Below are positions 1 to 64,000 of a stretch of DNA of 64,000 nucleotides, piece after piece. This stretch comes from Pseudomonadota bacterium (GTDB taxonomy: Bacteria > Pseudomonadota > Alphaproteobacteria > Rickettsiales > UBA3002). Location of the stretch: the NCBI GenBank assembly GCA_040384265.1, contig JAZKJM010000004.1:1-64000 (forward strand). Reading direction: 5' to 3'. Numbering within the stretch: the first letter of the stretch is position 1; every line of letters starts with the position of its first letter. The position numbers and the translations under genes are program-made. Below the pieces are notes generated by a model. The model saw only the letters and a list, made by a program, of their open reading frames with translations. It had not been told where the DNA came from and did no database searches.

Positions 1-55
1 CTCAAAATCTTGTATCCTCACGGGTGTGCCGGTTCGAGTCCGGCCCGGGGCACCA
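1..55 (+). tRNA. tRNA-Leu (CAA), 3' part only
   Basis: The window opens inside a tRNA. The anticodon loop CTCAAAA carries anticodon CAA (Leu). It is followed by a long variable arm, as expected for a class II tRNA, a canonical T arm with TTCGAGT between 5-bp stems, the 3' acceptor strand, an A discriminator and an encoded CCA at 53-55. The D arm and 5' acceptor strand lie outside the window. Confidence 0.9.
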
Positions 56-146
56 TAGTCGAAATTGGTTTTATCGCATTGTGCAGGCTTGCTCGCGCCC
101 CATCGGGCCTTGATGCGTGGGCATAAGTCCCCTAAGATCGCGGCGT

Positions 147-821
147 ATGCAATGGATGAAAAAACTGTTTATCGTGCTCGCGGCGTGCATCCTGTTGGTG
201 GCGGGCGTCCTGTATGCGACGGCCGATAGCCATTATCCGGCGTTGCAGGATGGGGATTTGATTTTCCAAACATCGACCAGCAGCCAGTCAACGGCGATAC
301 TTGTCGCGACGGCGAACCGGTTTACCCATATGGGCATGATCAACATGGTGGGGAAGGATATCGTCGTGATCGAAGCGGCGGGAACAGTGAAGGAGACGCC
401 GCTCGCACAGTGGGTGAAGCGTGGCCTGTTCGAGCGCGTGGCTATCTATCGTGACCCAGCGCTGACACCGGCGCAGGCAAAGCAGATTATTGCGGCGGCG
501 AAAGGGTATTACGGCAAGCCGTATGATCTGTTCTTTTCGTTCCATAACGATGCGATTTATTGCAGCGAACTGCCTTATCTGGCGTACCGGAAGGCAGGCA
601 TTACGATTGGTACGGTGCAGAAAATAGCCGATCTGAATTTTGATAATGCCCCGGTTCGCAAGCTGATTGCGCGACGCTGGCAGCGTCACGCTGAGTGCCA
701 AGCGAAGCATTATGATTTTGCACAATGCTATGACTATATTCTGCATCAGGAGCTGGTAACGCCTGCAAGCATTGCCAAGGATGCACGGTTTACGAAAATC
801 TATTCCAACTACCCGTTTTAG
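147..821 (+). CDS. YiiX/YebB-like NlpC/P60-superfamily hydrolase, membrane-anchored
   Basis: About 225 aa from the ATG at 147; a GTG at 117 and an ATG at 156 are alternatives. Residues 5-25 form one hydrophobic segment (signal anchor or uncleaved signal peptide), so the rest should lie in the periplasm. The body fits permuted papain-like YiiX enzymes: a DGDLIFQTS start near residue 35, a His in FTHMGMI (about residue 61) and a Cys in IYCSELPYLAY (about 139), the expected catalytic pair. Family members are thought to act on amide or ester bonds in peptides, lipids or cell wall; the substrate here cannot be read. It stands alone, followed 18 bases later by the TPR/SGNH gene. The family call is fairly secure, the activity is inferred. 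Confidence 0.75.
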   Translation: MQWMKKLFIVLAACILLVAGVLYATADSHYPALQDGDLIFQTSTSSQSTAILVATANRFTHMGMINMVGKDIVVIEAAGTVKETPLAQWVKRGLFERVAIYRDPALTPAQAKQIIAAAKGYYGKPYDLFFSFHNDAIYCSELPYLAYRKAGITIGTVQKIADLNFDNAPVRKLIARRWQRHAECQAKHYDFAQCYDYILHQELVTPASIAKDARFTKIYSNYPF

Positions 822-839
822 CATGTGAAGCACTGAGTA

Positions 840-2117
840 ATGTTTACGGGATGCAGCACCATGATGCATGAGCAGATACGAGAGGCGCACGGGTGGTTGC
901 GGCAAGGCGAGGCGCTGAAGGCGCGCCAGCTGTTGCGGCAAGTGCTGAAGGCGCAGCCGCAGGCGCCGGAAGTGCTGTGCCTGTTGGCGCAGGCGGAGCG
1001 CAAGCTGCAGCACCATGCGGAAGCGGTGCTGCTGATGAAAAAATGCTGCGCACTGTCGCCGGCGCTTACCTACCGCGAGCATCTTGGGTTGGCGCTGCTA
1101 TTCAGCCAGCTGGGCAGCAACATGGCACCCGCGATGGAATGTTTTGCCGCAGTGCTGGCGGCGCAGCCAACGGCCTATGAGTCGGCGATGAACCTGCTGG
1201 GCCTCGCCGCGCGCAACGGCATGCCCGGTGACATGGTGCGCGCTGTGCTGCCGCTGTTGGCGCTGCCGCTGAACGATGCGCAGCGGGCGCGGCTGGATGC
1301 GTATCTCGCCATCGCGGCCTATCTGGAACATGATCTGTCGCGCGCGGCGGCGCATGCGCAAGAGGCGCTGGTGCGCCGTGCGGTGGCCTATGATGCGCAG
1401 GGCAAACCGCTGGCGAGCGACCTTGTCTATTTGATTATCTATGCCGAGTTTGTGAGCGACCTGCTGGCATTCCGCGCGGCACACCCGGCGTTGTATGCGC
1501 CGGTGGTGGCGGCGAAGCGGCTGCATGTGGTGGGCGAAAGCCACTGCCTGGCCCCGGCCCATTTGCAGGTGCGTGGCCATGGGGTGGTGCCGCATTGGCA
1601 GATGGGGACGAAGGCCTATTTCCTCACCGCGCCGGTGGGGGAGAGCTATCAATACGGGCTGCTGCAGATGGTGCGGGCGATTGCGCCGGAGGAACCCATG
1701 GTGCTGATGTTCGGCGAGATCGATTGCCGACCATCCGAGGGATTCATGGAGCATATGCTGCGCGACCCGGCCTACGATATGCAGCGCGGGATCGAGGCGG
1801 TGACGCAGGGCTATGCGGCATTTGCGGCGCGGCTGCAGCGCAAGCGCACCGGGGCGGCGTGGCTGTGCGGGGTGCCTGCCCCCATCCGCGCGGTGATGGC
1901 GGCGTTGCCGCTGGCCGAGCATGCGCGCTTCACGGGGATGATTGCGGCGTTTAACCGTTCACTGGCGCAGGCGGCGCAGGCGCGGGGATTGCGCTTCCTC
2001 GACATCCATGCCATGACGGTGGGCGAGGGCGGCTGGGCGCGCGATGGCGTGCATCTGGATGCGGTGCATCTCTCGCCTGCGCTGTTGCACACGGCACTGC
2101 AGGCATGCGTGGAATGA
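840..2117 (+). CDS. TPR protein with C-terminal SGNH/GDSL-hydrolase-like domain
   Basis: 425 aa (alternative start ATG at 861, 418 aa). The first 200 residues are helical with TPR character: repeating AR.LL..VL...P.APE patterns and Ala/Leu-rich helices. From about residue 225 the pattern changes to an alpha/beta domain with HVVGESHCL (block I-like, GESH), VLMFGEIDCR at about 289 (block III position) and DGVHLDAVHLSP at about 401 (block V-like Asp and His). This is the order of SGNH hydrolases, with GESH replacing the usual GDS and GEID replacing GxND. There is no signal peptide, so it is probably cytoplasmic. Such TPR-SGNH proteins often modify surface glycans, but no glycan genes are adjacent. 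Fold assignment moderate, function unknown. Confidence 0.6.
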   Translation: MFTGCSTMMHEQIREAHGWLRQGEALKARQLLRQVLKAQPQAPEVLCLLAQAERKLQHHAEAVLLMKKCCALSPALTYREHLGLALLFSQLGSNMAPAMECFAAVLAAQPTAYESAMNLLGLAARNGMPGDMVRAVLPLLALPLNDAQRARLDAYLAIAAYLEHDLSRAAAHAQEALVRRAVAYDAQGKPLASDLVYLIIYAEFVSDLLAFRAAHPALYAPVVAAKRLHVVGESHCLAPAHLQVRGHGVVPHWQMGTKAYFLTAPVGESYQYGLLQMVRAIAPEEPMVLMFGEIDCRPSEGFMEHMLRDPAYDMQRGIEAVTQGYAAFAARLQRKRTGAAWLCGVPAPIRAVMAALPLAEHARFTGMIAAFNRSLAQAAQARGLRFLDIHAMTVGEGGWARDGVHLDAVHLSPALLHTALQACVE

Positions 2118-2136
2118 ACGACGAAAAGGAATAGCC

Positions 2137-2358
2137 ATGGACGACGAAACGAAAGACAGCAACGGCACCGTGCTCAAGGACGGTGATTCGGTGACGCTGA
2201 TCAAAGACCTCAAAGTGAAGGGCGCCAACGCCACCCTTAAGCGCGGCACGATGGTGAAGAACATCCGCCTGACGTTTAATCCGGAAGAGATTGAGTGCAA
2301 TGCCGAGAAAATCAAAGGGCTGGTGCTGCGCACCGAGTTTCTGAAGAAGGCGAATTAA
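2137..2358 (+). CDS. PhnA/YjdM C-terminal-domain protein
   Basis: 73 aa. The ATG at 2137 follows a good AAAAGGA ribosome site. The sequence (VLKDGDSVTLIKDLKVKG near the N-terminus, then LKRGTMVKNIRL) matches the conserved C-terminal domain of the small YjdM/PhnA family. Family members of about 110 aa also carry an N-terminal zinc ribbon, which is absent here. The old link with phosphonate use is only historical, and no phn genes are nearby. Its stop codon overlaps the stop of the convergent MarR-GNAT gene by 3 bases. Family call good, function unknown. Confidence 0.8.
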   Translation: MDDETKDSNGTVLKDGDSVTLIKDLKVKGANATLKRGTMVKNIRLTFNPEEIECNAEKIKGLVLRTEFLKKAN

Positions 2359-3287
2359 AGCGCCAGTTCCCATGTTTCGCCCCTGAGCGTCGCGCCGAAG
2401 AAGGCGCTTTCTTCCTCGTGGGCGAGTTCCATGCCCAGTTTCTGGTAGATGCGGCGGGCGCTGGTGTTGCTGGCGGTGGTGAACAGGGTGATGCGCGCAT
2501 ACCCCTTGCTGCGTGCGAACTGGATCGATTTTTCGAGCAGTTTGGTGGCCAGCCCCATGCCGCGCGCGGCGGGCTCGACATAGAGCAGGCGCAGCTTGGC
2601 GGTGGTTTCATCGGCGCGGATGAGAAAGAGCGAGCCGAGAATCTGCCCATCCTGCTCGACAATCCAGCTGCGCTCCCATTCAGGCTGATATTTCTCGACG
2701 AAATCGGCCATGATATGGGCGACGAAGGCCTCAAAACGCTCATCCCAGCCGAATTCGGGCGCCATCACCGCGCCGTGGCGGTGGATGATCCAGCCCGCAT
2801 CACCGCTGCGCAATTGGCGGAAGATGACGGGGGCCGCCGGCGTGCCGTCGAGGATGGATTGCACGCGATCCATCGCCGCCACCAGCTGGTGGCGTTTGGC
2901 AGGGCTCATGGGGGCGACGAGGCCGCCGATATGGCGGTTGACCTTATCCTCCAGCGTTGGCAATTGCTTGAGGCCGTGGGCGGAGAGGGACAGATGGAGC
3001 TGGCGCTTATCCGCCGCCGAACGGGTGCGTTTGACCATCCGCTTGCGCGCCAACCCCGCGATCAGGCGGCTGAGATAGCCCATATCCATCGATAATTCCT
3101 GCGCCAGCATGCTGGCGGTGATGCCCGGTCGACGGGCCAGCTCGTGCAAAATGCGGCATTCGGGCAGGTTGTAGGGGCCGTTGAGATAGGTCGCATCCAG
3201 CACGCCCAGATGCTGGGAGTAAAACCGGTTGAAGCGCCGGATGGCGTCGATATCGGGGGTGATGTCCATATTCATTGACGTAATCAA
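2355..3287 (-). CDS. MarR-family regulator fused to GNAT acetyltransferase
   Basis: 310 aa. Residues about 15-150 form a MarR winged helix (DMGYLSRLIAGLARKRMVKR recognition and wing region). Residues about 155-305 form a GNAT domain with the acetyl-CoA site VEPAARGMGLATKLLE and a terminal NTSARRIYQKLGM motif. This fused architecture is known in many proteobacteria, where a DNA-binding head is joined to an N-acetyltransferase; ligand and target are unknown here. It is transcribed away from hisB across about 100 bases, an AT-rich stretch (3288-3387) that likely holds both promoters and possibly its own operator. Confidence 0.85.
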   Translation of the reverse strand: MITSMNMDITPDIDAIRRFNRFYSQHLGVLDATYLNGPYNLPECRILHELARRPGITASMLAQELSMDMGYLSRLIAGLARKRMVKRTRSAADKRQLHLSLSAHGLKQLPTLEDKVNRHIGGLVAPMSPAKRHQLVAAMDRVQSILDGTPAAPVIFRQLRSGDAGWIIHRHGAVMAPEFGWDERFEAFVAHIMADFVEKYQPEWERSWIVEQDGQILGSLFLIRADETTAKLRLLYVEPAARGMGLATKLLEKSIQFARSKGYARITLFTTASNTSARRIYQKLGMELAHEEESAFFGATLRGETWELAL

Positions 3288-3387
3288 CTAACTATTTGTT
3301 GATGTCAACTACATTTGCTTTTCCTGCGTTGTGCCAGTTGACGTGGGCCGCGCACTGGTCTAATTTGAATTTTCAGGAGATTTTTAC

Positions 3388-3990
3388 ATGACCGCACGCA
3401 CTGCCCGCGTTGAACGCGCGACGAAAGAGACCAATGTTTCCGTTGAGGTGAATCTCGATGGGACGGGGAAATACGACATCTCGACCGGGATCGGGTTTCT
3501 CGACCATATGCTCGAGCAGCTGTCGCGCCATAGCCTGATCGATATCACGCTGAAAGCGAAGGGTGATCTGCATATCGATTTCCACCACACGACGGAAGAT
3601 ACCGGCCTTGCCATCGGCAAAGCGGTGGCGGATGCGCTGGGGGAACGGCTTGGCATCACGCGCTTCGGCTCCGCCCTGTCGCCGATGGATGAAACGCTGA
3701 CACGCGTGGCGCTCGACCTGTCGGGCCGCCCGTATTTCGTGTGGAAGGTGGAGTTCAGCAAAGACAAACTGGGCGATATGGACACGGAATTATTCCGCGA
3801 ATGGTTCCAGGCGTTTGCGAGCCAGGCGGGCACCACGCTGCATATCGAGAATCTCTATGGCATCAACAACCACCATATTGTCGAGAGCTGCTTCAAGGGC
3901 CTCGCCCGGGCGCTGCGCGAGGCGATTGCGATCGACCCGCGCAAGGCGGATGCGGTGCCTTCGACCAAGGGCGTGTTGACCAAACACTAG
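3388..3990 (+). CDS. hisB: Imidazoleglycerol-phosphate dehydratase
   Basis: 200 aa, the normal length of the monofunctional enzyme; the phosphatase domain of enterobacterial HisB is absent. Dehydrates imidazole-glycerol phosphate to imidazole-acetol phosphate in histidine synthesis. The metal-binding clusters are present: [27 protein letters not shown] and [20 protein letters not shown]. Start set by AGGAG at 3375-3379. It heads the operon hisB-DUF2628-hisH-GNAT-hisA-hisF-hisE-hinT. Confidence 0.98.
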
Positions 3991-4020
3991 CGGATGCAGC
4001 GCGCATCACGGAGCATGAGC

Positions 4021-4404
4021 ATGTTCGGACCATCGGAAAAGACCTTCACCGTGTATGAAAAACCCGAAGCGGCAGAGCCGACGGATCGGGTGGTGCTGGT
4101 GCGCGAGGGGTTCTCGTTTTGGGCGTTTGCACTGCATATCCTCTGGCTGCTGGGCAACCGCTTGTGGTTGGTCGCACTGGGCTATGTGGTGGCGATGGGG
4201 CTCATTGTTGAAGTGGGCGGCATGCTGCAGGTGTCAGCGATTTCTATCGGCATTTTGCAGGCCGGGTTGCAGGTGCTGCTGGGCTTCAACGCCTATGACC
4301 TGGAAGCGATGACGCTGCGCCGCAAGGGCTACCGCTTCGCCGGGGTGATTGTGGCGGAATCGCCGATGCATGCGCAGCGGCGCTATCACGAATTCGCGGC
4401 CTGA
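4021..4404 (+). CDS. DUF2628 family membrane protein
   Basis: 127 aa from the ATG at 4021 (alternatives at 4015 and 3994). The pattern fits DUF2628: FTVYEKP near the N-terminus, a VLVREGFSFWAFALHILWLL block leading into two or three hydrophobic segments (residues about 35-90), then a GFNAYDLEAMTLRRKGYR region and a terminal A.RRYHEF. These small inner-membrane proteins sit beside hisB/hisH in many Alphaproteobacteria. Their role is unknown, and no step of histidine synthesis is missing that they would need to fill. It is one base from hisH, so probably translationally coupled. Confidence 0.85.
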   Translation: MFGPSEKTFTVYEKPEAAEPTDRVVLVREGFSFWAFALHILWLLGNRLWLVALGYVVAMGLIVEVGGMLQVSAISIGILQAGLQVLLGFNAYDLEAMTLRRKGYRFAGVIVAESPMHAQRRYHEFAA

Positions 4405-4405
4405 C

Positions 4406-5035
4406 ATGCGGGTCGCCATCATTGATTGCGGTGCCGGGAATTTGCATTCCGTGCGCAAAGCCATCGCCACGCAGCTGCCTGCAGGCGCGACGCTCGACGT
4501 AGTGACGGATGCGGCAGCGATGGCAAATGCGACCCATATCGTGTTGCCGGGGGTGGGGGATTTCGCGGATTGCATGCAGGGCTTCACGGCGCTGCCGGGC
4601 ATGCGCGCGGCGGTCGAGGACGCGGTGCTGGTGCAGAAAAAGCCGTTCCTTGGCATTTGTGTCGGCATGCAGATGCTGTTTGAGCGCGGTCACGAACATG
4701 GCGACCATGCCGGGCTTGGCTGGTTCGATGGGCAGGTGCGCCTGATCGCACCAACGGATGACAGCCTGAAAATTCCGCATATGGGCTGGAACCGGCTGCA
4801 GGTCGCGGATGCGACGCACCCGTTCCTTGCCGGGATCGACCAGGGTGCGTTCGTTTATTTCGTCCATTCCTATGCTGCAACGCAATGCAACCCCGCAGAG
4901 GTGCTCGGCATGGTTGACTATGGGGGGGATGTTGTGGCACTCATCGCCCGCGATAACATTGTGGGCACGCAATTCCATCCGGAAAAGAGCCAACGCGTGG
5001 GCCTTGCGATGATACGAAATTTTTTGGGTATGTGA
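4406..5035 (+). CDS. hisH: Imidazole glycerol phosphate synthase, glutaminase subunit
   Basis: 209 aa. Releases ammonia from glutamine and channels it to HisF. A class I glutamine amidotransferase: GAGNLHSVRKA at the N-terminus, nucleophile Cys in PFLGICVGMQMLFERG, and the His-Glu pair in GTQFHPEKS near the C-terminus. The ATG at 4406 gives the canonical N-terminus MRVAIIDCGAGN. Its partner hisF lies three genes downstream in the same operon. Confidence 0.97.
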   Translation: MRVAIIDCGAGNLHSVRKAIATQLPAGATLDVVTDAAAMANATHIVLPGVGDFADCMQGFTALPGMRAAVEDAVLVQKKPFLGICVGMQMLFERGHEHGDHAGLGWFDGQVRLIAPTDDSLKIPHMGWNRLQVADATHPFLAGIDQGAFVYFVHSYAATQCNPAEVLGMVDYGGDVVALIARDNIVGTQFHPEKSQRVGLAMIRNFLGM

Positions 5036-5036
5036 T

Positions 5037-5603
5037 ATGCCAACTGCAACTGACGCAAAATCCGTTCCGCATAAACTCAGTGTCGAAAAGAAAACGACGC
5101 TCAGCGATAACGACCTCAACGAGCTGTCGATTGCGACCGAGGATGCCATCACCGACGGCATCGGTTTCAACTGGATGACGCCGCCGATGCGCGAGACGAT
5201 CGAGAGCTACTGGCGCGGGGTGATGATGGTGCCCACCCGCAGCCTGTTTGTCGCCAAGCTCGATAATGCCATCGCCGGGTCGATCCAATTGCTGCGGCCG
5301 AGCAAGTCGAAGGAAACTTCGGCGTTTGCGGCGACTATCGAGGCGCATTTCGTGGCCCCCTGGGCGCGTGGGCATGGGCTTGCGCCGATGCTGCTCGAAG
5401 CCGCAGAACGCGAGGCGGCCAAGGAAGGGTTTGCCGTCATCAACCTGTCCGTGCGCGAGACGCAGGCGCGGGCGCTGGAAGTGTATCGCACCCATGGTTA
5501 TCTCGAATGGGGCACGATGCCATATTATGAATTCGTCAATGCCAGCATGGTGTCGGGGCATTTCTTCTATAAAAAACTCGAACCGATTTCGAACCTGATA
5601 TGA
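5037..5603 (+). CDS. GNAT-family N-acetyltransferase embedded in his operon
   Basis: 188 aa. GNAT fold: an acetyl-CoA-binding stretch around residues 115-130 ([21 protein letters not shown]) and a later [20 protein letters not shown] motif. It starts one base after hisH stops, and its stop overlaps the hisA start (ATGA), so it is co-translated with the his genes. GNAT genes are often found in alphaproteobacterial his operons at this place, but the acceptor substrate is unknown and it is not a recognised step of the pathway. Family assignment good, substrate unknown. Confidence 0.88.
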
Positions 5604-6325
5604 AACTTTACCCCGCCATTGACCTGAAAGACGGCAACTGCGTACGCCTGTTTCGCGGCGATATGAAAGCCGCGACGGTGTATCACGAGGACCCCAGCGC
5701 CCAGGCGCGCCGCTTCGAGGCGGCCGGGTTCGATTACCTGCATGTGGTCGATCTTAACGGCGCGGTCAGCGGTGCGACGGTGAACCGGCCGGTGGTTGAG
5801 CGCATCCTCAAAGCGGTGACGATGCCGGTGCAGCTGGGTGGCGGCATCCGCGACCGGGCGAATGTGGAAACATGGCTGGAAGCAGGCGTTAGCCGCGTTA
5901 TCCTTGGCACGGCGGCGGTGAAAAATCCGGCGCTGGTGAGGGAAGTGGCGCGCGCCCATCCGGGCAAAATCGCGGTCGGGATCGATGCGCGCGGCGGCAT
6001 GGTGGCTGTTGAGGGCTGGGTGAAAGCCTCGACCATGCGCGCGGTCGATCTGGCGCTGTTGTTTGAGGATGCGGGCGTGTCGGCCATCATCTATACCGAC
6101 ATTGCGCGTGACGGCACGTTGGAAGGGCCCAACCTCGATGAAACCGTGGCGCTCGCCAAAGCGATTTCGATTCCCGTGATTCTTTCGGGCGGCATTGGCT
6201 CGATGGATGATTTGCGCGCGGTGAAGGCGCAGGCGGCGTCGGGCATCGAGGGCATTATCATTGGCCGCGCCTTGTATGAAAACACCATCCAGCCGTACGA
6301 TGCGCTGGCGCTGATGGCCGAATAA
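5600..6325 (+). CDS. hisA: Phosphoribosyl-formimino-AICAR phosphate isomerase
   Basis: 241 aa, full length. Amadori isomerisation of ProFAR to PRFAR. Beta/alpha barrel with the catalytic Asp in [13 protein letters not shown], a second conserved Asp in [14 protein letters not shown], and phosphate-binding loops LGGGIRD and [10 protein letters not shown]. The start overlaps the upstream GNAT gene (ATGA) and the stop overlaps hisF (TAATG). Confidence 0.97.
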
Positions 6326-7089
6326 TGGCCTTCCCGGTGCGCATCATTCCCTGCCTCGATGTCACCGGCGGCCGGGTGGTAAAGGGTATCAATTTCCTCG
6401 ATCTGGTGGATGCCGGCGACCCGGTGGAACAGGCCCGCGGCTATGACGCGCAGGGCGCCGATGAGCTGTGTTTTTTGGATATTACGGCGACGTCTGACAA
6501 TCGCGGCATCTTGCACGATATGGTGGATCGCGTGGCGCAGCATTGCTTCATGCCGTTCACGGTAGGCGGCGGTGTGCGCGAGCTGAACGATATTCGCACG
6601 CTGCTGCTTGCGGGCGCGGATAAAGTCTCGATCAATTCCGCGGCGGTGACGCGGCCGGAATTCGTGCGCGAGGCCTCGCAAAAATTCGGCGCGCAATGCA
6701 TCGTGGTGGCGATCGACGCCAAGCGCGTGAGCGACGGAAAATGGGAGATTTTCACCCATGGCGGCCGCCGCCCGACCGGCATCGACGCAGTCGAGTGGGC
6801 AGTGCGGATGAGCGAATATGGTGCGGGCGAATTGCTCGTCACCTCGATGGACCGCGACGGCACCAAGGATGGGTATGACACCGACCTGATCGCGCAGATT
6901 TCGCGCAAAACGCGGGTGCCGGTGATTGCGTCGGGCGGTGTGGGTGCGCTGCAGCATTTTGCCGATGGCGCGCGCGCCGGGGCGACCGGCCTGCTTGCGG
7001 CAAGCGTGTTCCATTTCGGCCAATTCACGGTCGCGCAGGTGAAAGACGCTTTATCCGCGCAGCAGATTGCGGTAAGGAAGACAGTATGA
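6325..7089 (+). CDS. hisF: Imidazole glycerol phosphate synthase, cyclase subunit
   Basis: 254 aa, normal length. Condenses PRFAR with HisH-derived ammonia to give imidazole-glycerol phosphate and AICAR. N-terminal [16 protein letters not shown] carries the catalytic Asp; the second catalytic Asp lies in [13 protein letters not shown]; phosphate loops are [10 protein letters not shown] and [11 protein letters not shown]. Overlaps hisA by one base and hisE by four. Confidence 0.98.
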
Positions 7090-7412
7090 GCGCATTTGAT
7101 TATCTGGATACGGTGGTTGCCACCATTGCAAGCCGTGTTGGCGGCGACCCGAAACTGTCGCACACCGCCAAGCTGCTGAAGAAGGGCACGCCGCGCATCG
7201 CCAAAAAACTGGGCGAGGAAGCGGTCGAAACCGCGATTGCCGCGGTGCAGGGCAACAAGCCCGAGACGATTGCCGAAAGCGCCGATATGCTGTTCCACCT
7301 GCTGGTGCTGTGGCAATCCATGGGCATTGCGCCTGCCGAGGTGATGGCCGAGTTGGAGCGCCGCAAAGGCGTGAGCGGCCTTGCCGAAAAAGCCGCGCGG
7401 GTCGAGCCGTAA
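7086..7412 (+). CDS. hisE: Phosphoribosyl-ATP pyrophosphatase
   Basis: 108 aa, stand-alone HisE of the MazG-like all-alpha NTP pyrophosphatase fold. Hydrolyses PR-ATP to PR-AMP, step two of histidine synthesis. [20 protein letters not shown], followed by [14 protein letters not shown], gives the conserved acidic metal-binding residues. HisI (PR-AMP cyclohydrolase), often fused to HisE elsewhere, is not in this window. Confidence 0.96.
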
Positions 7413-7765
7413 TGGCCTATGATGCAAACAATGTGTTCGCCAAAATCCTGCGTGGCGAGATTCCCTGCGCGCGGGTTTTCGAGAATGCCTTTGCGCTCGC
7501 CTTTCATGATATTGCACCGAGCGCCCCGCAGCATATCCTCGTGATTCCCAAAGGCGCGTACCGGCATTATGCCGATTTCATCGCTCGCGCTTCGGCTGCA
7601 GAAGTGCAGGGTTTTTTTGCCGCCGTCGGCGAAATTGCTGCGCAGCAATCGCTTGGGGATTTCCGCCTCATCAGCAATAACGGTGAAGGGGCGGGCCAAT
7701 CGGTGCCGCATTTTCACGTTCACCTGCTTGCCGGCAAACCGATGGGCGCGCTGCTGGGCGAGTGA
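7412..7765 (+). CDS. hinT: HIT-family nucleotide-binding hydrolase (HinT-like)
   Basis: 117 aa. The ATG at 7412 overlaps the hisE stop (TAATG). Histidine-triad purine nucleoside phosphoramidase: N-terminal NVFAKILRGEIPCARVFE, central NNGEGAGQSVPHFHVHLLAG with the HxHxH catalytic triad. Acts in the cytosol on AMP-N or acyl-AMP adducts. Placement after hisE is common in Alphaproteobacteria. The his operon probably ends here: the following 105 bases hold no gene and no clear terminator, only a repeated GCTAGC at 7776 and 7799. Confidence 0.93.
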   Translation: MAYDANNVFAKILRGEIPCARVFENAFALAFHDIAPSAPQHILVIPKGAYRHYADFIARASAAEVQGFFAAVGEIAAQQSLGDFRLISNNGEGAGQSVPHFHVHLLAGKPMGALLGE

Positions 7766-7870
7766 CCGCCACGGCGCTAGCGGATACATACACAGGGCTA
7801 GCGTTGCGGTTGAATCTCGATCACAGGCAGTGTAGGCCCATGGGCATAACCCCCAACCCATTATGGCCCT

Positions 7871-8698
7871 ATGACCAGTTCCGCCCAGCTTACCACCTGC
7901 ATGCAATGCGGCCACGCGCCAATGGTACAGTTACACTCTTTTGCTGCGTTCATGGAACGCCTGCGCACGGTGGCCGATAGCCGCCGCGGGATGCAGGCGT
8001 ATCTCGAAGCAAATCCGGATGCGGCGTTTGAGGCGTTTGTGGCATGCGGCAACTGCCGGGTGATCCGAATCCACCCGACGCCGACAGGCGCGGTGCTTGG
8101 GCGGTTTTATACCCATTACAGCGGCAATGTGGGCTATGCGAACAAGAGCGCCTCCAAAACCCGCCGCGCCACCAAACGCATCGCCATGCTGACGAAACAG
8201 ACGGGCGCGGTGGCCGGGGCACGCTTCCTCGATGTGGGGTGTAATTTGGGTTTCGCGGTCGAAGCGGCGCGGCTTGGCGGCTTCAGCGCCACCGGCATCG
8301 AGATCGGCACACAGGCGGTGGAGCAGGCGAAAACGCTGTTTCCTGAGAACCGTTTTATCGCCACCACGGCGGAAGAATTTGCGCAAACCGGCGAGCGGTT
8401 CGATGTGGTCTATTGTGCGGAAGTGATTGAGCATGTGCCGGATGTGCGCGCCTTTGCACAGGCGCTCGCGCAGCTGGTGGCGCCCGGCGGCACCCTGTTT
8501 CTGACCACCCCGGATGCCGGGCATTGGCGGCGCAACCGTAACTTCCTCGCCTGGTTGGAGGTGAAACCGCCCGAGCATGTGAACTGGCAGACCCGCCAAA
8601 GCTTAGCGATGCTGTTCATGGCGCTGGGCTTCGAGCGGCCACGCTTCCGCTTCAACCTGAAGCCGGGGATCAAAATGCTCGTGAAGCGGGCGGCTTAG
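7871..8698 (+). CDS. Class I SAM-dependent methyltransferase with N-terminal Cys motifs
   Basis: 275 aa. Residues about 1-65 carry two Cys pairs (CMQCG near residue 10 and CGNC near 60), suggesting a small zinc-binding head. Residues about 115-240 are a Rossmann methyltransferase: motif I RFLDVGCNLGFAVEAA, acidic end of beta 2 at GIEIG, and VYCAEVIEHVPD, resembling the UbiG/Methyltransf_11-13 group. Such zinc-headed methyltransferases are often found in surface-sugar pathways, but none is adjacent. Substrate unknown. Confidence 0.8.
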   Translation: MTSSAQLTTCMQCGHAPMVQLHSFAAFMERLRTVADSRRGMQAYLEANPDAAFEAFVACGNCRVIRIHPTPTGAVLGRFYTHYSGNVGYANKSASKTRRATKRIAMLTKQTGAVAGARFLDVGCNLGFAVEAARLGGFSATGIEIGTQAVEQAKTLFPENRFIATTAEEFAQTGERFDVVYCAEVIEHVPDVRAFAQALAQLVAPGGTLFLTTPDAGHWRRNRNFLAWLEVKPPEHVNWQTRQSLAMLFMALGFERPRFRFNLKPGIKMLVKRAA

Positions 8699-8730
8699 GG
8701 CATTCTTATTCCTATCACTCTATGCCCACA

Positions 8731-8825
8731 ACCACCGTTGTCACCCCGGCTTTATGCCGGGGTCCATCTTCCTTGCGATGATAACAGGTGGACCCCGTCA
8801 TGCGACGGGGTGACAGGCTGGTGGT
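8731..8825. repeat. REP-like palindrome pair (inverted doublet)
   Basis: Two related hairpins in opposite orientation. One has stem ACCCCGGC/GCCGGGGT (8743-8763, loop TTTAT); the other has stem ACCCCGTC/GACGGGGT (8792-8811, loop ATGC). Flanking ACCACC (8731) and GGTGGT (8820) close the unit. It lies between the ends of the convergent methyltransferase and maf genes, a usual site for extragenic palindromes. A related single hairpin is at 9811-9830. Confidence 0.85.
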
Positions 8826-8841
8826 ATCAATCAGCAATGAT

Positions 8842-9408
8842 CTAACGTTGCCCTAACAGCCGCGCGGTTTCGTGCAGCGGCAGGCCCACCACATTGCTGT
8901 GCGACCCGGAAATGAACGGGATGAACGCGGCCGCGCGGCCCTGGATGGCATAGCCCCCGGCCTTGCCGCGCCACTCATCGCTCTGGATATACGCCTCGAC
9001 CATCGGCGTGGTCAGCTGGCTGAATTTGACCGTGGTGGTGACGGCCTTGTGGCGCTGCTTGCCCGCCGCATCAATCACGCAGACGCAGGTGATCACGCGG
9101 TGGCGGCGGCCGGAAAGCAGGGCGAGGCACTGGCGGGCGGTGGCTTCATCCTCCGCTTTGGGCAGGATGCGGCGGCCAAGCGCGACCACCGTATCCGCGC
9201 TGAGAATGGCGGTTCCGGTCTGCCCGGCGGCGACTTTGCGCGCCTTGCCGCACGCGATGCGGATGGCATAGGCCAGCGGTAGCTCGCCGCTCAGCGGTGT
9301 TTCATCGATATCCGCCGGAATGATGGCCGATGGGGCAATGCCCAGCAGCGCCAACAGCTGCACCCGGCGCGGCGATGCGGAAGCAAGGATGAGGGGGGAT
9401 GGGGTCAT
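8842..9408 (-). CDS. maf: Maf-family nucleoside triphosphate pyrophosphatase
   Basis: 188 aa. N-terminal LILASASPRRVQLLALLG is the Maf signature; ILSADTVVALGRRILPKAED carries the conserved catalytic Asp and Lys; YAIQGRAAAFI is the C-terminal family motif. Maf/YhdE enzymes hydrolyse dTTP, UTP or modified nucleotides and can affect septum formation. Downstream of infA on the same strand, the usual alphaproteobacterial infA-maf order. Confidence 0.95.
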   Translation of the reverse strand: MTPSPLILASASPRRVQLLALLGIAPSAIIPADIDETPLSGELPLAYAIRIACGKARKVAAGQTGTAILSADTVVALGRRILPKAEDEATARQCLALLSGRRHRVITCVCVIDAAGKQRHKAVTTTVKFSQLTTPMVEAYIQSDEWRGKAGGYAIQGRAAAFIPFISGSHSNVVGLPLHETARLLGQR

Positions 9409-9517
9409 ACGCGCTGGATTGCCATGTTGCGGCGATTATCGCAATGGGGAAATGAAGGGCAGCGATTGTGTAAGCGAGCCGGGCGAGCGAGCCATCAGCC
9501 AGCGGAGCAACCAACGA

Positions 9518-9736
9518 CTACTTCTCGCGGAATTTGATGCGGCCTTTGGAGAGGTCATACGGCGTCATTTCGACGATAACTTTATCGCCGGCGAGCACGC
9601 GGATGCGGTTTTTGCGCATGGAGCCGGAGGCGTGCGCGAGTACCTCGTGGCCGTTTTCCAGCTTCACCTTGAACATGGTGTTAGGCAGGACTTCGGCAAC
9701 GATGCCTTTAAATTCGAGGAGTTCTTCTTTGGTCAT
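9518..9736 (-). CDS. infA: Translation initiation factor IF-1
   Basis: 72 aa from the ATG at 9736. The S1-like OB fold is recognisable end to end: [55 protein letters not shown] and a terminal GRIKFRE. Binds the ribosomal A site on the 30S subunit during initiation. The reading frame stays open upstream for 55 codons, but that stretch is formed by palindromic repeat DNA and is not part of the protein. Confidence 0.97.
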
Positions 9737-9810
9737 GGCGCGGTGTATAGCAAGCGTATGGCCGAAGGCCAAGCGAATTCTTGATTCCTGACTACCCATG
9801 GTGAAGCGGG

Positions 9811-9830
9811 ACCCCGTCGTGCGACGGGGT
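9811..9830. repeat. REP-like hairpin
   Basis: Stem ACCCCGTC (9811-9818) and GACGGGGT (9823-9830) with loop GTGC, followed by GACAG. Nearly identical to the second hairpin of the doublet at 8792-8811. Confidence 0.8.
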
Positions 9831-9889
9831 GACAGTGGGAGGGGACTCTCGGTGTGGGACAGTAGTATGGGTTGCGCTCCGCGCGCCGG

Positions 9890-9910
9890 ATCCCGGCACA
9901 AGGCCGGGAT
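9890..9910. repeat. REP-like hairpin, second sequence type
   Basis: Stem ATCCCGGC (9890-9897) and GCCGGGAT (9903-9910) with loop ACAAG, followed by GACAATGG. Same general design as the other hairpins (GC palindrome then GACA), with a different stem. Confidence 0.75.
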
Positions 9911-9970
9911 GACAATGGAGAGGGTGGGGTGCTACGAGGGAACAGGAAAGAAAATGGATAGCACTCATTT

Positions 9971-10056
9971 AGCCGTGCGCAGCGCGACGGCGCGAAGCCG
10001 GAGCGTCAGCGAACGAGGGGGAGCGGTAGCTGGGGGCGGCTTTGCCCCCACGCGGC
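9971..10056 (+). repeat. Dispersed GC-rich palindromic element, intergenic copy
   Basis: Core AGCGAACGAGGGGGAGCGGT near 10008-10027, then a hairpin GGGGGC...GCCCCC at 10032-10050. The reverse complement of 63275-63346 matches most of this stretch with a few substitutions and a small indel. This copy is between genes; the other is inside the cytochrome bc1 chaperone gene. Confidence 0.75.
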
Positions 10057-10097
10057 AAAGCCGCTAAGCAACAAGACGGCGCCCAGCGCTTTCCCAG

Positions 10098-10568
10098 TTA
10101 TTTAATGTGGAGAACACATATCAACGTAAACAACCGCCGCGCCGTGGCGAAATCCATGGTGAGGTCGTCGGTGAGTTGGGTTTGCAGCATTTCGGAGCCT
10201 TCGTTATGGACGCTGCGGCGGGCCATATCGAGGGTTTGTAAGCGGTCGGTGGCGGAGTGCTTGATGGCGTCGTAATAGCTTTCGCACATCATGAAATAAT
10301 CCTTGATGACGCCGCGGAAGGCGTGGACGGCGACGATGATGCTGTGGGCGCGCGCGTCGCTATCGGTGAAACGCAGGGTCAGCCGGTTGTCGCGCACGCT
10401 GATGAAAAGGTCATACGGCGCGGTGAGCTCAGCGGCGTGGCGCAAGGTGACATCGTTGCTGTGGATGATATCGGTCAGCGCGACGCGGCGCTCATGCTCG
10501 ACCTCGGCGGAACGGCGGATGATGCTGGCATCGTCGAGCGTGACGCTGCGGATGCTGGGGCTGCTCAT
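10098..10568 (-). CDS. UPF0262 family protein
   Basis: 156 aa, full family length. Recognised by IHSNDVTLRHAAELTAPYDL and by FRGVIKDYFMMCESYYDAIK. A conserved alphaproteobacterial protein of unknown function that nearly always follows hisD. The ATG at 10568 overlaps the hisD stop by four bases, so the two are translationally coupled. Confidence 0.93.
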   Translation of the reverse strand: MSSPSIRSVTLDDASIIRRSAEVEHERRVALTDIIHSNDVTLRHAAELTAPYDLFISVRDNRLTLRFTDSDARAHSIIVAVHAFRGVIKDYFMMCESYYDAIKHSATDRLQTLDMARRSVHNEGSEMLQTQLTDDLTMDFATARRLFTLICVLHIK

Positions 10569-11839
10569 GTGCGCAGGCGCAGCGACAGGGCGTGGGCGTG
10601 CAGCCCTTCGGCATCGGCAAGGGTGGCGGCGGGGGCGAGCAGGGAGGATTTCTCCGGCGCGCCGATGAGGCTGGTGCGGTTCACGAAATCAAACACCGAA
10701 AGGCCCGACGAGAACCGTGCGGCGCGCGAGGTGGGTAGCACATGGCTTGGGCCCGCGATGTAGTCACCCATCGCCTCGGGCGTGTGGCGGCCGAGGAAAA
10801 TGGCCCCGGCATTGCGCACATGCGGCGCGAAGGTTTCTGGCGCGTCGATGGCGAGCATGAGATGCTCCGGCGCGATGTTGGCGATGATGGGCAGGGCCTC
10901 GCTCAGGTGATCGACCGTGATGATGCCGCCGTGATTATCCCACGCCGCGCGTGCGATGCCTGGGCGCGGCAGCACGCCGAGCAGTTGCTCGATTTCAGCG
11001 GCGACGCTATCGGCGAAATGGCGGTCGGTGGTGATGAGGATGGATTGGGCCATTTCGTCGTGCTCGGCCTGCGCCATCAGGTCGGCGGCGATCCATGGCG
11101 GCGGGTTTTTGGCATCGGCAACGACGAGGATTTCCGATGGCCCGGCGATGGTGTCGATGCCGACATGGCCGTAAACCTGGCGTTTTGCCTCGGCGACATA
11201 GGCATTGCCGGGGCCGACGATTTTGACCACCGGGGCGATGGATTCGCTGCCATAGGCCAGCGCGGCAACGGCTTGCGCGCCGCCGACGCGGTAGATTTCA
11301 TGCACCCCGGCGAGTTTGGCCGCGACCAGCACAGCCGGGTTGATCACGCCATCCGGCGTTGGCACCACCATGACGATGCGCGCCACACCCGCAACAACGG
11401 CAGGGATCGCGTTCATCAGCACGGAGGAGGGGTAACTCGCCTTGCCGCCGGGCACATAGATGCCGACGGATTCGAGCGGCGCATATTGCCAGCCCAGGGT
11501 GATGCCGGCGTCATCCACATACTGGTGGTTGGTCGGCATTTGGATGGTGTGGTAGGCGCGGATGCGCTCGGCGGCGAGCGTCAGCGCGGCGATGACACCC
11601 GCGTCGCAGTCGCGGTGGGCGGTGGCGATTTCATCATCCGTGATGGCGAGATTTGTGATGTCCAGCCGGTCGTATTTCTTGGTGTAGTTGATGAGCGCCG
11701 CATCGCCGCGGCTGCGCACATCGCCAAGGATGATTTTGACGATATGGGTCACATCCGCCGCGTTGGCATTGCGCGAATCCAGCAGCGCCTGCAGGTTGGC
11801 GGCGAAATCACTGTCGGAAATATGGAAGCGTTCGGTCAT
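10565..11839 (-). CDS. hisD: Histidinol dehydrogenase
   Basis: 424 aa, normal length. Oxidises L-histidinol to histidine in two NAD-dependent steps; zinc enzyme. Motifs: [20 protein letters not shown] near residue 130, [17 protein letters not shown] near 210, [10 protein letters not shown], and the catalytic Glu/His region [11 protein letters not shown] near 320. Overlaps hisG by four bases upstream and UPF0262 by four bases downstream: a second his transcription unit, on the opposite strand to hisBHAFE. Confidence 0.98.
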
Positions 11840-12498
11840 GCTAAGGCCTCGCGGAAGGCATCCAGAATCGGCCCGATTTCGGCATTGCGGGTTTTGTAGG
11901 AGGCGCGGTGGACGATGAGGCGGGAGGAAATATCCATGATTTTTTCGACCTCGACCAGCCCGTTGGCTTTGAGCGTCGCACCGCTACTGACGAGATCGAC
12001 AATCCGCTCGGACAGGCCGATGGCGGGGGCCAGTTCCATCGCGCCGTTGAGGTGGATGCATTCGGCCTGCACGCCGCGCGCGGCGAAATAGCGCCCGGCA
12101 AGGCCCGGATATTTGGTGGCGATGCGCACATGGCTCCAGCGGGTCGGGTCGTCCTTCTGGGCGAGATGGGCGGGCTCGGCGACGGACAGGCGGCAGGTGC
12201 CGATGCCAAGATCGAGCGGCGCGTAAAGGTCGGGGTAATTGAATTCCTCGATCACGTCGCTACCCGCAACCCCCAGCTGGGCGGCGCCGTAAGCGACGAA
12301 GGTGGCGACATCGAACGAGCGGACGCGGATGATTGATAGGCCATCGATATTAGTGGCGAATTTCAGCGCGCGGTCGTTGCCATCGAAGAAGCTTTTTTCG
12401 GGCGTGATGCCAACGCGCGTGAGCAGCGGCGACAACTCATCGAAAATGCGGCCTTTCGGGATGGCAAAGACAAGCGGAGACGTGAGGGTGATGGTCAT
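11836..12498 (-). CDS. hisG: ATP phosphoribosyltransferase, short form
   Basis: 220 aa. First committed step of histidine synthesis. [15 protein letters not shown] at the N-terminus and the PRPP-binding stretch [20 protein letters not shown] near residue 170 identify it. It lacks the C-terminal ACT-like regulatory domain of the long form (about 290-300 aa). Short-form HisG is active only in complex with HisZ, a HisRS paralogue, which is not in this window. Head gene of hisG-hisD-UPF0262. Confidence 0.96.
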
Positions 12499-12641
12499 AG
12501 GGGCGGAAATATAACTCAGATTTTTCTGATTTTCCAGCGTTTAGTGCGGTGCAGCAATGGGGGCATATATGCATAAAAAGACGCGGTTAGCAGTTGCGTA
12601 CTCTGGGGCGTTCCGATAAACTGTACGGATAGTAAGCAGGG

Positions 12642-13463
12642 ATGGCTGGTAAATACATGGGAAACATGAAGAATATGCGAACATCTTCGATGCGCGCCTT
12701 CAGTCTGGTTGAACTGTCGATTGTGCTGGTGATTCTTGGGCTGATCGTCGGCAGTATCCTTTCCGGGCGCAGCCTGATCCGCGCATCGGAATTGCGTGCA
12801 GTTGGCACCGAATATGGCCGCTGGGTGACGGCGACGCATACGTTTCGCGACAAATATTTCGGGCTCCCGGGCGATCTGGCCAATGCTACCATGGTTTGGG
12901 GCAAGGATAACGTGAAATGTACCGGCGACACCGGCACGACGACCGTACCTGGCACCTGTAACGGCAATGGCGATGGTAATATCTATATCAACAGCGCCAC
13001 GACTGGCGCCACTGGGGAAATGTTTCAATATTGGAAGCAGCTGGCGCTTTCCGGGCTGATCGAAGGCACCTATAGCGGCGTCAACACGGGGGATGCGGAT
13101 ACGGCGACCATTGGCACGAATGTCCCCGCGTCTAAGTTGAACCAGGCGGGCTGGACAATGGCTTACGGCAGTATTATTGTCGCTGGCCCGGCAGCGCTCA
13201 ACGTAGATTACAACTCCAACCTATTCATATTTGGTCAGAACAATGTGAGTAATGAGCCGACGACGAACATCACGCTTTCGCCGGAAGAGGCGTGGAACAT
13301 TGATACCAAGATGGATGACGGCAAGCCCGGTCGTGGGCGTATCATCGGTCTGCGGTGGGCCCTTTGCACAACCGCTGCGGCCAACACCGATCTGGATTCG
13401 GCCTACCTGCTTAATAATGGTGGCGCGGTTGGTTGCGCGCTGATCTTCTTCCCACGGTTTTAG
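12642..13463 (+). CDS. Type IV prepilin-like protein, copy 1
   Basis: 273 aa from the first ATG; ATGs at 12657 and 12666 are equally possible. A prepilin leader with a short basic N-terminus, then AFSLVELSIVLVILGLIVG: cleavage would fall before the Phe, with the invariant Glu at +5 and one hydrophobic helix. The globular part has FRDKYFGLPGDL and several Cys residues that could form disulfides. About 75 percent like the next gene by eye, suggesting tandem duplication. Candidate promoter TTGCGT-N17-TAAACT ends about 30 bases upstream. The prepilin peptidase gene cpaA is at 47.9 kb. Major-pilin versus pseudopilin role cannot be told. Confidence 0.85.
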   Translation: MAGKYMGNMKNMRTSSMRAFSLVELSIVLVILGLIVGSILSGRSLIRASELRAVGTEYGRWVTATHTFRDKYFGLPGDLANATMVWGKDNVKCTGDTGTTTVPGTCNGNGDGNIYINSATTGATGEMFQYWKQLALSGLIEGTYSGVNTGDADTATIGTNVPASKLNQAGWTMAYGSIIVAGPAALNVDYNSNLFIFGQNNVSNEPTTNITLSPEEAWNIDTKMDDGKPGRGRIIGLRWALCTTAAANTDLDSAYLLNNGGAVGCALIFFPRF

Positions 13464-13498
13464 GTCGTGGGATAGTGCTGGCGCGGCGATTGTAGCGC

Positions 13499-13526
13499 TT
13501 GCATGGATAGGCCGTTGCGTTACACT
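13499..13526 (+). promoter_or_regulatory. Candidate promoter of second prepilin gene
   Basis: TTGCAT (13499-13504), a 16-base spacer, then TACACT (13521-13526), about 30 bases before the ATG at 13556. Resembles sigma-70 boxes, by inspection only. Confidence 0.35.
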
Positions 13527-13555
13527 GTGCAGGATGTCCTTTGGAGATATTTACT

Positions 13556-14362
13556 ATGCTGAATCATAATAAATTCTCATCCCCTTCTTCCCGTTCAGCG
13601 TTCAGCCTGGTTGAGCTGTCCATTGTGCTGGTGATCCTTGGGTTGCTGGTCGGCGGCATTCTTTCCGGGCGCAGCCTGATCCGCGCATCGGAATTGCGAG
13701 CGGTCGGCACCGAATATGGCCGTTGGGTGACGGCAACGCACACGTTCCGCGACAAATATTTCGGCCTTCCCGGCGATTTGGCCACCGCCACGATGATCTG
13801 GGGCAAGGATAACGTCAAATGTACCGGCGATACCGGCACGACGACGGTGCCCGGCACCTGCAATGGCAATGGCAATGGCAATATCAATTTCAACAGCGCC
13901 ACGACGGGTGACACCGGGGAAATGTTCCAATATTGGAAACAGCTGGCGCTGGCCGGGTTAATCGAGGGAACCTATACCGGGGTCAATGGCGGGGATGCCG
14001 ATACGGTGATTATTGGTACGAACGGGCCGATGTCCAAGGTCAACCAGGCAGGCTGGGCGGCGGTGCACGGTACGGGCGTTGTTGCGTTAGGCGTCTCGTA
14101 TTTTAGCGTGAGTTATGCATCGAATCTCCTGCTGTTTGGTCAGGCGACGGCGAACGATATTCCGGCAACAGCCGCTATTGCGCCGGAAGAAGCGTGGAAC
14201 ATCGACACCAAGATGGATGATGGCAAGCCGGGCCGTGGCCGGATTATCGGCGCGCGTTGGAGCACGTGCACCAACGCGTCAGGCAATACGGATATCGATA
14301 CGACGTATAAGCTCACTGACCCCAGCATCGCCTGCACATTGGTGTTTTTCCCGCAGTTTTAA
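13556..14362 (+). CDS. Type IV prepilin-like protein, copy 2
   Basis: 268 aa from the ATG at 13556, chosen because GGAG at 13543-13546 is well spaced; an in-frame TTG at 13541 is less likely. Same leader (AFSLVELSIVLVILGLLVGG) and body as copy 1. Identity is very high over about the first 130 residues, falls in the middle (about 160-220), and rises again around EEAWNIDTKMDDGKPGRGRI. Conserved ends with a variable centre fit diversification of a surface-exposed pilin face. The gap to copy 1 is 92 bases. GGCCACGCG-type dyad DNA follows the stop (14364-14375) without a T-run. Confidence 0.85.
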   Translation: MLNHNKFSSPSSRSAFSLVELSIVLVILGLLVGGILSGRSLIRASELRAVGTEYGRWVTATHTFRDKYFGLPGDLATATMIWGKDNVKCTGDTGTTTVPGTCNGNGNGNINFNSATTGDTGEMFQYWKQLALAGLIEGTYTGVNGGDADTVIIGTNGPMSKVNQAGWAAVHGTGVVALGVSYFSVSYASNLLLFGQATANDIPATAAIAPEEAWNIDTKMDDGKPGRGRIIGARWSTCTNASGNTDIDTTYKLTDPSIACTLVFFPQF

Positions 14363-14541
14363 GCGTGGCCACGCGTTCCTTATCCTAGCCAGCGTGCGGG
14401 CCTGTGATAGATTTGCCCCGGATCCCAGGATTGCATCGCCCCGCCTCCGCCGTTAAGTGAATGCGGTTGTGATGCCAGTTCCATTATGTTATATTTTAAT
14501 CAATCTCCATGTTTATTTATTAACGTTTTGTTCGGAATCCC

Positions 14542-16083
14542 ATGCGCCACCGCGGATTTTCACTGGTCGAAATGTCGATTGCGCTTGTTGGGGCGGGCTT
14601 GCTTGCTGGTGTCGTGCTGACGATGACCTCGGCCAGCACCCGTTCGGGTTGCTACGAGACTACCCAGGCTCAGCTCACCACTATTAAGGATTCCATCCAG
14701 AAATACGCCCAGAAAAACGATCGCTACCCGATGCCCGCCGACCGTCGCCTCGGCGTCAACGATCCCAAGTTTGGCCATGAAGCCGCAGTCAGCGATATCA
14801 CCGGCGATAGCGTGCCTGCCACGATCTATTATGGTGCGCTGCCATTTCAGGCACTGGGCCTGCCCACGTCGTTCGCTGCGGATTGCTGGGACAATAAATT
14901 CACCTATGTGGTGACAAGCGACTACACCCTTGCGGCGAAATTTAAGGACCATAACATACTGGGTGCGATCACGATCAACAGTAGTGATTATAACACATTG
15001 CTTGCCAATGCTGCCTACGCCGTTATCAGCCATGGTGAGGATGGCAGCGGCGCGGTGAAGCGTAATTATACCGGCCCGACGCCACAATGGTGTGTGGGCA
15101 ACGCCTCTGCACCGTTGGATTACCGCAACTGCCAGACCGGGGGCACGCCTTTGGTAACAAGCGCATTGCAGGACGGTAAAACAACCGGCGCCGCCCATTA
15201 CGATGACCTGATCATCTATAACGGCAGGCCGGAGGTTTTATCATGCACCATCACTGCGCCCGTTACCTGGAGTGGGGGCAACTGTTCGGCGGCGGTCGCG
15301 GTGCCGCCACTGGTGATTGGCAATCTGGAAACGGTGACAGTAGCCAGCACGTCCACCACCCATAGCGGTTCGGTGACGCTTAGCTGTAAAAACGGTGTGG
15401 TCACTCAGAGCGCGGCAACCTGTGTGCCCACCATCCCGGCTTCTTGCGGTGCGGCGGACTGGTCGTGCAGCAGCGGGTATTATACGAACGGCCTCAACAC
15501 CAGTTGCGGCGGTAAAACATGGAGTTGTATTGGCAGCGGCGGCGCGAGCGCCAGCTGCTCCACCCCGTGTGGGGCTGCGGTCCACGGTGCCTGTGGCGCG
15601 ACGGATTGGTCGTGCAGCAGTGGGTATTATACGAATGGTATCAACACCAGCTGCGGCGGCAAGACATGGAATTGTGCCGGCACCAATAATGGTACGACTG
15701 CCAATTGCTCAGCGCCGTGCCCTGCGCCCGTCAATGCGGTGTGTGGCGGCGGCGACTGGTCATGCGATTCGGGTTATTACAGCGGTGGCGCCTATACGGC
15801 CTGTGGGGGCAAAACATGGCAGTGCCTCAGCAGCACTGGCGGTGCAACGGCCAACTGCTCCACCGCGTGTATTCCGGGCTTTGTGAATGGCACCTGCCAC
15901 CCTTACGGCTGCACCACGCTTGGGATGTGTGGCAATGTGCAGTCTGGCGGCCAAAGCACGACACCCTGCGCTACTGGCACGTTCGGTGGCGGCACACTGG
16001 GCGGCGGTAATACGCGGTGGACATGTGTGGGGTCAAATGGTGGTTCCACGGCTAGCTGTTCCGCATCGGTCGGCCATCACTAA
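14542..16083 (+). CDS. Prepilin-like protein with three Cys-rich tandem repeats
   Basis: 513 aa. N-terminus RHRGFSLVEMSIALVGAGLLAGV is a prepilin leader with cleavage before Phe and Glu at +5. Residues about 30-230 form a pilin-like domain (Y.MPADRRLGV..., DDLIIYNG). About 230-300 is a Cys-containing linker with a Sushi-like spacing. From residue 302, three repeats of about 49 aa follow, each with ADWSCSSGYY.., CGGKTW.C and a Gly/Ser/Thr-rich C-terminal strand. This architecture suggests a minor pilin or pseudopilin carrying a disulfide-rich tip for adhesion or assembly. Same strand and style as the two upstream prepilins. Role inferred; no close homologue recalled. Confidence 0.75.
   Translation: MRHRGFSLVEMSIALVGAGLLAGVVLTMTSASTRSGCYETTQAQLTTIKDSIQKYAQKNDRYPMPADRRLGVNDPKFGHEAAVSDITGDSVPATIYYGALPFQALGLPTSFAADCWDNKFTYVVTSDYTLAAKFKDHNILGAITINSSDYNTLLANAAYAVISHGEDGSGAVKRNYTGPTPQWCVGNASAPLDYRNCQTGGTPLVTSALQDGKTTGAAHYDDLIIYNGRPEVLSCTITAPVTWSGGNCSAAVAVPPLVIGNLETVTVASTSTTHSGSVTLSCKNGVVTQSAATCVPTIPASCGAADWSCSSGYYTNGLNTSCGGKTWSCIGSGGASASCSTPCGAAVHGACGATDWSCSSGYYTNGINTSCGGKTWNCAGTNNGTTANCSAPCPAPVNAVCGGGDWSCDSGYYSGGAYTACGGKTWQCLSSTGGATANCSTACIPGFVNGTCHPYGCTTLGMCGNVQSGGQSTTPCATGTFGGGTLGGGNTRWTCVGSNGGSTASCSASVGHH
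15445..15885 (+). repeat. Three in-frame tandem repeats of about 147-150 bases
   Basis: Units start at Cys codons 15445, 15592 and 15742. Units 1 and 2 are nearly identical over GGTATTATACGAA and GGCGG..AAACATGG; unit 3 is more diverged. They encode the Cys-rich repeats of the prepilin-like protein. Confidence 0.85.
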
Positions 16084-16121
16084 TCATCCTCCGGATGCTT
16101 AGCGGGCCGCGGTGTTTGGCA

Positions 16122-17429
16122 TCACCGAATCCGCTCCACCACCGCGCCGCAGAGGCTGAGTTTTTCTTCCAGCCGTTCGTAGCCGCGATCCAGGTGGTAG
16201 ATGCGGTTGATGATGCTATCGCCCTGCGCGGCGAGGGCGGCGATGATGAGCGAGACGCTGGCGCGCAGGTCGGTCGCCATGACGGGGGCGCCGGTGAGGG
16301 CGGTGCGGCCATGCACGGTGGCGCAGTGGCCCTCGATGGTGATATTCGCGCCCATGCGGATCAGCTCGGGCACATGCATGAAGCGGTTTTCAAAAATGGT
16401 TTCGCATAGGGTGGAGCTGCCCTCGGCCTGCGTCAGCAGGGTCATCAGCTGGGCTTGCATATCGGTCGGGAAATCCGGGAAGGGCGCGGTGGTGATGTCG
16501 AGCGGCTTCAGCGCGCTGCCATCGTGGCGCACAAGGATGCTGTCCTCGCGCGTTTCGATCGTCACGCCGGTGGCGCGGATGGTGTCGATAACGGTGGTGA
16601 GCGTGTCGGCACGGGTGTCGAGCAGCTCCAGCTCGCCGCCCGAAAGCGCGACGGCGGCAAGGAAGGTGCCGGTTTCAATGCGGTCGGGGATGACGCGGTA
16701 GCTGGTGCCTGACAGCGCCGAAACGCCACGAATGGTGAGGGTGCCGGTGCCGATGCCGGAAATATCCGCGCCCATCGAGACCAGCAGGTTCGCCAGATCG
16801 GTGATTTCCGGCTCGCGCGCGGCGTTGGTGATGGTGGTGGTGCCACGCGCGAGGCTGGCCGCCATCAGCGCGTTTTCGGTCGCCCCGACCGAGACTTTCT
16901 CGAAATGAATCTCACCGCCGATGAGACCGCCTGCGGGCGCTTCCGCCAGCAGATAGCCCTCTTCCAGCGTGATGGTGGCGCCGAGCGCTTCCATCGCCTT
17001 CAGATGCATATCGACCGGGCGGGCGCCGATCGCGCAGCCGCCGGGCAGTGACACTTTGACCCGGTGCTCGCGCGCGAGGATCGGGCCAAGCACGAGGATC
17101 GAGGCGCGCATGGTGCGCACGAGGTCATACGGCGCGACGATGTTGGGAATCACATCGCAGGTGAGGGAAATTTCGCGGCTGTAATGGCCGGGCATGTCGC
17201 GGCCAAACAGAGTGCCCGGCGAGGTGTCGCGCAAGGAAAGATAGGCGCCGTGCTGCACCAGCAGCTTGGCCATGGTGGTAATATCGGCAAGGTAGGGCAC
17301 GTTATCGAGCGTGACTTTCTCGCGCGTCAGCAGCGCCGCGCACATCAGCGGCAACGCCGCATTCTTCGCGCCGCCGATAATAACCTTCCCAATAAGCGGC
17401 CGCCCGCCGGTGATGCGTAGTTTATCCAT
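16122..17429 (-). CDS. murA: UDP-N-acetylglucosamine 1-carboxyvinyltransferase
   Basis: 435 aa, normal length. Transfers enolpyruvate from PEP to UDP-GlcNAc, the first step of peptidoglycan synthesis, in the cytosol. IIGGAKNAALPLMCAALLT gives the substrate-binding Lys-Asn; the catalytic Cys lies in LPGGCAIGARPVDMHLKAM; AAPFPDFPTDMQAQL-type and RFMHVPELIRMGANI motifs follow. Because Cys is kept, the enzyme should be of the fosfomycin-sensitive type. Transcribed toward the pilin genes. Confidence 0.98.
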   Translation of the reverse strand: MDKLRITGGRPLIGKVIIGGAKNAALPLMCAALLTREKVTLDNVPYLADITTMAKLLVQHGAYLSLRDTSPGTLFGRDMPGHYSREISLTCDVIPNIVAPYDLVRTMRASILVLGPILAREHRVKVSLPGGCAIGARPVDMHLKAMEALGATITLEEGYLLAEAPAGGLIGGEIHFEKVSVGATENALMAASLARGTTTITNAAREPEITDLANLLVSMGADISGIGTGTLTIRGVSALSGTSYRVIPDRIETGTFLAAVALSGGELELLDTRADTLTTVIDTIRATGVTIETREDSILVRHDGSALKPLDITTAPFPDFPTDMQAQLMTLLTQAEGSSTLCETIFENRFMHVPELIRMGANITIEGHCATVHGRTALTGAPVMATDLRASVSLIIAALAAQGDSIINRIYHLDRGYERLEEKLSLCGAVVERIR

Positions 17430-17472
17430 CCATGCGATTTAGCAGGTAGGCGAGAGGTGTAAAGACCTAACT

Positions 17473-18771
17473 CTAGCGATTGTGCCCGTCATTATGCGGC
17501 GCATGATGGGGAATTTGCTGAAACGACTTGCCGTGCGGATATTGAGTGGCGTTTGGATTCTTCTGCTCAAATTTAAGCACGCCCCGTATCACCTCATCCA
17601 TTTTACAGAATTCTTGGGCAGCGGCGATCTTCTTGTGGAGGGCGGTTTTTTCGATAGGATCTTTTTGTTCGTCGTAGGCGTTTCTCAATCCATCCATATA
17701 GGCATCGCGCGTCTTTGGATTGCGCAGGTGATCGGCGGGGAGGTTGCCTTGGGTATCTTTGCCGCCAAGCCCTGCTTTCTCCAGAATATCGTCGGCTCTG
17801 CGCGACATTTCTGCGCCACTTAACAGGATGGGCATGCCGCCGGCAGTTCCGGTTGGTGCCGGATGGCTATTGAGTTTGCGCAGTATCTCACGTTCATGCT
17901 CATTCAGCATGCCCTTTTGTGCCTCATCCATCTTTTCTGTGGAGATGATGCTTTTCATATATTTCAAAGCCTTCTCGCCGAGCGATGTCATTATTACCCG
18001 AGGTAGCAAAGGAATATGGCCAGTGGCTTCTACAACAGGCTCAACAATCTTTTGGCAGAGTTCGCCTGTCTCTTGGGGGCGGCCCGTGTGGCATTCTATC
18101 CAAACGTTATTGGCGGCTAATCTGCCGCGTTCGTGGATATTGGCGGCTGTTTGTATAATGGAAAGCGCAACTGATGGTTCGTCATCTGGTGTAAAATGGC
18201 CTACTTTTCCATTCTTGAAAGAGATGCGCTGATTTTCCAGGCTCGACAGGACATAATCCCTGGTGCCCACTATTTCTGCATTCAATGCCGTGCTCAGCGT
18301 GCGGAAGGTTTTGACTTGCTCGGGCGTCAGTTCTTTAAAAACACTGCACGCATCAAAAATGATTTTCTTAGCAATGGGCTGGCCCAGCTCTTGCTGCAAT
18401 GTCACGAGCGCTTTTAGTAGAGTGTCTGCGCCAATAGCTGTCCTATCGCTGCCGATCAGATTGGTGGCACCGTGGCCTACAAAACGCAATTCATCGAGGC
18501 TGCCGTTGCGCTTGATGTGCTGCCTGACAGAATCGACAAGAATAGGGATTGCGGCTGCTTCAGTGTCGGGCGCACGGTCCGTCCACGGCTGCACCACGTG
18601 CATATCGTAACCACGCTTGGCCAGTTTTTCATACGCCTCTGGTAAGCCGCCTTTGGCTGCTACGTCACTGTCCAGCGAAGTCTTTACGAGGAGCATTGTG
18701 GGGGCAGAGGAACTCGCCTTGCCCGCTAGGTTCGCATTTGGCTGTGCCTTATTATTTTTATCGTCGCTCAT
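17473..18771 (-). CDS. Unknown protein with caspase-clan-like His/Cys pair
   Basis: 432 aa from the ATG at 18771 (alternative at 18792). No signal peptide or membrane segment; the N-terminal 25 residues are polar. Residues about 25-160 alternate strands and helices and contain LDELRFVGHGATNLIG (His100-Gly) and KKIIFDACSVF (Cys142). A hydrophobic strand ending in HG, then a hydrophobic strand ending in D/A-A-C, is the hallmark of clan CD cysteine peptidases (caspase, CHAT, C80 self-cleaving domains). The rest is helical and charged, ending in a His-rich tail. An orphan between murA and dcd; it could be a peptidase, a self-processing effector or an inactive relative. Fold is inference. Confidence 0.55.
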   Translation of the reverse strand: MSDDKNNKAQPNANLAGKASSSAPTMLLVKTSLDSDVAAKGGLPEAYEKLAKRGYDMHVVQPWTDRAPDTEAAAIPILVDSVRQHIKRNGSLDELRFVGHGATNLIGSDRTAIGADTLLKALVTLQQELGQPIAKKIIFDACSVFKELTPEQVKTFRTLSTALNAEIVGTRDYVLSSLENQRISFKNGKVGHFTPDDEPSVALSIIQTAANIHERGRLAANNVWIECHTGRPQETGELCQKIVEPVVEATGHIPLLPRVIMTSLGEKALKYMKSIISTEKMDEAQKGMLNEHEREILRKLNSHPAPTGTAGGMPILLSGAEMSRRADDILEKAGLGGKDTQGNLPADHLRNPKTRDAYMDGLRNAYDEQKDPIEKTALHKKIAAAQEFCKMDEVIRGVLKFEQKNPNATQYPHGKSFQQIPHHAPHNDGHNR

Positions 18772-18894
18772 CGTCGCACCTGCTGCAATCATGACTCAAA
18801 GTGCATTATCGCAGCTATATGTTAATTATGCCTTAATCCGCATAAGGTTTATTTTTATTTAATAACAATGGCATGGGTATTCGGAAGACAAAGT

Positions 18895-19464
18895 CTACGC
18901 CTGTTTCTTTTCCACACTTGGCAGCGTGACGCCGGTTTGGCCCATGTATTTGCCTTTGCGGTCGGCGTAGCTGACGTCGCAGAGGGATTCGCCTTTGAGG
19001 AACAGGAACTGGCAGGCGCCTTCGCCCGCGTAGATTTTGGCGGGCAGGGGGGTGGTGTTGCTGAATTCCAGCGTCACATGGCCTTCCCACTCGGGCTCCA
19101 GCGGGGTGACATTGACGATGATGCCGCAGCGCGCATAGGTGCTTTTGCCAAGGCAGATGACCAGCGTGTCGCGCGGGATGCGGAAATATTCCACCGTGCG
19201 CGCCAGCACGAACGAATTGGGCGGGATGATGCAGACATCCGACTTGCGATCGACGAAGCTTTTGGGCGAAAAGTCCTTCGGATCGACAATCGCGGAATCG
19301 ACATTGGTGAAGATTTTGAACTCATCCGCCACGCGTGCGTCGTAGCCATAGGACGACAGGCCGTAGGAAATCACGCCCTCGCGGGTGAGGTTCTCCACGA
19401 ACGGTTCGATCATGCGGTGCTTGGCCGCTTGCTCGCGGATCCAGTGGTCGGGTTGAATAGCCAT
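18895..19464 (-). CDS. dcd: dCTP deaminase
   Basis: 189 aa. Deaminates dCTP to dUTP for dTMP synthesis. Trimeric dUTPase-like fold: [32 protein letters not shown] holds the active-site Ser-Arg and the catalytic Glu, followed by [12 protein letters not shown]. Full length with the usual C-terminal [10 protein letters not shown] tail. About 100 AT-rich bases separate it from the preceding unknown gene. Confidence 0.97.
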
Positions 19465-19523
19465 GAAGCGGTTTTAGCGCCCCTGCGACGGAAAGCAAGA
19501 GGCGCGTGAAGGGCTGTGGAGGG

Positions 19524-19832
19524 TTAACGCCCGCGCCCGCCGCCGCCTTCGGTGCCGGCGAAGCGGTTCCAGCGGTCTGTGGCCATGGTGCGGCGGCGGG
19601 TGTTCTTGTTGAGCACCATCTGCATTTTCTCGCTCCAGACGGGTTTGCCGGCGGAGGTTTTCTCGGCGATGCGGGCGGAGGCGAGGGCGCCCTCGCGCAG
19701 TTCTTCCTCGCGTTCGATCTCAAGGTCGCGGCCGCGGGCATGGGCCTCGGCGTTCTGGTTGACCATCTGGGCATGACGGTTCTTCACCAGCTGCTGCTGT
19801 TTTTTGACCTTCTTGCTGTGATGATCGCTCAT
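19524..19832 (-). CDS. Small basic hypothetical protein
   Basis: 102 aa from the ATG at 19832. Highly charged: Lys/Gln-rich start (KKVKKQQQLVKN), a long predicted helix with RGRDLEIEREEELREGAL, and a Gly/Arg tail (GGGGRGR). No Cys, no membrane segment. Composition suggests nucleic-acid or ribosome association, but I recognise no family. It ends 59 bases before the start of dcd on the same strand and may be co-transcribed with it. Confidence 0.55.
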   Translation of the reverse strand: MSDHHSKKVKKQQQLVKNRHAQMVNQNAEAHARGRDLEIEREEELREGALASARIAEKTSAGKPVWSEKMQMVLNKNTRRRTMATDRWNRFAGTEGGGGRGR

Positions 19833-19920
19833 GGATGCATCATGCGCATATTCCACTGCATAAATCAATCCTTGCAGGGCGCCAACAGTTATGGCAGATA
19901 AGCGGCTCGATTTTTTACGG

Positions 19921-19995
19921 GCTGCTGTAGCTCAGTGGTAGAGCACGTCATTGGTAATGACGGGGTCGGAAGTTCGATTCTTCTCAGCAGCACCA
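19921..19995 (+). tRNA. tRNA-Thr (GGT)
   Basis: 75 bases including encoded CCA. Acceptor GCTGCTG pairs with CAGCAGC; D arm AGCTCAGTGGTAGAGC; anticodon stem CGTCA/TGACG around loop TTGGTAA, anticodon GGT; T arm with TTCGATT; discriminator A. Stands alone on the plus strand. Confidence 0.97.
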
Positions 19996-20079
19996 GTTTT
20001 TCAATACATACAATAGCTTGTTAATTCTCCCTTGCGGGGCGGGGTTATTTGCTTTTTGCATGGAAGTATCTCCATACGC

Positions 20080-20544
20080 CTAGCTTGGCTTCATCACCAT
20101 TAGCGTGATAATCGCCACTACCGCCGGGAAGGCCAACGCGCCGAGCGTTATCCACCAGCGGTCGAAGCGCCAGTAGCGGTCAGGTAGGGCAGTGCCGGTT
20201 TCGAGGGCGACCTTCGCCATATCGCGCATTTTGATCTGCATCCAGACCACTGGCACCCAGCAGGCACCGGCGAAGAAGTAGAGAATCAGCGACCAGAATA
20301 CCCAGCCTTCGCTCAATGGCAGGCCTAGCGTATGGGCAAGTGCCGTGCCGGTGATGAGCTGAATGATGACGCTCGGCGTGGTGAATAACCAATCGGCGAT
20401 GACGACGTGACGGGTGGCGAAATAGATGCCGGCGATGTCTTGGCGGCGGTTGGCCATGAACATGTAAAAGGCGCTGCCGATGCCGGTGCCAAACAGAATG
20501 GTCGCACTCAGGATGTGAATCAGTTTGAGCAATAGATAATCCAT
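20080..20544 (-). CDS. DUF2269-like integral membrane protein
   Basis: 154 aa with four hydrophobic segments (residues about 5-30, 48-72, 80-105, 130-150). HILSATILFGTGIGSAFYM and a conserved WW near residue 130 fit the DUF2269 family of small inner-membrane proteins of unknown function. Its start is only five bases from the start of the divergent DUF4166 gene, so their control regions must overlap each other's coding sequence. Confidence 0.8.
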   Translation of the reverse strand: MDYLLLKLIHILSATILFGTGIGSAFYMFMANRRQDIAGIYFATRHVVIADWLFTTPSVIIQLITGTALAHTLGLPLSEGWVFWSLILYFFAGACWVPVVWMQIKMRDMAKVALETGTALPDRYWRFDRWWITLGALAFPAVVAIITLMVMKPS

Positions 20545-20549
20545 GCGCT

Positions 20550-21209
20550 ATGATTAGCAGCATGAAGCCAGCAGCGACAGGGGAATTAAACGGCGGCGCG
20601 CAAGCGCCCATCTTCAAGTCGATCTTTGGCAATGCATGGCAGGCCATGTCCCCGGTGATGCACCAGCATTATGCCAACCGGCCATACACGAAGGATAAGG
20701 TGACGGTGGAAGGCATCATGGAAGTGCGCGCATCGCGGCTGATGCAGCTTTTCACGCCGCTGCTGAAATGGATGGGCCTACTTGTGCCCTATCAGGGGCA
20801 GCAGGTGCCAACGACGGTCACCTTCCGCAGCGAGCTAGATTCGCGCGCCTTCTGTTTCGACCGGGAGTTTCGTTTCCCCGGCAAAGCGCCATGCCATTTC
20901 CGATCGCGCATGGTGCCGGTGGGGGGCGATGAAGTGATCGAATATATGAGCCTCGGCATCGGCTGGCGCGCCGCTTACCGCTTCGCTGAGAACAAAGTGA
21001 CGCTCACCCATCGCGGCTATGTCTGGCGCGTGCTTGGCTACACCATCCCCATGCCGCTGCATTGGCTGTTCGGCAAGGGGTATGCTGAAGAAGAGGCGAC
21101 GGGTGAGAACAGCTTCTGTATGAAGATGGAGATTCGCCATTCGTGGTTCGGCGAGGTATATTATTACGCCGGAACTTTTGACGTAAAAGAGGTGAAAGCC
21201 GATGCGTAA
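20550..21209 (+). CDS. DUF4166 domain protein
   Basis: 219 aa (an ATG at 20562 would give 215). APIFKSIFGNAWQAMSPVMHQHY is the typical DUF4166 beginning; the middle is beta-rich with FDREFRFPGK and the end has EIRHSWFGEVYYYAGTF. No signal peptide. DUF4166 domains are found alone or fused to saccharopine-dehydrogenase-like reductases; here the reductase gene follows with an 8-base overlap. This pairing suggests a shared pathway, but the substrate is unknown. Confidence 0.8.
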   Translation: MISSMKPAATGELNGGAQAPIFKSIFGNAWQAMSPVMHQHYANRPYTKDKVTVEGIMEVRASRLMQLFTPLLKWMGLLVPYQGQQVPTTVTFRSELDSRAFCFDREFRFPGKAPCHFRSRMVPVGGDEVIEYMSLGIGWRAAYRFAENKVTLTHRGYVWRVLGYTIPMPLHWLFGKGYAEEEATGENSFCMKMEIRHSWFGEVYYYAGTFDVKEVKADA

Positions 21210-22284
21210 TGTTCTCATTCTTGGCGGCTATGGTAATTTCGGCAAGCGTATCGCACGCGCCTTGGTGAAGGCGAGCGTGCCGGTTATCATCGCGGGGCGG
21301 GATCGTGGCAAGGCTGAGGCGCTTTGTGCGCAGCTGGGGCCGCTTGCGACGCCTGCGGCGTTCGATGTAAACGGCGATCTGGCCGCGCAACTCACCCGCT
21401 TGCAGCCCTGTGCCGTGGTGAATACCTGTGGCCCGTTTCAGAACGCGGATTACCGGGTCGCCGCAACCTGCATCGCCCACGCGGTTCACTGCGTCGACCT
21501 TGCCGATGGCCGCGCGTTCGTCACCGGCATCACCCAGCTCGATGCAGCGGCCAAAGCCAAAGACGTGAGCGTCATCAGCGGTGCCAGCACGGTGCCGGGC
21601 CTGTCCTCGGCGGTGCTCGAACATTTCAAACATGAGTTCGCCACTATCGACTCCCTGCGCTTTGGCATCAGCCCCGGCCAAAAGGCGGAGCGCGGGTTGG
21701 CGACCACCCAAGGCATCCTCACCTATGTTGGCAAGCCGCTCGCGCCGTTTGCCGGGCATCCGTGCGCCTATGGCTGGCAAGACGTGCATCGGCAGGAATA
21801 TCCGGGCCTTGGCAAACGCTGGATGGCGAATTGCGATATTCCCGACCTCGACGTGCTGCCCGCGTATTACGGCATCCGTGCGATTCAATTCTCTGCCGGG
21901 CTGGAGCTGGCGCCGCTGCATCTGGGCTTATGGGCGCTCGCGTGGCTGGTGCGGCTCGGGTTGCCGCTTAACCTGCCAAAACATGCACCCATGCTGTTGA
22001 AAGCCAGCAACTGGTTCGACCCTTTCGGCAGCGCGGACGGTGGCATGCACATGGCCATTAGCGGCACTGCGCCGGGTGGTACGGAGCACAAACGGCAATG
22101 GTTCATCGTCGCCAAAGACGGCTATGGTCCGCACATCCCGACCATCCCCGCCATCGTGCTCGCTAAAAAGATCGCTGCGGGCACTTTGCCCGCGCCGGGT
22201 GCTTACCCCTGCGTGGCACAGGTCTCGCTCGCTGAGTATCTCGAAGAGCTGGCAGAATATCCGATAACGACAACGAGCATTTAG
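21202..22284 (+). CDS. Saccharopine dehydrogenase-like NAD(P)-binding oxidoreductase
   Basis: 360 aa. N-terminal Rossmann fold NVLILGGYGNFGKRIARALV, then VVNTCGPFQNADYRVAATCI and CVDLADGRAFVTGI, the pattern of the trans-acting enoyl reductase/saccharopine dehydrogenase family. The ISGASTVPGLSSAVLEHF segment is also typical. The C-terminal half (about 190-350) has a long hydrophobic stretch near 235-265 that could contact membrane or lipid. Coupled to the DUF4166 gene upstream. Not a lysine-pathway enzyme by context; lipid or ketone reduction is a guess. Confidence 0.82.
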   Translation: MRNVLILGGYGNFGKRIARALVKASVPVIIAGRDRGKAEALCAQLGPLATPAAFDVNGDLAAQLTRLQPCAVVNTCGPFQNADYRVAATCIAHAVHCVDLADGRAFVTGITQLDAAAKAKDVSVISGASTVPGLSSAVLEHFKHEFATIDSLRFGISPGQKAERGLATTQGILTYVGKPLAPFAGHPCAYGWQDVHRQEYPGLGKRWMANCDIPDLDVLPAYYGIRAIQFSAGLELAPLHLGLWALAWLVRLGLPLNLPKHAPMLLKASNWFDPFGSADGGMHMAISGTAPGGTEHKRQWFIVAKDGYGPHIPTIPAIVLAKKIAAGTLPAPGAYPCVAQVSLAEYLEELAEYPITTTSI

Positions 22285-22342
22285 CTTAAGCCCCACCGGT
22301 CAATACTGCGCAGCTAGGCAAATTTTTCACGCCCCAACGAGA

Positions 22343-22376
22343 AACCCCTTCCCAGCAGTGATGCAGGGAAGGGGTT
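22343..22376 (-). terminator. Hairpin terminator after flagellin
   Basis: Perfect 11-bp stem AACCCCTTCCC (22343-22353) with GGGAAGGGGTT (22366-22376). Lies 32 bases beyond the flagellin stop and between convergent genes. The following T-run is short on either strand, so efficiency is uncertain. Confidence 0.65.
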
Positions 22377-22407
22377 AAGAGAGAGACTAAACCGGAAAAG
22401 CCGGTGC

Positions 22408-24114
22408 TTAGCTGAGCAGTTTGAGCAGGCTCTGCGGCAGCTGGTTGGCTTGGGCGAGAACGGCGATACCGGCTTGCAACTGCACCTGCGCCGAGGCGAA
22501 GGTGGTCGATTCTGCCGAGACATCGGTATCGAGCAGTTGGCCGCGGGCGGCGTCCTGGTTCTCGATCGAGGTCTGGATCGCGTTGCTGGCGAAGTTGAAG
22601 CGCGATTGCAATGCACCCACCGAAGCCCGCAGCGAGACCACCTTGGTGATCGCCCCATCGAGCACACTGGCAGCATTTGCCGCGGAGGTTGCCGAGGAGA
22701 TATCCAGCGCCTGACCGTTATAGATGTTGCTGGTAGTGGCGCTGCCGAACTGGACGCGGATGTTATCCGTGGTTCGCGAACCGATGGTGAAATTGAGGCC
22801 CGCACCGGACTTCGAGAAGCCCTGGTTGAGGGCGTTGATGAAGTTTGTCTGGTCGGCAGTGCTGGTACGGATGTTACCAATCGGGGTGACCAGACCGGTA
22901 AGGTTGATGTTAAGCACTTCGCCGCGGCCGGCACCGACGAACTGGATCGCGCCGTTGGCGGTGGCAATGGTATCCTTCACGCCGCTGGCGGTGAAGGTTT
23001 TGCCGTTGACCTGTACCGTCAGCGTGTTGGTATCGGCAACACCGCTGTTGGAGACATACTGGAAGTCGCTGATATCGGCCTGACCGTTGGTGAACAGGCG
23101 GATCGAGCCGTTACCGTTGGTGGTGGAACCGATCGCGCCATCAAGGGCGGTGCCCTCGAAATCAATCCCCTGCAGGGTGCTGGTGCGAGCGATCACCGTG
23201 GTCGAGAACAGGTTGGTGATGTTGTTGGTCGCGGTGGCTTGCGTACCGGCATCGGTCAGCGTGACACCGCCCAGGGCAACGTTGATATAGGTGTTGCCGT
23301 TGCGCAGGATCGCGGTGGCGGCAGTCGCATGCGAGACCACGTTACCGGTATATTGCACACCGTTTAGGGTAGCGGTCAGGGTGGCCGCACCGGTGCCGAC
23401 GGCGCCGTAGGTCACGTTGCTGAACTCGAACTTGCTGAACTGGCCATAGACCGAGCCATCAAGGTTGTCGTAAGCCGAGTTGGTGAGCACGACGCCTGAG
23501 CTATCCGTGAACTGCAGGAAGCCGGAGCTACCCGTACCGGCGCGCGAGCCGCCGGTGTTCAGATCGAAGGCTTGCACCGCGGTGGATGCGGCGACGGCTG
23601 CACCGCCGACCGTATTCTGGCCCGGGGCGGCGACGATAGATGAAATGGCGAGCGCGTCGGTGCTGGCCTGACGGGTTTTGGCGCCAAGGCCCCCGGCAAG
23701 AAGTACCACACCGTTGAAGTTGGTGCTGACGGCGATACGGTCAATCTCGACCGAGAGATTCTGGAATTCCTGGTTAAGCAGCGAGCGGTTGGCATCGGTC
23801 AGCGACCCGGAGCCTGCCTGTACGGCGATGGCTTTCTGGCGCTGAAGAATGTCAACGATCTGGCTGAGCGAACCATCGGCCACCTGCAGCAGGCTGGTGC
23901 CCTGGCTGGCGTTCTGCAGCGCGGTGCGCAGCGTGGTTACCTGGGTGCGCAGCGAGGTCCCGGTCGCGAGGCCGGAAACGTCGTCGGACGCTTGTGTAAT
24001 ACGGTTACCGCTCGACAAGCGAGCAATGGAAGCGGCCGCCCGGGTGGACGCCGCGGCGATGTTACCTTGCGCGCTGAACGCTGCAACGTTCGATATGATG
24101 GAAGTAATGGTCAT
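22408..24114 (-). CDS. Flagellin
   Basis: 568 aa from the ATG at 24114; GGAG sits 7-8 bases upstream, while the in-frame GTG at 24120 is too close to it. The conserved D0/D1 ends are clear: N-terminal RLSSGNRITQASDDVSGLAT and LRTQVTTLRTALQNASQGTS, C-terminal LRASVGALQSRFNFASNAIQ and a final helix ending in LPQSLLKLLS. About 300 central residues form a Thr/Asn/Gly-rich D2/D3 insert, longer than in many alphaproteobacterial flagellins (about 270-400 aa). Exported by the flagellar type III system as filament subunit. A sigma-54 promoter and a leader of about 150 bases precede it. No flaF or flbT is adjacent. Confidence 0.95.
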   Translation of the reverse strand: MTITSIISNVAAFSAQGNIAAASTRAAASIARLSSGNRITQASDDVSGLATGTSLRTQVTTLRTALQNASQGTSLLQVADGSLSQIVDILQRQKAIAVQAGSGSLTDANRSLLNQEFQNLSVEIDRIAVSTNFNGVVLLAGGLGAKTRQASTDALAISSIVAAPGQNTVGGAAVAASTAVQAFDLNTGGSRAGTGSSGFLQFTDSSGVVLTNSAYDNLDGSVYGQFSKFEFSNVTYGAVGTGAATLTATLNGVQYTGNVVSHATAATAILRNGNTYINVALGGVTLTDAGTQATATNNITNLFSTTVIARTSTLQGIDFEGTALDGAIGSTTNGNGSIRLFTNGQADISDFQYVSNSGVADTNTLTVQVNGKTFTASGVKDTIATANGAIQFVGAGRGEVLNINLTGLVTPIGNIRTSTADQTNFINALNQGFSKSGAGLNFTIGSRTTDNIRVQFGSATTSNIYNGQALDISSATSAANAASVLDGAITKVVSLRASVGALQSRFNFASNAIQTSIENQDAARGQLLDTDVSAESTTFASAQVQLQAGIAVLAQANQLPQSLLKLLS

Positions 24115-24437
24115 GGTCACTCTCCTCGTCGTTTGTTAAAAACCGGGGTCACTCTCGCCATCGGACACCGATAGCGGCGGGTAACTCCAGCCCGTCCCAT
24201 GACCGTCGCCGGACACATCTTCTGTGTGCCATGCCTAGCGGACGCGAAACGTATTGTTGCCTTGCGGCACTAACAATGCAAAGCACGTGCCAACTAGGAA
24301 AATGATTATATAAATCAGTTGAATATTATTTTTGTGGCCCGTTGCCGGGTGGGCGGGTGGTGCGGTTTTGGCGCACTGGATGGGCATGAATGTCCCGGTG
24401 GTTGCATCCGCCCCGCCAAGGCTGCTAGAAGCGGGGC
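24115..24437. other. Intergenic control region between flagellin and recQ
   Basis: About 320 bases between divergent genes. Contains the sigma-54 promoter of flagellin (24277-24293), an untranslated leader with GC-rich dyads (for example near 24160-24235), an AT-rich stretch at 24295-24335, and the unmarked promoter of recQ. No gene seen. Confidence 0.7.
24277..24293 (-). promoter_or_regulatory. Sigma-54 (-24/-12) promoter of flagellin
   Basis: On the minus strand the sequence reads TTGGCACGTGCTTTGCA: TTGGCAC as the -24 box and TTTGCA as the -12 box with consensus spacing. Transcription should start about 12 bases downstream near 24266, giving a leader of about 150 bases. Class III/IV flagellar genes of Alphaproteobacteria commonly use RpoN with an enhancer-binding protein such as FlbD; no enhancer site was identified. 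Confidence 0.85.
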
Positions 24438-26264
24438 ATGACCATGCATGCAACGAGCGACCGGGCCTTAAGCATCCTGCAGAAAACCTACGGCTATGCG
24501 AGCTTCCGCGGGCAGCAGGCGCAGGTGGTGGCGCAGGTGAATGACGGCGGCCACGCCTTTGTGCTGATGCCGACCGGCGGTGGCAAATCGCTGTGTTACC
24601 AGATTCCGTCGCTGTGCCGCGATGGGGTGGGCATCATCATCTCGCCACTGATTGCGCTGATGCAGGACCAGGTGGATGCGCTGCAACAGCTGGGCATTAA
24701 CGCGGCGGCGATTAACTCCAACATCCCCCCCGCGCAGGTCGAGGCGACCAAGCGGGCGATCCGCGCGGGCACGATCGATATGGTCTATGTCGCCCCCGAG
24801 CGATTGCTGATGGATGACTTCCTTGCGCTGCTCGACGTGTCGCCGATTGCCCTGTTCGCGATTGATGAGGCGCATTGCGTGTCGCAATGGGGCCATGATT
24901 TCCGACCACATTATACCCAGCTCTCGCTGCTGGCGGAGCGCTATCCCACCATCCCGCGCATCGCGCTGACGGCGACCGCGGATGCGCCAACGCGCAAGGA
25001 TATTGTCGAGCGGCTGCATTTAAGTGGGGGCCGCACCTTTGTGGCGGGGTTCGACCGGCCGAATATTCACTATAGTATTGTCATCAAGGACAATGCGCAA
25101 AAGCAGGTGCTGCAATTTATCAAGGCCAACCATGCGGGCGATAGCGGGATTGTCTATTGCCTGTCGCGCAAGATGGTGGAGGAGACAGCACGCTGGTTGT
25201 GCGAACAGGGCTTCAAGGCGCTGCCCTACCATGCCGGGATGGATGCGGAGAAACGCACCGAGTACCAGCAGCGGTTTTTGCGCGAAGACAGTATTATCAT
25301 GGTGGCGACGATTGCCTTTGGCATGGGCATCGACAAACCGGATGTGCGGTTCGTGGTGCATATGACCATCCCCAAAAACATCGAGGCCTATTATCAGGAG
25401 ACCGGCCGCGCCGGGCGCGACGGGCTGCCCGCCAACGCGTTGATGGTGTACGGCATGCAGGACTCAGCGATGCAGCGCAACTTCATCGAGGAGTCCACCG
25501 CGCCGGATGCGCAAAAGCGGATCGAGCACCAGAAGCTCAATGCGCTGCTTGGCCTGTGCGAGGCCGCCTCCTGCCGCCGCCGCATTGTGCTCGATTATTT
25601 CGGCGACCGCTCCGAACCCTGCGGCAATTGCGACACCTGCGATGCGCCGCCGCTGACATTCGATGGCAGCATCGCCGCGCAAAAGGCGATTTCGTGTGTC
25701 TATCGCACCGGGCAGCGCTTTGGGGTGAGCTATTTGATTGATGTGCTGCTGGGCAAGCTGGAGGAGCGCATCGAGCGCTTCGGGCATGATAAGGTGAGCA
25801 CTTTTGGCATCGGCAAAGAATATGGCAAGAGCGAATGGCAGGGCATTTTCCGCCAACTGGTGGCGCTGAATTTATTGAGCGTGGATCACGCCGAGCATGG
25901 CGGGCTGAAAATCACGCCGCAGGGGCAGGCGTTTTTGAAAACGCGCGAGGCACTGCCGCTGCGCATTCCACAAAAAGCGCGCGAGAAGGATCGCGTGTCG
26001 AAGGTGCCGCGCGCCAGCGTCACGTTTGATCGCGATGACGACCAGCATCTGTTCACCGCCCTTAAAGCCACCCGCATGGAGCTGGCGAAGGCGCAAAACA
26101 TTCCGCCCTATGTAATTTTCCATGACCGCACCTTGCGCGAGATGGTGCTCGCCCGACCGGTCAGCATGAGCGCGCTTTCCGATATCAGCGGTGTCGGCGA
26201 AACAAAAATGCTGCGCTACGGCGATATTTTTTTGCAGGCGATTGCGCAGCATCAGGCGGCGTAA
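24438..26264 (+). CDS. recQ: ATP-dependent DNA helicase RecQ
   Basis: 608 aa, normal length. A 3'-5' superfamily 2 helicase in recombination and replication-fork repair. Motif order: Q motif YGYASFRGQQ, Walker A TGGGKSLCYQIP, DEAH box IDEAHCVSQWGHDFRP, motif VI ETGRAGRDG, RecQ-specific zinc-binding Cys set (C.....RR..LDYFGDRSEPCGNCDTC), winged helix near 400-500 and an HRDC domain at the C-terminus (FTALKATRMELAKAQNIPPY). Stand-alone gene. Confidence 0.98.
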   Translation: MTMHATSDRALSILQKTYGYASFRGQQAQVVAQVNDGGHAFVLMPTGGGKSLCYQIPSLCRDGVGIIISPLIALMQDQVDALQQLGINAAAINSNIPPAQVEATKRAIRAGTIDMVYVAPERLLMDDFLALLDVSPIALFAIDEAHCVSQWGHDFRPHYTQLSLLAERYPTIPRIALTATADAPTRKDIVERLHLSGGRTFVAGFDRPNIHYSIVIKDNAQKQVLQFIKANHAGDSGIVYCLSRKMVEETARWLCEQGFKALPYHAGMDAEKRTEYQQRFLREDSIIMVATIAFGMGIDKPDVRFVVHMTIPKNIEAYYQETGRAGRDGLPANALMVYGMQDSAMQRNFIEESTAPDAQKRIEHQKLNALLGLCEAASCRRRIVLDYFGDRSEPCGNCDTCDAPPLTFDGSIAAQKAISCVYRTGQRFGVSYLIDVLLGKLEERIERFGHDKVSTFGIGKEYGKSEWQGIFRQLVALNLLSVDHAEHGGLKITPQGQAFLKTREALPLRIPQKAREKDRVSKVPRASVTFDRDDDQHLFTALKATRMELAKAQNIPPYVIFHDRTLREMVLARPVSMSALSDISGVGETKMLRYGDIFLQAIAQHQAA

Positions 26265-26304
26265 TCACTCTGCCGCATTACTCTGATTCCCCACTCTGTA
26301 CGCT

Positions 26305-26393
26305 GTCATTGCGAGCGCAGCGCGGCAATCCAGTCTTACTTTCTTGCTTCGGCAAGCCTAAGGGCTGGATTGCCGCGCTGCGCTCGCAATGAC
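26305..26393. repeat. Perfect 29-bp inverted repeat with nested UUCG hairpin
   Basis: Arms at 26305-26333 and 26365-26393 are exact reverse complements (29 of 29). The 31-base spacer holds a second hairpin CTTGC-TTCG-GCAAG at 26343-26356 with a UUCG tetraloop. It lies between the convergent recQ and emrB genes, and could end transcription from both sides or be a miniature mobile element of the GTCATTGCGAGCG type seen in several Alphaproteobacteria. Confidence 0.9.
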
Positions 26394-26417
26394 GTGTTTT
26401 ATGTGTACTCTTCCTAA

Positions 26418-27995
26418 TTAATGCGCCGGCGGTGCGTCGCTCGTTTTTGCAGCGCGCGGATAGTTGGGCGGCAGGATCATCGTCAGCGCTACCCCGACCA
26501 AGGCCAGCATGCCCATGAAGGCGAAGCCATCGCCATACGCAAGGATTGCGGATTGGTGAATCAGCTCGCGGTAGAGATGGCCAAACGCCGCCCGCCCGGC
26601 GCTGAAGGCGGTCATGCCGTGCGCCACGAATTGCTGGGTGATGGTGCTGAGCGTGTGCTCATACACCGGGTCGCCGGGGATGAGGTTGCTGGCGAGCACC
26701 TGCTGGTGCATTTGCGTGTGCCGCGCCACATAACTGCCGATGATGGCGATGCCCATCGACCCGCCAAGGTTGCGTGACAGGGCAAACAACGCCGAAGCCT
26801 TGCTGCTTTTTTCCTTGGGGATTTTTGCGAAGGCGAGCGTGCTGATCGGGATGAACAGGAAGGGCAGGCCCAGCACCTGGAAAATCCGCATCATCACGAA
26901 ATGATGGTAATCCGTCTGCGGCGTGATCTGGGTGGACATCCACATGCCGTAGCTCATCAGCGCCATGCCGATGGCGATGAGGTAACGCGCCTGCACCTTG
27001 CTCACCAGCTTGCCCGCCAGCGGCATCAGGAACACCACCGCCAGCCCGCCCGGCGAGAGCACCAGCCCGGCGAGGGTGGCGTTGTAGCCAAATTGGGTTT
27101 GCAGCAGCAATGGCAGCAGGGCGCTGGTGCCATAGAGCACGAAGCCGGTGAAGAAAATGAGGATGGAGCAGAGGCCAAAACTTCGCTCGCCCAGCAGGCG
27201 CAAATCAACAATCGGGTCGCTCTGGCGCAGTAGCCAGCGGATCGCGCAGCCGATGGAGAGCGCCGCGATGACCGAGGTGGCGAGGATGAAATTACTCTCG
27301 AACCAATCATCCTGCTGGCCCTTATCGAGCATGATTTGCAGCGCGCCGAAACCGAGTGCAATCAGCCCAAGGCCAATGCCGTCGATATGTTTGGCGCCTT
27401 GCGCGCGGGCGTGCTCGGGGTCGCGCACCAGGCGGTTCACCATGTAAAACGCGAAAATGCCGACCGGGATGTTGAGGTAAAAAATCCACCGCCAGCTATA
27501 ATTATCCGTGATCCAGCCACCAAGCGTGGGGCCGAGGATGGGGGCGACAATGAGGGTGATGCCGGTGATGCCAAACACCGCGCCGCGCTTTTCCGGCGGG
27601 AAGGCATCAAGAATAATCGCCTGCTGGATGGGCTGCAACCCGCCGCCTGCCAAGCCCTGAATGAGGCGGAAGAAAATCAGCATATCGAGCGAGGTGGCCG
27701 AACCGCAGGCAAACGACGCGGCGGTGAAGCCGCCAATGCACATCATGAAGAACCGCTTGCGGCCAAACACGCTCGACAACCAGCCCGACAGCGGCAGCAC
27801 AATGCCGTTGGCGACGAGGTAGGAGGTTAACACCCAGGTGCTTTCATCCTGACTGGCCGAGAGTGTGCCCGCAATATGCGACAGCGAGACGTTGGTGATG
27901 GTGGTGTCGAGCACTTCCATGAAGGTGGCGATCGAAACAACCAGCGCGACGAGCCACGGATTGACGTGCGAACCGTCTGCGCTTTGGGTGGTCAT
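26418..27995 (-). CDS. emrB: DHA2-family multidrug efflux MFS transporter (EmrB-like)
   Basis: 525 aa, about 14 membrane helices, as in DHA2 drug/proton antiporters. Family motifs: LDTTITNVSLSHIAGTLSAS in helix 1, SWVLTSYL-type (STWVLTSYLVANGIVLPLSG), RFFLIQG-like FRLIQGLAGGGLQPIQQ and GPTLGGWITDNYSWRWIFYLNIP. Works with the adaptor EmrA to expel hydrophobic compounds across the envelope. Overlaps emrA by four bases; the outer-membrane channel is not in the window. Confidence 0.95.
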   Translation of the reverse strand: MTTQSADGSHVNPWLVALVVSIATFMEVLDTTITNVSLSHIAGTLSASQDESTWVLTSYLVANGIVLPLSGWLSSVFGRKRFFMMCIGGFTAASFACGSATSLDMLIFFRLIQGLAGGGLQPIQQAIILDAFPPEKRGAVFGITGITLIVAPILGPTLGGWITDNYSWRWIFYLNIPVGIFAFYMVNRLVRDPEHARAQGAKHIDGIGLGLIALGFGALQIMLDKGQQDDWFESNFILATSVIAALSIGCAIRWLLRQSDPIVDLRLLGERSFGLCSILIFFTGFVLYGTSALLPLLLQTQFGYNATLAGLVLSPGGLAVVFLMPLAGKLVSKVQARYLIAIGMALMSYGMWMSTQITPQTDYHHFVMMRIFQVLGLPFLFIPISTLAFAKIPKEKSSKASALFALSRNLGGSMGIAIIGSYVARHTQMHQQVLASNLIPGDPVYEHTLSTITQQFVAHGMTAFSAGRAAFGHLYRELIHQSAILAYGDGFAFMGMLALVGVALTMILPPNYPRAAKTSDAPPAH

Positions 27996-29026
27996 TGGAT
28001 GGAGACAGTGGGGATCACCGACATGCCCGGGCCGATGGCCAGCGCCGCATCCGGCCGGGTTTCGAAGGTGATTTTCACCGGTACGCGCTGGACGATTTTG
28101 ACGAAATTGCCGGTCGCATTTTCCGCCGGGAAGGCCGAGAACCGCGCGCCGGTGCCGCGCTGGATGCTATCGACCGTGCCGCGATAGCTGGCGCCGGGAT
28201 AGGCATCGATGGTGATGCTCACCGGCTGGCCGGGCTTCATGCCTTCCAGTTGGTTTTCCTTGTAATTAGCGACCACCCAATACTGGTCACTCACCACCGA
28301 CAGCAGCTGCTGTCCGGGCTGCACATAAGCACCCAGCTCCACATTGCGTTGGGTGATGCGCCCATCGAACGGCGCGCGGATGCTGGTGTCGGCGAGGTCT
28401 TTCTCGGCCTGGGCGACGCTGGCTTTGGCGCTATCGACTGCGGCCTGCACATCTTTCACCGAGGCAGCGGCGCTCGCCACCGTGTTGGGTGCAATGCGCG
28501 AAGATTGCAGGCGCGCCTTCGCATCTGCAAGGCTGCTGGCAGCGGCTTTTTCAGCGGCCACAGCGCTTTCAAGCTGCTGGCGGCTGCGCGCCGCATCCCC
28601 CAGTTTTTTCATGCGGGTGAGTTCTTTCTCTGCGCGTTCCAGCTCGGCCTGTGCGCCCTCGACCTGCGATTGCGCGCTCGTCACCGTCAGCGGCGCGGAT
28701 TGTTTGGTGCTGGCATAGCTGTGGCCCGCGCCCGAGAGCTTCGCTTCCGCCGAGGCCAGCTGCGCCTGCGCACGGGCGAGTGCGATCTCGTAATCGCGCG
28801 GATCGACCTGGGCGATGACATCACCCGCCGTCACCAGCTGGTTATCGGTGATGTTCAGCGTCACCACGTAACCGGGCACTTTGGAGGCGAGGGCGACCAC
28901 GTTGGATTCGATCGCCGCATCATCCGTGCTGATTTCGTGGCGGTGCATGAGCCAGTAAACGAGGCCGCCAATGATGAGCAGCAGCAGGATAAAAAATAGG
29001 ATGCGCTGTTTTTTTGCCTTTGCCAT
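27992..29026 (-). CDS. emrA: HlyD/EmrA-family membrane fusion protein
   Basis: 344 aa. One N-terminal transmembrane helix (residues about 9-26, ILFFILLLLIIGGLVYWL), then a lipoyl/barrel-sandwich part (IESNVVALASKVPGYVVTLNITDNQ), a long Ala-rich coiled-coil hairpin (about 85-205) and a second lipoyl half with the common DTSIRAPFDGRITQRNVE motif. Periplasmic adaptor for EmrB. First gene of the emrAB operon, diverging from tetR across an operator palindrome. Confidence 0.95.
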   Translation of the reverse strand: MAKAKKQRILFFILLLLIIGGLVYWLMHRHEISTDDAAIESNVVALASKVPGYVVTLNITDNQLVTAGDVIAQVDPRDYEIALARAQAQLASAEAKLSGAGHSYASTKQSAPLTVTSAQSQVEGAQAELERAEKELTRMKKLGDAARSRQQLESAVAAEKAAASSLADAKARLQSSRIAPNTVASAAASVKDVQAAVDSAKASVAQAEKDLADTSIRAPFDGRITQRNVELGAYVQPGQQLLSVVSDQYWVVANYKENQLEGMKPGQPVSITIDAYPGASYRGTVDSIQRGTGARFSAFPAENATGNFVKIVQRVPVKITFETRPDAALAIGPGMSVIPTVSIQ

Positions 29027-29039
29027 AACGACCTGCTTG

Positions 29040-29062
29040 CTAAACTAAACGGTTTAGTTTAG
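29040..29062. promoter_or_regulatory. TetR-type operator between emrA and tetR
   Basis: Perfect palindrome: CTAAACTAAAC (29040-29050), one central base, GTTTAGTTTAG (29052-29062). It lies 13 bases before emrA and 39 bases before tetR, the expected site for repression of both genes by the adjacent TetR protein. Confidence 0.85.
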
Positions 29063-29101
29063 AAAATGGAGATGTTCGCACCATAAGTCAACCGGTAAAT
29101 C

Positions 29102-29701
29102 ATGGCACAGCGCTCCAAACGTGAAGCAATTCTGCAGGTGGCGGGGGATTTATTCGTCGCCCACGGCTTCAGCAAGGTCAGCATCGACCAGATCGCGGCG
29201 GCGGTGCCCATTTCCAAGCCCACGCTCTATGCCCATTTTAAGGACAAGCGCGCGCTTTATGGCGCGGTGATCGAGAGCCGTTGCCGTCGTAACCTCAGCG
29301 AACTCACGGCGATGGTGGAGGAAACCCGGCCAGTGGAAGAGGCGCTGTTTGCCGTCGGCTACCAGTTTTTGACCATGGTGCTGGGCACATCGGCGATGCA
29401 GATGCACCGCACGCTGACGGCGGAGGTGGCAGAATTCCCGGAAATCGGCCGGTTGTTCTACCATTCCGGGCCGGAGCAGCTGCACCGCTTCCTTGCCGAT
29501 TACCTCGCGCGGATGCACACGGCGCGGGTGCTGAACGTCGCCGATCCGGCGCTGTCGGCGGATATGTTTCTGGGCATGATGAAGGGCAACATGCACCTGC
29601 AATGCCTGCTCGCCGTGCGCAAACCGCCGACCAAGGCGCAGATGCGGGCGCGGGTGGCCTATGCGCTCAGCCTCTTCCTCGCCGCGCACCGGGTGGGCTG
29701 A
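29102..29701 (+). CDS. TetR/AcrR-family transcriptional regulator of emrAB
   Basis: 199 aa. The HTH is at residues about 8-55 (REAILQVAGDLFVAHGFSKVSIDQIAAAVPISKPTLYAHFKDK). The C-terminal part matches the AefR-like/TetR_C domain with MQMHRTLTAEVAEFPEIGRLFY. Divergent from emrAB with a palindrome in the shared gap: classic local repressor of an efflux operon, released by a drug-like ligand. Ligand unknown. Confidence 0.93.
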   Translation: MAQRSKREAILQVAGDLFVAHGFSKVSIDQIAAAVPISKPTLYAHFKDKRALYGAVIESRCRRNLSELTAMVEETRPVEEALFAVGYQFLTMVLGTSAMQMHRTLTAEVAEFPEIGRLFYHSGPEQLHRFLADYLARMHTARVLNVADPALSADMFLGMMKGNMHLQCLLAVRKPPTKAQMRARVAYALSLFLAAHRVG

Positions 29702-29763
29702 GCCCGGCACGGTTCTTGCAAAAACCTTCGCGTATTATAACGACACTGCCTGAGAGGATTCCC

Positions 29764-30309
29764 ATGACCACCATCAACCCCTATAGCGTGCTCAGCAACG
29801 GCAATTATTCCCTCACCCAGTCGACCGGCACGGCAGGCAGCGCGGCCAGCACCACCTCCGCTACGGCAAATACTGCCGCTTCGACGACGGATACGACCTC
29901 GCTGGCCTATATGCTCAATCTCAGCCCGCAGGCGCAGAATTACCTCAGCAGCGGCATCACCGGCAGCAGCGCGAGCGCCAGCAGCGGGTCGTTCACCCTC
30001 TCGGCGCAGCAGCAGAAGCAGCTGGATGCCATCATCGAAAAACACCGCGGCGAGCCCTATACGCAGGAAACCTTTGATGCGATTCAGGAGGATTTGGTGA
30101 AATCCGGCCTCTCGCCCGACCAGCTGGCGCAGCAGGCCAAGGTGAACGCCTTTAACCCCACCTTATCGCTGCTGGATGCCCTCAGCGGCACCAATAGTAA
30201 CGCCCAACTGATCCCCACCGACAGCCAGTTGCAAACCAAAATCCAGACCTATGTCAACGATGTCGCCCGCCGCTTCGAAAAAGTTGCTGCGGCTGAGGAT
30301 GATGCTTAA
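29764..30309 (+). CDS. Ser/Thr/Ala-rich hypothetical protein
   Basis: 181 aa from the ATG at 29764, preceded by GAGAGGA. The first 90 residues are low-complexity Ser/Thr/Ala/Gly with a TSLAYMLNLSPQAQNYL core; the rest is a charged helical domain (QQQKQLDAIIEKHRGEPYTQETFDAIQEDLVKSGLSPDQLAQQ) and a final helix near QTKIQTYVNDVARRFEKV. No signal peptide. A disordered N-terminus and helical C-terminus are seen in exported flagellar or secreted proteins, but I recognise no family. Followed by 221 AT-richer bases before the 1392-aa gene. Confidence 0.65.
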   Translation: MTTINPYSVLSNGNYSLTQSTGTAGSAASTTSATANTAASTTDTTSLAYMLNLSPQAQNYLSSGITGSSASASSGSFTLSAQQQKQLDAIIEKHRGEPYTQETFDAIQEDLVKSGLSPDQLAQQAKVNAFNPTLSLLDALSGTNSNAQLIPTDSQLQTKIQTYVNDVARRFEKVAAAEDDA

Positions 30310-30530
30310 CACATTGATATAAATCAATTTCATTCCAATGCGCCCGCTTCGGCACCCCCGCCCGCCGGGCATCCTGCGCTTGACAGGGCCGTGGAATTTT
30401 TGTTCCACTCTTAACCATTCCTAAACCAAATCTTAATAGAACTGTCACATTTAGACGGTATAAACTAAGGTACAACCGAAGTTCGGCACCACAGCACAAT
30501 AACAAAATTTACCCAATCAGGAGTTTCCCC

Positions 30531-33500
30531 ATGGCTGACAAACCAAAAGCACAAGCAGCGCTTTCCACCACCTACGAATTGCGTGACCGCGCCCCGGATG
30601 GCAAATATGACACGTTCTCGCATAGTGCCATTGCCATGTTGCTGGGTTCCGGCATGGGGGTGAATCAGCAAAGCACCGAGAAGGCTATGGCTGACCTTGC
30701 GGCTAAAAACGGCCTTGCCCGTTTCCGGGTGACGCAGACGGTTAACACCGAGACAGATACCTACCATATTAACTTGGTGCAGGTCGACGCAAAGGGTGCG
30801 CCTGTTCCCAATGGTCTTAAGGTGAACGGTAAAGAAATCGCCGCTGGCAAGGACTTGGTGCCTCTCAAAGAGGGTGGCCCTACGGTTTATGATTGTATCG
30901 ATATGATTGAATATCGTCATCCCAATGGCAAACCGCTTCAGCCGAAAAATGTGCTGCAGCTCGCAGACGGATACAAAGGCTTCGCCAAGCCTTCGCCACA
31001 AGTGCTGAAGGAATGCGACACCTGCGTTCGCACGCCTGGGCCGACCGAGGAGAATCCTGCACCGTTTGCTGCGGCTGCGGCGATTACGAAAGATGAGCAA
31101 AAAACGGTTGATTTCAGCCAAGGCGCGAAGCTCGTGCAGTTCCCGGATGCGGGGACGGTTGGCAATGGCGACAGCTACACGATGGCCAATGCTGCTTTCC
31201 TGCTCGGTCAAAACCCGAACCAGCCTTCTGTTGCCGCGCGTGGCCGCAACCCGAACTACACGATACAAACCATGGGTGATATTGCGAGCGGCGTTGCCGA
31301 TATTTTCCCGCTGTCCGTCGTCCGTGGGTCAATCGGTACCTACAATGTGACCGTTCTGCCGTTCCATTTGAAAACGGAAGATACGGCCGCTTCCTACATG
31401 TCGCCGCAACAAGGGGCGAATAACCGTAAAAACAACGTGAACGTTGCGCGCGATGAGTTGGTGGTGGGCCACAACCAATGGCCATTTAATGGCCAGTGGA
31501 ACCCATTTGGCAATAGCGACAGCGAGTTCCGCGATGCGACGATCCTGCCAGGGCTTGGCACGGTAGTGGATAAGAGCGGCAATATTCAGCACGCCAAAGA
31601 CACGCAATTTGCCAATAACTATCTCTATTCCTCCCATGGTGGCATTCCGTCGGTTACTTCGAGCAAAACAGCGGTTGATAGTAACTTCAAGGAAGAAAAT
31701 ACCAAGAGCTGGGGCTCGCCTTCGGCGCCTGTGCCGATCCTTGGCCTGAGCAACTACGCTATGGCGGCAACGGTTGATAATGAGTCGCTTCAGCCGCAGA
31801 TTAAGTCGGCAGTCGCATCCCTTGATAAGTCGCTTGCGGCGAACGACGCGGCGGCGATCAAAACGAATGCCCAGCATGCGATTGACCTGATCAACTACCG
31901 CTCGACGCTGGTTGGGATTTCGAACCACCAGGTGCGGGCCGATGTGTCCAAGGAAATGACCGCTGAAAAACGCGAGCAGTTGAACCCGGCCGAACAGCTG
32001 GCCTATGACCGTGGGCAGATTATCCGCCAGGCGGCAGAGAAAGGCGTGAAGGATCTGGATGCGAACCATTTGCCAGCCGCATCGCCGCTCCGCTCGGTTT
32101 CTAAAGAACAGATGTATACGCAGCTGACGGGCTATTACGATCAGCTCGCCCAGAAAAAACCTGGCGTCTTCGAGCGTGTTTATGAGTCGAAAGAAATCGC
32201 GGGTGAACCGAACAAGCGTGATCTGAAGAACCCAGAAGAGCGTAAGGCCGCGGTGGCAGATTTCGTTGAGAAACTGCCCTTCTATAAAGAATACGAATCC
32301 GTGGAACTGAAGGCGCTCGATAAATTCGTATCGACCCGCGATCCAAAAAACCCGACCGACCTGAGCAAAAACAACTTCAACCGCGTCGAGCGCAATGAGT
32401 TGAAAACCGATATTCCAGCTTCGAAGGAACTGGCAACCGGTGCTCTGACCATGATTGCGGGCGATACCGAACTGACGAAGATTCTCCTCCAGCAGGCGGG
32501 CACCAACCGCAAGCTGGCCGAGACCATCGCCCATCGCGATCTGATGTCGAAAGACATGCCGCGCGAGTTTGGTGATCACACCATGCCATGGGCGCGCACC
32601 ACCAAAGATGTGGCGGCACTTGGCTACTCGAAAGAGGTAATGGACAGTGCTTTTACCGATGGTTTGGGGCAGGGCATTACACGTGGTAATATCGGCAACA
32701 TTCAGCGTGATCTGGCTGCAAGTGCTGGTGATGCCGCAGTGGTCGCCAAGCGCCAGCAGAATCTGGTGGATCTGGTGAAGGATGGCTCAACCAAAATCCC
32801 TGCTTTCTCGGTGGGCAGCTTGCAGTCGCAACTGCTCTATTCGCTGGCGACGGAGACGGACAATAAAACGGTGAATGCGCTCGAAGCACAGATCCGTAAA
32901 TCGAATCCGGGCAATGCGGAGGTGCAGATTGCTAACCTGCATGCGGGCATCCAGTTTGCTAAAAACCAGGAGAGCCAGCGCTTCAGCGGCGTATCGCATG
33001 ATAACCTGATTGCGTATGTCGGTGGGCAAGGTGTGGTGAGTGCTGGCCAGAGCGGCCAGTCGCTGCAGACGAGCCAATTTATCAATGAGCAATCAAAGAC
33101 CGATGGCGCCCGTGCAACGGCAGCTATGGAGCATGTCGCTAAATATGGCAGCACCTCCAAGGCATATCTCGCTGCAAAAGCAGAAGGTGCCGGTGACAAC
33201 AAAACCAGCGAGCTGCTGCTTGATACGGCGGCTAAGCTGCCGGATGCAGAGCGCATTGTGGTCGCCAAAGCTGCGCTTAAGGGGCTCAATGAACTGAAAA
33301 CCCCTGACAAGCTCATCGCGCTTGCCGAGGTGCAGGGGGCGGATCTGGAGCGTGTGCTCAAGCTCAGCAAGTCGTCCGCAAAAATGACTGCGGAGGATGC
33401 CGGTGCTGTTCTTGGTGCAATGAAATCGCAGGGTACCGAACAGGTAGCGCTTGCCGCGATTGCTAAAGATAGCAAGGCCTCACAAGCCCTGCTTGGCGCA

Positions 33501-34709
33501 TTTGCCAAAGCAGATCCGGCGACGATCCTCGAGGTCAATAAACATCTGGGCAATGCCGGCGCGCAAAAAGTGGCGGATCTGGCCCAAATGAAGCCGGAAG
33601 ATTTGACCAATCCAACCGTAACAACGGTAACGACCACCACCACCACGGTGAATGTCACCCCCGGCATGAAGCCATTTGTGGATGCACAGCTTGCTGGGCG
33701 TGCAAACCCGGACAAAGCGCTGGGCAACCAGGAGCGTGCTGCAGCAGTTGCTGCCACCTTCTTCACCACCCCGGCAACCACCGGCGTGGCGATGAATGCA
33801 CTGGCGAAAGAGCATCCGGAATATCTGGTGGCGCTGGTGAAACAGTCGCTCAACGACCATCCGGAATTGCTGAAGCCAACGGCCGATGCGCTGCGTGAAA
33901 AAGGTAACCCGGGCTTCTTGAACAAGGTGTTCAAAAACTATCCGCAAGGTCAGTTGGCGAACATCCTGGAAGGGCTGGCCGGCGCGCAGGCGGGGAAAGA
34001 TACCGCAGCCGTCGCGAAATATACCGATCAGCTCAATGCATTTGCTGCCGATACGGCAAATGCCGGGGCGATGAAGGATCTCGCGGCTTCGGCGCTTGGT
34101 GCACAAGCGGGGGATACCAACGGTCGTACCGCTGTGCTCAGCACGCTTACCACCACTCTTGGTGGCAATGGCAAGCCGGTGAGCCCGCTCTCGACCTACA
34201 AGTTCGATAGCAATAGCACCTCCACATCCGTGCAGCAAACGGTAGCGCTTGTTTACGATACGGTCATCAAGGCCGATCCAAGCAACGCGAAGGCGCTGGC
34301 TGAACAAGGCAAGGCAGTGCTGGAGCACTTGCCAGCCGCGCCGGGCTTTACGATCCCGGGGCTTATCATTCCGCAGAAGAAACCGGATGCACCGCAGCCG
34401 CAGACGCCGCCACCACCACCACCAACGACGCCGGTGCCACCACCACCGCCAGTGCCAGTACCGGTGACGCCGGTTCCTGTGCCCGTGCCGGTTCCTGTGC
34501 CCGTACCAGTCGTACCAGTACCCGTGCCGGTTCCTGTGCCCGTACCAGTACCAGTGCCCGTGCCGGTAATACCAGTCCCTGAGTGCGTAGTTAACTGTCT
34601 GCCGCCCGTGCCCGTGCCGATTTCCTACAACGAGCATGCCGGCGGAGAGGTGGTTGCGCTGAATACGCCGAAGCTGCCGCCTACTGGCAAAGGTACCGTT
34701 ATTGGCTAA
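30531..34709 (+). CDS. Giant 1392-aa orphan protein ending in a Pro-Val tract
   Basis: Start set by a strong AGGAG about 10 bases upstream. No signal peptide or membrane helix. Residues 1-400 are mixed alpha/beta with several Cys (YDCIDMIEY, CDTCVRTPG). About 430-1020 is mainly helical, in short repeats of the form A..LA..D..AL.., like an alpha solenoid. A Thr run lies near 1030, another helical part runs to about 1250, then poly-Pro at about 1290-1303 and alternating Pro-Val to about 1350. The tail contains ECVVNCLPP and a Gly-rich end. A strong terminator follows directly, so it is a single-gene unit, probably well expressed. No family recognised; a scaffold, surface or secreted role is speculation. 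Confidence 0.85.
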   Translation: MADKPKAQAALSTTYELRDRAPDGKYDTFSHSAIAMLLGSGMGVNQQSTEKAMADLAAKNGLARFRVTQTVNTETDTYHINLVQVDAKGAPVPNGLKVNGKEIAAGKDLVPLKEGGPTVYDCIDMIEYRHPNGKPLQPKNVLQLADGYKGFAKPSPQVLKECDTCVRTPGPTEENPAPFAAAAAITKDEQKTVDFSQGAKLVQFPDAGTVGNGDSYTMANAAFLLGQNPNQPSVAARGRNPNYTIQTMGDIASGVADIFPLSVVRGSIGTYNVTVLPFHLKTEDTAASYMSPQQGANNRKNNVNVARDELVVGHNQWPFNGQWNPFGNSDSEFRDATILPGLGTVVDKSGNIQHAKDTQFANNYLYSSHGGIPSVTSSKTAVDSNFKEENTKSWGSPSAPVPILGLSNYAMAATVDNESLQPQIKSAVASLDKSLAANDAAAIKTNAQHAIDLINYRSTLVGISNHQVRADVSKEMTAEKREQLNPAEQLAYDRGQIIRQAAEKGVKDLDANHLPAASPLRSVSKEQMYTQLTGYYDQLAQKKPGVFERVYESKEIAGEPNKRDLKNPEERKAAVADFVEKLPFYKEYESVELKALDKFVSTRDPKNPTDLSKNNFNRVERNELKTDIPASKELATGALTMIAGDTELTKILLQQAGTNRKLAETIAHRDLMSKDMPREFGDHTMPWARTTKDVAALGYSKEVMDSAFTDGLGQGITRGNIGNIQRDLAASAGDAAVVAKRQQNLVDLVKDGSTKIPAFSVGSLQSQLLYSLATETDNKTVNALEAQIRKSNPGNAEVQIANLHAGIQFAKNQESQRFSGVSHDNLIAYVGGQGVVSAGQSGQSLQTSQFINEQSKTDGARATAAMEHVAKYGSTSKAYLAAKAEGAGDNKTSELLLDTAAKLPDAERIVVAKAALKGLNELKTPDKLIALAEVQGADLERVLKLSKSSAKMTAEDAGAVLGAMKSQGTEQVALAAIAKDSKASQALLGAFAKADPATILEVNKHLGNAGAQKVADLAQMKPEDLTNPTVTTVTTTTTTVNVTPGMKPFVDAQLAGRANPDKALGNQERAAAVAATFFTTPATTGVAMNALAKEHPEYLVALVKQSLNDHPELLKPTADALREKGNPGFLNKVFKNYPQGQLANILEGLAGAQAGKDTAAVAKYTDQLNAFAADTANAGAMKDLAASALGAQAGDTNGRTAVLSTLTTTLGGNGKPVSPLSTYKFDSNSTSTSVQQTVALVYDTVIKADPSNAKALAEQGKAVLEHLPAAPGFTIPGLIIPQKKPDAPQPQTPPPPPPTTPVPPPPPVPVPVTPVPVPVPVPVPVPVVPVPVPVPVPVPVPVPVPVIPVPECVVNCLPPVPVPISYNEHAGGEVVALNTPKLPPTGKGTVIG
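34468..34580 (+). repeat. Degenerate coding minisatellite (Pro-Val repeats)
   Basis: Short repeated units such as GTGCCGGTTCCTGTGCCCGT, in-frame, encode alternating Pro and Val. Codons alternate GTG/GTT/GTA and CCG/CCT/CCC, so the repeat has drifted at DNA level but the dipeptide is kept. Confidence 0.85.
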
Positions 34710-34732
34710 CGGCACTTACTGACAAGAGCATG

Positions 34733-34763
34733 AAAGGCGGGAACTCATCTTCCCGCCTTTTTT
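34733..34763 (+). terminator. Rho-independent terminator
   Basis: Perfect 11-bp stem AAAGGCGGGAA (34733-34743) and TTCCCGCCTTT (34750-34760), loop CTCATC, followed by a run of T to 34763. Lies 24 bases after the stop of the 1392-aa gene. Confidence 0.93.
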
Positions 34764-34787
34764 GTTGCCTGCAGTTTGGTGATGGGC

Positions 34788-35627
34788 CTAGCCGCGCCCG
34801 CTTACTAGCCCCAATAAATCGCTGTTGAAGCCGAGGGCCTGGGCGAGGCGCAGGGCGGTGGCGGCTTGTTTGAGTGTGGTGGTGGTGAGGGTGATGGTTT
34901 CCGCCGCGATATCGGTGGCGAGCAGGCTGGTGACCGCACTGTGTACGCCGTGCAGCGTTCCACGGGTGGTGATGCCCGCAGTATCGATGCGTTCCTGATA
35001 GGCCGTGACTTGCGCCCGCGCGGTGGCGACAGCCTGCAGGGCGCTTGCCACCGGGGCGATGGCGGCGGTGGCATGGGCGGTGGTGTCGATGCTGGGGAGC
35101 GCGCCGCTGAACAGGGCGCTGCTGCGCAGATCGGCAAGCGGCAGGGCGATGCTGTCGCCCGCCGTGGTGCCGGTAATGATGGTGGGCGCGGCACTGCCGC
35201 TCATCGATCCATCGAGGATGCTGCTGCCATTAAAGCGTGTGCTGGCGACGAGCGGGTCGATGCGGGCGAGGCCCTGCGCAAAGCTGGCTTGCAGATAGGC
35301 GAAATCGTTGCTGCTGCGCTGGCCGTCGGCGGCGCTCGCGGCAAGGCGGGTCAGGTTGCTCAGCACGTCGTGGATGCGCGCGATGCCCTCGGCGGCGACC
35401 TGCAGGTAGGTGGTGGTGTAGGCGCTGGTATGCAGCGTGCCGCGCAGGGCGGAGGATTGCGCCTGCAGGCGGGTGGCGGTGGATACGGCACTGCTATCGT
35501 CGCCCGCATGGCGAATGCGGGTGCCGCTGCTGAGGCGGTAGCGCGCGGTGGCGAGTGCATTGGCCACATCGCTATAGGCTGCTACCGCTGGCGAAACGTT
35601 TGCTTGCGAGAAGCCCACGGTTGCCAT
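34788..35627 (-). CDS. Small flagellin-like protein without central domain
   Basis: 279 aa from the ATG at 35627, preceded by GAGG. N-terminal TARYRLSSGTRIRHAGDDSSAVSTATRLQAQ is clearly the flagellin D0/D1 signature, and the end (TAGITTRGTLHGVHSAVTSLLATDIAAETITLTTTTLKQAATAL) is the matching C-terminal helix. The variable centre is short. It differs strongly from the 568-aa flagellin at 22.4 kb, so it is not a recent copy. It could be a minor filament or junction (FlgL-like) component. The upstream gap (35640-35789) has an imperfect direct repeat starting TCTACCTGA, no sigma-54 site. Confidence 0.82.
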   Translation of the reverse strand: MATVGFSQANVSPAVAAYSDVANALATARYRLSSGTRIRHAGDDSSAVSTATRLQAQSSALRGTLHTSAYTTTYLQVAAEGIARIHDVLSNLTRLAASAADGQRSSNDFAYLQASFAQGLARIDPLVASTRFNGSSILDGSMSGSAAPTIITGTTAGDSIALPLADLRSSALFSGALPSIDTTAHATAAIAPVASALQAVATARAQVTAYQERIDTAGITTRGTLHGVHSAVTSLLATDIAAETITLTTTTLKQAATALRLAQALGFNSDLLGLVSGRG

Positions 35628-35789
35628 GACACACCTCACGTCAACCGGGAAACGCCATCTACCTGACGTACGCGGCCTGCATGGGAGCGTCTACCTGATG
35701 CCGGATACGCGCCTTACATGGGCACGCATTCACCCTACATGGCGAGACATAAGCATAGCATGAAATGGAGGCCGGTTCAATCGTGGCGG

Positions 35790-38024
35790 TTAGTTGGCGC
35801 GTTGTGCGGGCGCCATGGGATTGCGGAAGCTGGTAAAGGCAGTGGTGCCCGGAGCTACGCCTGCAGCGGGCTGGTTGCTGTTGGCGGCAGTGACATTGCT
35901 GTTGGACAGCAATGCCATCACGTCGGCGATGACGTCGCGGTTGGCGGCGATACGGCCACCTTCCAGCCGCAAGGCTGCATCGCGCACCCAGGCAATATCA
36001 CCCAGGCCGCTGCCCGGGCCGCTTTTGATTTTGTCGATGATATAAGCGGCGGATTTTTCATCGGCCAGCAGGTTGGTCAGCCCGCGATTGGTAAAGTCAC
36101 CCAGATCCTTGTCGAGGGTGGCCATCAGCTTCGCCTGATCGGCGGTAAGGACGCTGCGGTCCATGGACTTCATCAGGTTGAGCAGGGCGTTATGGTTGCC
36201 GGGAACGGCGAAGAAGCCCGATAGCGCCTTGGCGTCGACTTGCGCGAAGGCATCCTTGGCGGGCACGCCCTCACTGGCGCGGATAAAGGCGGTCAGCACG
36301 TTGACGGTGCGCTCGCCGTTATCACCCTGATTGGCTGGATTAGTAGCGGTTTCTTTGCCGAAGGCGAGCAGGGCATCGATATTTTGTTTATTGAGGAACG
36401 GCGCTTCGCTGCGCGCAAGGATGGCAAGGTTGGCGGTGCCGGCTTTCTCGACCGAGGCGCGTGCACCACTATTGAGCAGGATGCCCATCGCGCGGATTTT
36501 GGAGGGTTTGTCACTGCCATCATCGACAAAGGCGCCCAGCAGCTTGAATGGGTCAACGCCGTTCGCGTTGATGGCGCTGAGGGCCGGCAGCGTCTCGGCG
36601 GTGAGTTTCGTTTTCAGCAGCGTGAGCTTGGCGCGCATGGCGGGCGGCAGCTCGGCAAGGTTGGTGCTCTCAAGGAAGGTTTTGATCGCGGCGACCGATT
36701 TGGGGTTCTTTGCCACTTCCGGCGACAGCACATACTCGGTGATTGGCGCTTGCAGCGCTTCTGCCGTCAGCGGCTGGATTTTGCCGATGGCGGTCAGCGC
36801 CGTTTTCAGCGCCTCGCCGGGCCTGCCATCAGCACCCATGCCGGTGGTTTGGATGAACTGGCTGAAGGCATTGAGATCCACCGGCAGCTTGGTTTTCAGC
36901 TCCGGCACCGTGTTCACGAAGGCGGCGATGTGCGGCAGGGCATGGATATTTTCCGGCGAGATGGCAAGGCGCACCAGCATCTCCGCCGGGTTTTCGCAGC
37001 GCAGCGCTATCAGGAATTTGGCCGCTTCGGCTTTGCCCAGTGCGGTTTCAATCGCGGTCACCAACTGCGGGTTTTTCTGGGCGGCGCTGATGCAGGATTT
37101 CTCCAGCCCGTCGCTCAGTTTGCTGGTATCGACCAGCTTGAGAAGCTCCGAGACGGGTTTATCGGCGATGACGGTGGCGAGCAGGGTGTTGGCGTCGTTG
37201 TTAAGCGCCGCCACCAGCGATTTGCGCAAGCCATCGGTCGCTTTGCCATCGGCCCCGATGCCATCGCGGATGAGTTTGCTGAGGGCATCGGCCTGCAGCG
37301 GCACGTTTTCGGGCATCACGCGCATGATCAGTTTCAGGGTGTTTTCGCGGTTGGCGTCGTTCAGCAGCACATCCAGCTTCGGCCCATTCACGATTTCTTT
37401 CAGCGAAGCCATCATGGCTTCGGCCGTGGGGCTCTTGGCGGCCGTGCTGCCGGGTTTGAGAACGGCAGCAGCAAGCTGTTGCACCGTGTCGGGTTGCTGC
37501 GTCATCAGCGCGAAGATGGTGTTGGCGTTGGTGAAGGTCTTCAGGTTGACCCGGCCCTTGCTGGTGACCGCATTGGTTTTTGGGTCGCGCTCATCGTTCG
37601 CGTCGCTGACGGTTTTCAGGAATCCATCGAAGGTGGCTTTGTCCTTGGCAATGATGCCGACCACTTCTTCGGGCACCTTGTTCTTGATCATTTTTTCGCG
37701 CAGCGCATTCATGTCCTTGGCGGCAAGGGCGCTGAGCGCAGCGTTCATATCGATGGGCACGCCCACTGTTTCGAACGCATCGAGCAGCTTGGCCTGCAGT
37801 CCCTCGGGAAGCATCTCGATGCCCTTCTTGATCAGGTCCTGGCCCCAGGACGATTGGGCAAACGTGTAAGCGAGGAACCCGGCGATGAGGAGCATGAAGA
37901 TATTATCAAAGCTGATCATATCCCAGAGTTTGCCAAAGATATTCCAGGCCTTATCCGTTTTGTCAGCGACTTCCTCGTCCTCATTCGAGTCCGTGTTGGT
38001 CTGTGGATTACGCTTCTTGCCCAT
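35790..38024 (-). CDS. 744-aa membrane-anchored helical-repeat orphan
   Basis: Residues 1-38 are polar and acidic (NTDSNEDEEVADKTDK). About 42-57 is one transmembrane segment (IFMLLIAGFLAYTFAQ). The remaining 680 residues are almost entirely helical, with an internal repeat: DALSKLIRDGIGADGKATDG near 246-265 and NAFSQFIQTTGMGADGRPGE near 385-404, about 138 residues apart. By the positive-inside rule topology is unclear, since both flanks are charged. Composition and helical pattern resemble parts of the 1392-aa neighbour on the opposite strand. No family recognised. Long open frames on the opposite strand are codon-bias shadows. Confidence 0.82.
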   Translation of the reverse strand: MGKKRNPQTNTDSNEDEEVADKTDKAWNIFGKLWDMISFDNIFMLLIAGFLAYTFAQSSWGQDLIKKGIEMLPEGLQAKLLDAFETVGVPIDMNAALSALAAKDMNALREKMIKNKVPEEVVGIIAKDKATFDGFLKTVSDANDERDPKTNAVTSKGRVNLKTFTNANTIFALMTQQPDTVQQLAAAVLKPGSTAAKSPTAEAMMASLKEIVNGPKLDVLLNDANRENTLKLIMRVMPENVPLQADALSKLIRDGIGADGKATDGLRKSLVAALNNDANTLLATVIADKPVSELLKLVDTSKLSDGLEKSCISAAQKNPQLVTAIETALGKAEAAKFLIALRCENPAEMLVRLAISPENIHALPHIAAFVNTVPELKTKLPVDLNAFSQFIQTTGMGADGRPGEALKTALTAIGKIQPLTAEALQAPITEYVLSPEVAKNPKSVAAIKTFLESTNLAELPPAMRAKLTLLKTKLTAETLPALSAINANGVDPFKLLGAFVDDGSDKPSKIRAMGILLNSGARASVEKAGTANLAILARSEAPFLNKQNIDALLAFGKETATNPANQGDNGERTVNVLTAFIRASEGVPAKDAFAQVDAKALSGFFAVPGNHNALLNLMKSMDRSVLTADQAKLMATLDKDLGDFTNRGLTNLLADEKSAAYIIDKIKSGPGSGLGDIAWVRDAALRLEGGRIAANRDVIADVMALLSNSNVTAANSNQPAAGVAPGTTAFTSFRNPMAPAQRAN

Positions 38025-38130
38025 CGCCTATAGGTACTCCTTCACTATGCATCATAACGGCTCTTGATGACGGTTTGATGACAATGGAGCGATTATTTTC
38101 AGTTTTTGCATGAGCGGGTGCTCTTGCGCG

Positions 38131-39429
38131 CTAGGAAGGGTAATAGTCCGGCCGTTTGCGCAGGTGTCGGCGGAGGGCGATTCTAAGTCGCTGTGTGGCG
38201 GTGAGCGCTATGTCCGGTGTCGGCTGCCCGGCGGCGGTTTGGCAGGCGGGAATGATAGTGCCGTAATAGAAGCGATACAGCTTCGGCCAGCCAGCCGCGA
38301 CCCCGTCATGGCCCCATTTATGGACCTGCTGCGGCACGCGGGCGACGGCTTCGAGGACGATAATCGCCTCCTCGACCAGCGGGTCGGCGTTGCGGTAGAT
38401 ATCCGCATCCGGCGCGAGGTTGAAGGCCATGTCGGCGAGGTAGCGGGCGACCGCATCGCCGTGGCGGTGATAGGGGTGCAGCGTGAAATGCGGGTGGATG
38501 TTCAGGCGCTTGCAGGCGCGGGTGAAGCGCGCCCAGCGGATGAGGCGGCGCAGCTGGCAAACCATCCATGGCGGGGTGTAGCGCAGGCGGGCATGGTAAA
38601 AGGCGACGGCGGTTTCGGCCCGGCAGAGGGCGCGCAGGCCCGCCGCGTCATACTGCGCGGCAAGGCGGGCGAGGTGGCGCTGGTCGTGGATGCGGGCGGG
38701 CCCGGCGATGGGCGAGGCGCGTAGCTGGCTGTGCGCCGCATCGGTCGAATGGCGGCCGAGGATGCCGCGCGCACCGCGCCGCAGATCCGCGAAATGGCCC
38801 AGCTCCTGCCCGGCGATGACCACCATGCGCGCCAGCGCCGGGAAGCCATCCGTGACATAGGTTTTATGCTCGCCCTCGAAGAAGGGGTCGCCCCCGGCCG
38901 AGACATACACGGCGGTGCTGGTGGTTTCGGTCGCCTGCAGCCCGCTGGCGGTGCCGAGGTTCTCCCACTCATGCACCGCCATCAGCTCGGCGACGTTGTG
39001 GGAATAGGAAATAAACAGCTCCGTGCCGCTTTGCAGTAGCAGTTGGATAACCGACGGATGGGCCGATTGCACCAGCACCCGGGCCACGCGCAGCTCCTTT
39101 TGCAGGCTGATGCCGCGTGCTTTTTTCAGCTCGCGCAGCAGGTAATCCCACACATCCGCAATGCCCTGGGCGCCTTGCGCGGGCGCGACATGGCGGGCGA
39201 CCTCGCTGCGGGTGGCGGGGGCGAGTTTGGGGTCGGTCAGCTCGCGCTGGGTGAAAGTTTTGTCGGTGCCGGAGGAGCCGTAGCGCACGTAATTGCGCTG
39301 CGCGTCGGCATGGATGCGCAGCTTGCCCGAGGCAACCAGCGCCTGCGCGAGCGCTTCCAGCGGCGGCGGCATCTCCCATGCTTCGGTCGCGGGGATAAAG
39401 GCGAGCAGGTGGTATTGGTTGGCGGTCAT
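38131..39429 (-). CDS. DUF2748-like conserved hypothetical protein with QELGH motif
   Basis: 432 aa, soluble. The middle third contains TELFISYSHNVAELMAVHEW, SAGGDPFFEGEHKTY and DGFPALARMVVIAGQELGHF, which look strongly conserved and recall DUF2748, a family I know chiefly from Rickettsiales. The QELGH stretch is one residue from a zinc-protease HExxH motif (first His replaced by Gln), so catalysis by that route is unlikely unless another ligand serves. C-terminal half is Arg-rich and helical. Function unknown. Transcribed in the same direction as the 325-aa gene upstream, 39 bases apart. Confidence 0.65.
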   Translation of the reverse strand: MTANQYHLLAFIPATEAWEMPPPLEALAQALVASGKLRIHADAQRNYVRYGSSGTDKTFTQRELTDPKLAPATRSEVARHVAPAQGAQGIADVWDYLLRELKKARGISLQKELRVARVLVQSAHPSVIQLLLQSGTELFISYSHNVAELMAVHEWENLGTASGLQATETTSTAVYVSAGGDPFFEGEHKTYVTDGFPALARMVVIAGQELGHFADLRRGARGILGRHSTDAAHSQLRASPIAGPARIHDQRHLARLAAQYDAAGLRALCRAETAVAFYHARLRYTPPWMVCQLRRLIRWARFTRACKRLNIHPHFTLHPYHRHGDAVARYLADMAFNLAPDADIYRNADPLVEEAIIVLEAVARVPQQVHKWGHDGVAAGWPKLYRFYYGTIIPACQTAAGQPTPDIALTATQRLRIALRRHLRKRPDYYPS

Positions 39430-39468
39430 GGGGGGACGCTAGCCGATGCGGGGCGCAAAGAACAGAGG

Positions 39469-40446
39469 TTAGCTGAGGACATTGCCGCTTGGATTCTTGG
39501 GTCCGAGGGGCCCGTCGATGCGCGTCGCTTCCGCCAGCCGGATCTCGTGGTTGGGCCGGATAAGGCGCGCGGCGGCGGCAAGGGCTTGCTCCATCCCGGC
39601 CACAAGCGCGTGCTGGGGGCGGGTTTCTTCCACCAGCGGCGCGGCATGGGCGGCAACTTCCGGGCTGAGGATGGGCGGCTGGGCCGCATGGGTGGTGACG
39701 CCGTTTTCGATGATGGCCGGTGCCGGTTTGGCGAGGGCCGTCAGGGCCTGCGCGCCGCTGATGCCTTTGGGCAGGCCAATGCCATCCGGCTGTTGCGTGG
39801 CGTTTAGGTGATGCGCGTTCAGGTGGTGCAGCAGCGCCTCGCGTGCCTCAGTGCCCGATGGCAGGGCAATATGCAGCCCTCCGGCACGGTGGGTGATGGT
39901 CAGGCTCGGAGCATCCGGCAGCGCTACCGCTTCCCCGGCAATGGTGATGGCCTGCACGGCCGCCTGCACCAGCATTTCGGGGTGGGCCTTGTGCATCTCG
40001 CTTTTCAGCGCATCCGGCAGCAGTGGGGTGAGGGCTTTGAGCAGGGCTGTGGGCTCGGGAGTGAAGGTGAGTTCGCGGCCGGGTTCGAGTGCCGTGATGG
40101 TGATGGCGCTGGTATCCGCGGTGGTGGTGATGCCGATGCTGGCCGGCAGCGTGGGCGGCAGGCCCAGCGCGCTGAGTGCAGGCGCGGTGTGTTCGGGGGT
40201 GAAGGTGACGCTGCACACGGGCTGGCCGTTTTCGATTGTATAGCGGGCGGTGCCGCCTTGGGCGAAGGGGGCGCAGGTGAGGTCGGGCAGGGTCTCGCCG
40301 GTCAGGGTGAAGGTCATGACGCTGCTGTTATGGCGGTTGCCTTCAAGCGTGGTGACCGTCGCGCTCACATCCTCGCGCGATCCGCTTGCGGGAGTGAGGC
40401 TAAGCCGGGTCACTTCCGGGTGGCTGTTGTCAAGCGTGAGCGTCAC
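39469..40446 (-). CDS. Hypothetical protein, Ala/Pro/Thr-rich
   Basis: 325 aa from a GTG start at 40446 with AAGGAAA about 12 bases upstream. The first 125 residues are beta-rich (Thr/Ser, alternating strands); residues 130-240 contain helices (ALLKALTPLLPDALKSEMHKAHPEMLVQAAVQAI) and a short strand pair; the rest is Ala/Pro-rich, probably flexible. No signal peptide or membrane helix. No family recognised. Likely co-transcribed with the DUF2748-like gene downstream. Confidence 0.6.
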   Translation of the reverse strand: MTLTLDNSHPEVTRLSLTPASGSREDVSATVTTLEGNRHNSSVMTFTLTGETLPDLTCAPFAQGGTARYTIENGQPVCSVTFTPEHTAPALSALGLPPTLPASIGITTTADTSAITITALEPGRELTFTPEPTALLKALTPLLPDALKSEMHKAHPEMLVQAAVQAITIAGEAVALPDAPSLTITHRAGGLHIALPSGTEAREALLHHLNAHHLNATQQPDGIGLPKGISGAQALTALAKPAPAIIENGVTTHAAQPPILSPEVAAHAAPLVEETRPQHALVAGMEQALAAAARLIRPNHEIRLAEATRIDGPLGPKNPSGNVLS

Positions 40447-40549
40447 AGGGGCGCGGTTTCCTTGCTGGTGGTTTTAACCCATCCTACAGGGGAACCCTTA
40501 ACAATCGGTTAAGCCGCGGGGGCCCGCAGGTGATAAAAATCAGAGGGTT

Positions 40550-40626
40550 TGGCGCACCCAGCAGGATTCGAACCTGCAACCGCTCGCTTAGAAGGCGAGT
40601 GCTCTATCCAGTTGAGCTATGGGTGC
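40550..40626 (-). tRNA. tRNA-Arg (TCT)
   Basis: 77 bases on the minus strand with encoded CCA (TGG at 40550-40552 on the plus strand). Acceptor GCACCCA pairs with TGGGTGC; anticodon loop CTTCTAA, anticodon TCT (Arg, AGA codons); T arm with TTCGAAT; discriminator G. The open frame running through it on the plus strand is not a gene. Confidence 0.97.
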
Positions 40627-40630
40627 TTTT

Positions 40631-40773
40631 GCGCTGCCGCCGCATCCATAGAGCTGGCCAATTTCGTCGTCCTTTTTGTGCTCGGTCGGTCATGTACCAT
40701 TCAGGTACACTCCCTGCCCTGTGCGCAAAAACTCCTAGAACTTGCCTCACCTCTATGGATGCGACGGCAGCGC
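40631..40773. repeat. 143-base imperfect palindrome beside tRNA-Arg
   Basis: Outer arms 40631-40653 and 40751-40773 match as reverse complements at 22 of 23 positions. The inner flanks pair imperfectly (TTTTTGTGC against GCGCAAAAA), and the tip is a perfect hairpin TGTACC-ATTCA-GGTACA (40693-40709). It begins 4 bases from the 5' end of the tRNA gene, so on the minus strand it lies upstream of it. Could be a miniature mobile element or a structured RNA. Confidence 0.8.
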
Positions 40774-40883
40774 CGGTGCATAAAATTCAACGCTGGTGAA
40801 GCCATAAACCACTATAAAAACGCTGACAACGCGAATAATCATGGTTATGTGATTTCATTGACCATCATCCTGAGGAGAGCATT

Positions 40884-42569
40884 GTGGCGTTATCGGCAAA
40901 GAAAATAATCGTGGCAGTGATTGGTGTAGTGGTGCTGGGCAGCGGTGCCGCATGGTATGTGGTGAGCGGCCAAACAGTGGCGGCGACGAAGCGCCTGGTT
41001 CTCACCATCAACGGCAAGGTGCATGCGGATGGCAGCTCCCTTAGTATCAGCTATGAAAAACTGCAGCGCACGGGCTTCCCGTCGATTGGCGTACGCTTTG
41101 TCAACCCGGTGCTGGATATGACGCTGCCGGCGGCGGGTGGCAAACTGCCGCTGCACATCAACTGGAAACGCACTGGCACGCTGGATGTGGTGACGGATTA
41201 CATTGCTCATGAATACCGCGTAAACAGCCGTGGCACCGGCGCGCTGGTGCTGATGGCGGGCGACCAGACGATCAATGCCGAATCGGCGGAATCCGATGTG
41301 AAGATGTCGCTGACTGCGCGCAGTTTCAGTGCGTTCAAGGCCTGGAATGCGCTTGATATCCGCGATTCGGCAGCATTTCGTGCTGCGCTTAAGAATGTGG
41401 CGGGCGTGACCATCGATAGCGGGCCGTTGCTGATGAAGGATACGGCAACGGGCAACCCGATTTTTGCGCAGGACAAGGCCACGCTCGCCTTCACCAACCG
41501 TAGCACCGACCAGCGGATCGATTTCGACCTCGACACGCTGGTGCAGGGTTCGCAAGTGTCGCAGGCCTATAACGATGCGATGGCACGCTTGATGACGGTG
41601 CTGATGACGCCTGAAATGCCGATCGACATCGCCACGATGCCGTTTTCCGCCACCCGTGCGGGCAAGCAGGACGCCGATCTGGCGGTCCATGTCAGCATCC
41701 CCACCAGCAATAACGCGGCGCGTGGCGATGGGGTGGTCGATATTCGCCGCCTGTCGCTGAAGAATGATTTCTATGCGCTGAGCCTGCCGCTGAAGCTGTT
41801 GCTGAAGGATGATGGCAGCATGCGTCGCGCGACTGCTGCGCTGGATTGGACGCTGGAGGCAACCCCCGCCGGGGCGGCTGAAATGCAATATGTTGTCATG
41901 ACAGCGCTTAACTTCCTGCCGGAAGTGGCGCGGGCGGGCACCGATGGTCGGCCAGCGATTGACCGTACGGCGCTGAAAGATCAATTTATCGCAGCGCTGC
42001 CGGTGCTCTCGACCCTCGGGCCGGTCAACCTCGCGCTTGATTTTGATGTGGCGATGCCATCGCCGGGCGCGCCCGGTGCGGCACCGGCGCAGGCAAAGCA
42101 ATCGCTCACGGTGCGCCGGATTTTGCTCGGGCATAAACGCTGGAGCCTTTTGCTCAAGGGCGAAGGTGAGCGCGACTCCGCGGCAAGCAATATCGATTTC
42201 ACCCTGACCTGTGCGCAGTGCGACGTGATGGCAGCGGACACGGTGCAAACCGCCCAGCAGCTGCAGGAAGCGCTGACCACGATGTCGCCGGCCCGTCCGA
42301 CGGTGCTGGTCGATGCGGCGACCCTGCCGAAGGTGAACACCATGCTCGCCGAAGTGGGTGCCAAGGATGCGGAAGGTAATGTGGTGTTCGTCATCAAAAC
42401 CGCCGGGCCAAACGACCTGCGTGTGAACGACAAACCCGCCGCCGAAGCCATGATAAAAGTGACCGCCGCCCTCATGCCGCCGCAACCGGCACCGGTGCCC
42501 CAGGTGGCCCCGGCTGTGGCTCCAGCCGCCAAGGTTGCCCCGGCCAAACACAAGCCAGCGCGTCGTTAG
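40884..42569 (+). CDS. DUF2125 family protein
   Basis: 561 aa from a GTG at 40884 with GAGGAGA at the right distance. An N-terminal membrane anchor (residues about 6-27, KKIIVAVIGVVVLGSGAAWYVV), then a long periplasmic beta-rich domain including LQRTGFPSIGVRFVNPVLDM, as in DUF2125. The last 40 residues are Pro/Ala/Lys-rich (VPQVAPAVAPAAKVAPAKHKPARR). Family members are single-pass envelope proteins of unknown function, widespread in Alphaproteobacteria; AsmA-like fold is a possibility. Twenty bases before aguB, so perhaps co-transcribed. Confidence 0.8.
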   Translation: MALSAKKIIVAVIGVVVLGSGAAWYVVSGQTVAATKRLVLTINGKVHADGSSLSISYEKLQRTGFPSIGVRFVNPVLDMTLPAAGGKLPLHINWKRTGTLDVVTDYIAHEYRVNSRGTGALVLMAGDQTINAESAESDVKMSLTARSFSAFKAWNALDIRDSAAFRAALKNVAGVTIDSGPLLMKDTATGNPIFAQDKATLAFTNRSTDQRIDFDLDTLVQGSQVSQAYNDAMARLMTVLMTPEMPIDIATMPFSATRAGKQDADLAVHVSIPTSNNAARGDGVVDIRRLSLKNDFYALSLPLKLLLKDDGSMRRATAALDWTLEATPAGAAEMQYVVMTALNFLPEVARAGTDGRPAIDRTALKDQFIAALPVLSTLGPVNLALDFDVAMPSPGAPGAAPAQAKQSLTVRRILLGHKRWSLLLKGEGERDSAASNIDFTLTCAQCDVMAADTVQTAQQLQEALTTMSPARPTVLVDAATLPKVNTMLAEVGAKDAEGNVVFVIKTAGPNDLRVNDKPAAEAMIKVTAALMPPQPAPVPQVAPAVAPAAKVAPAKHKPARR

Positions 42570-42588
42570 GATATAAGGAGACAAACGG

Positions 42589-43479
42589 ATGGCAAACGCC
42601 CCTTACACAATCGGCATCATCCAGATGAGCATGGTGGCTGACCCTGCAAAAAACGTTGCGCGGGCGGTGGAATTGCTGCGCGAGGCGAAGGCCAAGGGCG
42701 TGCAGGTGGCCTGCCTGCCGGAGCTGTTTCGCAGCTATTATTTCTGCCAGAGCGAGAACCATGACTATTTCGACCTCGCCGAGCCGATTCCGGGCCCGAC
42801 GAGCGATGTGTTCCAGAAGCTGGCGGCGGAACTTGAGATGGTCATCGTCGCCTCGCTGTTCGAGCGACGCACGGCGGGGATGTATCATAACACCGTCGTT
42901 GTGTTCGATGCGGATGGCGCGAATCTGGGCATGTATCGCAAGATGCATATCCCGGATGATCCGCGCTATTACGAGAAATTTTATTTCACGCCGGGCGATC
43001 TCGGTTTCAAGAATTTCGATACGAAATTCGGCCGCATCGGTGTGCTGATCTGCTGGGACCAATGGTTCCCGGAAGCGGCGCGCCTGACCGCGATGCAAGG
43101 CGCCAGCGTCATTTTCTATCCCACCGCCATCGGCTGGCACCCGGCGGAAAAAGCCGAGTATGGCGACGAGCAGTGGAACAAATGGCAGACCGTGATGCGC
43201 GGCCATGCGGTGGCCAACAACGTGTTCATCGCCGCCCCCAACCGCGTCGGCCTGGAGCCGGAAACGGATGGCGGCGCGCTGGAATTTTTCGGCCACAGCT
43301 TCATTAGCGACACTTCGGGCCGCTATATCCAGCATGCAGATGAAACCTTCGAAGGCGTGCTCACCGCGGTGGTCGATCCCCAGAAAGTCGAGAAACAGCG
43401 CCAGTACTGGCCGTTCTTCCGCGACCGGCGGATCGATGCCTACGGCAAGCTCACCCAGCATCCGGATGCGAGCAACTAA
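42589..43479 (+). CDS. aguB: N-carbamoylputrescine amidase
   Basis: 296 aa, full length. Nitrilase superfamily with the Glu-Lys-Cys triad: Glu in ACLPELFRSYYFCQ, Lys in YRKMHIPDDPRYYEK, Cys in LICWDQWFPEAARLTA. The PRYYEKFYFTPGD and GWHPAEKAEYG stretches are typical of AguB rather than of other nitrilases. Converts N-carbamoylputrescine to putrescine, ammonia and CO2. AGGAG just before the ATG; directly followed by aguA. Confidence 0.96.
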   Translation: MANAPYTIGIIQMSMVADPAKNVARAVELLREAKAKGVQVACLPELFRSYYFCQSENHDYFDLAEPIPGPTSDVFQKLAAELEMVIVASLFERRTAGMYHNTVVVFDADGANLGMYRKMHIPDDPRYYEKFYFTPGDLGFKNFDTKFGRIGVLICWDQWFPEAARLTAMQGASVIFYPTAIGWHPAEKAEYGDEQWNKWQTVMRGHAVANNVFIAAPNRVGLEPETDGGALEFFGHSFISDTSGRYIQHADETFEGVLTAVVDPQKVEKQRQYWPFFRDRRIDAYGKLTQHPDASN

Positions 43480-44499
43480 ATGAAATCCACCTTCATCATG
43501 CCGCCCGAATGGGCACCGCAAAAGCGCATCTGGCTGAGCTGGCCGCATGCGCGCGCCGACTGGCCGGGCAAGTTCGCGCCGATCCCCTGGGTGTTCGCCG
43601 AGATGGTGCGGGCGATTACGCCGACGCAACGCGTGGGGCTGCTGGTCAAGGATGCAGCGACGCGCGCTGAGGCGATGGACATGCTCGACCGTGCCGGGGT
43701 GACGCTGACGCAGGTCGATTTCCTCGAAGTGAAAACCAACCGCGGCTGGCTGCGCGATTGCGGGCCGATCTGGGTGCGCGATGGCGCGGGTGCGCTGACC
43801 GCGCTTGACTGGAAATTCAATGCCTGGGCGAAATATGCCAACCACCGCCTCGATAATGCGGTGCCGGAGCCCATTACCGCCTTCACCGGCCACAGCCGCG
43901 TGCTGCCAAAGTATAAGGGCCGTCACGTGGTGCTCGAAGGCGGCGGCATCGAGGTCGATGGTGCAGGCACGGTGCTGGTGACGGAAGAGTGGCTGCTATC
44001 GGACACGCAAGTGCGCAATCCGGGCTTTAGCCGCGAGGATTACGAGGCCATTTTCGCGCAGTATCTCGGTGCGCCGCACACCGTGTGGCTCGATGCGGGG
44101 ATTGTCGGCGACGACACGCATGGCCATATCGACGACGTCACCCGCTTTGTTGCGCCCGGCTCCGTGGTGACGGTGATGGAACGCGATAGCATGGACCCCA
44201 ACGCCGCGATTCTGCAGGCCAACCGCACACGCCTTGGCCGCACCTCGCTCAACGTCACCGAGCTGCCGATGCCGCGCCCGGTGCTGTTCGAGGGCCAACG
44301 TCTGCCCGCGTCCTACGCCAATTTCCTGATTTGTAACCATGTGGTGCTGGTGCCGGTGTTCAACGATCCGGCCGACCAGATCGCGCTCACTGCCTTGCAG
44401 AAATGCTTCCCCACCCGCGATGTCATCGGCATCTACGCCCGCGACCTGGTCTGGGGCCTGGGCACCATCCACTGCCTAACGCAGCAGGAACCGGCGTAG
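43480..44499 (+). CDS. aguA: Agmatine deiminase
   Basis: 339 aa, full length. Peptidyl-arginine-deiminase fold; hydrolyses agmatine to N-carbamoylputrescine. Motifs: RDCGPIWVRDGAG, LEGGGIEVDGAGT, GDDTHGHIDDVTRFV with the catalytic His, and C-terminal GLGTIHCLTQQEP with the nucleophile Cys. Starts immediately after the aguB stop; the pair makes putrescine from agmatine. No arginine decarboxylase is in the window, so agmatine may come from outside or from a distant gene. Confidence 0.97.
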   Translation: MKSTFIMPPEWAPQKRIWLSWPHARADWPGKFAPIPWVFAEMVRAITPTQRVGLLVKDAATRAEAMDMLDRAGVTLTQVDFLEVKTNRGWLRDCGPIWVRDGAGALTALDWKFNAWAKYANHRLDNAVPEPITAFTGHSRVLPKYKGRHVVLEGGGIEVDGAGTVLVTEEWLLSDTQVRNPGFSREDYEAIFAQYLGAPHTVWLDAGIVGDDTHGHIDDVTRFVAPGSVVTVMERDSMDPNAAILQANRTRLGRTSLNVTELPMPRPVLFEGQRLPASYANFLICNHVVLVPVFNDPADQIALTALQKCFPTRDVIGIYARDLVWGLGTIHCLTQQEPA

Positions 44500-44501
44500 C
44501 G

Positions 44502-45281
44502 CTAGCGCACCGCGCCTTTGCCACAGAGGGCACCTTGCAGTAGGTTGAAGGGAGCCTCGGTGGGGGCGAGGCAGGCATCCTGCATTTGTTTATCGATGTG
44601 CGATACGCCCGACTCGATCAGGCTGGCAGCAGCGTTGAATGCAGCATCCATCCGTGGTGCGGCGTAGCGTACCAAGGTGCCGATGCTCGAATTGCGGATA
44701 TTCGTCCCATGGGCGTTATTATACGCCACCGACGTCGCTTCAGTGAATGCTTCCGAGATCAGGAAGGTGCCGGTGACGGCGACGGTGGCACAAGCAGACA
44801 CGGCGCGCGAGCATAGCAAGGCGCCGGCAATCACCCCCGCAGCGGTGGTGGCGGCTTGCATGCCGGTGACAGCGACTTCGCCGACGGCACCCGTGGTATC
44901 GCCATCGATCGCGCGTACGGCGGCGGCGGCCCCGCCAAACACCGTGCTGACGGCGACACCGGCCAGCGGGATCCGTGTGCCGCTGACCGTGACTTTGAGA
45001 AAGTCGAATGCGTGCCCAATTTTCTCGCTGGTTTCACGCAGCACGGGTACTTTGCTGATCCCACTTACCAGCGCATCGCGTAGCGGCGGTACGGTGGTGG
45101 CGGAAATGAGTGCCCCGGTGGTTGCATTGCTAGCCGCGCCGCTAGGGTTGCCATCCGCCAAATCACGTAGGGCCTGATCGAAACTCATGGCCATGAAGCC
45201 GACACCCATTTTGTTTTTAGCGCCGAAGAGTGGGTCGGTGGCGGTGGGATCGCGGAGGCCGTGCCGTAACAGGCGATACAT
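44502..45281 (-). CDS. Gly/Ala-rich hypothetical protein, possibly frameshifted start
   Basis: 259 aa. Two or three long Gly/Ala/Val segments (residues about 90-115, 130-155, 160-180) are weakly hydrophobic, as in membrane-inserting hairpins; Cys residues sit near 158-165 and close to the C-terminus. No family recognised. The marked ATG lacks a ribosome site. The same frame stays open upstream to 45360 without a start, while an ATG at 45360 in another frame reads MSDATTAHTPTA then stops; losing one base in the G5 run at 45331-45335 would join the two. It may therefore begin at 45360, with an indel or sequencing error. Confidence 0.55.
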   Translation of the reverse strand: MYRLLRHGLRDPTATDPLFGAKNKMGVGFMAMSFDQALRDLADGNPSGAASNATTGALISATTVPPLRDALVSGISKVPVLRETSEKIGHAFDFLKVTVSGTRIPLAGVAVSTVFGGAAAAVRAIDGDTTGAVGEVAVTGMQAATTAAGVIAGALLCSRAVSACATVAVTGTFLISEAFTEATSVAYNNAHGTNIRNSSIGTLVRYAAPRMDAAFNAAASLIESGVSHIDKQMQDACLAPTEAPFNLLQGALCGKGAVR

Positions 45282-45396
45282 CGTGTCGGCAGCGGCAACG
45301 GGCGTGCCGCCGCGGATGGGCTCATGCTGTGGGGGTATGGGCGGTGGTTGCGTCGGACATACGAACGACTATAGCCCGGGAATCCTTAACTTTTGG

Positions 45397-46800
45397 TTAA
45401 TGCTGGCCCGCTGGGCTGCTTGCGGTCAGCGCAATCCCGCTTGTTTGCAGGGCACTGTGCATGGCGTGCATGACTTTGACGAGGGATTCTTTGCTGCTGC
45501 CTTCGGCGCGGGCGGAGAGGGCGGCCTGGGTGTTGCTGGCGCGGATGAGCCACCAGCCATCGGCCGTGGTGACGCGCACGCCATCGAGCGCAACGCTGTC
45601 TGGATAGCGTTTTTGCAGCTCGGCGATGATGCCGAATTTCGTGTCATCCGCGCAGTCGATGCGGATCTCGGGCGAGGTGAAAAGCGGCGGCAACGCATCG
45701 ACCAGCGCGCTGAGCGGTTGGCCGGAGGTGGCGACAAGCCGGGCGAGGCGCAGCGCGGCATAGATGCCGTCATCGTAGCCGTAATATTCATCCGCGAAGA
45801 AGATGTGGCCGCTGGCTTCCCCGGCGAAGCAGGCGTTTGTTTCGGCGAGTTTGGTTTTGATATGGGCGTGCCCGGTCAGCCACATCAGCGGCGCGCCGCC
45901 GGCGGCTTTCACCCGCGCGAAGAAACTGTCGGAGGTTTTAACATCGGCAATGATGGTGCTGCCGGGATGGCGGCTCAGCACGTCATCCGCCAACAGCATC
46001 AGCAGGTGATCGGGCGAGACGATGCGGCTGAGGTCATCCACCGCGCCCATGCGGTCGCCATCGCCATCGAATGCGACACCGAAGGCGAGCTTGCCGTTGG
46101 CCTGCGCGATGGTCGTTTGCAGATCGGCAAGGTTGGCGGCGACGGATGGATCTGGATGGTGGTTGGGGAAGCTGCTGTCGCTATCGAGGTATAACGTGGT
46201 GTGTTTGTCGGCGACGTCTTTCAGCAGTTCGCTGATAGCGATACCCGCGACGCCGTTGCCGCCATCCCAGGCGATGCTGAGTTTTTGCAGGGCCTTGCTG
46301 TCGCCGAGCGATTTGCGCAGCTCGAACACATATTCGTCGAGCAGGTCGACTTCCTCGCGTTTGCCGCGCGAATGCAGCAGTTGATTATGTTCGATGCGGT
46401 CGCGCAGGCTGGCGAGCTGGGCGCCGTAGAGGCTTTTGCCGTCGCACATGAATTTAGCACCGTTGTGTGAAGGCGGGTTGTGCGAGCCGGTGATCATCAC
46501 GCTGCCATCCGCATGCAAATGGTGGGTGGCGAAATAGCATAACGGTGTGGGGCCGACCCCGGCATCCAGCACATGGGCACCAGCGCGGATCATGCCTTCG
46601 ACAAAGGCTTCGCACAGGTTGGGGGAGCTTGCGCGGCCATCGCGCAGGGCGACGATGAGGGGCGTGCGGGTCTGGCAGACATCCGCCACATGGCTGGCGA
46701 AAGCATGGCCGATGCTTAGGAAATCTGCGGCATCCAGCGTTTCGCCGACAATACCACGCACGTCATAGGCACGAAAAAGCGAACTGTTGGGGAGATGCAT
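45397..46800 (-). CDS. Phosphomannomutase/phosphoglucomutase
   Basis: 467 aa, alpha-D-phosphohexomutase superfamily of the AlgC/ManB type. Interconverts hexose 1- and 6-phosphates for lipopolysaccharide and polysaccharide precursors. N-terminal FRAYDVRGIVGETL; phosphoserine loop MITGSHNPPSHNGAKF (Ser near residue 101); metal loop FDGDGDRMGAVDD; sugar loop GEASGHIFFADEYYGYDDG; C-terminal phosphate loop RASNTQAALSARAEG. All active-site loops are present. Same strand as mipZ upstream, 9 bases apart. Confidence 0.95.
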   Translation of the reverse strand: MHLPNSSLFRAYDVRGIVGETLDAADFLSIGHAFASHVADVCQTRTPLIVALRDGRASSPNLCEAFVEGMIRAGAHVLDAGVGPTPLCYFATHHLHADGSVMITGSHNPPSHNGAKFMCDGKSLYGAQLASLRDRIEHNQLLHSRGKREEVDLLDEYVFELRKSLGDSKALQKLSIAWDGGNGVAGIAISELLKDVADKHTTLYLDSDSSFPNHHPDPSVAANLADLQTTIAQANGKLAFGVAFDGDGDRMGAVDDLSRIVSPDHLLMLLADDVLSRHPGSTIIADVKTSDSFFARVKAAGGAPLMWLTGHAHIKTKLAETNACFAGEASGHIFFADEYYGYDDGIYAALRLARLVATSGQPLSALVDALPPLFTSPEIRIDCADDTKFGIIAELQKRYPDSVALDGVRVTTADGWWLIRASNTQAALSARAEGSSKESLVKVMHAMHSALQTSGIALTASSPAGQH

Positions 46801-46809
46801 GATGCGGCC

Positions 46810-47814
46810 TTATGCGGCAACCGTTTTATCATCGGCAACGGGCGCGTCGCTTGGCGGCGCGTCTGGCGTGGGGGCGCTAGCAGCGGCGGGTGCGGCGTCC
46901 TTGGGTGCGATGCGCGGATCGGTCAGCGCATCGCCCTTCTGGCCGGTGCGGGTTTGAGCGATGCGCTCGTCAATCACTGGGATGCGCAGGGATTTGAGCA
47001 GGTCGCGCACTTCCTGGCGGGCGGCCAGGTGCGACATCGACAGCGTGCCTGCTTTGTTGGTTTCCACCACATCGAGCACGGTGAGGCCGAGCAGAAACAG
47101 CTCGCGGAAAATCACCCGCTCCGAGAAGCCGGGCGCAAGGCGGCAGCCCAGGCGCTTGGTGAGGTCTTCCATCACTTTGGAGATCATGCGTTTGTTGCGC
47201 GCATCGATGTTGGACAGGCGGTTGCGCATGACCACCCAGTCGATCGACCCGCCATCGCGGCGGGCGCGCTGGATTTTTTGCTCCCACAGCATTTCGCTGT
47301 AGATGCTTGGCTTCTGGATTTTCATGGTGATGCCATCCACCGAGGCCAGCACGTCGAGATCGACGAAACTATCGTTGACCGGGGTGATGACCGTATCCGC
47401 ATAGGAATGGGCGAGGCGCGAGAGATAGGTGTCGCTGCCGGGCGAATCGATGACGACGAAATCGCAGTTAACGAGCAGGCGGGCGAGGGCGCGGGTGAAG
47501 CGGTCGCGCTCATCGGCTTCGGATTCCTGATTGGTGAGGAAGGGGCTGCGGCTGACGACGACATGGGCCGGCATTGGCAAGGTGGTGTTTTCCGACGCCA
47601 TGGTGGCTTTGCGGTTTTCAATATAGCGACTGAGCGAGCGCTGGCGGGCATCAATATCCATGCTGCCGACCTTGAAACCAAGGCGCAGCAGGGCAACAAT
47701 AAGGTGCATGCTGGTGGTGGTTTTGCCCGAACCGCCCTTTTCATTGCCCGTCACGATAATGTGACCGCGCTTGACGGGGGTGGTGGAGTCGGGAATGGTG
47801 CTTGTCGGGTGCAT
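46810..47814 (-). CDS. mipZ: MipZ-like ParA/MinD-family division-site ATPase
   Basis: 334 aa from the ATG at 47814; longer open frame upstream is not coding. Deviant Walker A in IIVTGNEKGGSGKTTTSMHLIVALLRLGFKVG, then DIDARQRSLSRYIENR, which matches MipZ closely, and VVIDSPGSDTYLSRLAH. MipZ forms a gradient from the chromosome poles through ParB and blocks FtsZ assembly away from midcell. The C-terminal 60 residues are a Pro/Ala/Asp-rich tail, an extension relative to the Caulobacter protein. Separated by 120 bases from divergent cpaA. Confidence 0.92.
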   Translation of the reverse strand: MHPTSTIPDSTTPVKRGHIIVTGNEKGGSGKTTTSMHLIVALLRLGFKVGSMDIDARQRSLSRYIENRKATMASENTTLPMPAHVVVSRSPFLTNQESEADERDRFTRALARLLVNCDFVVIDSPGSDTYLSRLAHSYADTVITPVNDSFVDLDVLASVDGITMKIQKPSIYSEMLWEQKIQRARRDGGSIDWVVMRNRLSNIDARNKRMISKVMEDLTKRLGCRLAPGFSERVIFRELFLLGLTVLDVVETNKAGTLSMSHLAARQEVRDLLKSLRIPVIDERIAQTRTGQKGDALTDPRIAPKDAAPAAASAPTPDAPPSDAPVADDKTVAA

Positions 47815-47934
47815 ACGCCGCTTTTTTGTTTGTCTGTTGCAAATTAGCCGATGCGCACGGCGCTGACAAGCACTTAAGACGATTTGTACGCCGCATTGTT
47901 GCATCTCTTTCCAAGCATCTGTTAGGGTGGCGGG

Positions 47935-48465
47935 ATGATCGACCAACTTCCTGTCTACATGCCGTTTATGTTTGCCGTTGCGCTCAGCGTCTGCCTGCTA
48001 TGGGTAGTGGTGAGTGACGCCGTGCGTTATATCATTCCCAACAAAGTGAACCTTGCGCTGCTGCTGCTGTTTGTTGCGGGGCTTTTCCTGTTGCCGGTGC
48101 AGCCGCTTTCAGCGCTGGGGCTTGCGTTGGTGGCGGCAGCGCTGGTGCTGGCGGTAGGGCTTGGCCTGTTTGCGCTGGGGCTGATGGGTGGCGGCGATGT
48201 GAAATTGCTCGCCGTGCTGACACTGTGGACGGGCTGGCATATGGTCACGGTGCAATTTTTGTTTATGACGACCATGGCCGGTGGGGTGCTGGTGCTGGTG
48301 GTGCTGGTGGCACGGTTTTTCCTGCCGCCTATTTGGATTAAGCTCCACCCGGGGCGCAACCTGCCGCGCCTGTTCACCGCCAAACAGCCGGTGCCGTATG
48401 GCATTGCCATCGCCGGTGCGTTTGCATGGTTGATGTGGGTGGGCGATATCCCCGTCTTGCGTTAG
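47935..48465 (+). CDS. cpaA: CpaA/TadV-type prepilin peptidase
   Basis: 176 aa, about six membrane helices. Type IV prepilin (A24) aspartyl peptidase: first catalytic Asp in WVVVSDAVRYIIPNKVNLAL, second in GLMGGGDVKLLAVLTLWTG (GxGD-like). Cleaves prepilin leaders in the inner membrane. No other tad/cpa genes are adjacent, but three prepilin-like genes at 12.6-16.1 kb are possible substrates. The end overlaps the convergent YihY-family gene by four bases. Confidence 0.92.
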   Translation: MIDQLPVYMPFMFAVALSVCLLWVVVSDAVRYIIPNKVNLALLLLFVAGLFLLPVQPLSALGLALVAAALVLAVGLGLFALGLMGGGDVKLLAVLTLWTGWHMVTVQFLFMTTMAGGVLVLVVLVARFFLPPIWIKLHPGRNLPRLFTAKQPVPYGIAIAGAFAWLMWVGDIPVLR

Positions 48466-49346
48466 TGCACCGTTGCGGTGCCGGGTGCTTCGCGCTCGAT
48501 GATGCGGGTGCCGCGGGCGACCATCAGCGCATGGTTGAATTCCGCACCGTAGATGAAAATCAGGTTCATCACATAAAAGAAAATCAGCGTGGCGATGAAG
48601 CCCGAAAGCGAGCCATAGACCAGTGTCACCTCGCTCACCTCGTGCAGGTAAAAGCTGACGAGCGAAGCCGCCGTCACCCACAGCACCACCACCAACACGG
48701 CGCCGGGCAGCACGTCTTTCCAGGTGAGTTTGATGTTGGGCAACACGTAATAAAACAACGCGACAAGACCAAACAGCGCCAGTGCGGCGATGTAGAGGAA
48801 ATAGCTATCCATGAACTGTTCGAGCGCGATGGGGATGGTGATGCCGGTCAGGATCGCAAACCCGTTGAGCGCGATCGGGGCGAGCACGAACAGCACCATG
48901 GCCAGCAGGATCAGCAGTGTGAGGACAAACACTTGCGCGATGGAGGTCATCCGCCGCGAGAAATAGGCGCGCGGTTTGCGCACCTGATAGGCGCGGTTGA
49001 GCATGCCGCGCACCGCTTCTACCGCCGAGGAGGAGGTCCATAACGCACCGAGAATCGAGACGGTGAGGATGCTTTGCGGCGGGCCGGAAATGATCTCTTC
49101 AATCCGCGGGCGCAAGGTGGCCACCGCATCCGACGGCAGATGTTCGAGCAGCATGGCAATCAGGCTGCGCCCGGTTTCCCCCTGGCCGACCAGACCGGCT
49201 GCCGACACCATCAGCAGCAAATACGGAAACAGCGAGAGCAGGGCGAGGAACGTCAGATAGCCCGCCATCTCCATACCGTAATTGGTGGTGAGGTTATTCC
49301 CGGCCTGATAGCAAAGCTGCACGGATTGTTTGATGGACTTCCACAT
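48462..49346 (-). CDS. YihY/virulence factor BrkB family membrane protein
   Basis: 294 aa from the ATG at 49346 (MWKSIKQSV); the open frame extends further upstream but into the malate synthase promoter. Six membrane helices; ALWTSSSAVEAVRGMLNRAYQV and YVLPNIKLTWKDVLPGAVLVVVLW are typical of the family. Formerly annotated as ribonuclease BN in error; the true function is unknown, with transport proposed. Divergent from aceB across 94 bases. Confidence 0.92.
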   Translation of the reverse strand: MWKSIKQSVQLCYQAGNNLTTNYGMEMAGYLTFLALLSLFPYLLLMVSAAGLVGQGETGRSLIAMLLEHLPSDAVATLRPRIEEIISGPPQSILTVSILGALWTSSSAVEAVRGMLNRAYQVRKPRAYFSRRMTSIAQVFVLTLLILLAMVLFVLAPIALNGFAILTGITIPIALEQFMDSYFLYIAALALFGLVALFYYVLPNIKLTWKDVLPGAVLVVVLWVTAASLVSFYLHEVSEVTLVYGSLSGFIATLIFFYVMNLIFIYGAEFNHALMVARGTRIIEREAPGTATVH

Positions 49347-49440
49347 GCACGCCAGCCTAGCGCAAAATGGCGATACATCAAGCCTTGCATTGTTGGGACG
49401 AGCGATTAGGCTCGCGAGCGCATTCATCACGGAGAGACCC

Positions 49441-51036
49441 ATGACCACGACCAGCCAACCGATGATCCATATCAACGGCAACACGCCTGCCGAATGCGCC
49501 TTTTTGCTCTCGCCCGAAGCGGTGGCGTTTGTTGGCGCACTTGCCGAAAAATTCGGCCCACGGCGTGAGGCATTGCTGGCCAAGCGTGCTGCGCGTCAGT
49601 TGGAGTTCGATCGTGGCGTGCTGCCGGATTTCAAGCCCGAGACCAAACATATCCGCGAGGGTGAATGGACGGTGGCGGAAGTGCCCGCCGACCTGCTCGA
49701 CCGCCGTGTGGAAATTACCGGCCCGGCGGAACCCAAGATGATTATCAACGCGCTCAATTCCGGCGCGAAAGTGTTCATGGCGGATCTGGAAGATTCCCTC
49801 TCGCCGACCTGGGAGAAGCTGATGGAGGGCCAGAAAGCGCTCTATGATGCGGTGCGTGGCCAGCTGGTGTTCCATAGCCCGGAGGGGAAATCCTACGCGC
49901 TCAACAAAGCGAACCTGGCGGTGCTGATTGTGCGTCCGCGCGGCTGGCATTTGCCCGAGCGCCATGTGACGCTGGATGGCAAACCCATCGCCGGGGCGTT
50001 GCTCGATTTCGGGCTGTATTTCTTCCATAACGCCAAGGAACGCATCGCGCGCGGCACGGGTCCGTATTTCTACATTCCCAAGCAGGAATCGGCCGAGGAA
50101 GCGCAGCTCTGGGCGGATGTGTTTGCGTTTGCCGAACAGTATGTCGGCACGCCGCACGGCTGCATTAAAGCGACGGTGCTGATCGAGGTGGTGAGCGCCA
50201 CGTTTGAGATGCACGAGATCCTCCACGCGCTGAAGGATTACGCGGTGGGCCTCAATTGCGGGCGCTGGGATTATATTTTCTCGGTCATCAAAAAATTCCA
50301 TGCGCGGCCGGAGTTCAAGATGCCTGATCGCACGCAAATCACCATGGGCACGCATTTCCTCAAGAGCTATTCCGAGCTGCTGATCCAGACCTGCCACACA
50401 CGCGGCGCGTTTGCGATGGGCGGCATGTCCGCCTTCATCCCGGTCAAGAATGATGTGGCGGCGAATGACAAAGCCTTTGCCGCCGTGCGCGCCGATAAGG
50501 AGCGCGAAGCCAGCGCCGGGCATGACGGCACCTGGGTTGCCCATCCGGGCCTGATTCCGGTGGCGATGGAAGTGTTCGACCGGCTGATGCCAGAGCCTAA
50601 CCAGCGCAGCAATTTGCGTCTGGATGTCGCGGTGAGTGCAGCAGATTTGCTGGTGGTGCCCACCGGCACCATCACTGAAGCGGGCGTGCGCAACAGCATC
50701 AGCGTTGCAGTGCAATATACGGCGCAATGGCTTAATGGGCTTGGCTGTGTGCCGCTGTTTAACCTGATGGAAGATGCGGCGACCGCCGAGATTTCGCGCA
50801 GCCAATTGTGGCAGTGGTTGCACCATGGCGCCGCAACCGTGGATGGCAAGCCGATTATCGAGGAGCTGCTCACCGCATGGGCGGGCGAGGAGCTGGAAAC
50901 CATTCGCACCTCGCTTGGTGATGCGGCCTTTGCGCAAGCGCCCTATGCTGCAGCAAAAGACCTGATCCTGAAGCTGACATTCGCGGCGGAATATACCGAA
51001 TTTCTGACGCTGCCCGCTTACGAAGTGCTGCAGTAA
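49441..51036 (+). CDS. aceB: Malate synthase A
   Basis: 531 aa, normal length for isoform A. Condenses glyoxylate and acetyl-CoA to malate in the glyoxylate shunt. FMADLEDSLSPTWEKLMEGQ, GLNCGRWDYIFSVIKKF (active-site Arg and metal ligands), MGGMSAFIPVKND and the C-terminal catalytic Asp region CVPLFNLMEDAATAEISRSQ are all present. Preceded by GAGAGA. Isocitrate lyase is not in the window. Its stop overlaps the start of the next gene (TAATG). Confidence 0.97.
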   Translation: MTTTSQPMIHINGNTPAECAFLLSPEAVAFVGALAEKFGPRREALLAKRAARQLEFDRGVLPDFKPETKHIREGEWTVAEVPADLLDRRVEITGPAEPKMIINALNSGAKVFMADLEDSLSPTWEKLMEGQKALYDAVRGQLVFHSPEGKSYALNKANLAVLIVRPRGWHLPERHVTLDGKPIAGALLDFGLYFFHNAKERIARGTGPYFYIPKQESAEEAQLWADVFAFAEQYVGTPHGCIKATVLIEVVSATFEMHEILHALKDYAVGLNCGRWDYIFSVIKKFHARPEFKMPDRTQITMGTHFLKSYSELLIQTCHTRGAFAMGGMSAFIPVKNDVAANDKAFAAVRADKEREASAGHDGTWVAHPGLIPVAMEVFDRLMPEPNQRSNLRLDVAVSAADLLVVPTGTITEAGVRNSISVAVQYTAQWLNGLGCVPLFNLMEDAATAEISRSQLWQWLHHGAATVDGKPIIEELLTAWAGEELETIRTSLGDAAFAQAPYAAAKDLILKLTFAAEYTEFLTLPAYEVLQ

Positions 51037-51704
51037 TGCTGCGGCTGCTGCTGTGCGCACTGGTGATGTTTGGCAGCACGGTTGCTGCCGCACAAACCAC
51101 GTCGCGCGAGCGGGTGGTGGCCGTGAAACCGGATGGTTCGCTGACCCTTGCGAGCGGCGGCAATGCAGTGTTTGCGAATATTCTCCTACCCGATAGCAAA
51201 CGCGCGGAAGCATGGCTTGCCCAGCATGTGCTGCAGCAGGAAATCACCTTCACGCCGGGCGAAGACGACCGCTATGGCCGCACGCAAATGGTGAGCCCGG
51301 TGACTGAATCCATGCTGCATGACGGGATCGCGGTGATCTATGCCAGCGTGGGCGATGTGCCCGCCAGCTGGCAGGCGGCGGAGCAGGCAGCACGCAGCGC
51401 CAAACGCGGCCTGTGGGCGGCGACGGATTTTGTGCTGACACCTAAAAATGCTGCGCAGCATATTGGGCAGTTTCATGCGATCGATGGCACGGTGACGCGG
51501 GTGTATGAAGGCAAAACCGCATCTTATGTCAATTTCGGGGATAACTGGCATACGGATTTTTCCATCATGCTTCCCGCCAAAATTCGCCGCAGCATGCCGT
51601 CCGCACCAAAAGTCGGCGACCGCGTGATGGTGCGTGGCTATCTCTACGAAGAAAACGGGCCGATGGTGACGCTGCTGCACCCGGCCAATGCGGTATGGCG
51701 TTAG
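51036..51704 (+). CDS. Secreted SNase-like domain protein
   Basis: 222 aa. Signal peptide at residues 1-19 (LRLLLCALVMFGSTVAAAQ). The rest looks like a thermonuclease-type OB fold followed by a second OB-like part (YVNFGDNWHTDFSIMLPA, GDRVMVRGYLYEENGPMVTL). The RYGRTQM segment corresponds to the Arg-containing strand of staphylococcal nuclease, but the full catalytic set is not clear. Likely periplasmic. Translationally coupled to aceB by a one-base overlap. Family call moderate. Confidence 0.65.
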   Translation: MLRLLLCALVMFGSTVAAAQTTSRERVVAVKPDGSLTLASGGNAVFANILLPDSKRAEAWLAQHVLQQEITFTPGEDDRYGRTQMVSPVTESMLHDGIAVIYASVGDVPASWQAAEQAARSAKRGLWAATDFVLTPKNAAQHIGQFHAIDGTVTRVYEGKTASYVNFGDNWHTDFSIMLPAKIRRSMPSAPKVGDRVMVRGYLYEENGPMVTLLHPANAVWR

Positions 51705-51708
51705 CGCC

Positions 51709-52179
51709 TTACGCCGCCGCGTCCTGCGTCATCTCGATTTTCCAGCTGCCGCCGGGCTGTTGCTTCACATATTGCAGCGCGAAGCCGAGGGATTTGTAAT
51801 GCATCCAGCGTTGGCGCGCGGCGGCGACTTTTTCTTCGTCCGCACCGTCGAACACATCGAGCAGCTTACTGTAGCTGGCGGCGCTGGCGGGCAGTGAGCC
51901 GTCCAGCACGCAGAGCACCGTGGCCCCGGCGGGGTTTTCGTCGGCCAGTGTGAGGTAGATCGGCTGCGCGCTGGCATGGCCGTCACGCGCCGTGCCGTGG
52001 GGCAGGAACCCATCGGGATCGTTGCTCCACAGCGCGTCGCTCATCTGTTTCAGCGCGCTGTCGTTGCTGAGGATCATGACGACCGTGACGCCCGAGGCCA
52101 GCGCTTTTTCCATCAGCTTAGGCACCGCGCGGGCGGCGGAGGTCGACAGCAAATGATAGAACTGGACGGTGGTGGCCAT
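51709..52179 (-). CDS. holC: DNA polymerase III chi subunit
   Basis: 156 aa from the ATG at 52179. FYHLLSTSAARAVPKLMEKALASG is the usual HolC beginning; the DALWSNDPDGFLPHGTARDGHASAQPIYLT block is the most conserved family signature. Links the clamp-loader to single-strand binding protein. Overlaps the pepA stop by one base; pepA-holC is a widespread proteobacterial pair. Confidence 0.94.
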   Translation of the reverse strand: MATTVQFYHLLSTSAARAVPKLMEKALASGVTVVMILSNDSALKQMSDALWSNDPDGFLPHGTARDGHASAQPIYLTLADENPAGATVLCVLDGSLPASAASYSKLLDVFDGADEEKVAAARQRWMHYKSLGFALQYVKQQPGGSWKIEMTQDAAA

Positions 52180-53678
52180 TAGCCGGCGTAGTTTTCTTCG
52201 ATCCAGTCGTTGAGCAGGCGCACGCCCCAGCCGACCGCGCCTTTGGGCGCGAGCGGGGTGATGGGCTTGTTGGCCCAGGCAACGCCGGCGATGTCCAGGT
52301 GCACCCACGGCACATCGTTGACGAAACGCTGGAGGAATTGCGCGGCGGTGGTGGAGCCAGCCTCGCGGCCTTCACCCACGTTTTGCATGTCGGCGATGTC
52401 GCAGTTGATCATCTTGTCATATTCCGGCCCGAGCGGCATGCGCCAGAGTTTTTCGCCGGTGCGCTCGGCCGATTTGGCGAGGGCTTCTGCCATTTTATCG
52501 TTGTTGGAGAACAGCCCGGCGCGGTGCGAGCCAAGGCACACGATGATGGCACCGGTGAGGGTGGCAAGATCCAGAATGCATTGCGGCTTGAAGCGGCCCT
52601 GCGTATACCACAGCGCATCCGCCAGCACGAGGCGGCCTTCGGCGTCGGTGTTGATGACTTCGATGGTTTGGCCGGACATGCTGGTCACCACATCGCCGGG
52701 GCGCTGGGCGTTGCCATCGGGCATGTTCTCGACAAGGCCGACCACGCCGACCACGTTCACTTTCGCGTTGCGGGCGGCAAGGGCGCGCATAGTGCCGATG
52801 ACGGTGGCGGAGCCGCCCATATCCCATTTCATTTCTTCCATGCCGTTGGCCGGTTTGATGCTGATGCCGCCGGTGTCGAACGTGACGCCTTTGCCGACGA
52901 GGGCGACGGGCTTCGCGCCTTTTTTGCCGCCATGCCATTGCATGACCACCAGCTGCGATTCACGCACCGAGCCCTGGCCCACGCCCAGCAGCGCGCCCAT
53001 GCCAAGCTTCTTCATTTGCGCCTCGCCCAGCACCTCGACGCTGACGCCCAGCTTGCTCAGCTTTTTGCATTCTGCGGCCAGCGTTTCAGGATAAATCACG
53101 TTGGCGGGCTCGCTCACGATATCGCGCGTGAAGGCGACGGATTCAGCAATCGCCAGCAGCGGCGCGAACAGTTTTTTGGCTTTATCGGCATTGCCGGTGA
53201 CGACGCTCACGGTTTTGAGTTTCGGCTTGTCTTCCGGTTTGATTTTGGTGCGGTATTTATCGAACGTGTAGGCGCGTAGTTTTGCGCCGTAGCCCAAATG
53301 GGCAGCGATTTCGGCGGCATCCAGCTTCACCGCTTTGGGCAGGGCGGCGGCGATGTCGAGATGGACGACTTTTGCAGCCAATGCACCCGCAACGGCGATG
53401 GCGGCCGATTCTTCCACCGTGAGGGCGGTGACGGATTTGAGCGCGCCGATGCCGACCACGAGAATGTGGCTTGGCGTTTTATGCGGGTTGAGCAGGGTCA
53501 GCGTTTCGCCTTTTTTGCCAGTGAATTGGGCTGCGCTGAGCGACTGAGCGACATAAGCCGCCGCATTGCCGAGTGTGTCCTTGGCGGCGATGGCCAGGTC
53601 CTCGCCGACGAAAACGGCGGTGGCGCTGGTGGTTTTGGCGGAAGCGGCGCGGGTGGCGGCAAATGCAATGCTAATCAT
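52179..53678 (-). CDS. pepA: Leucyl aminopeptidase (M17)
   Basis: 499 aa from the ATG at 53678 with GAGGG upstream. Two-zinc cytosolic aminopeptidase; removes N-terminal residues, and in some species binds DNA. Metal and catalytic residues: VGKGVTFDTGGISIKPANGM (Lys and Asp), WDMGGSATVIG, and the signature NTDAEGRLVLADAL. Full length. First gene of pepA-holC, divergent from lptF. Confidence 0.97.
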   Translation of the reverse strand: MISIAFAATRAASAKTTSATAVFVGEDLAIAAKDTLGNAAAYVAQSLSAAQFTGKKGETLTLLNPHKTPSHILVVGIGALKSVTALTVEESAAIAVAGALAAKVVHLDIAAALPKAVKLDAAEIAAHLGYGAKLRAYTFDKYRTKIKPEDKPKLKTVSVVTGNADKAKKLFAPLLAIAESVAFTRDIVSEPANVIYPETLAAECKKLSKLGVSVEVLGEAQMKKLGMGALLGVGQGSVRESQLVVMQWHGGKKGAKPVALVGKGVTFDTGGISIKPANGMEEMKWDMGGSATVIGTMRALAARNAKVNVVGVVGLVENMPDGNAQRPGDVVTSMSGQTIEVINTDAEGRLVLADALWYTQGRFKPQCILDLATLTGAIIVCLGSHRAGLFSNNDKMAEALAKSAERTGEKLWRMPLGPEYDKMINCDIADMQNVGEGREAGSTTAAQFLQRFVNDVPWVHLDIAGVAWANKPITPLAPKGAVGWGVRLLNDWIEENYAG

Positions 53679-53766
53679 GGAACCCTCGAACTGGTGATGA
53701 AAAATCGATGTGTTAAAGAGATATAGCAAAGTTGCGCGTGAACGCAACCCGCCCTATAAGCTTTCC

Positions 53767-54879
53767 ATGCGTCAGTATGAACGGTATCTCTTCATGCATC
53801 TCCTGTGGCCGACGGTGCTTATCACCGCGAGCCTGACGGGGATCGTGTGGCTGACGCAGATCCTCAAATTCCTTGATTTCATGATGAGCCGCGGGCTCTC
53901 GATCGGTGATTTTCTTTACCTGACGGCGCTGATGTTGCCGTCCTTGCTGCTGATGCTGATGCCCATCTCGCTGTGCATCGCGGTGGTCTACACCTACAAC
54001 CGGCTGACGGTGGAAAGTGAGCTGATTGTGCTCAACGCGGTCGGTGTCAGCAAATGGCAGCTGGCGAAACCGGCGCTGCGCATGGGCGTGGCCTGTATGT
54101 TGCTGTGCTATGGGCTGTCGCTCTACCTGATGCCGGTGGCGAACGAGAAATTCCAGGATATCCGCACCTTCTTCCGCGATAAATACACCTCCGTGCTGCT
54201 GGAGGAGGAAGTGTTCAACAACCCGATCGACGGCGTGACGGTGTTCGTGCGCGAGCGCGATGAAAACAACCTGCTGTCGGGCATTCTCATGCATGACAGC
54301 CGCAACCCGAAACAGACCATCACCATGATCGCCAATCGCGGGCGGATGGTGCAGACGACTGCCGGCCCGCGTTTTTACCTCGAAGACGGCATGCGCCAGC
54401 AATGGAGCGATGGGCGGGTGAGCTGGCTGGCCTTCAACAGCTACGCCATCGACATTGCGTTTTATGGGCAGGATGTGGTGCGCAAAAAAGATCCCGGCGA
54501 GCGCACCATCGGCCAGCTTTTCGACCAGGAGGGGTTGAGCGACAAGCAGGCCGCCGCCTACCGCGCCGAGGCCCATCACCGGCTGACATGGCCGGTGTTC
54601 GCGCTCAGCCTGCCGCTGTTTGCGCTGGCCATTTTATTTTCCAGCGAGTTCAACCGGCGCGGCCAGTGGCAGCGCATGGTGGTCGCGACGGTGGGCATGG
54701 TTGGCATCGTGATGCTGCACTTCACCGTGCGTAGCCTGAGCTTGAAACATGACGCCGCCGTGATCGGCCTGTACCTGCTGGTGCTGGGCAGCGGCGCGGG
54801 CAGTGCGTATGTGCTGATTTCCGGGCGGGTCATCTCCTGGCGGCGGCGGGCGGTAATGCCGCCACTGGTGGCCGCATGA
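53767..54879 (+). CDS. lptF: LPS export permease LptF
   Basis: 370 aa from the ATG at 53767; 19 further upstream codons are open but unlikely. Six membrane helices, three at each end, with a periplasmic jellyroll between. YLFMHLLWPTVLITASLTGIVWLTQ is the YjgP/YjgQ pattern. Part of the LptBFG transporter that pulls LPS from the inner membrane. Overlaps lptG by four bases. First gene of lptF-lptG-lptD-surA-ksgA. Confidence 0.95.
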   Translation: MRQYERYLFMHLLWPTVLITASLTGIVWLTQILKFLDFMMSRGLSIGDFLYLTALMLPSLLLMLMPISLCIAVVYTYNRLTVESELIVLNAVGVSKWQLAKPALRMGVACMLLCYGLSLYLMPVANEKFQDIRTFFRDKYTSVLLEEEVFNNPIDGVTVFVRERDENNLLSGILMHDSRNPKQTITMIANRGRMVQTTAGPRFYLEDGMRQQWSDGRVSWLAFNSYAIDIAFYGQDVVRKKDPGERTIGQLFDQEGLSDKQAAAYRAEAHHRLTWPVFALSLPLFALAILFSSEFNRRGQWQRMVVATVGMVGIVMLHFTVRSLSLKHDAAVIGLYLLVLGSGAGSAYVLISGRVISWRRRAVMPPLVAA

Positions 54880-56006
54880 TGCTGCGCTTGCCATTGACCT
54901 TGTCGATTTATATCGGGCGGCATTTCCTGATTGCGGTGCTGGCGACCATTGGCATCATGCTGATGATTGTCGGGTTGATGGAGCTGCTTGAGCTGGTGCG
55001 CCGCAGCTCGGATGTGGTGCGCAACGTGCCGTTCCTGATGGTGCTGCAGATGACGGCGCTGAAGCTGCCGACCACCGCAGAGAAAATTTATCCCTTCGCG
55101 GTGATGATCGGCGGTATGGTGACGCTATCGCGGTTGACGCGCAACAGTGAGCTGGTGGTGACGCGCGCCGCCGGGGTTTCCGTCTGGCAGTTTTTGATGC
55201 CGGGGGTGGCGGTGGTGGTTGGGCTTGGGATCATTTTCGTAACGGTGATGAACCCGATTGCGGCCTTCACCATTTCGCGCTTCGAGCGGATCGAGGCGAA
55301 ATATATCACCGGCAAAGCGAGCCTGCTGTCGATCTCGCCCTCGGGCCTGTGGCTGCGGCAGACGGATGAAAAGGGCATCCTGTTCCACAAAGCCGAAGCG
55401 CGCGAATATATCATCCACGCGGTGCGGATGGACCAGTCGACCTACGCGCTCGATGATGTGATTATCTTCCTCTACGACAAGGACCACGGCTTCCTCGGCC
55501 GGGTGGATGCGCCCAAGGCCATGCTGCAGCCGGGGCAATGGACGATCGACCATGCCGTGCTTTCCTCGCCAACCACGTTGCCGCAGGAAGTGCCGCGCTA
55601 TGTGATGCCAACCCAGCTGACGCTTAGCCAGATTCAGGATAGCTTTTCGGCGCCGGAAACCTTTTCCTTCTGGCAGCTGCCGGGCTTTATTGCGGTGCTG
55701 GAGAAAGCGGGCTTTTCGGCGCTGCATCACAAGCTGCATTTCCATAGCCTGATTGCCATGCCGCTGTTGCTGGCGGGCATGATGCTGCTGGCGGCGGTGT
55801 TCACGCTGCGGCCGCCGCGGCGCGGGCGCACGGGCATGCTGCTTGTCATCGGCGTAACCTCGGGCTTTTTGCTCTATTTCGTCACCAACATTATTTACGC
55901 GCTCGGCGCGGCGGGTGATTTGCCGATTGTGCTGGCCGCCTGGGCGCCGACCCTGATTGTGCTGATGATCGCGGGCGCGGCGCTGCTGCATCTGGAGGAT
56001 GGCTAG
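54876..56006 (+). CDS. lptG: LPS export permease LptG
   Basis: 376 aa, paralogue of LptF. N-terminal helices with LSIYIGRHFLIAVLATIGIMLMIVGLMELLELVRR, then VLQMTALKLPTTAEKIYPFAVMIGGMVTLSRL, a signature of the family, a central periplasmic jellyroll, and three C-terminal helices. Partner of LptF and LptB. Adjoins lptD with no gap. Confidence 0.95.
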   Translation: MMLRLPLTLSIYIGRHFLIAVLATIGIMLMIVGLMELLELVRRSSDVVRNVPFLMVLQMTALKLPTTAEKIYPFAVMIGGMVTLSRLTRNSELVVTRAAGVSVWQFLMPGVAVVVGLGIIFVTVMNPIAAFTISRFERIEAKYITGKASLLSISPSGLWLRQTDEKGILFHKAEAREYIIHAVRMDQSTYALDDVIIFLYDKDHGFLGRVDAPKAMLQPGQWTIDHAVLSSPTTLPQEVPRYVMPTQLTLSQIQDSFSAPETFSFWQLPGFIAVLEKAGFSALHHKLHFHSLIAMPLLLAGMMLLAAVFTLRPPRRGRTGMLLVIGVTSGFLLYFVTNIIYALGAAGDLPIVLAAWAPTLIVLMIAGAALLHLEDG

Positions 56007-58199
56007 ATGTGGGCGCGGCGGATAGTGATGGTGATGACGCTGCTGCTGCCACTGGTGGCAGGAGCGGCATCGAACGCGCCCGGGCTCTATCTGGAGCCGG
56101 ACAAGGAAGCGCCGCCGCTCGATCGCATCCGCATCGGCGGGCAGGATAAAGACGCGCCGGTGACGGTGGATGCCGATGAAATGGGCATGGATCAGCAAAA
56201 TGGCGTGGTGGTCGCGACCGGCAATGTTGAGGTGATGCAGGGCGAGTCGATCCTGACCGCCGATACGCTGATCTATTACCAGAAAACCGATATCGTGGTG
56301 GCGCAGGGCAATGTCAGCATGCTGCAGCCCTCGGGCGATGTGTATTTCGCCGATCGCGCCGAGCTCAAAGACCAGATGAAGAAGGGTATCATCCATAATT
56401 TCAAGGCGCGGATGGCGGATAATTCGGTGCTGGTGGCGAAGTCGGCGGTAAAGGTGAATTCGAGCGTGACGGCGCTGAAGAAGGCTTCCTATACGCCATG
56501 TAACCTGTGCGAAAACATGGCGCCCTTCTGGCAGATGAACGCCGGCAGCGCGGTGGTCGATGACATCAGCGAGCGCGTCACCTACCGGGATGCGACGATC
56601 GAGATGATGGGCTATCCGGTGCTCTACACGCCGTATATGTCGCACCCGACGCCGGATGCGACCGGCAAGAGCGGCTTCCTCGCGCCGATTTATTCGACCA
56701 ATGTCTATTTCGGCGCGACGGTAAAAGCGCCCTATTACTGGCGGATCGACGAGGACAAGGATGCCACCATCACCCCGTGGATGACCGCCGAAGAAGGGCC
56801 GCTGCTGCAATGGGATTACAACCAGTTGCGCAATCACGGCGATATGCGGGTGCGCGGCTCGTTCTCCTTCCCGGAGAAAATCGACAATACGGGCGCGACC
56901 GTTGGCGGTAGCGAGCTGCGCGGCCATATTTTCGCGCAGGGCACCGAAATGATCGACGACGACGTGCAGGTCGGCCTCGATATCCAGCGCGCAACGGATG
57001 ATACCTACCTGCGCCGCTATGGTTTCAGCGACCAGCAATCCCTGTTCAGCCGGGCCTATATCGAGCAGGCGCAGGGCCGTAATTTTGCATTGGCGCAGGG
57101 GCTTTCCATCCAGGGCTTGCGGGCGACGGATAGTGGCAAAACCACGCCGCTGGTGCTGCCGATCCTGCAAGGCTATTACGAAACCGCACCGGATGCCTAT
57201 GGCATCACCTACCATATCGCGGGCGATGCGCAGTCGCTGACGCGCCAATCGGGTGTCGACCAGCGCCGCCTGTCCGTCACGCCCGGCCTGACACTGCCCT
57301 ATGTGAGCGATGGCGGGCAGGTCTTCACCACCACGCTCAACCTGCGGCAGGATCTCTATAACGCGGATAATGTGCCGATCACCACCGGCGGCGGCACGTT
57401 CAGCGGCACCACCGCGCGCACCTTGCCGCAAGCGGCGCTCGAATGGCGCTACCCGCTCATCAACCAGTTCGAGCAGGGATCGTGGGTGGTTGAGCCGGTA
57501 GTGCTCGGCGTCGCCCAGACCAACGAGGGTAACCCGCAGGAAATTTCTAACGAGGATAGCAAACTGCTGGAGTTGAGCGACACCAACCTGTTCAGCATCG
57601 AACGCATGCCGGGACTGGATCTGGTCGATAGCGGTTCGCGCGTGGCTTACGGAGTACGCAGCCAGTATTTTGCGCCCAGCGGCGTCACGCTCGATGGGTT
57701 GCTGGGCCAGAATTACAGTTTCACCAGCGACACGCCGTTCCCCAATTCCACCGTTCAGGGCGAACGGTTTTCGGATTATATCGGCCGCGTTGGGCTGGCC
57801 TATGCGCCGCTGTCGCTGTCCTACCGTTTTGCGCTCAACAAGGCCAATGCGGCGTTCAACCGCAACGAGGTTGGGCTTGGTTTCAGCAAGCCGTGGCTGA
57901 CATTTTATACCTCCTACCGCGCCATCACCAACAACCAGTATTTGAACGACAGTCAGGAAGGCATTGTGAGCGCAACACTGCCGGTGTCGGATGAATGGAG
58001 CATCTACGGCGGCGCCCGGCGTGATCTGGAGCTGAACCAGATGGTGACAACCAATGGCGGTATTATGTACAAGAACGAGTGTTTCAATCTGATGCTCGAT
58101 GCGCTACGTGTCTATGCGGCGGATCGGGATATTCAACCGACCACGTCGGTGACGTTCCGCGTCGGTTTCAAAAACCTGGGAGAGTTCGGTGGGAAATAA
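56007..58199 (+). CDS. lptD: LPS-assembly outer-membrane protein LptD
   Basis: 730 aa. Signal peptide about 1-22 (WARRIVMVMTLLLPLVAGAAS). Residues about 45-150 form the OstA jellyroll (VDADEMGMDQQNGVVVATGNVEVMQG); the rest is the beta barrel, with SYTPCNLCENMAPFWQM giving two close Cys that may form a disulfide. Inserts LPS into the outer leaflet. Directly after lptG and before surA, its folding helper. Confidence 0.95.
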   Translation: MWARRIVMVMTLLLPLVAGAASNAPGLYLEPDKEAPPLDRIRIGGQDKDAPVTVDADEMGMDQQNGVVVATGNVEVMQGESILTADTLIYYQKTDIVVAQGNVSMLQPSGDVYFADRAELKDQMKKGIIHNFKARMADNSVLVAKSAVKVNSSVTALKKASYTPCNLCENMAPFWQMNAGSAVVDDISERVTYRDATIEMMGYPVLYTPYMSHPTPDATGKSGFLAPIYSTNVYFGATVKAPYYWRIDEDKDATITPWMTAEEGPLLQWDYNQLRNHGDMRVRGSFSFPEKIDNTGATVGGSELRGHIFAQGTEMIDDDVQVGLDIQRATDDTYLRRYGFSDQQSLFSRAYIEQAQGRNFALAQGLSIQGLRATDSGKTTPLVLPILQGYYETAPDAYGITYHIAGDAQSLTRQSGVDQRRLSVTPGLTLPYVSDGGQVFTTTLNLRQDLYNADNVPITTGGGTFSGTTARTLPQAALEWRYPLINQFEQGSWVVEPVVLGVAQTNEGNPQEISNEDSKLLELSDTNLFSIERMPGLDLVDSGSRVAYGVRSQYFAPSGVTLDGLLGQNYSFTSDTPFPNSTVQGERFSDYIGRVGLAYAPLSLSYRFALNKANAAFNRNEVGLGFSKPWLTFYTSYRAITNNQYLNDSQEGIVSATLPVSDEWSIYGGARRDLELNQMVTTNGGIMYKNECFNLMLDALRVYAADRDIQPTTSVTFRVGFKNLGEFGGK

Positions 58200-58200
58200 G

Positions 58201-59454
58201 ATGCTACATCAACCGCGCACATGGCTGGTGCTGCTGTGCCTGCTTGCGCCTCTTGGCGCCCACGCCACGCGCGTCGGCATCGCTGCTGTCGTCGGCGATG
58301 ATATTATCACCTCGACCGATGTCGCCGAGCGGCGGGATTTGATTATGGCGACCGCGGGCATTCCCGCGACCGTCGAAAACCAGGCCAAGCTGACGCCGCG
58401 CATTGTGCAGTCGCTGGTGGATGAAGCGCTGGAGCTGCAGGAAGCCAAGCGCCAGTCGCTGGTGGTGAGCGATGACGAGGTGGGCAAGGCCATCGAACAA
58501 ATGAGCGCCACGCGGCCGCAGGCGGAAGGCACGCTGAAAGACTTCATCACCCAAAAAGGCCTGTCGATGCGCTCGCTGGAAAACCAGATGCGCGCGCAGC
58601 TGGCCTGGGCCAAAGTGGTGCAGCGCAAACTGCGCCGCAACGTCACCATCTCGCAGGATGAAATTCTGCGCGCGCAGCAATCCGCCGCCGCTGCACCGGG
58701 GGAGGATGAAATTCGCCTCGCGACATTGGCCGTCTCGGTGGATGCCGGGTTGAACGAAGCCGCCGCAAAGAAACTTTCCGATGAGATCGCCTTGCAGCTG
58801 AAAGCGGGCACCGAAATGCCAACACTGGCGGCGCGCTATATCAAGCAGCCACAGGTGCAGTTCAGCCCGCCGGTCTGGGTTGCGGAAAACGCGATGCAGC
58901 CTGCTTTGCAGCAAACCCTGCGCAGCATGAAAAACGGCGAAGTGACGCCGCCGCTGCAAGGTGGCAAGGGCTTCCAGTTCATCCAAATGCTCGACCGCAA
59001 GACCCTGCCCAAACAGGCGGATGCGACCGAGTTTGCGATCAAGCAGATCCTCATCCCCGTGCCCCCCAAGCGGGATAAAGTATCGCTCGCGAAACTGCGC
59101 ACCGCGGCAAGCACCCTGCGCAGCAATCCCGGCGATTGCATGAGCGAAACGCTGCCTGCCACTGGGTTCGATGCCAAGGCAAAATTTGTGCGCACCCATT
59201 TTGGTGCGATGACGCCCGAGCAGCGCGCCATCGTCAACCATCTGGAGGTGGGGGATATCAGCGAGCCGTTGATGTCGCCTGAAGCGGTGCGGCTGGTGAT
59301 GCTGTGCGAGAAGATCGAGCCCTCCGGCGGCAACGTGCCGCAGGCCGAAGAAGTGCGCAAGCAGCTCTTCGCCGAGAAGCTGGAGCTGGAGGCACAAAAG
59401 CTGCTGCGCAACCTGCGCCGCGATGCTTATATCGACATTAAAGGTGACAAGTGA
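58201..59454 (+). CDS. surA: SurA-like periplasmic chaperone/peptidyl-prolyl isomerase
   Basis: 417 aa from the ATG at 58201; an in-frame GTG at 58189 is possible. Signal peptide about 1-22 (LVLLCLLAPLGAHA). SurA N-domain in residues about 25-150 (VVGDDIITSTDVAERRDLIMA), then parvulin-like modules around 175-280 and 285-380 (KQILIPVPPKRDKVSLAKLR). Assists folding of outer-membrane barrels, above all LptD. Catalytic residues of the parvulin domains look degenerate, so it may act as chaperone only. Overlaps ksgA by four bases. Confidence 0.9.
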   Translation: MLHQPRTWLVLLCLLAPLGAHATRVGIAAVVGDDIITSTDVAERRDLIMATAGIPATVENQAKLTPRIVQSLVDEALELQEAKRQSLVVSDDEVGKAIEQMSATRPQAEGTLKDFITQKGLSMRSLENQMRAQLAWAKVVQRKLRRNVTISQDEILRAQQSAAAAPGEDEIRLATLAVSVDAGLNEAAAKKLSDEIALQLKAGTEMPTLAARYIKQPQVQFSPPVWVAENAMQPALQQTLRSMKNGEVTPPLQGGKGFQFIQMLDRKTLPKQADATEFAIKQILIPVPPKRDKVSLAKLRTAASTLRSNPGDCMSETLPATGFDAKAKFVRTHFGAMTPEQRAIVNHLEVGDISEPLMSPEAVRLVMLCEKIEPSGGNVPQAEEVRKQLFAEKLELEAQKLLRNLRRDAYIDIKGDK

Positions 59455-60293
59455 GCGCGGAACTGCTGCCGCTGCGCGAGGTCATCGACGCGTTCGATCT
59501 GTGGCCGAAAAAATCGCTCGGCCAGCATTTCCTGCTCGATAGCAACCTGCTCGCCAAAATCGTGCGCGCCGCCGGTGACGTGAGCGCCGCGCAGGTGATC
59601 GAGGTTGGCCCCGGCCCCGGTGGATTGACGCGGGCGATCCTTGCTGCCAATCCCGGCGCGCTCACCGCCATCGAGAAAGACGCCCGCTGCCTTGCTGCGC
59701 TTGCCCCGCTCAGCGAAAAATACGGCGCGCAATTTTCGCTGCTGGAGGCGGATGCGCTGGAAGTGGACATTACCACCATCGGCACCGCGCCACGCATGGT
59801 GATTGCCAATTTGCCCTACAATGTCGGCACCGCGCTGGTGATCGACTGGCTGCAGTTGGCGGCCGTCCATGGCCCGGCCGCGCTCACCAGTTTCACGGTG
59901 ATGCTGCAAAAAGAAGTGGCCGAGCGCATGGTCGCGCAGGTGGGCGATGCTGCCTATGGCCGCCTGTCGGTGGTGATGCGCCAGTTCTGCGATGCGGCGA
60001 TTATGTTCGATGTGCCGCCCGGTGCGTTCAGCCCGCCGCCCAAGGTGGTATCGGCGATTTTGCATGCGCGCATCCTGCCGCAACCGCGCGAGGATGTGCC
60101 GCTGAAGGCGCTGGAGCGCGTGGTCGCCTCGGCCTTCAACCACCGCCGCAAAATGCTGCGCCAGTCCCTCAAATCCCTTGGGGTGGATGCGATTGCACTG
60201 TGCGAAGCAGCAGGCATTGACCCTACATTGCGTGCGGAAGATTGCGACCTGCCGATGTTCGCCCGCCTGACGAAAGCGCTGCTGGCCGCTTAG
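59451..60293 (+). CDS. ksgA: 16S rRNA (adenine1518/1519-N6)-dimethyltransferase
   Basis: 280 aa from a GTG start overlapping the surA stop (GTGA). Dimethylates two adenines in helix 45 of 16S rRNA. KKSLGQHFLLDSNLLAKIV is the family start; motif I EVGPGPGGLTRAIL; catalytic NLPYNVGTALVI; C-terminal AFNHRRKMLRQSLK. The pdxA gene often present between surA and ksgA in Proteobacteria is missing here. Its stop overlaps that of the convergent gmk. Confidence 0.97.
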   Translation: MSAELLPLREVIDAFDLWPKKSLGQHFLLDSNLLAKIVRAAGDVSAAQVIEVGPGPGGLTRAILAANPGALTAIEKDARCLAALAPLSEKYGAQFSLLEADALEVDITTIGTAPRMVIANLPYNVGTALVIDWLQLAAVHGPAALTSFTVMLQKEVAERMVAQVGDAAYGRLSVVMRQFCDAAIMFDVPPGAFSPPPKVVSAILHARILPQPREDVPLKALERVVASAFNHRRKMLRQSLKSLGVDAIALCEAAGIDPTLRAEDCDLPMFARLTKALLAA

Positions 60294-60943
60294 CCCTTGG
60301 GGGCACACAGCCGGGTGACGAAGGCGCCGATATCGAGCTGGCGCCAGCGCTTGAAACGCTCGGCATGCAGAATGCGCTGGATATGCGCCATCGCCTTGTC
60401 GAGGTCTTCGTTGACGACGACGTAATCATATTCTTCCCAATGTGAGATTTCCTCGGTCGCTTTGGCCATGCGCTTTTGCACGGTGGCTTCGCTATCCTGC
60501 GCGCGGCTGCGCAGGCGACGCTCCAGCTCATCGAGCGTAGGCGGCAGGATGAACACGCTGACCAGATCCGCCCGGCAGGTAAGGCCGAGTTGGCGGGTGC
60601 CTTGCCAGTCGATATCGAACAGCACATCACGCCCGGCATCGAGCGAATCCATCACCTGTTTTTTGGGGGTGCCGTATTTGTAATCGAACACGGTGGCATG
60701 TTCGAGCAGCTCGTTATTGGCCACCATCGCGTCATATTGCGCATCGCTGACGAAATAGTAATCGCGGCCCTCGACTTCGCCCGGGCGCATCGGCCGCGTG
60801 GTAACGGAAACCGACATCGCCACCCCCTCCTCGGAGGCCAGCAGGCGGCGCGACAGCGTGGTTTTCCCAGCGCCCGAAGGCGAGGAAAGCACGAACATCA
60901 GTCCGCGGCGTTTGGTCATCGGGGGGTAATGTTTGGACGTCAT
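60290..60943 (-). CDS. gmk: Guanylate kinase
   Basis: 217 aa (starts at 60919 or 60898 are alternatives). Phosphorylates GMP to GDP. P-loop LSSPSGAGKTTLSRRLL, GMP-binding SVTTRPMRPGEVEGRDYYFV, DIDWQGTRQLG, and the lid YDYVVVNEDLDKA are all present. Monocistronic; convergent with ksgA. Confidence 0.97.
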   Translation of the reverse strand: MTSKHYPPMTKRRGLMFVLSSPSGAGKTTLSRRLLASEEGVAMSVSVTTRPMRPGEVEGRDYYFVSDAQYDAMVANNELLEHATVFDYKYGTPKKQVMDSLDAGRDVLFDIDWQGTRQLGLTCRADLVSVFILPPTLDELERRLRSRAQDSEATVQKRMAKATEEISHWEEYDYVVVNEDLDKAMAHIQRILHAERFKRWRQLDIGAFVTRLCAPKG

Positions 60944-61050
60944 CGGGCAGCAACCATAAGAAAGCGGTGAAGGTTGCGCGGCACCTTAACGCAAAGCCTA
61001 AAGCGTGGGAACAGGTTTATTCGCGGCCCGCTTTGCAGGCATGGCGGCGC

Positions 61051-61503
61051 TTAATGCGCGTGGTGGGCGTGGGCGTCCTTCGCGGCGTCACGCACCGGCA
61101 ACGTCACCGTTTGCTGCGGGGCGTGTTTGAAGCGGAAGGTGAGTTTCACCGCATCGCCTTTTTTGAGCGGGGCGGTGAGGCCGATGAGCATGGTGTGCAT
61201 CACCCCTTGGGCGCGTTGCACGGGGGCGGGGGTGCCGGCTTTAAGCTCCAGTGCGTCCAGCTTGCGCATGCGCATAATGCCATTCGTCATGTCGCTGGTA
61301 TGCAGCTCGACCGCTTTGCAGCATTCGGAGGTGATGCTGAGAATGCTGTCATTTTCTGTGCTGAGGGCGGTGAAAAAGGCGACGCCCACATCGCCGCGCG
61401 AGGGCTCGGCATAGGCATCCGAAATGCTGACGGCGGCGTTTGCGGCGCTTGCGGCCAGCAGGCAGCAGGCAGCGGCAAAGGCGCGGATGGATTTATTTAA
61501 CAT
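61051..61503 (-). CDS. PCu(A)C-type periplasmic copper chaperone
   Basis: 150 aa from the ATG at 61503. Signal peptide about 1-22 (NKSIRAFAAACCLLAASAANA). Cupredoxin-like domain with the copper ligands of the family: His and Met in VELHTSDMTNGIMRMRK and in QGVMHTMLIGLTAPLKKGD. His-rich tail (DAHAHHAH) may add copper binding. Delivers Cu(I) to cytochrome oxidase CuA in cooperation with Sco1, whose gene overlaps it by 11 bases. Confidence 0.92.
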   Translation of the reverse strand: MLNKSIRAFAAACCLLAASAANAAVSISDAYAEPSRGDVGVAFFTALSTENDSILSITSECCKAVELHTSDMTNGIMRMRKLDALELKAGTPAPVQRAQGVMHTMLIGLTAPLKKGDAVKLTFRFKHAPQQTVTLPVRDAAKDAHAHHAH

Positions 61504-62095
61504 AGCTGGCGAGCCCTTCTGCGAGTTCCTGCTCTGAGACACCATGGGTGAAATGGGTCACGTATTTCCCGTCCGGCCCCATCAGGTAGATGAAGCCCGA
61601 GTGATCCATCACATAACCCATGGCGGAGGTTTTGTCTTCGACCTTGCTGTAATAGACCTTGAAACTATCCGCCGCGGCCTTGATTTGCGCGGGCGTGCCG
61701 CTTAAGCCCAGCACGCGCGGGCCAAAATGGCTGGCATATTCGGTGGTGGAGGCAGGCGTGTCGCGCTCCGGGTCCACCGTAATAAAAATCGGCTGCACGC
61801 GATCGGCGTTTTTGCCGAGCTGGTTCACGACATTATTCATCAGCAGCAAGGTGGTAGGGCAAATATCCGGGCAATGGGTGAAGCCGAAATAGACCAGCAT
61901 ATAGCGGCCGCGGAAATCCTGTGCGGTGACGGTTTTGCCCTTTCCGCCCTGCAAGGTGAACTCGGCGGTGATGAGGGGTGCTGCCGCGCTGCCATCGGCC
62001 CCGCGCGGGTTACTGAAGACCGAGCCGCCGACCCAGCCGAACAGCCCGACCAGCCCCAGCACACACACCAGCCATGCGATGACAATTTTCTTCAT
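61493..62095 (-). CDS. SCO1/SenC-family copper chaperone
   Basis: 200 aa from the ATG at 62095. N-terminal anchor (KKIVIAWLVCVLGLVGLFGWVGG), then a thioredoxin fold with the CxxxC copper site GFTHCPDICPTTLLLMN and, near 160, the third ligand His in YVMDHSGFIYLMGPDG. TVDPERDTPA is also typical. Inserts copper into the CuA site of cytochrome c oxidase. Overlaps the PCu(A)C gene, a common pair. Confidence 0.95.
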   Translation of the reverse strand: MKKIVIAWLVCVLGLVGLFGWVGGSVFSNPRGADGSAAAPLITAEFTLQGGKGKTVTAQDFRGRYMLVYFGFTHCPDICPTTLLLMNNVVNQLGKNADRVQPIFITVDPERDTPASTTEYASHFGPRVLGLSGTPAQIKAAADSFKVYYSKVEDKTSAMGYVMDHSGFIYLMGPDGKYVTHFTHGVSEQELAEGLASYVK

Positions 62096-62270
62096 GCAGC
62101 GTTGGTATGCTGCATGTGCACATAAGTAAAATGAAAGCTTTGTGACAATCAAGTTAATGGCGCTTAACGAATCGCAAGCGGTTCATATCTATAGGCAATT
62201 TATGGACGCTGGTAAAAACGGTTAAAATAGAGTAGGATAAAAGAAAATTAGAAAATTGAGCTAGGATGGT

Positions 62271-62924
62271 ATGACGCTTAACGTCACAGGTCTGCCCGAC
62301 ACATCGTCGGCGGCACCGCAGGTTCGTGCGGTGGCGCAGGTGATTTCTGCGCCGGGCATTACCGATGCGGCGACCATCGCCCGCCAGCAGATGGTGGCGG
62401 CAGCACCGGCGCCAACCCTCATCGCGGCGTATGCGGCCCAGGTTGCCACGCCGCCCAAACCGCCCGTGCGCACGCCAGCCCCCAGTTCCTCCAGCGCGTT
62501 TGCCGCGCAATTCATCGCGCAGACACCGGGCGCGACGGCGGATGATCTGGAGCTTTTTTCCGTTCCCGCCAAACCGCAGGATGCGCCGGAGCAGGCCGTG
62601 GTGGAGGATGATTTCTTGAGTGCCCTGCGCATTGCGCGCGGCGATATTCCGGCGATGGCAGCAAAAGCGCCAGTGGCAGCAAAGGCTGAGCCCGCGCCAC
62701 TTGCTGCGCCGCCGCCTGCCGTTGTTGCGGTAGTGGCGGCGAGTGTGCCTGATATCACGATTCGCACCACGCCAGCGCTCGCAACCGCCCTTGGCTTGCC
62801 ATTGAGCGTTGCGGTGCCGGTGAAAAAGCAAACCCTGCTCACCACACGCGGCACGCAGGCCTATCAACTGGCGGAAGCGCGGGTGCAGGGCATCCGCCGT
62901 GAGCCGCTGACGGCGGTTCTTTAA
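62271..62924 (+). CDS. Ala/Pro-rich hypothetical protein
   Basis: 217 aa. ATG preceded by AGGATGG. About 45 percent Ala plus Pro; likely disordered, with a short ordered region near DLELFSVPAKPQDAPEQAVVEDDFLSALRIARGD and a C-terminal stretch LLTTRGTQAYQLAEARVQGIRREPL. No signal peptide. No family recognised. Upstream 118 bases are AT-rich (GGTTAAAATAG, GGATAAAAG), likely its promoter. Its stop overlaps that of the convergent bc1-chaperone gene. Confidence 0.55.
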   Translation: MTLNVTGLPDTSSAAPQVRAVAQVISAPGITDAATIARQQMVAAAPAPTLIAAYAAQVATPPKPPVRTPAPSSSSAFAAQFIAQTPGATADDLELFSVPAKPQDAPEQAVVEDDFLSALRIARGDIPAMAAKAPVAAKAEPAPLAAPPPAVVAVVAASVPDITIRTTPALATALGLPLSVAVPVKKQTLLTTRGTQAYQLAEARVQGIRREPLTAVL

Positions 62925-63544
62925 GCGAGCGTCGCCGCATCCGGCCAGCGATAATGGCCTTCCAGAATCGTCGCTGTATCAATCGCGGCCAATTGGGCGG
63001 TCATGGTTTCGATATAGCGCGCCATGCGGTCGAGCTGGGCGACATCGCCCTGTTCCACTGTGCCATACAGGTTGCGGGCAAGCGCCGTGCGCAACACCGC
63101 CGCATCGCTGAGGCCCGCCGCATAGGCCTGCAAACTGCCGTGATAGGACTTGCCCATCTTCTTGATCCGCTTGCTGACGCCAGTATCGGCGATGCCCATT
63201 TCGCGCAGCGAGCGATCCATATCCGCAAAAAATGCTTCGCTGAGGAATTGCCCGAACTGTTCCAGCGCTTCGCGCAGGGGGCGTTCCGCCCCCGCTACCG
63301 CTCCCCCTCGTTCGCTCCGCTCCGGCTCGCCCGCAGGGCTACGCACCGCCGCGTCAGCCACCAACCGATGCTGGATCAGGAACTGATGCAGCACGATCAG
63401 CTCGAAGCGGCCATCGATCGTATCGGGCACTTGCGCGGTGGTGAAGAAAAAGGGATTTCGTGCAGCCGCAACGAGTGCTATATAGGTGGCGACCACCGCC
63501 GCAGGCGGCTTGGGAATGAACAGTTTACGAAGGGCGCCGAGCAT
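62921..63544 (-). CDS. Ubiquinol-cytochrome c chaperone (CBP3/UQCC1-like)
   Basis: 207 aa from the ATG at 63544, with GGAG six bases upstream; a TTG at 63556 is less likely. Helical domain: VVATYIALVAAARNPFFF, GRFELIVLHQFLIQHRL, then SEAFFADMDRSLREMGIADTGVSKRIKKMGKSYHGSL, the conserved family core. It helps assembly of the cytochrome bc1 complex. Residues about 67-90 (VRSPAGEPERSERGGAVAGA and following) are foreign to the family and come from an inserted palindromic repeat that keeps the frame. Gene pair with divergent bamE is typical of Alphaproteobacteria. Confidence 0.88.
   Translation of the reverse strand: MLGALRKLFIPKPPAAVVATYIALVAAARNPFFFTTAQVPDTIDGRFELIVLHQFLIQHRLVADAAVRSPAGEPERSERGGAVAGAERPLREALEQFGQFLSEAFFADMDRSLREMGIADTGVSKRIKKMGKSYHGSLQAYAAGLSDAAVLRTALARNLYGTVEQGDVAQLDRMARYIETMTAQLAAIDTATILEGHYRWPDAATLA
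63275..63346 (-). repeat. Dispersed GC-rich palindromic element, in-frame copy
   Basis: Reverse complement matches the intergenic element at 9971-10056, sharing the core GAACGAGGGGGAGCGGTAGC (plus-strand complement at 63292-63311) and the GGGGGC...GCCCCC hairpin (63276-63293). About 72 bases, a multiple of three, with no stop codon in the host frame. Confidence 0.75.
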
Positions 63545-63546
63545 CC

Positions 63547-64000
63547 ATGACTCCAAGGTTTATGCGTTTCCTGCTTCCTATCAGCATCGCCATGATGATG
63601 GCAAGCTGCGTGCCGATTGTCGATACGCGCGGCCACAGCAACGAGTCGGCGGATATGAGCCAGATCGTCGCCGGGCAAACCAGCGCGGACGATGTGGCGG
63701 CCCTGCTGGGCAGCCCCACCACCAGCTCCAATTTCGGTGAGATGACGTGGTATTACGTCACCCAGAAACAGGAGCGCGTGGGCGTGCTGGCGCCGGAAGT
63801 GACGGAGCAGCACGTGACCGCGATCAGCTTCGATGGCAACAAAATCGTGAAGGACATCAGCGAATACGCCAAGGAAGAAGGCAAGCTGGTGGATATCGTC
63901 GATAAGACCACCCCGACCGAGGGCCATAAGATCACCTTCATGGAGCAAATGCTGGGCAATTTCGGGCGCTTCAACAGCCCCGGCCGCAGCATCGATCCGC
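63547..64000 (+). CDS. bamE: Outer-membrane assembly lipoprotein BamE (partial)
   Basis: At least 151 aa, open to the window end. Start ATG at 63547; an ATG at 63562 is equally possible. Lipoprotein signal ending in MMMASC (Cys at residue 21), then the SmpA/OmlA fold: GQTSADDVAALLGSPTTSS and MTWYYVTQKQERVGVLAPEV. Member of the Bam complex that inserts barrel proteins. Only two bases separate its first ATG from the divergent chaperone's ATG, so promoters must lie inside the opposite genes. Confidence 0.9.
   Translation, partial: MTPRFMRFLLPISIAMMMASCVPIVDTRGHSNESADMSQIVAGQTSADDVAALLGSPTTSSNFGEMTWYYVTQKQERVGVLAPEVTEQHVTAISFDGNKIVKDISEYAKEEGKLVDIVDKTTPTEGHKITFMEQMLGNFGRFNSPGRSIDP

Follow-up and report, generated by a model that had tools for sequence, protein, structure and literature searches.

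A family of palindromic hairpin repeats with in-frame copies in conserved genes of a Rickettsiales genus

Near one end of a 64,000-nucleotide stretch of a Rickettsiales genome (hereafter the window, i.e. the whole stretch that was analysed), the gene of a ubiquinol-cytochrome c chaperone contains a segment that resembles, on the opposite strand, an intergenic sequence at 9971-10056. Does this segment belong to the protein, or is it a copy of a repeat that entered the gene without breaking its frame? And does the genome host a protein-invading repeat family of its own, as the original prediction proposed by analogy with the palindromic elements of Rickettsia?

An insert in a cytochrome bc1 chaperone gene

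The features of the window that bear on these questions are the following.

9940..9974, (+) strand: conserved left arm (GAACAGGAAAGAAAATGGATAGC...), present upstream of 12 of the 19 copies of this genome
9975..10067, (+) strand: full-length intergenic copy of the five-hairpin element (covariance model, 89 bits)
62921..63544, (-) strand: ubiquinol-cytochrome c chaperone gene (PF03981) with the insert (ATG at 63544, stop at 62921)
63260..63346, (-) strand: covariance-model match of the hairpin-string element within the chaperone gene (66 bits)
63275..63346, (-) strand: in-frame insert VRSPAGEPERSERGGAVAGAERPL, 24 codons (residues 67-90, exactly 63346-63275)

The kinship of the two copies was confirmed by an inverted-repeat scan of the window, in which 10008-10035 pairs with 63289-63316 (28 nt, 96% complementary), and by a genome search with 9971-10056, which recovered the chaperone copy (C4:63286-63349, 85% identity, E 7e-12) and about 14 others at E <1e-3; BLAST of the 2.0-Mb genome yielded 16 matches at this threshold. 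The second copy is indeed intergenic, with no long open reading frame spanning 9975-10067.

The chaperone open reading frame scores 112.6 bits against PF03981 (Pfam cut-off 21.5) and is intact across the insert, which is absent from all 26 homologues of a 27-sequence alignment, including those of the congeners G001-G004. The net gain relative to these homologues is only approximate (about 20-28 residues) because linker length varies among them. Likewise, the ubiquinol-cytochrome c chaperone of PDB entry 6rwt_A aligns on both sides (query residues 14-64 and 93-162), with 28 query residues between the aligned blocks versus 2 in 6rwt. In the AlphaFold2 model (7-sequence alignment, mean pLDDT 84.7), the insert is predicted as a coil (pLDDT about 52-59) flanked by confident helices at residues 43-68 and 87-115, and would thus form a low-confidence loop joining two helices, at the position originally assigned to it.

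Hairpin architecture and genomic distribution

The element measures about 93 bp and strings together five short hairpins (A-E) in succession; parsed by eye, it runs G[C/T]GTAG, hairpin A, AGCCGGAG, hairpin B, GAACGAGGGGGA, hairpin C, hairpin D, ACGC and hairpin E, with AGCCGGA between hairpins A and B and a strong GGGGG...CCCCC stem in hairpin D. GTAG (or GCAG) precedes hairpin A, as GCGTAGC in many copies and as GCGCAGC in many copies of this genome, GGTAGC often precedes hairpin D, and the unit is far longer than a REP. No Rfam family matches the element at gathering score, RNA genes being found only beside copies.

The stems of hairpin A vary by copy (for example GCCC-TGC-GGGC, GCGC-TTTACG-GCGC or GCCGCG-ATGGC-CGCGGC), and stems differ between copies yet remain complementary via compensatory changes. 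In 69 distinct model-fitted rows, two-sided changes occupy 194 cells, versus 58.8 ± 6.2 when shuffled and at most 42 in slid structures, and the covariation score is 0.345 versus 0.097 ± 0.008. As a model-fitted alignment leans towards the structure, changes were also counted on a plain, unfitted MAFFT alignment (21 versus 10.1 ± 2.4 shuffled, and at most 8 when slid). It is quite possible, though short of probable, that this covariation is mutational rather than selective, template switching in quasi-palindromes copying one arm from the other, a process compatible with the spread of a repeat. The stems vary block by block against fixed spacers, AGCCGGAG and GAACGAGGGGG, and template switching has been documented as a way in which perfect palindromes arise (PMC6649704); the conserved spacers and the module order nevertheless still suggest a constraint on propagation.

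The surroundings of the copies differ between this genome (G000; 2.0 Mb, 95% complete) and that of another species in its genus (G004). The left arm (..AAAATGCATAGCC..), which is missing from the chaperone copy, accompanies none of the 67 copies of G004, where an inverted GCTACGC partner is found at 23 of the 67, mostly 20-29 bp away. In G000, a GATGACA REP-like motif lies within 200 bp of 10 of the 19 copies, and the recurrence of this motif, a conserved spacer and the element at about that number of copies suggests a composite unit. Other repeats of the window comprise a REP-like hairpin directly upstream of the intergenic copy (9900-9935, GGATCCCGG...CCGGGATGACA), a perfect 29-bp inverted repeat with arms 31 bp apart (26305-26393, GTCATTGCGAGCGCAGCGCGGCAATCCAG) that looks like a separate REP dimer, and two 300-bp repeats, 902 bp apart and 87% identical (12696-13897), that represent a probable tandem gene duplication.

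A census of family f1 (G000-G013) with a covariance model, R1, built from 24 copies and used at E up to 0.01, found 19 copies in G000 and 67 in G004, with three weak matches in G013 and a single weak one in G001 and in G012; the remaining nine members searched had no match. A weak hit of 25 bp in G002 (E 8e-4), close to the RNase P RNA, was taken as chance. At E 1e-4 and with stricter filters, matches among 175 Rickettsiales were confined to G000, G004 and G013, with nothing outside family f1 in this sample, Rickettsia-like genomes included. A DNA search of 385 Alphaproteobacteria, a draw that probably left G004 out, matched G000 alone. As far as sampled, the element is restricted to the genus.

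Within this genus, a seven-protein tree pairs G000 with G001, G004 joining next and G002 after it (support 0.99 and 0.94), and G001, the sister of G000, is essentially free of copies; loss, transfer or independent expansion may account for this pattern. Two positions are common to G000 and G004. One is in the gene of RsmE; at the other, which is empty in G001, a copy with the same orientation follows the SRP RNA gene at a distance of 18-25 bp (L002 1501-1591, L124 2001-2093). Either these copies are ancestral and were lost from G001, or the positions were re-used. The 6S RNA gene, too, is followed by a copy, about 40 bp away (L004 1290-1450).

Could the repeat then be a functional RNA or DNA structure (a terminator, a 3'-end stabiliser or a nucleoid site) spread by duplication, its copies in genes being accidental? 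The proximity to the SRP and 6S RNA genes and the covariation of the five hairpins would fit such a role, which is nonetheless improbable given the coding insertions in both orientations, the variable truncation of copies, the empty SRP site of G001 and the lack of a T run after hairpin D.

In-frame copies in conserved genes

Open frames through the copies were screened, and the convincing cases were compared by alignment with the orthologues of as many as six relatives, the identities of the invaded genes being confirmed by NCBIfam. Nine in-frame copies found by the covariance model lie in conserved genes, three in G000 and six in G004, and each invaded gene has an insert-free orthologue in relatives.

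bc1 chaperone, G000: forward frame 1; empty in 26 homologues
RsmE, G000: single forward copy between ...ALLSFG and KNWAVLAGPEGGF, frame 1 (L011/L120); empty in G002, G003, G005 and G006
RsmE, G004: inverted pair at a site identical to that of G000, reverse-strand reading (L011/L120); same empty sites
BamB leader, G000: about 30 residues after MKSLLH, ahead of the hydrophobic stretch of the lipoprotein signal, frame 3; empty in G001-G004
PyrD, G004: frame 2; empty in G000-G003, G005 and G006
CarB, G004: head-to-head pair, frame 1; empty in G000, G002, G005 and G006
MutY, G004: short net gain, reverse-strand reading; empty in G000-G002, G005 and G006
RadA, G004: in-frame insert; empty in G000-G002, G005 and G006
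HemW, G004: long insert, reverse-strand reading; empty in G000-G002, G005 and G006

With about 19 copies here, about 67 in a congener and these nine insertions at sites empty in orthologues, the proposed protein-invading repeat family of this genome is supported. The copies are predicted to add 15-60 amino acids to the encoded proteins. The BamB leader insert includes a piece of the left arm, and the start codon placed there is our own reading. The carB gene of G004 (L193) also holds a separate in-frame insert of a diverged subfamily, seen by eye (peptide VRSA-VREPRSEGVS...AKGDLPPS); RsmE contains similar peptides, as does a YejE-like permease at its C-terminus, and this subfamily is underdetected by the R1 model.

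An assembly or binning artefact, for which the status of the named relatives as MAGs might speak, is scarcely conceivable: it is largely refuted by the presence of the family in two independent genomes and by reading frames that remain open across every listed in-gene copy, and many of the loci lie within long contigs.

Read codon by codon, the inserts use each of the three forward frames as well as the reverse strand, which indicates that the DNA structure, and not a peptide, is what is propagated, and argues that such inserts are tolerated by-products rather than recruited peptides. An intrinsic openness of the element as an adaptation to coding was rejected, since copies are open on average in 2.86 of six frames versus 3.47 for mononucleotide shuffles; being slightly less open than shuffles, they give no sign of selection for coding, and surviving copies would simply use whichever frame is open. 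Only three of the 19 copies of G000 lie in genes, the remainder being judged intergenic from spanning open reading frames. If the genome is assumed to be mostly coding, this suggests that insertions in genes are purged. Selection would remove disruptive insertions, the in-gene survivors being those copies that landed in tolerant loops with the frame kept, and the encoded peptide is most likely a neutral by-product.

At the in-gene sites, neither a target-site duplication nor terminal inverted repeats were evident by eye, but the orthologues have diverged too far for boundaries to be placed to the base. The bamB insert may be flanked on either side by CTGCA, which was not seen at other sites.

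Mode of spread and comparison with known repeat families

Taken together, the element (about 93 bp) is very probably a palindromic, non-autonomous repeat that spreads as DNA, sometimes into coding sequence, and that within the sample is confined to this genus. How would it move? One possibility is that the repeats are GTAG-type REPs on which a RAYT (Y1 tyrosine transposase) acted in trans, the enzyme being now lost or missing from the assembly. In its favour are the motifs before hairpins A and D, the inverted dimers 20-29 bp apart that are common in G004, and the single PF01797 Y1 transposase gene of G004; GTAG REPs are known to form dimers, to have alternative complementary stems and to occur within genes (PMC3733652). 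This is unlikely, however: a search of G000 (95% complete) for PF01797 stayed empty up to E 10, the G004 gene is flanked by different, GGGCACAATAAATTATTGTGCCC-type repeats (read by eye) with no R1 element in its locus, and the five-hairpin unit is larger than a REP. A link to RAYT is not supported.

For a non-autonomous repeat that probably lacks a dedicated transposase in G000, either cross-mobilisation or spread via folded single-stranded DNA or RNA intermediates may be envisaged, the most likely model being a hairpin element of the RPE/CGTC-REP type. A stronger version, in which a selfish hairpin string would dispense with any transposase, spread via folded single-stranded DNA or RNA, have its stems kept perfect by template switching and re-use its landing sites, appears doubtful; the re-use of sites is proposed because copies share the rsmE and SRP RNA positions in two species while the SRP site of G001 is empty.

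Among known families, the Correia/NEMIS and ERIC/RU-1 MITEs are also non-autonomous and small, and may become fused in frame to open reading frames of the host (PMC2229807), whereas no terminal inverted repeats or target-site duplication were recognised in the present element. Intragenic GTAG and CGTC REPs, often found in repair genes, encode 20-30 amino acids (PMC3733652). The element resembles them in the GTAG that adjoins a hairpin in many copies, inverted dimers, alternative complementary stems, intragenic copies and repair-gene targets (here radA and mutY), and differs in its longer and more modular five-hairpin unit of about 93 bp and the lack of a RAYT in G000. Wolbachia palindromic elements, described as protein-coding palindromes (Ogata 2005, as cited in PMC2229807), are also coding palindromes in a Rickettsiales genus outside Rickettsia; the two were compared by description, and in the sampled genomes of the order R1 matches family f1 alone. 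The original prediction had named the Rickettsia elements as the established coding palindromes; the literature also describes them in Wolbachia (as cited in PMC2229807) and among intragenic GTAG/CGTC REPs (PMC3733652).

PMC2229807 and PMC10969869 review the in-frame presence of RPEs in many Rickettsia genes, along with related studies of Wolbachia, of tmRNA and of RNase P RNA. RPE-1 and its like share with the present element the order, short dispersed palindromes, intergenic as well as in-frame copies in conserved genes and the lack of a known transposase; they differ in forming one long stem-loop instead of a string of five short GC-rich hairpins, and the present element is read in all three forward frames. 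The chaperone insert has no NCBIfam match, the RPE1 peptide (TIGR01045) included, and RPE1 is absent from all 14 genomes of family f1. It is abundant in family f12 of the same order (up to at least 37 matches per genome), a count that we take to be the signature of Rickettsiaceae; from this abundance the order was judged to be Rickettsiales, the window presumably coming from another of its families. The element is not RPE1, the shared order notwithstanding.

Protein-coding palindromes were formerly seen as a peculiarity of Rickettsia and Wolbachia. With conserved targets (CarB, PyrD, RadA, MutY, RsmE, HemW, the BamB leader and the bc1 chaperone) and an unrelated element, the present family adds another example from this order and suggests that the phenomenon arises repeatedly in Rickettsiales irrespective of the repeat sequence. 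Two congeneric genomes with about 19 and about 67 copies allow gain, frame choice, loop choice and stem covariation to be measured. In-frame copies in conserved genes, at sites that are empty in orthologues, are the mark of protein-coding palindromic repeats, and they are present here. Coding palindromes as such are known already, while this family, apparently undescribed within the open-licence literature, and these hosts are new; it is best read as a new palindromic family working like the palindromic elements of Rickettsia and Wolbachia.
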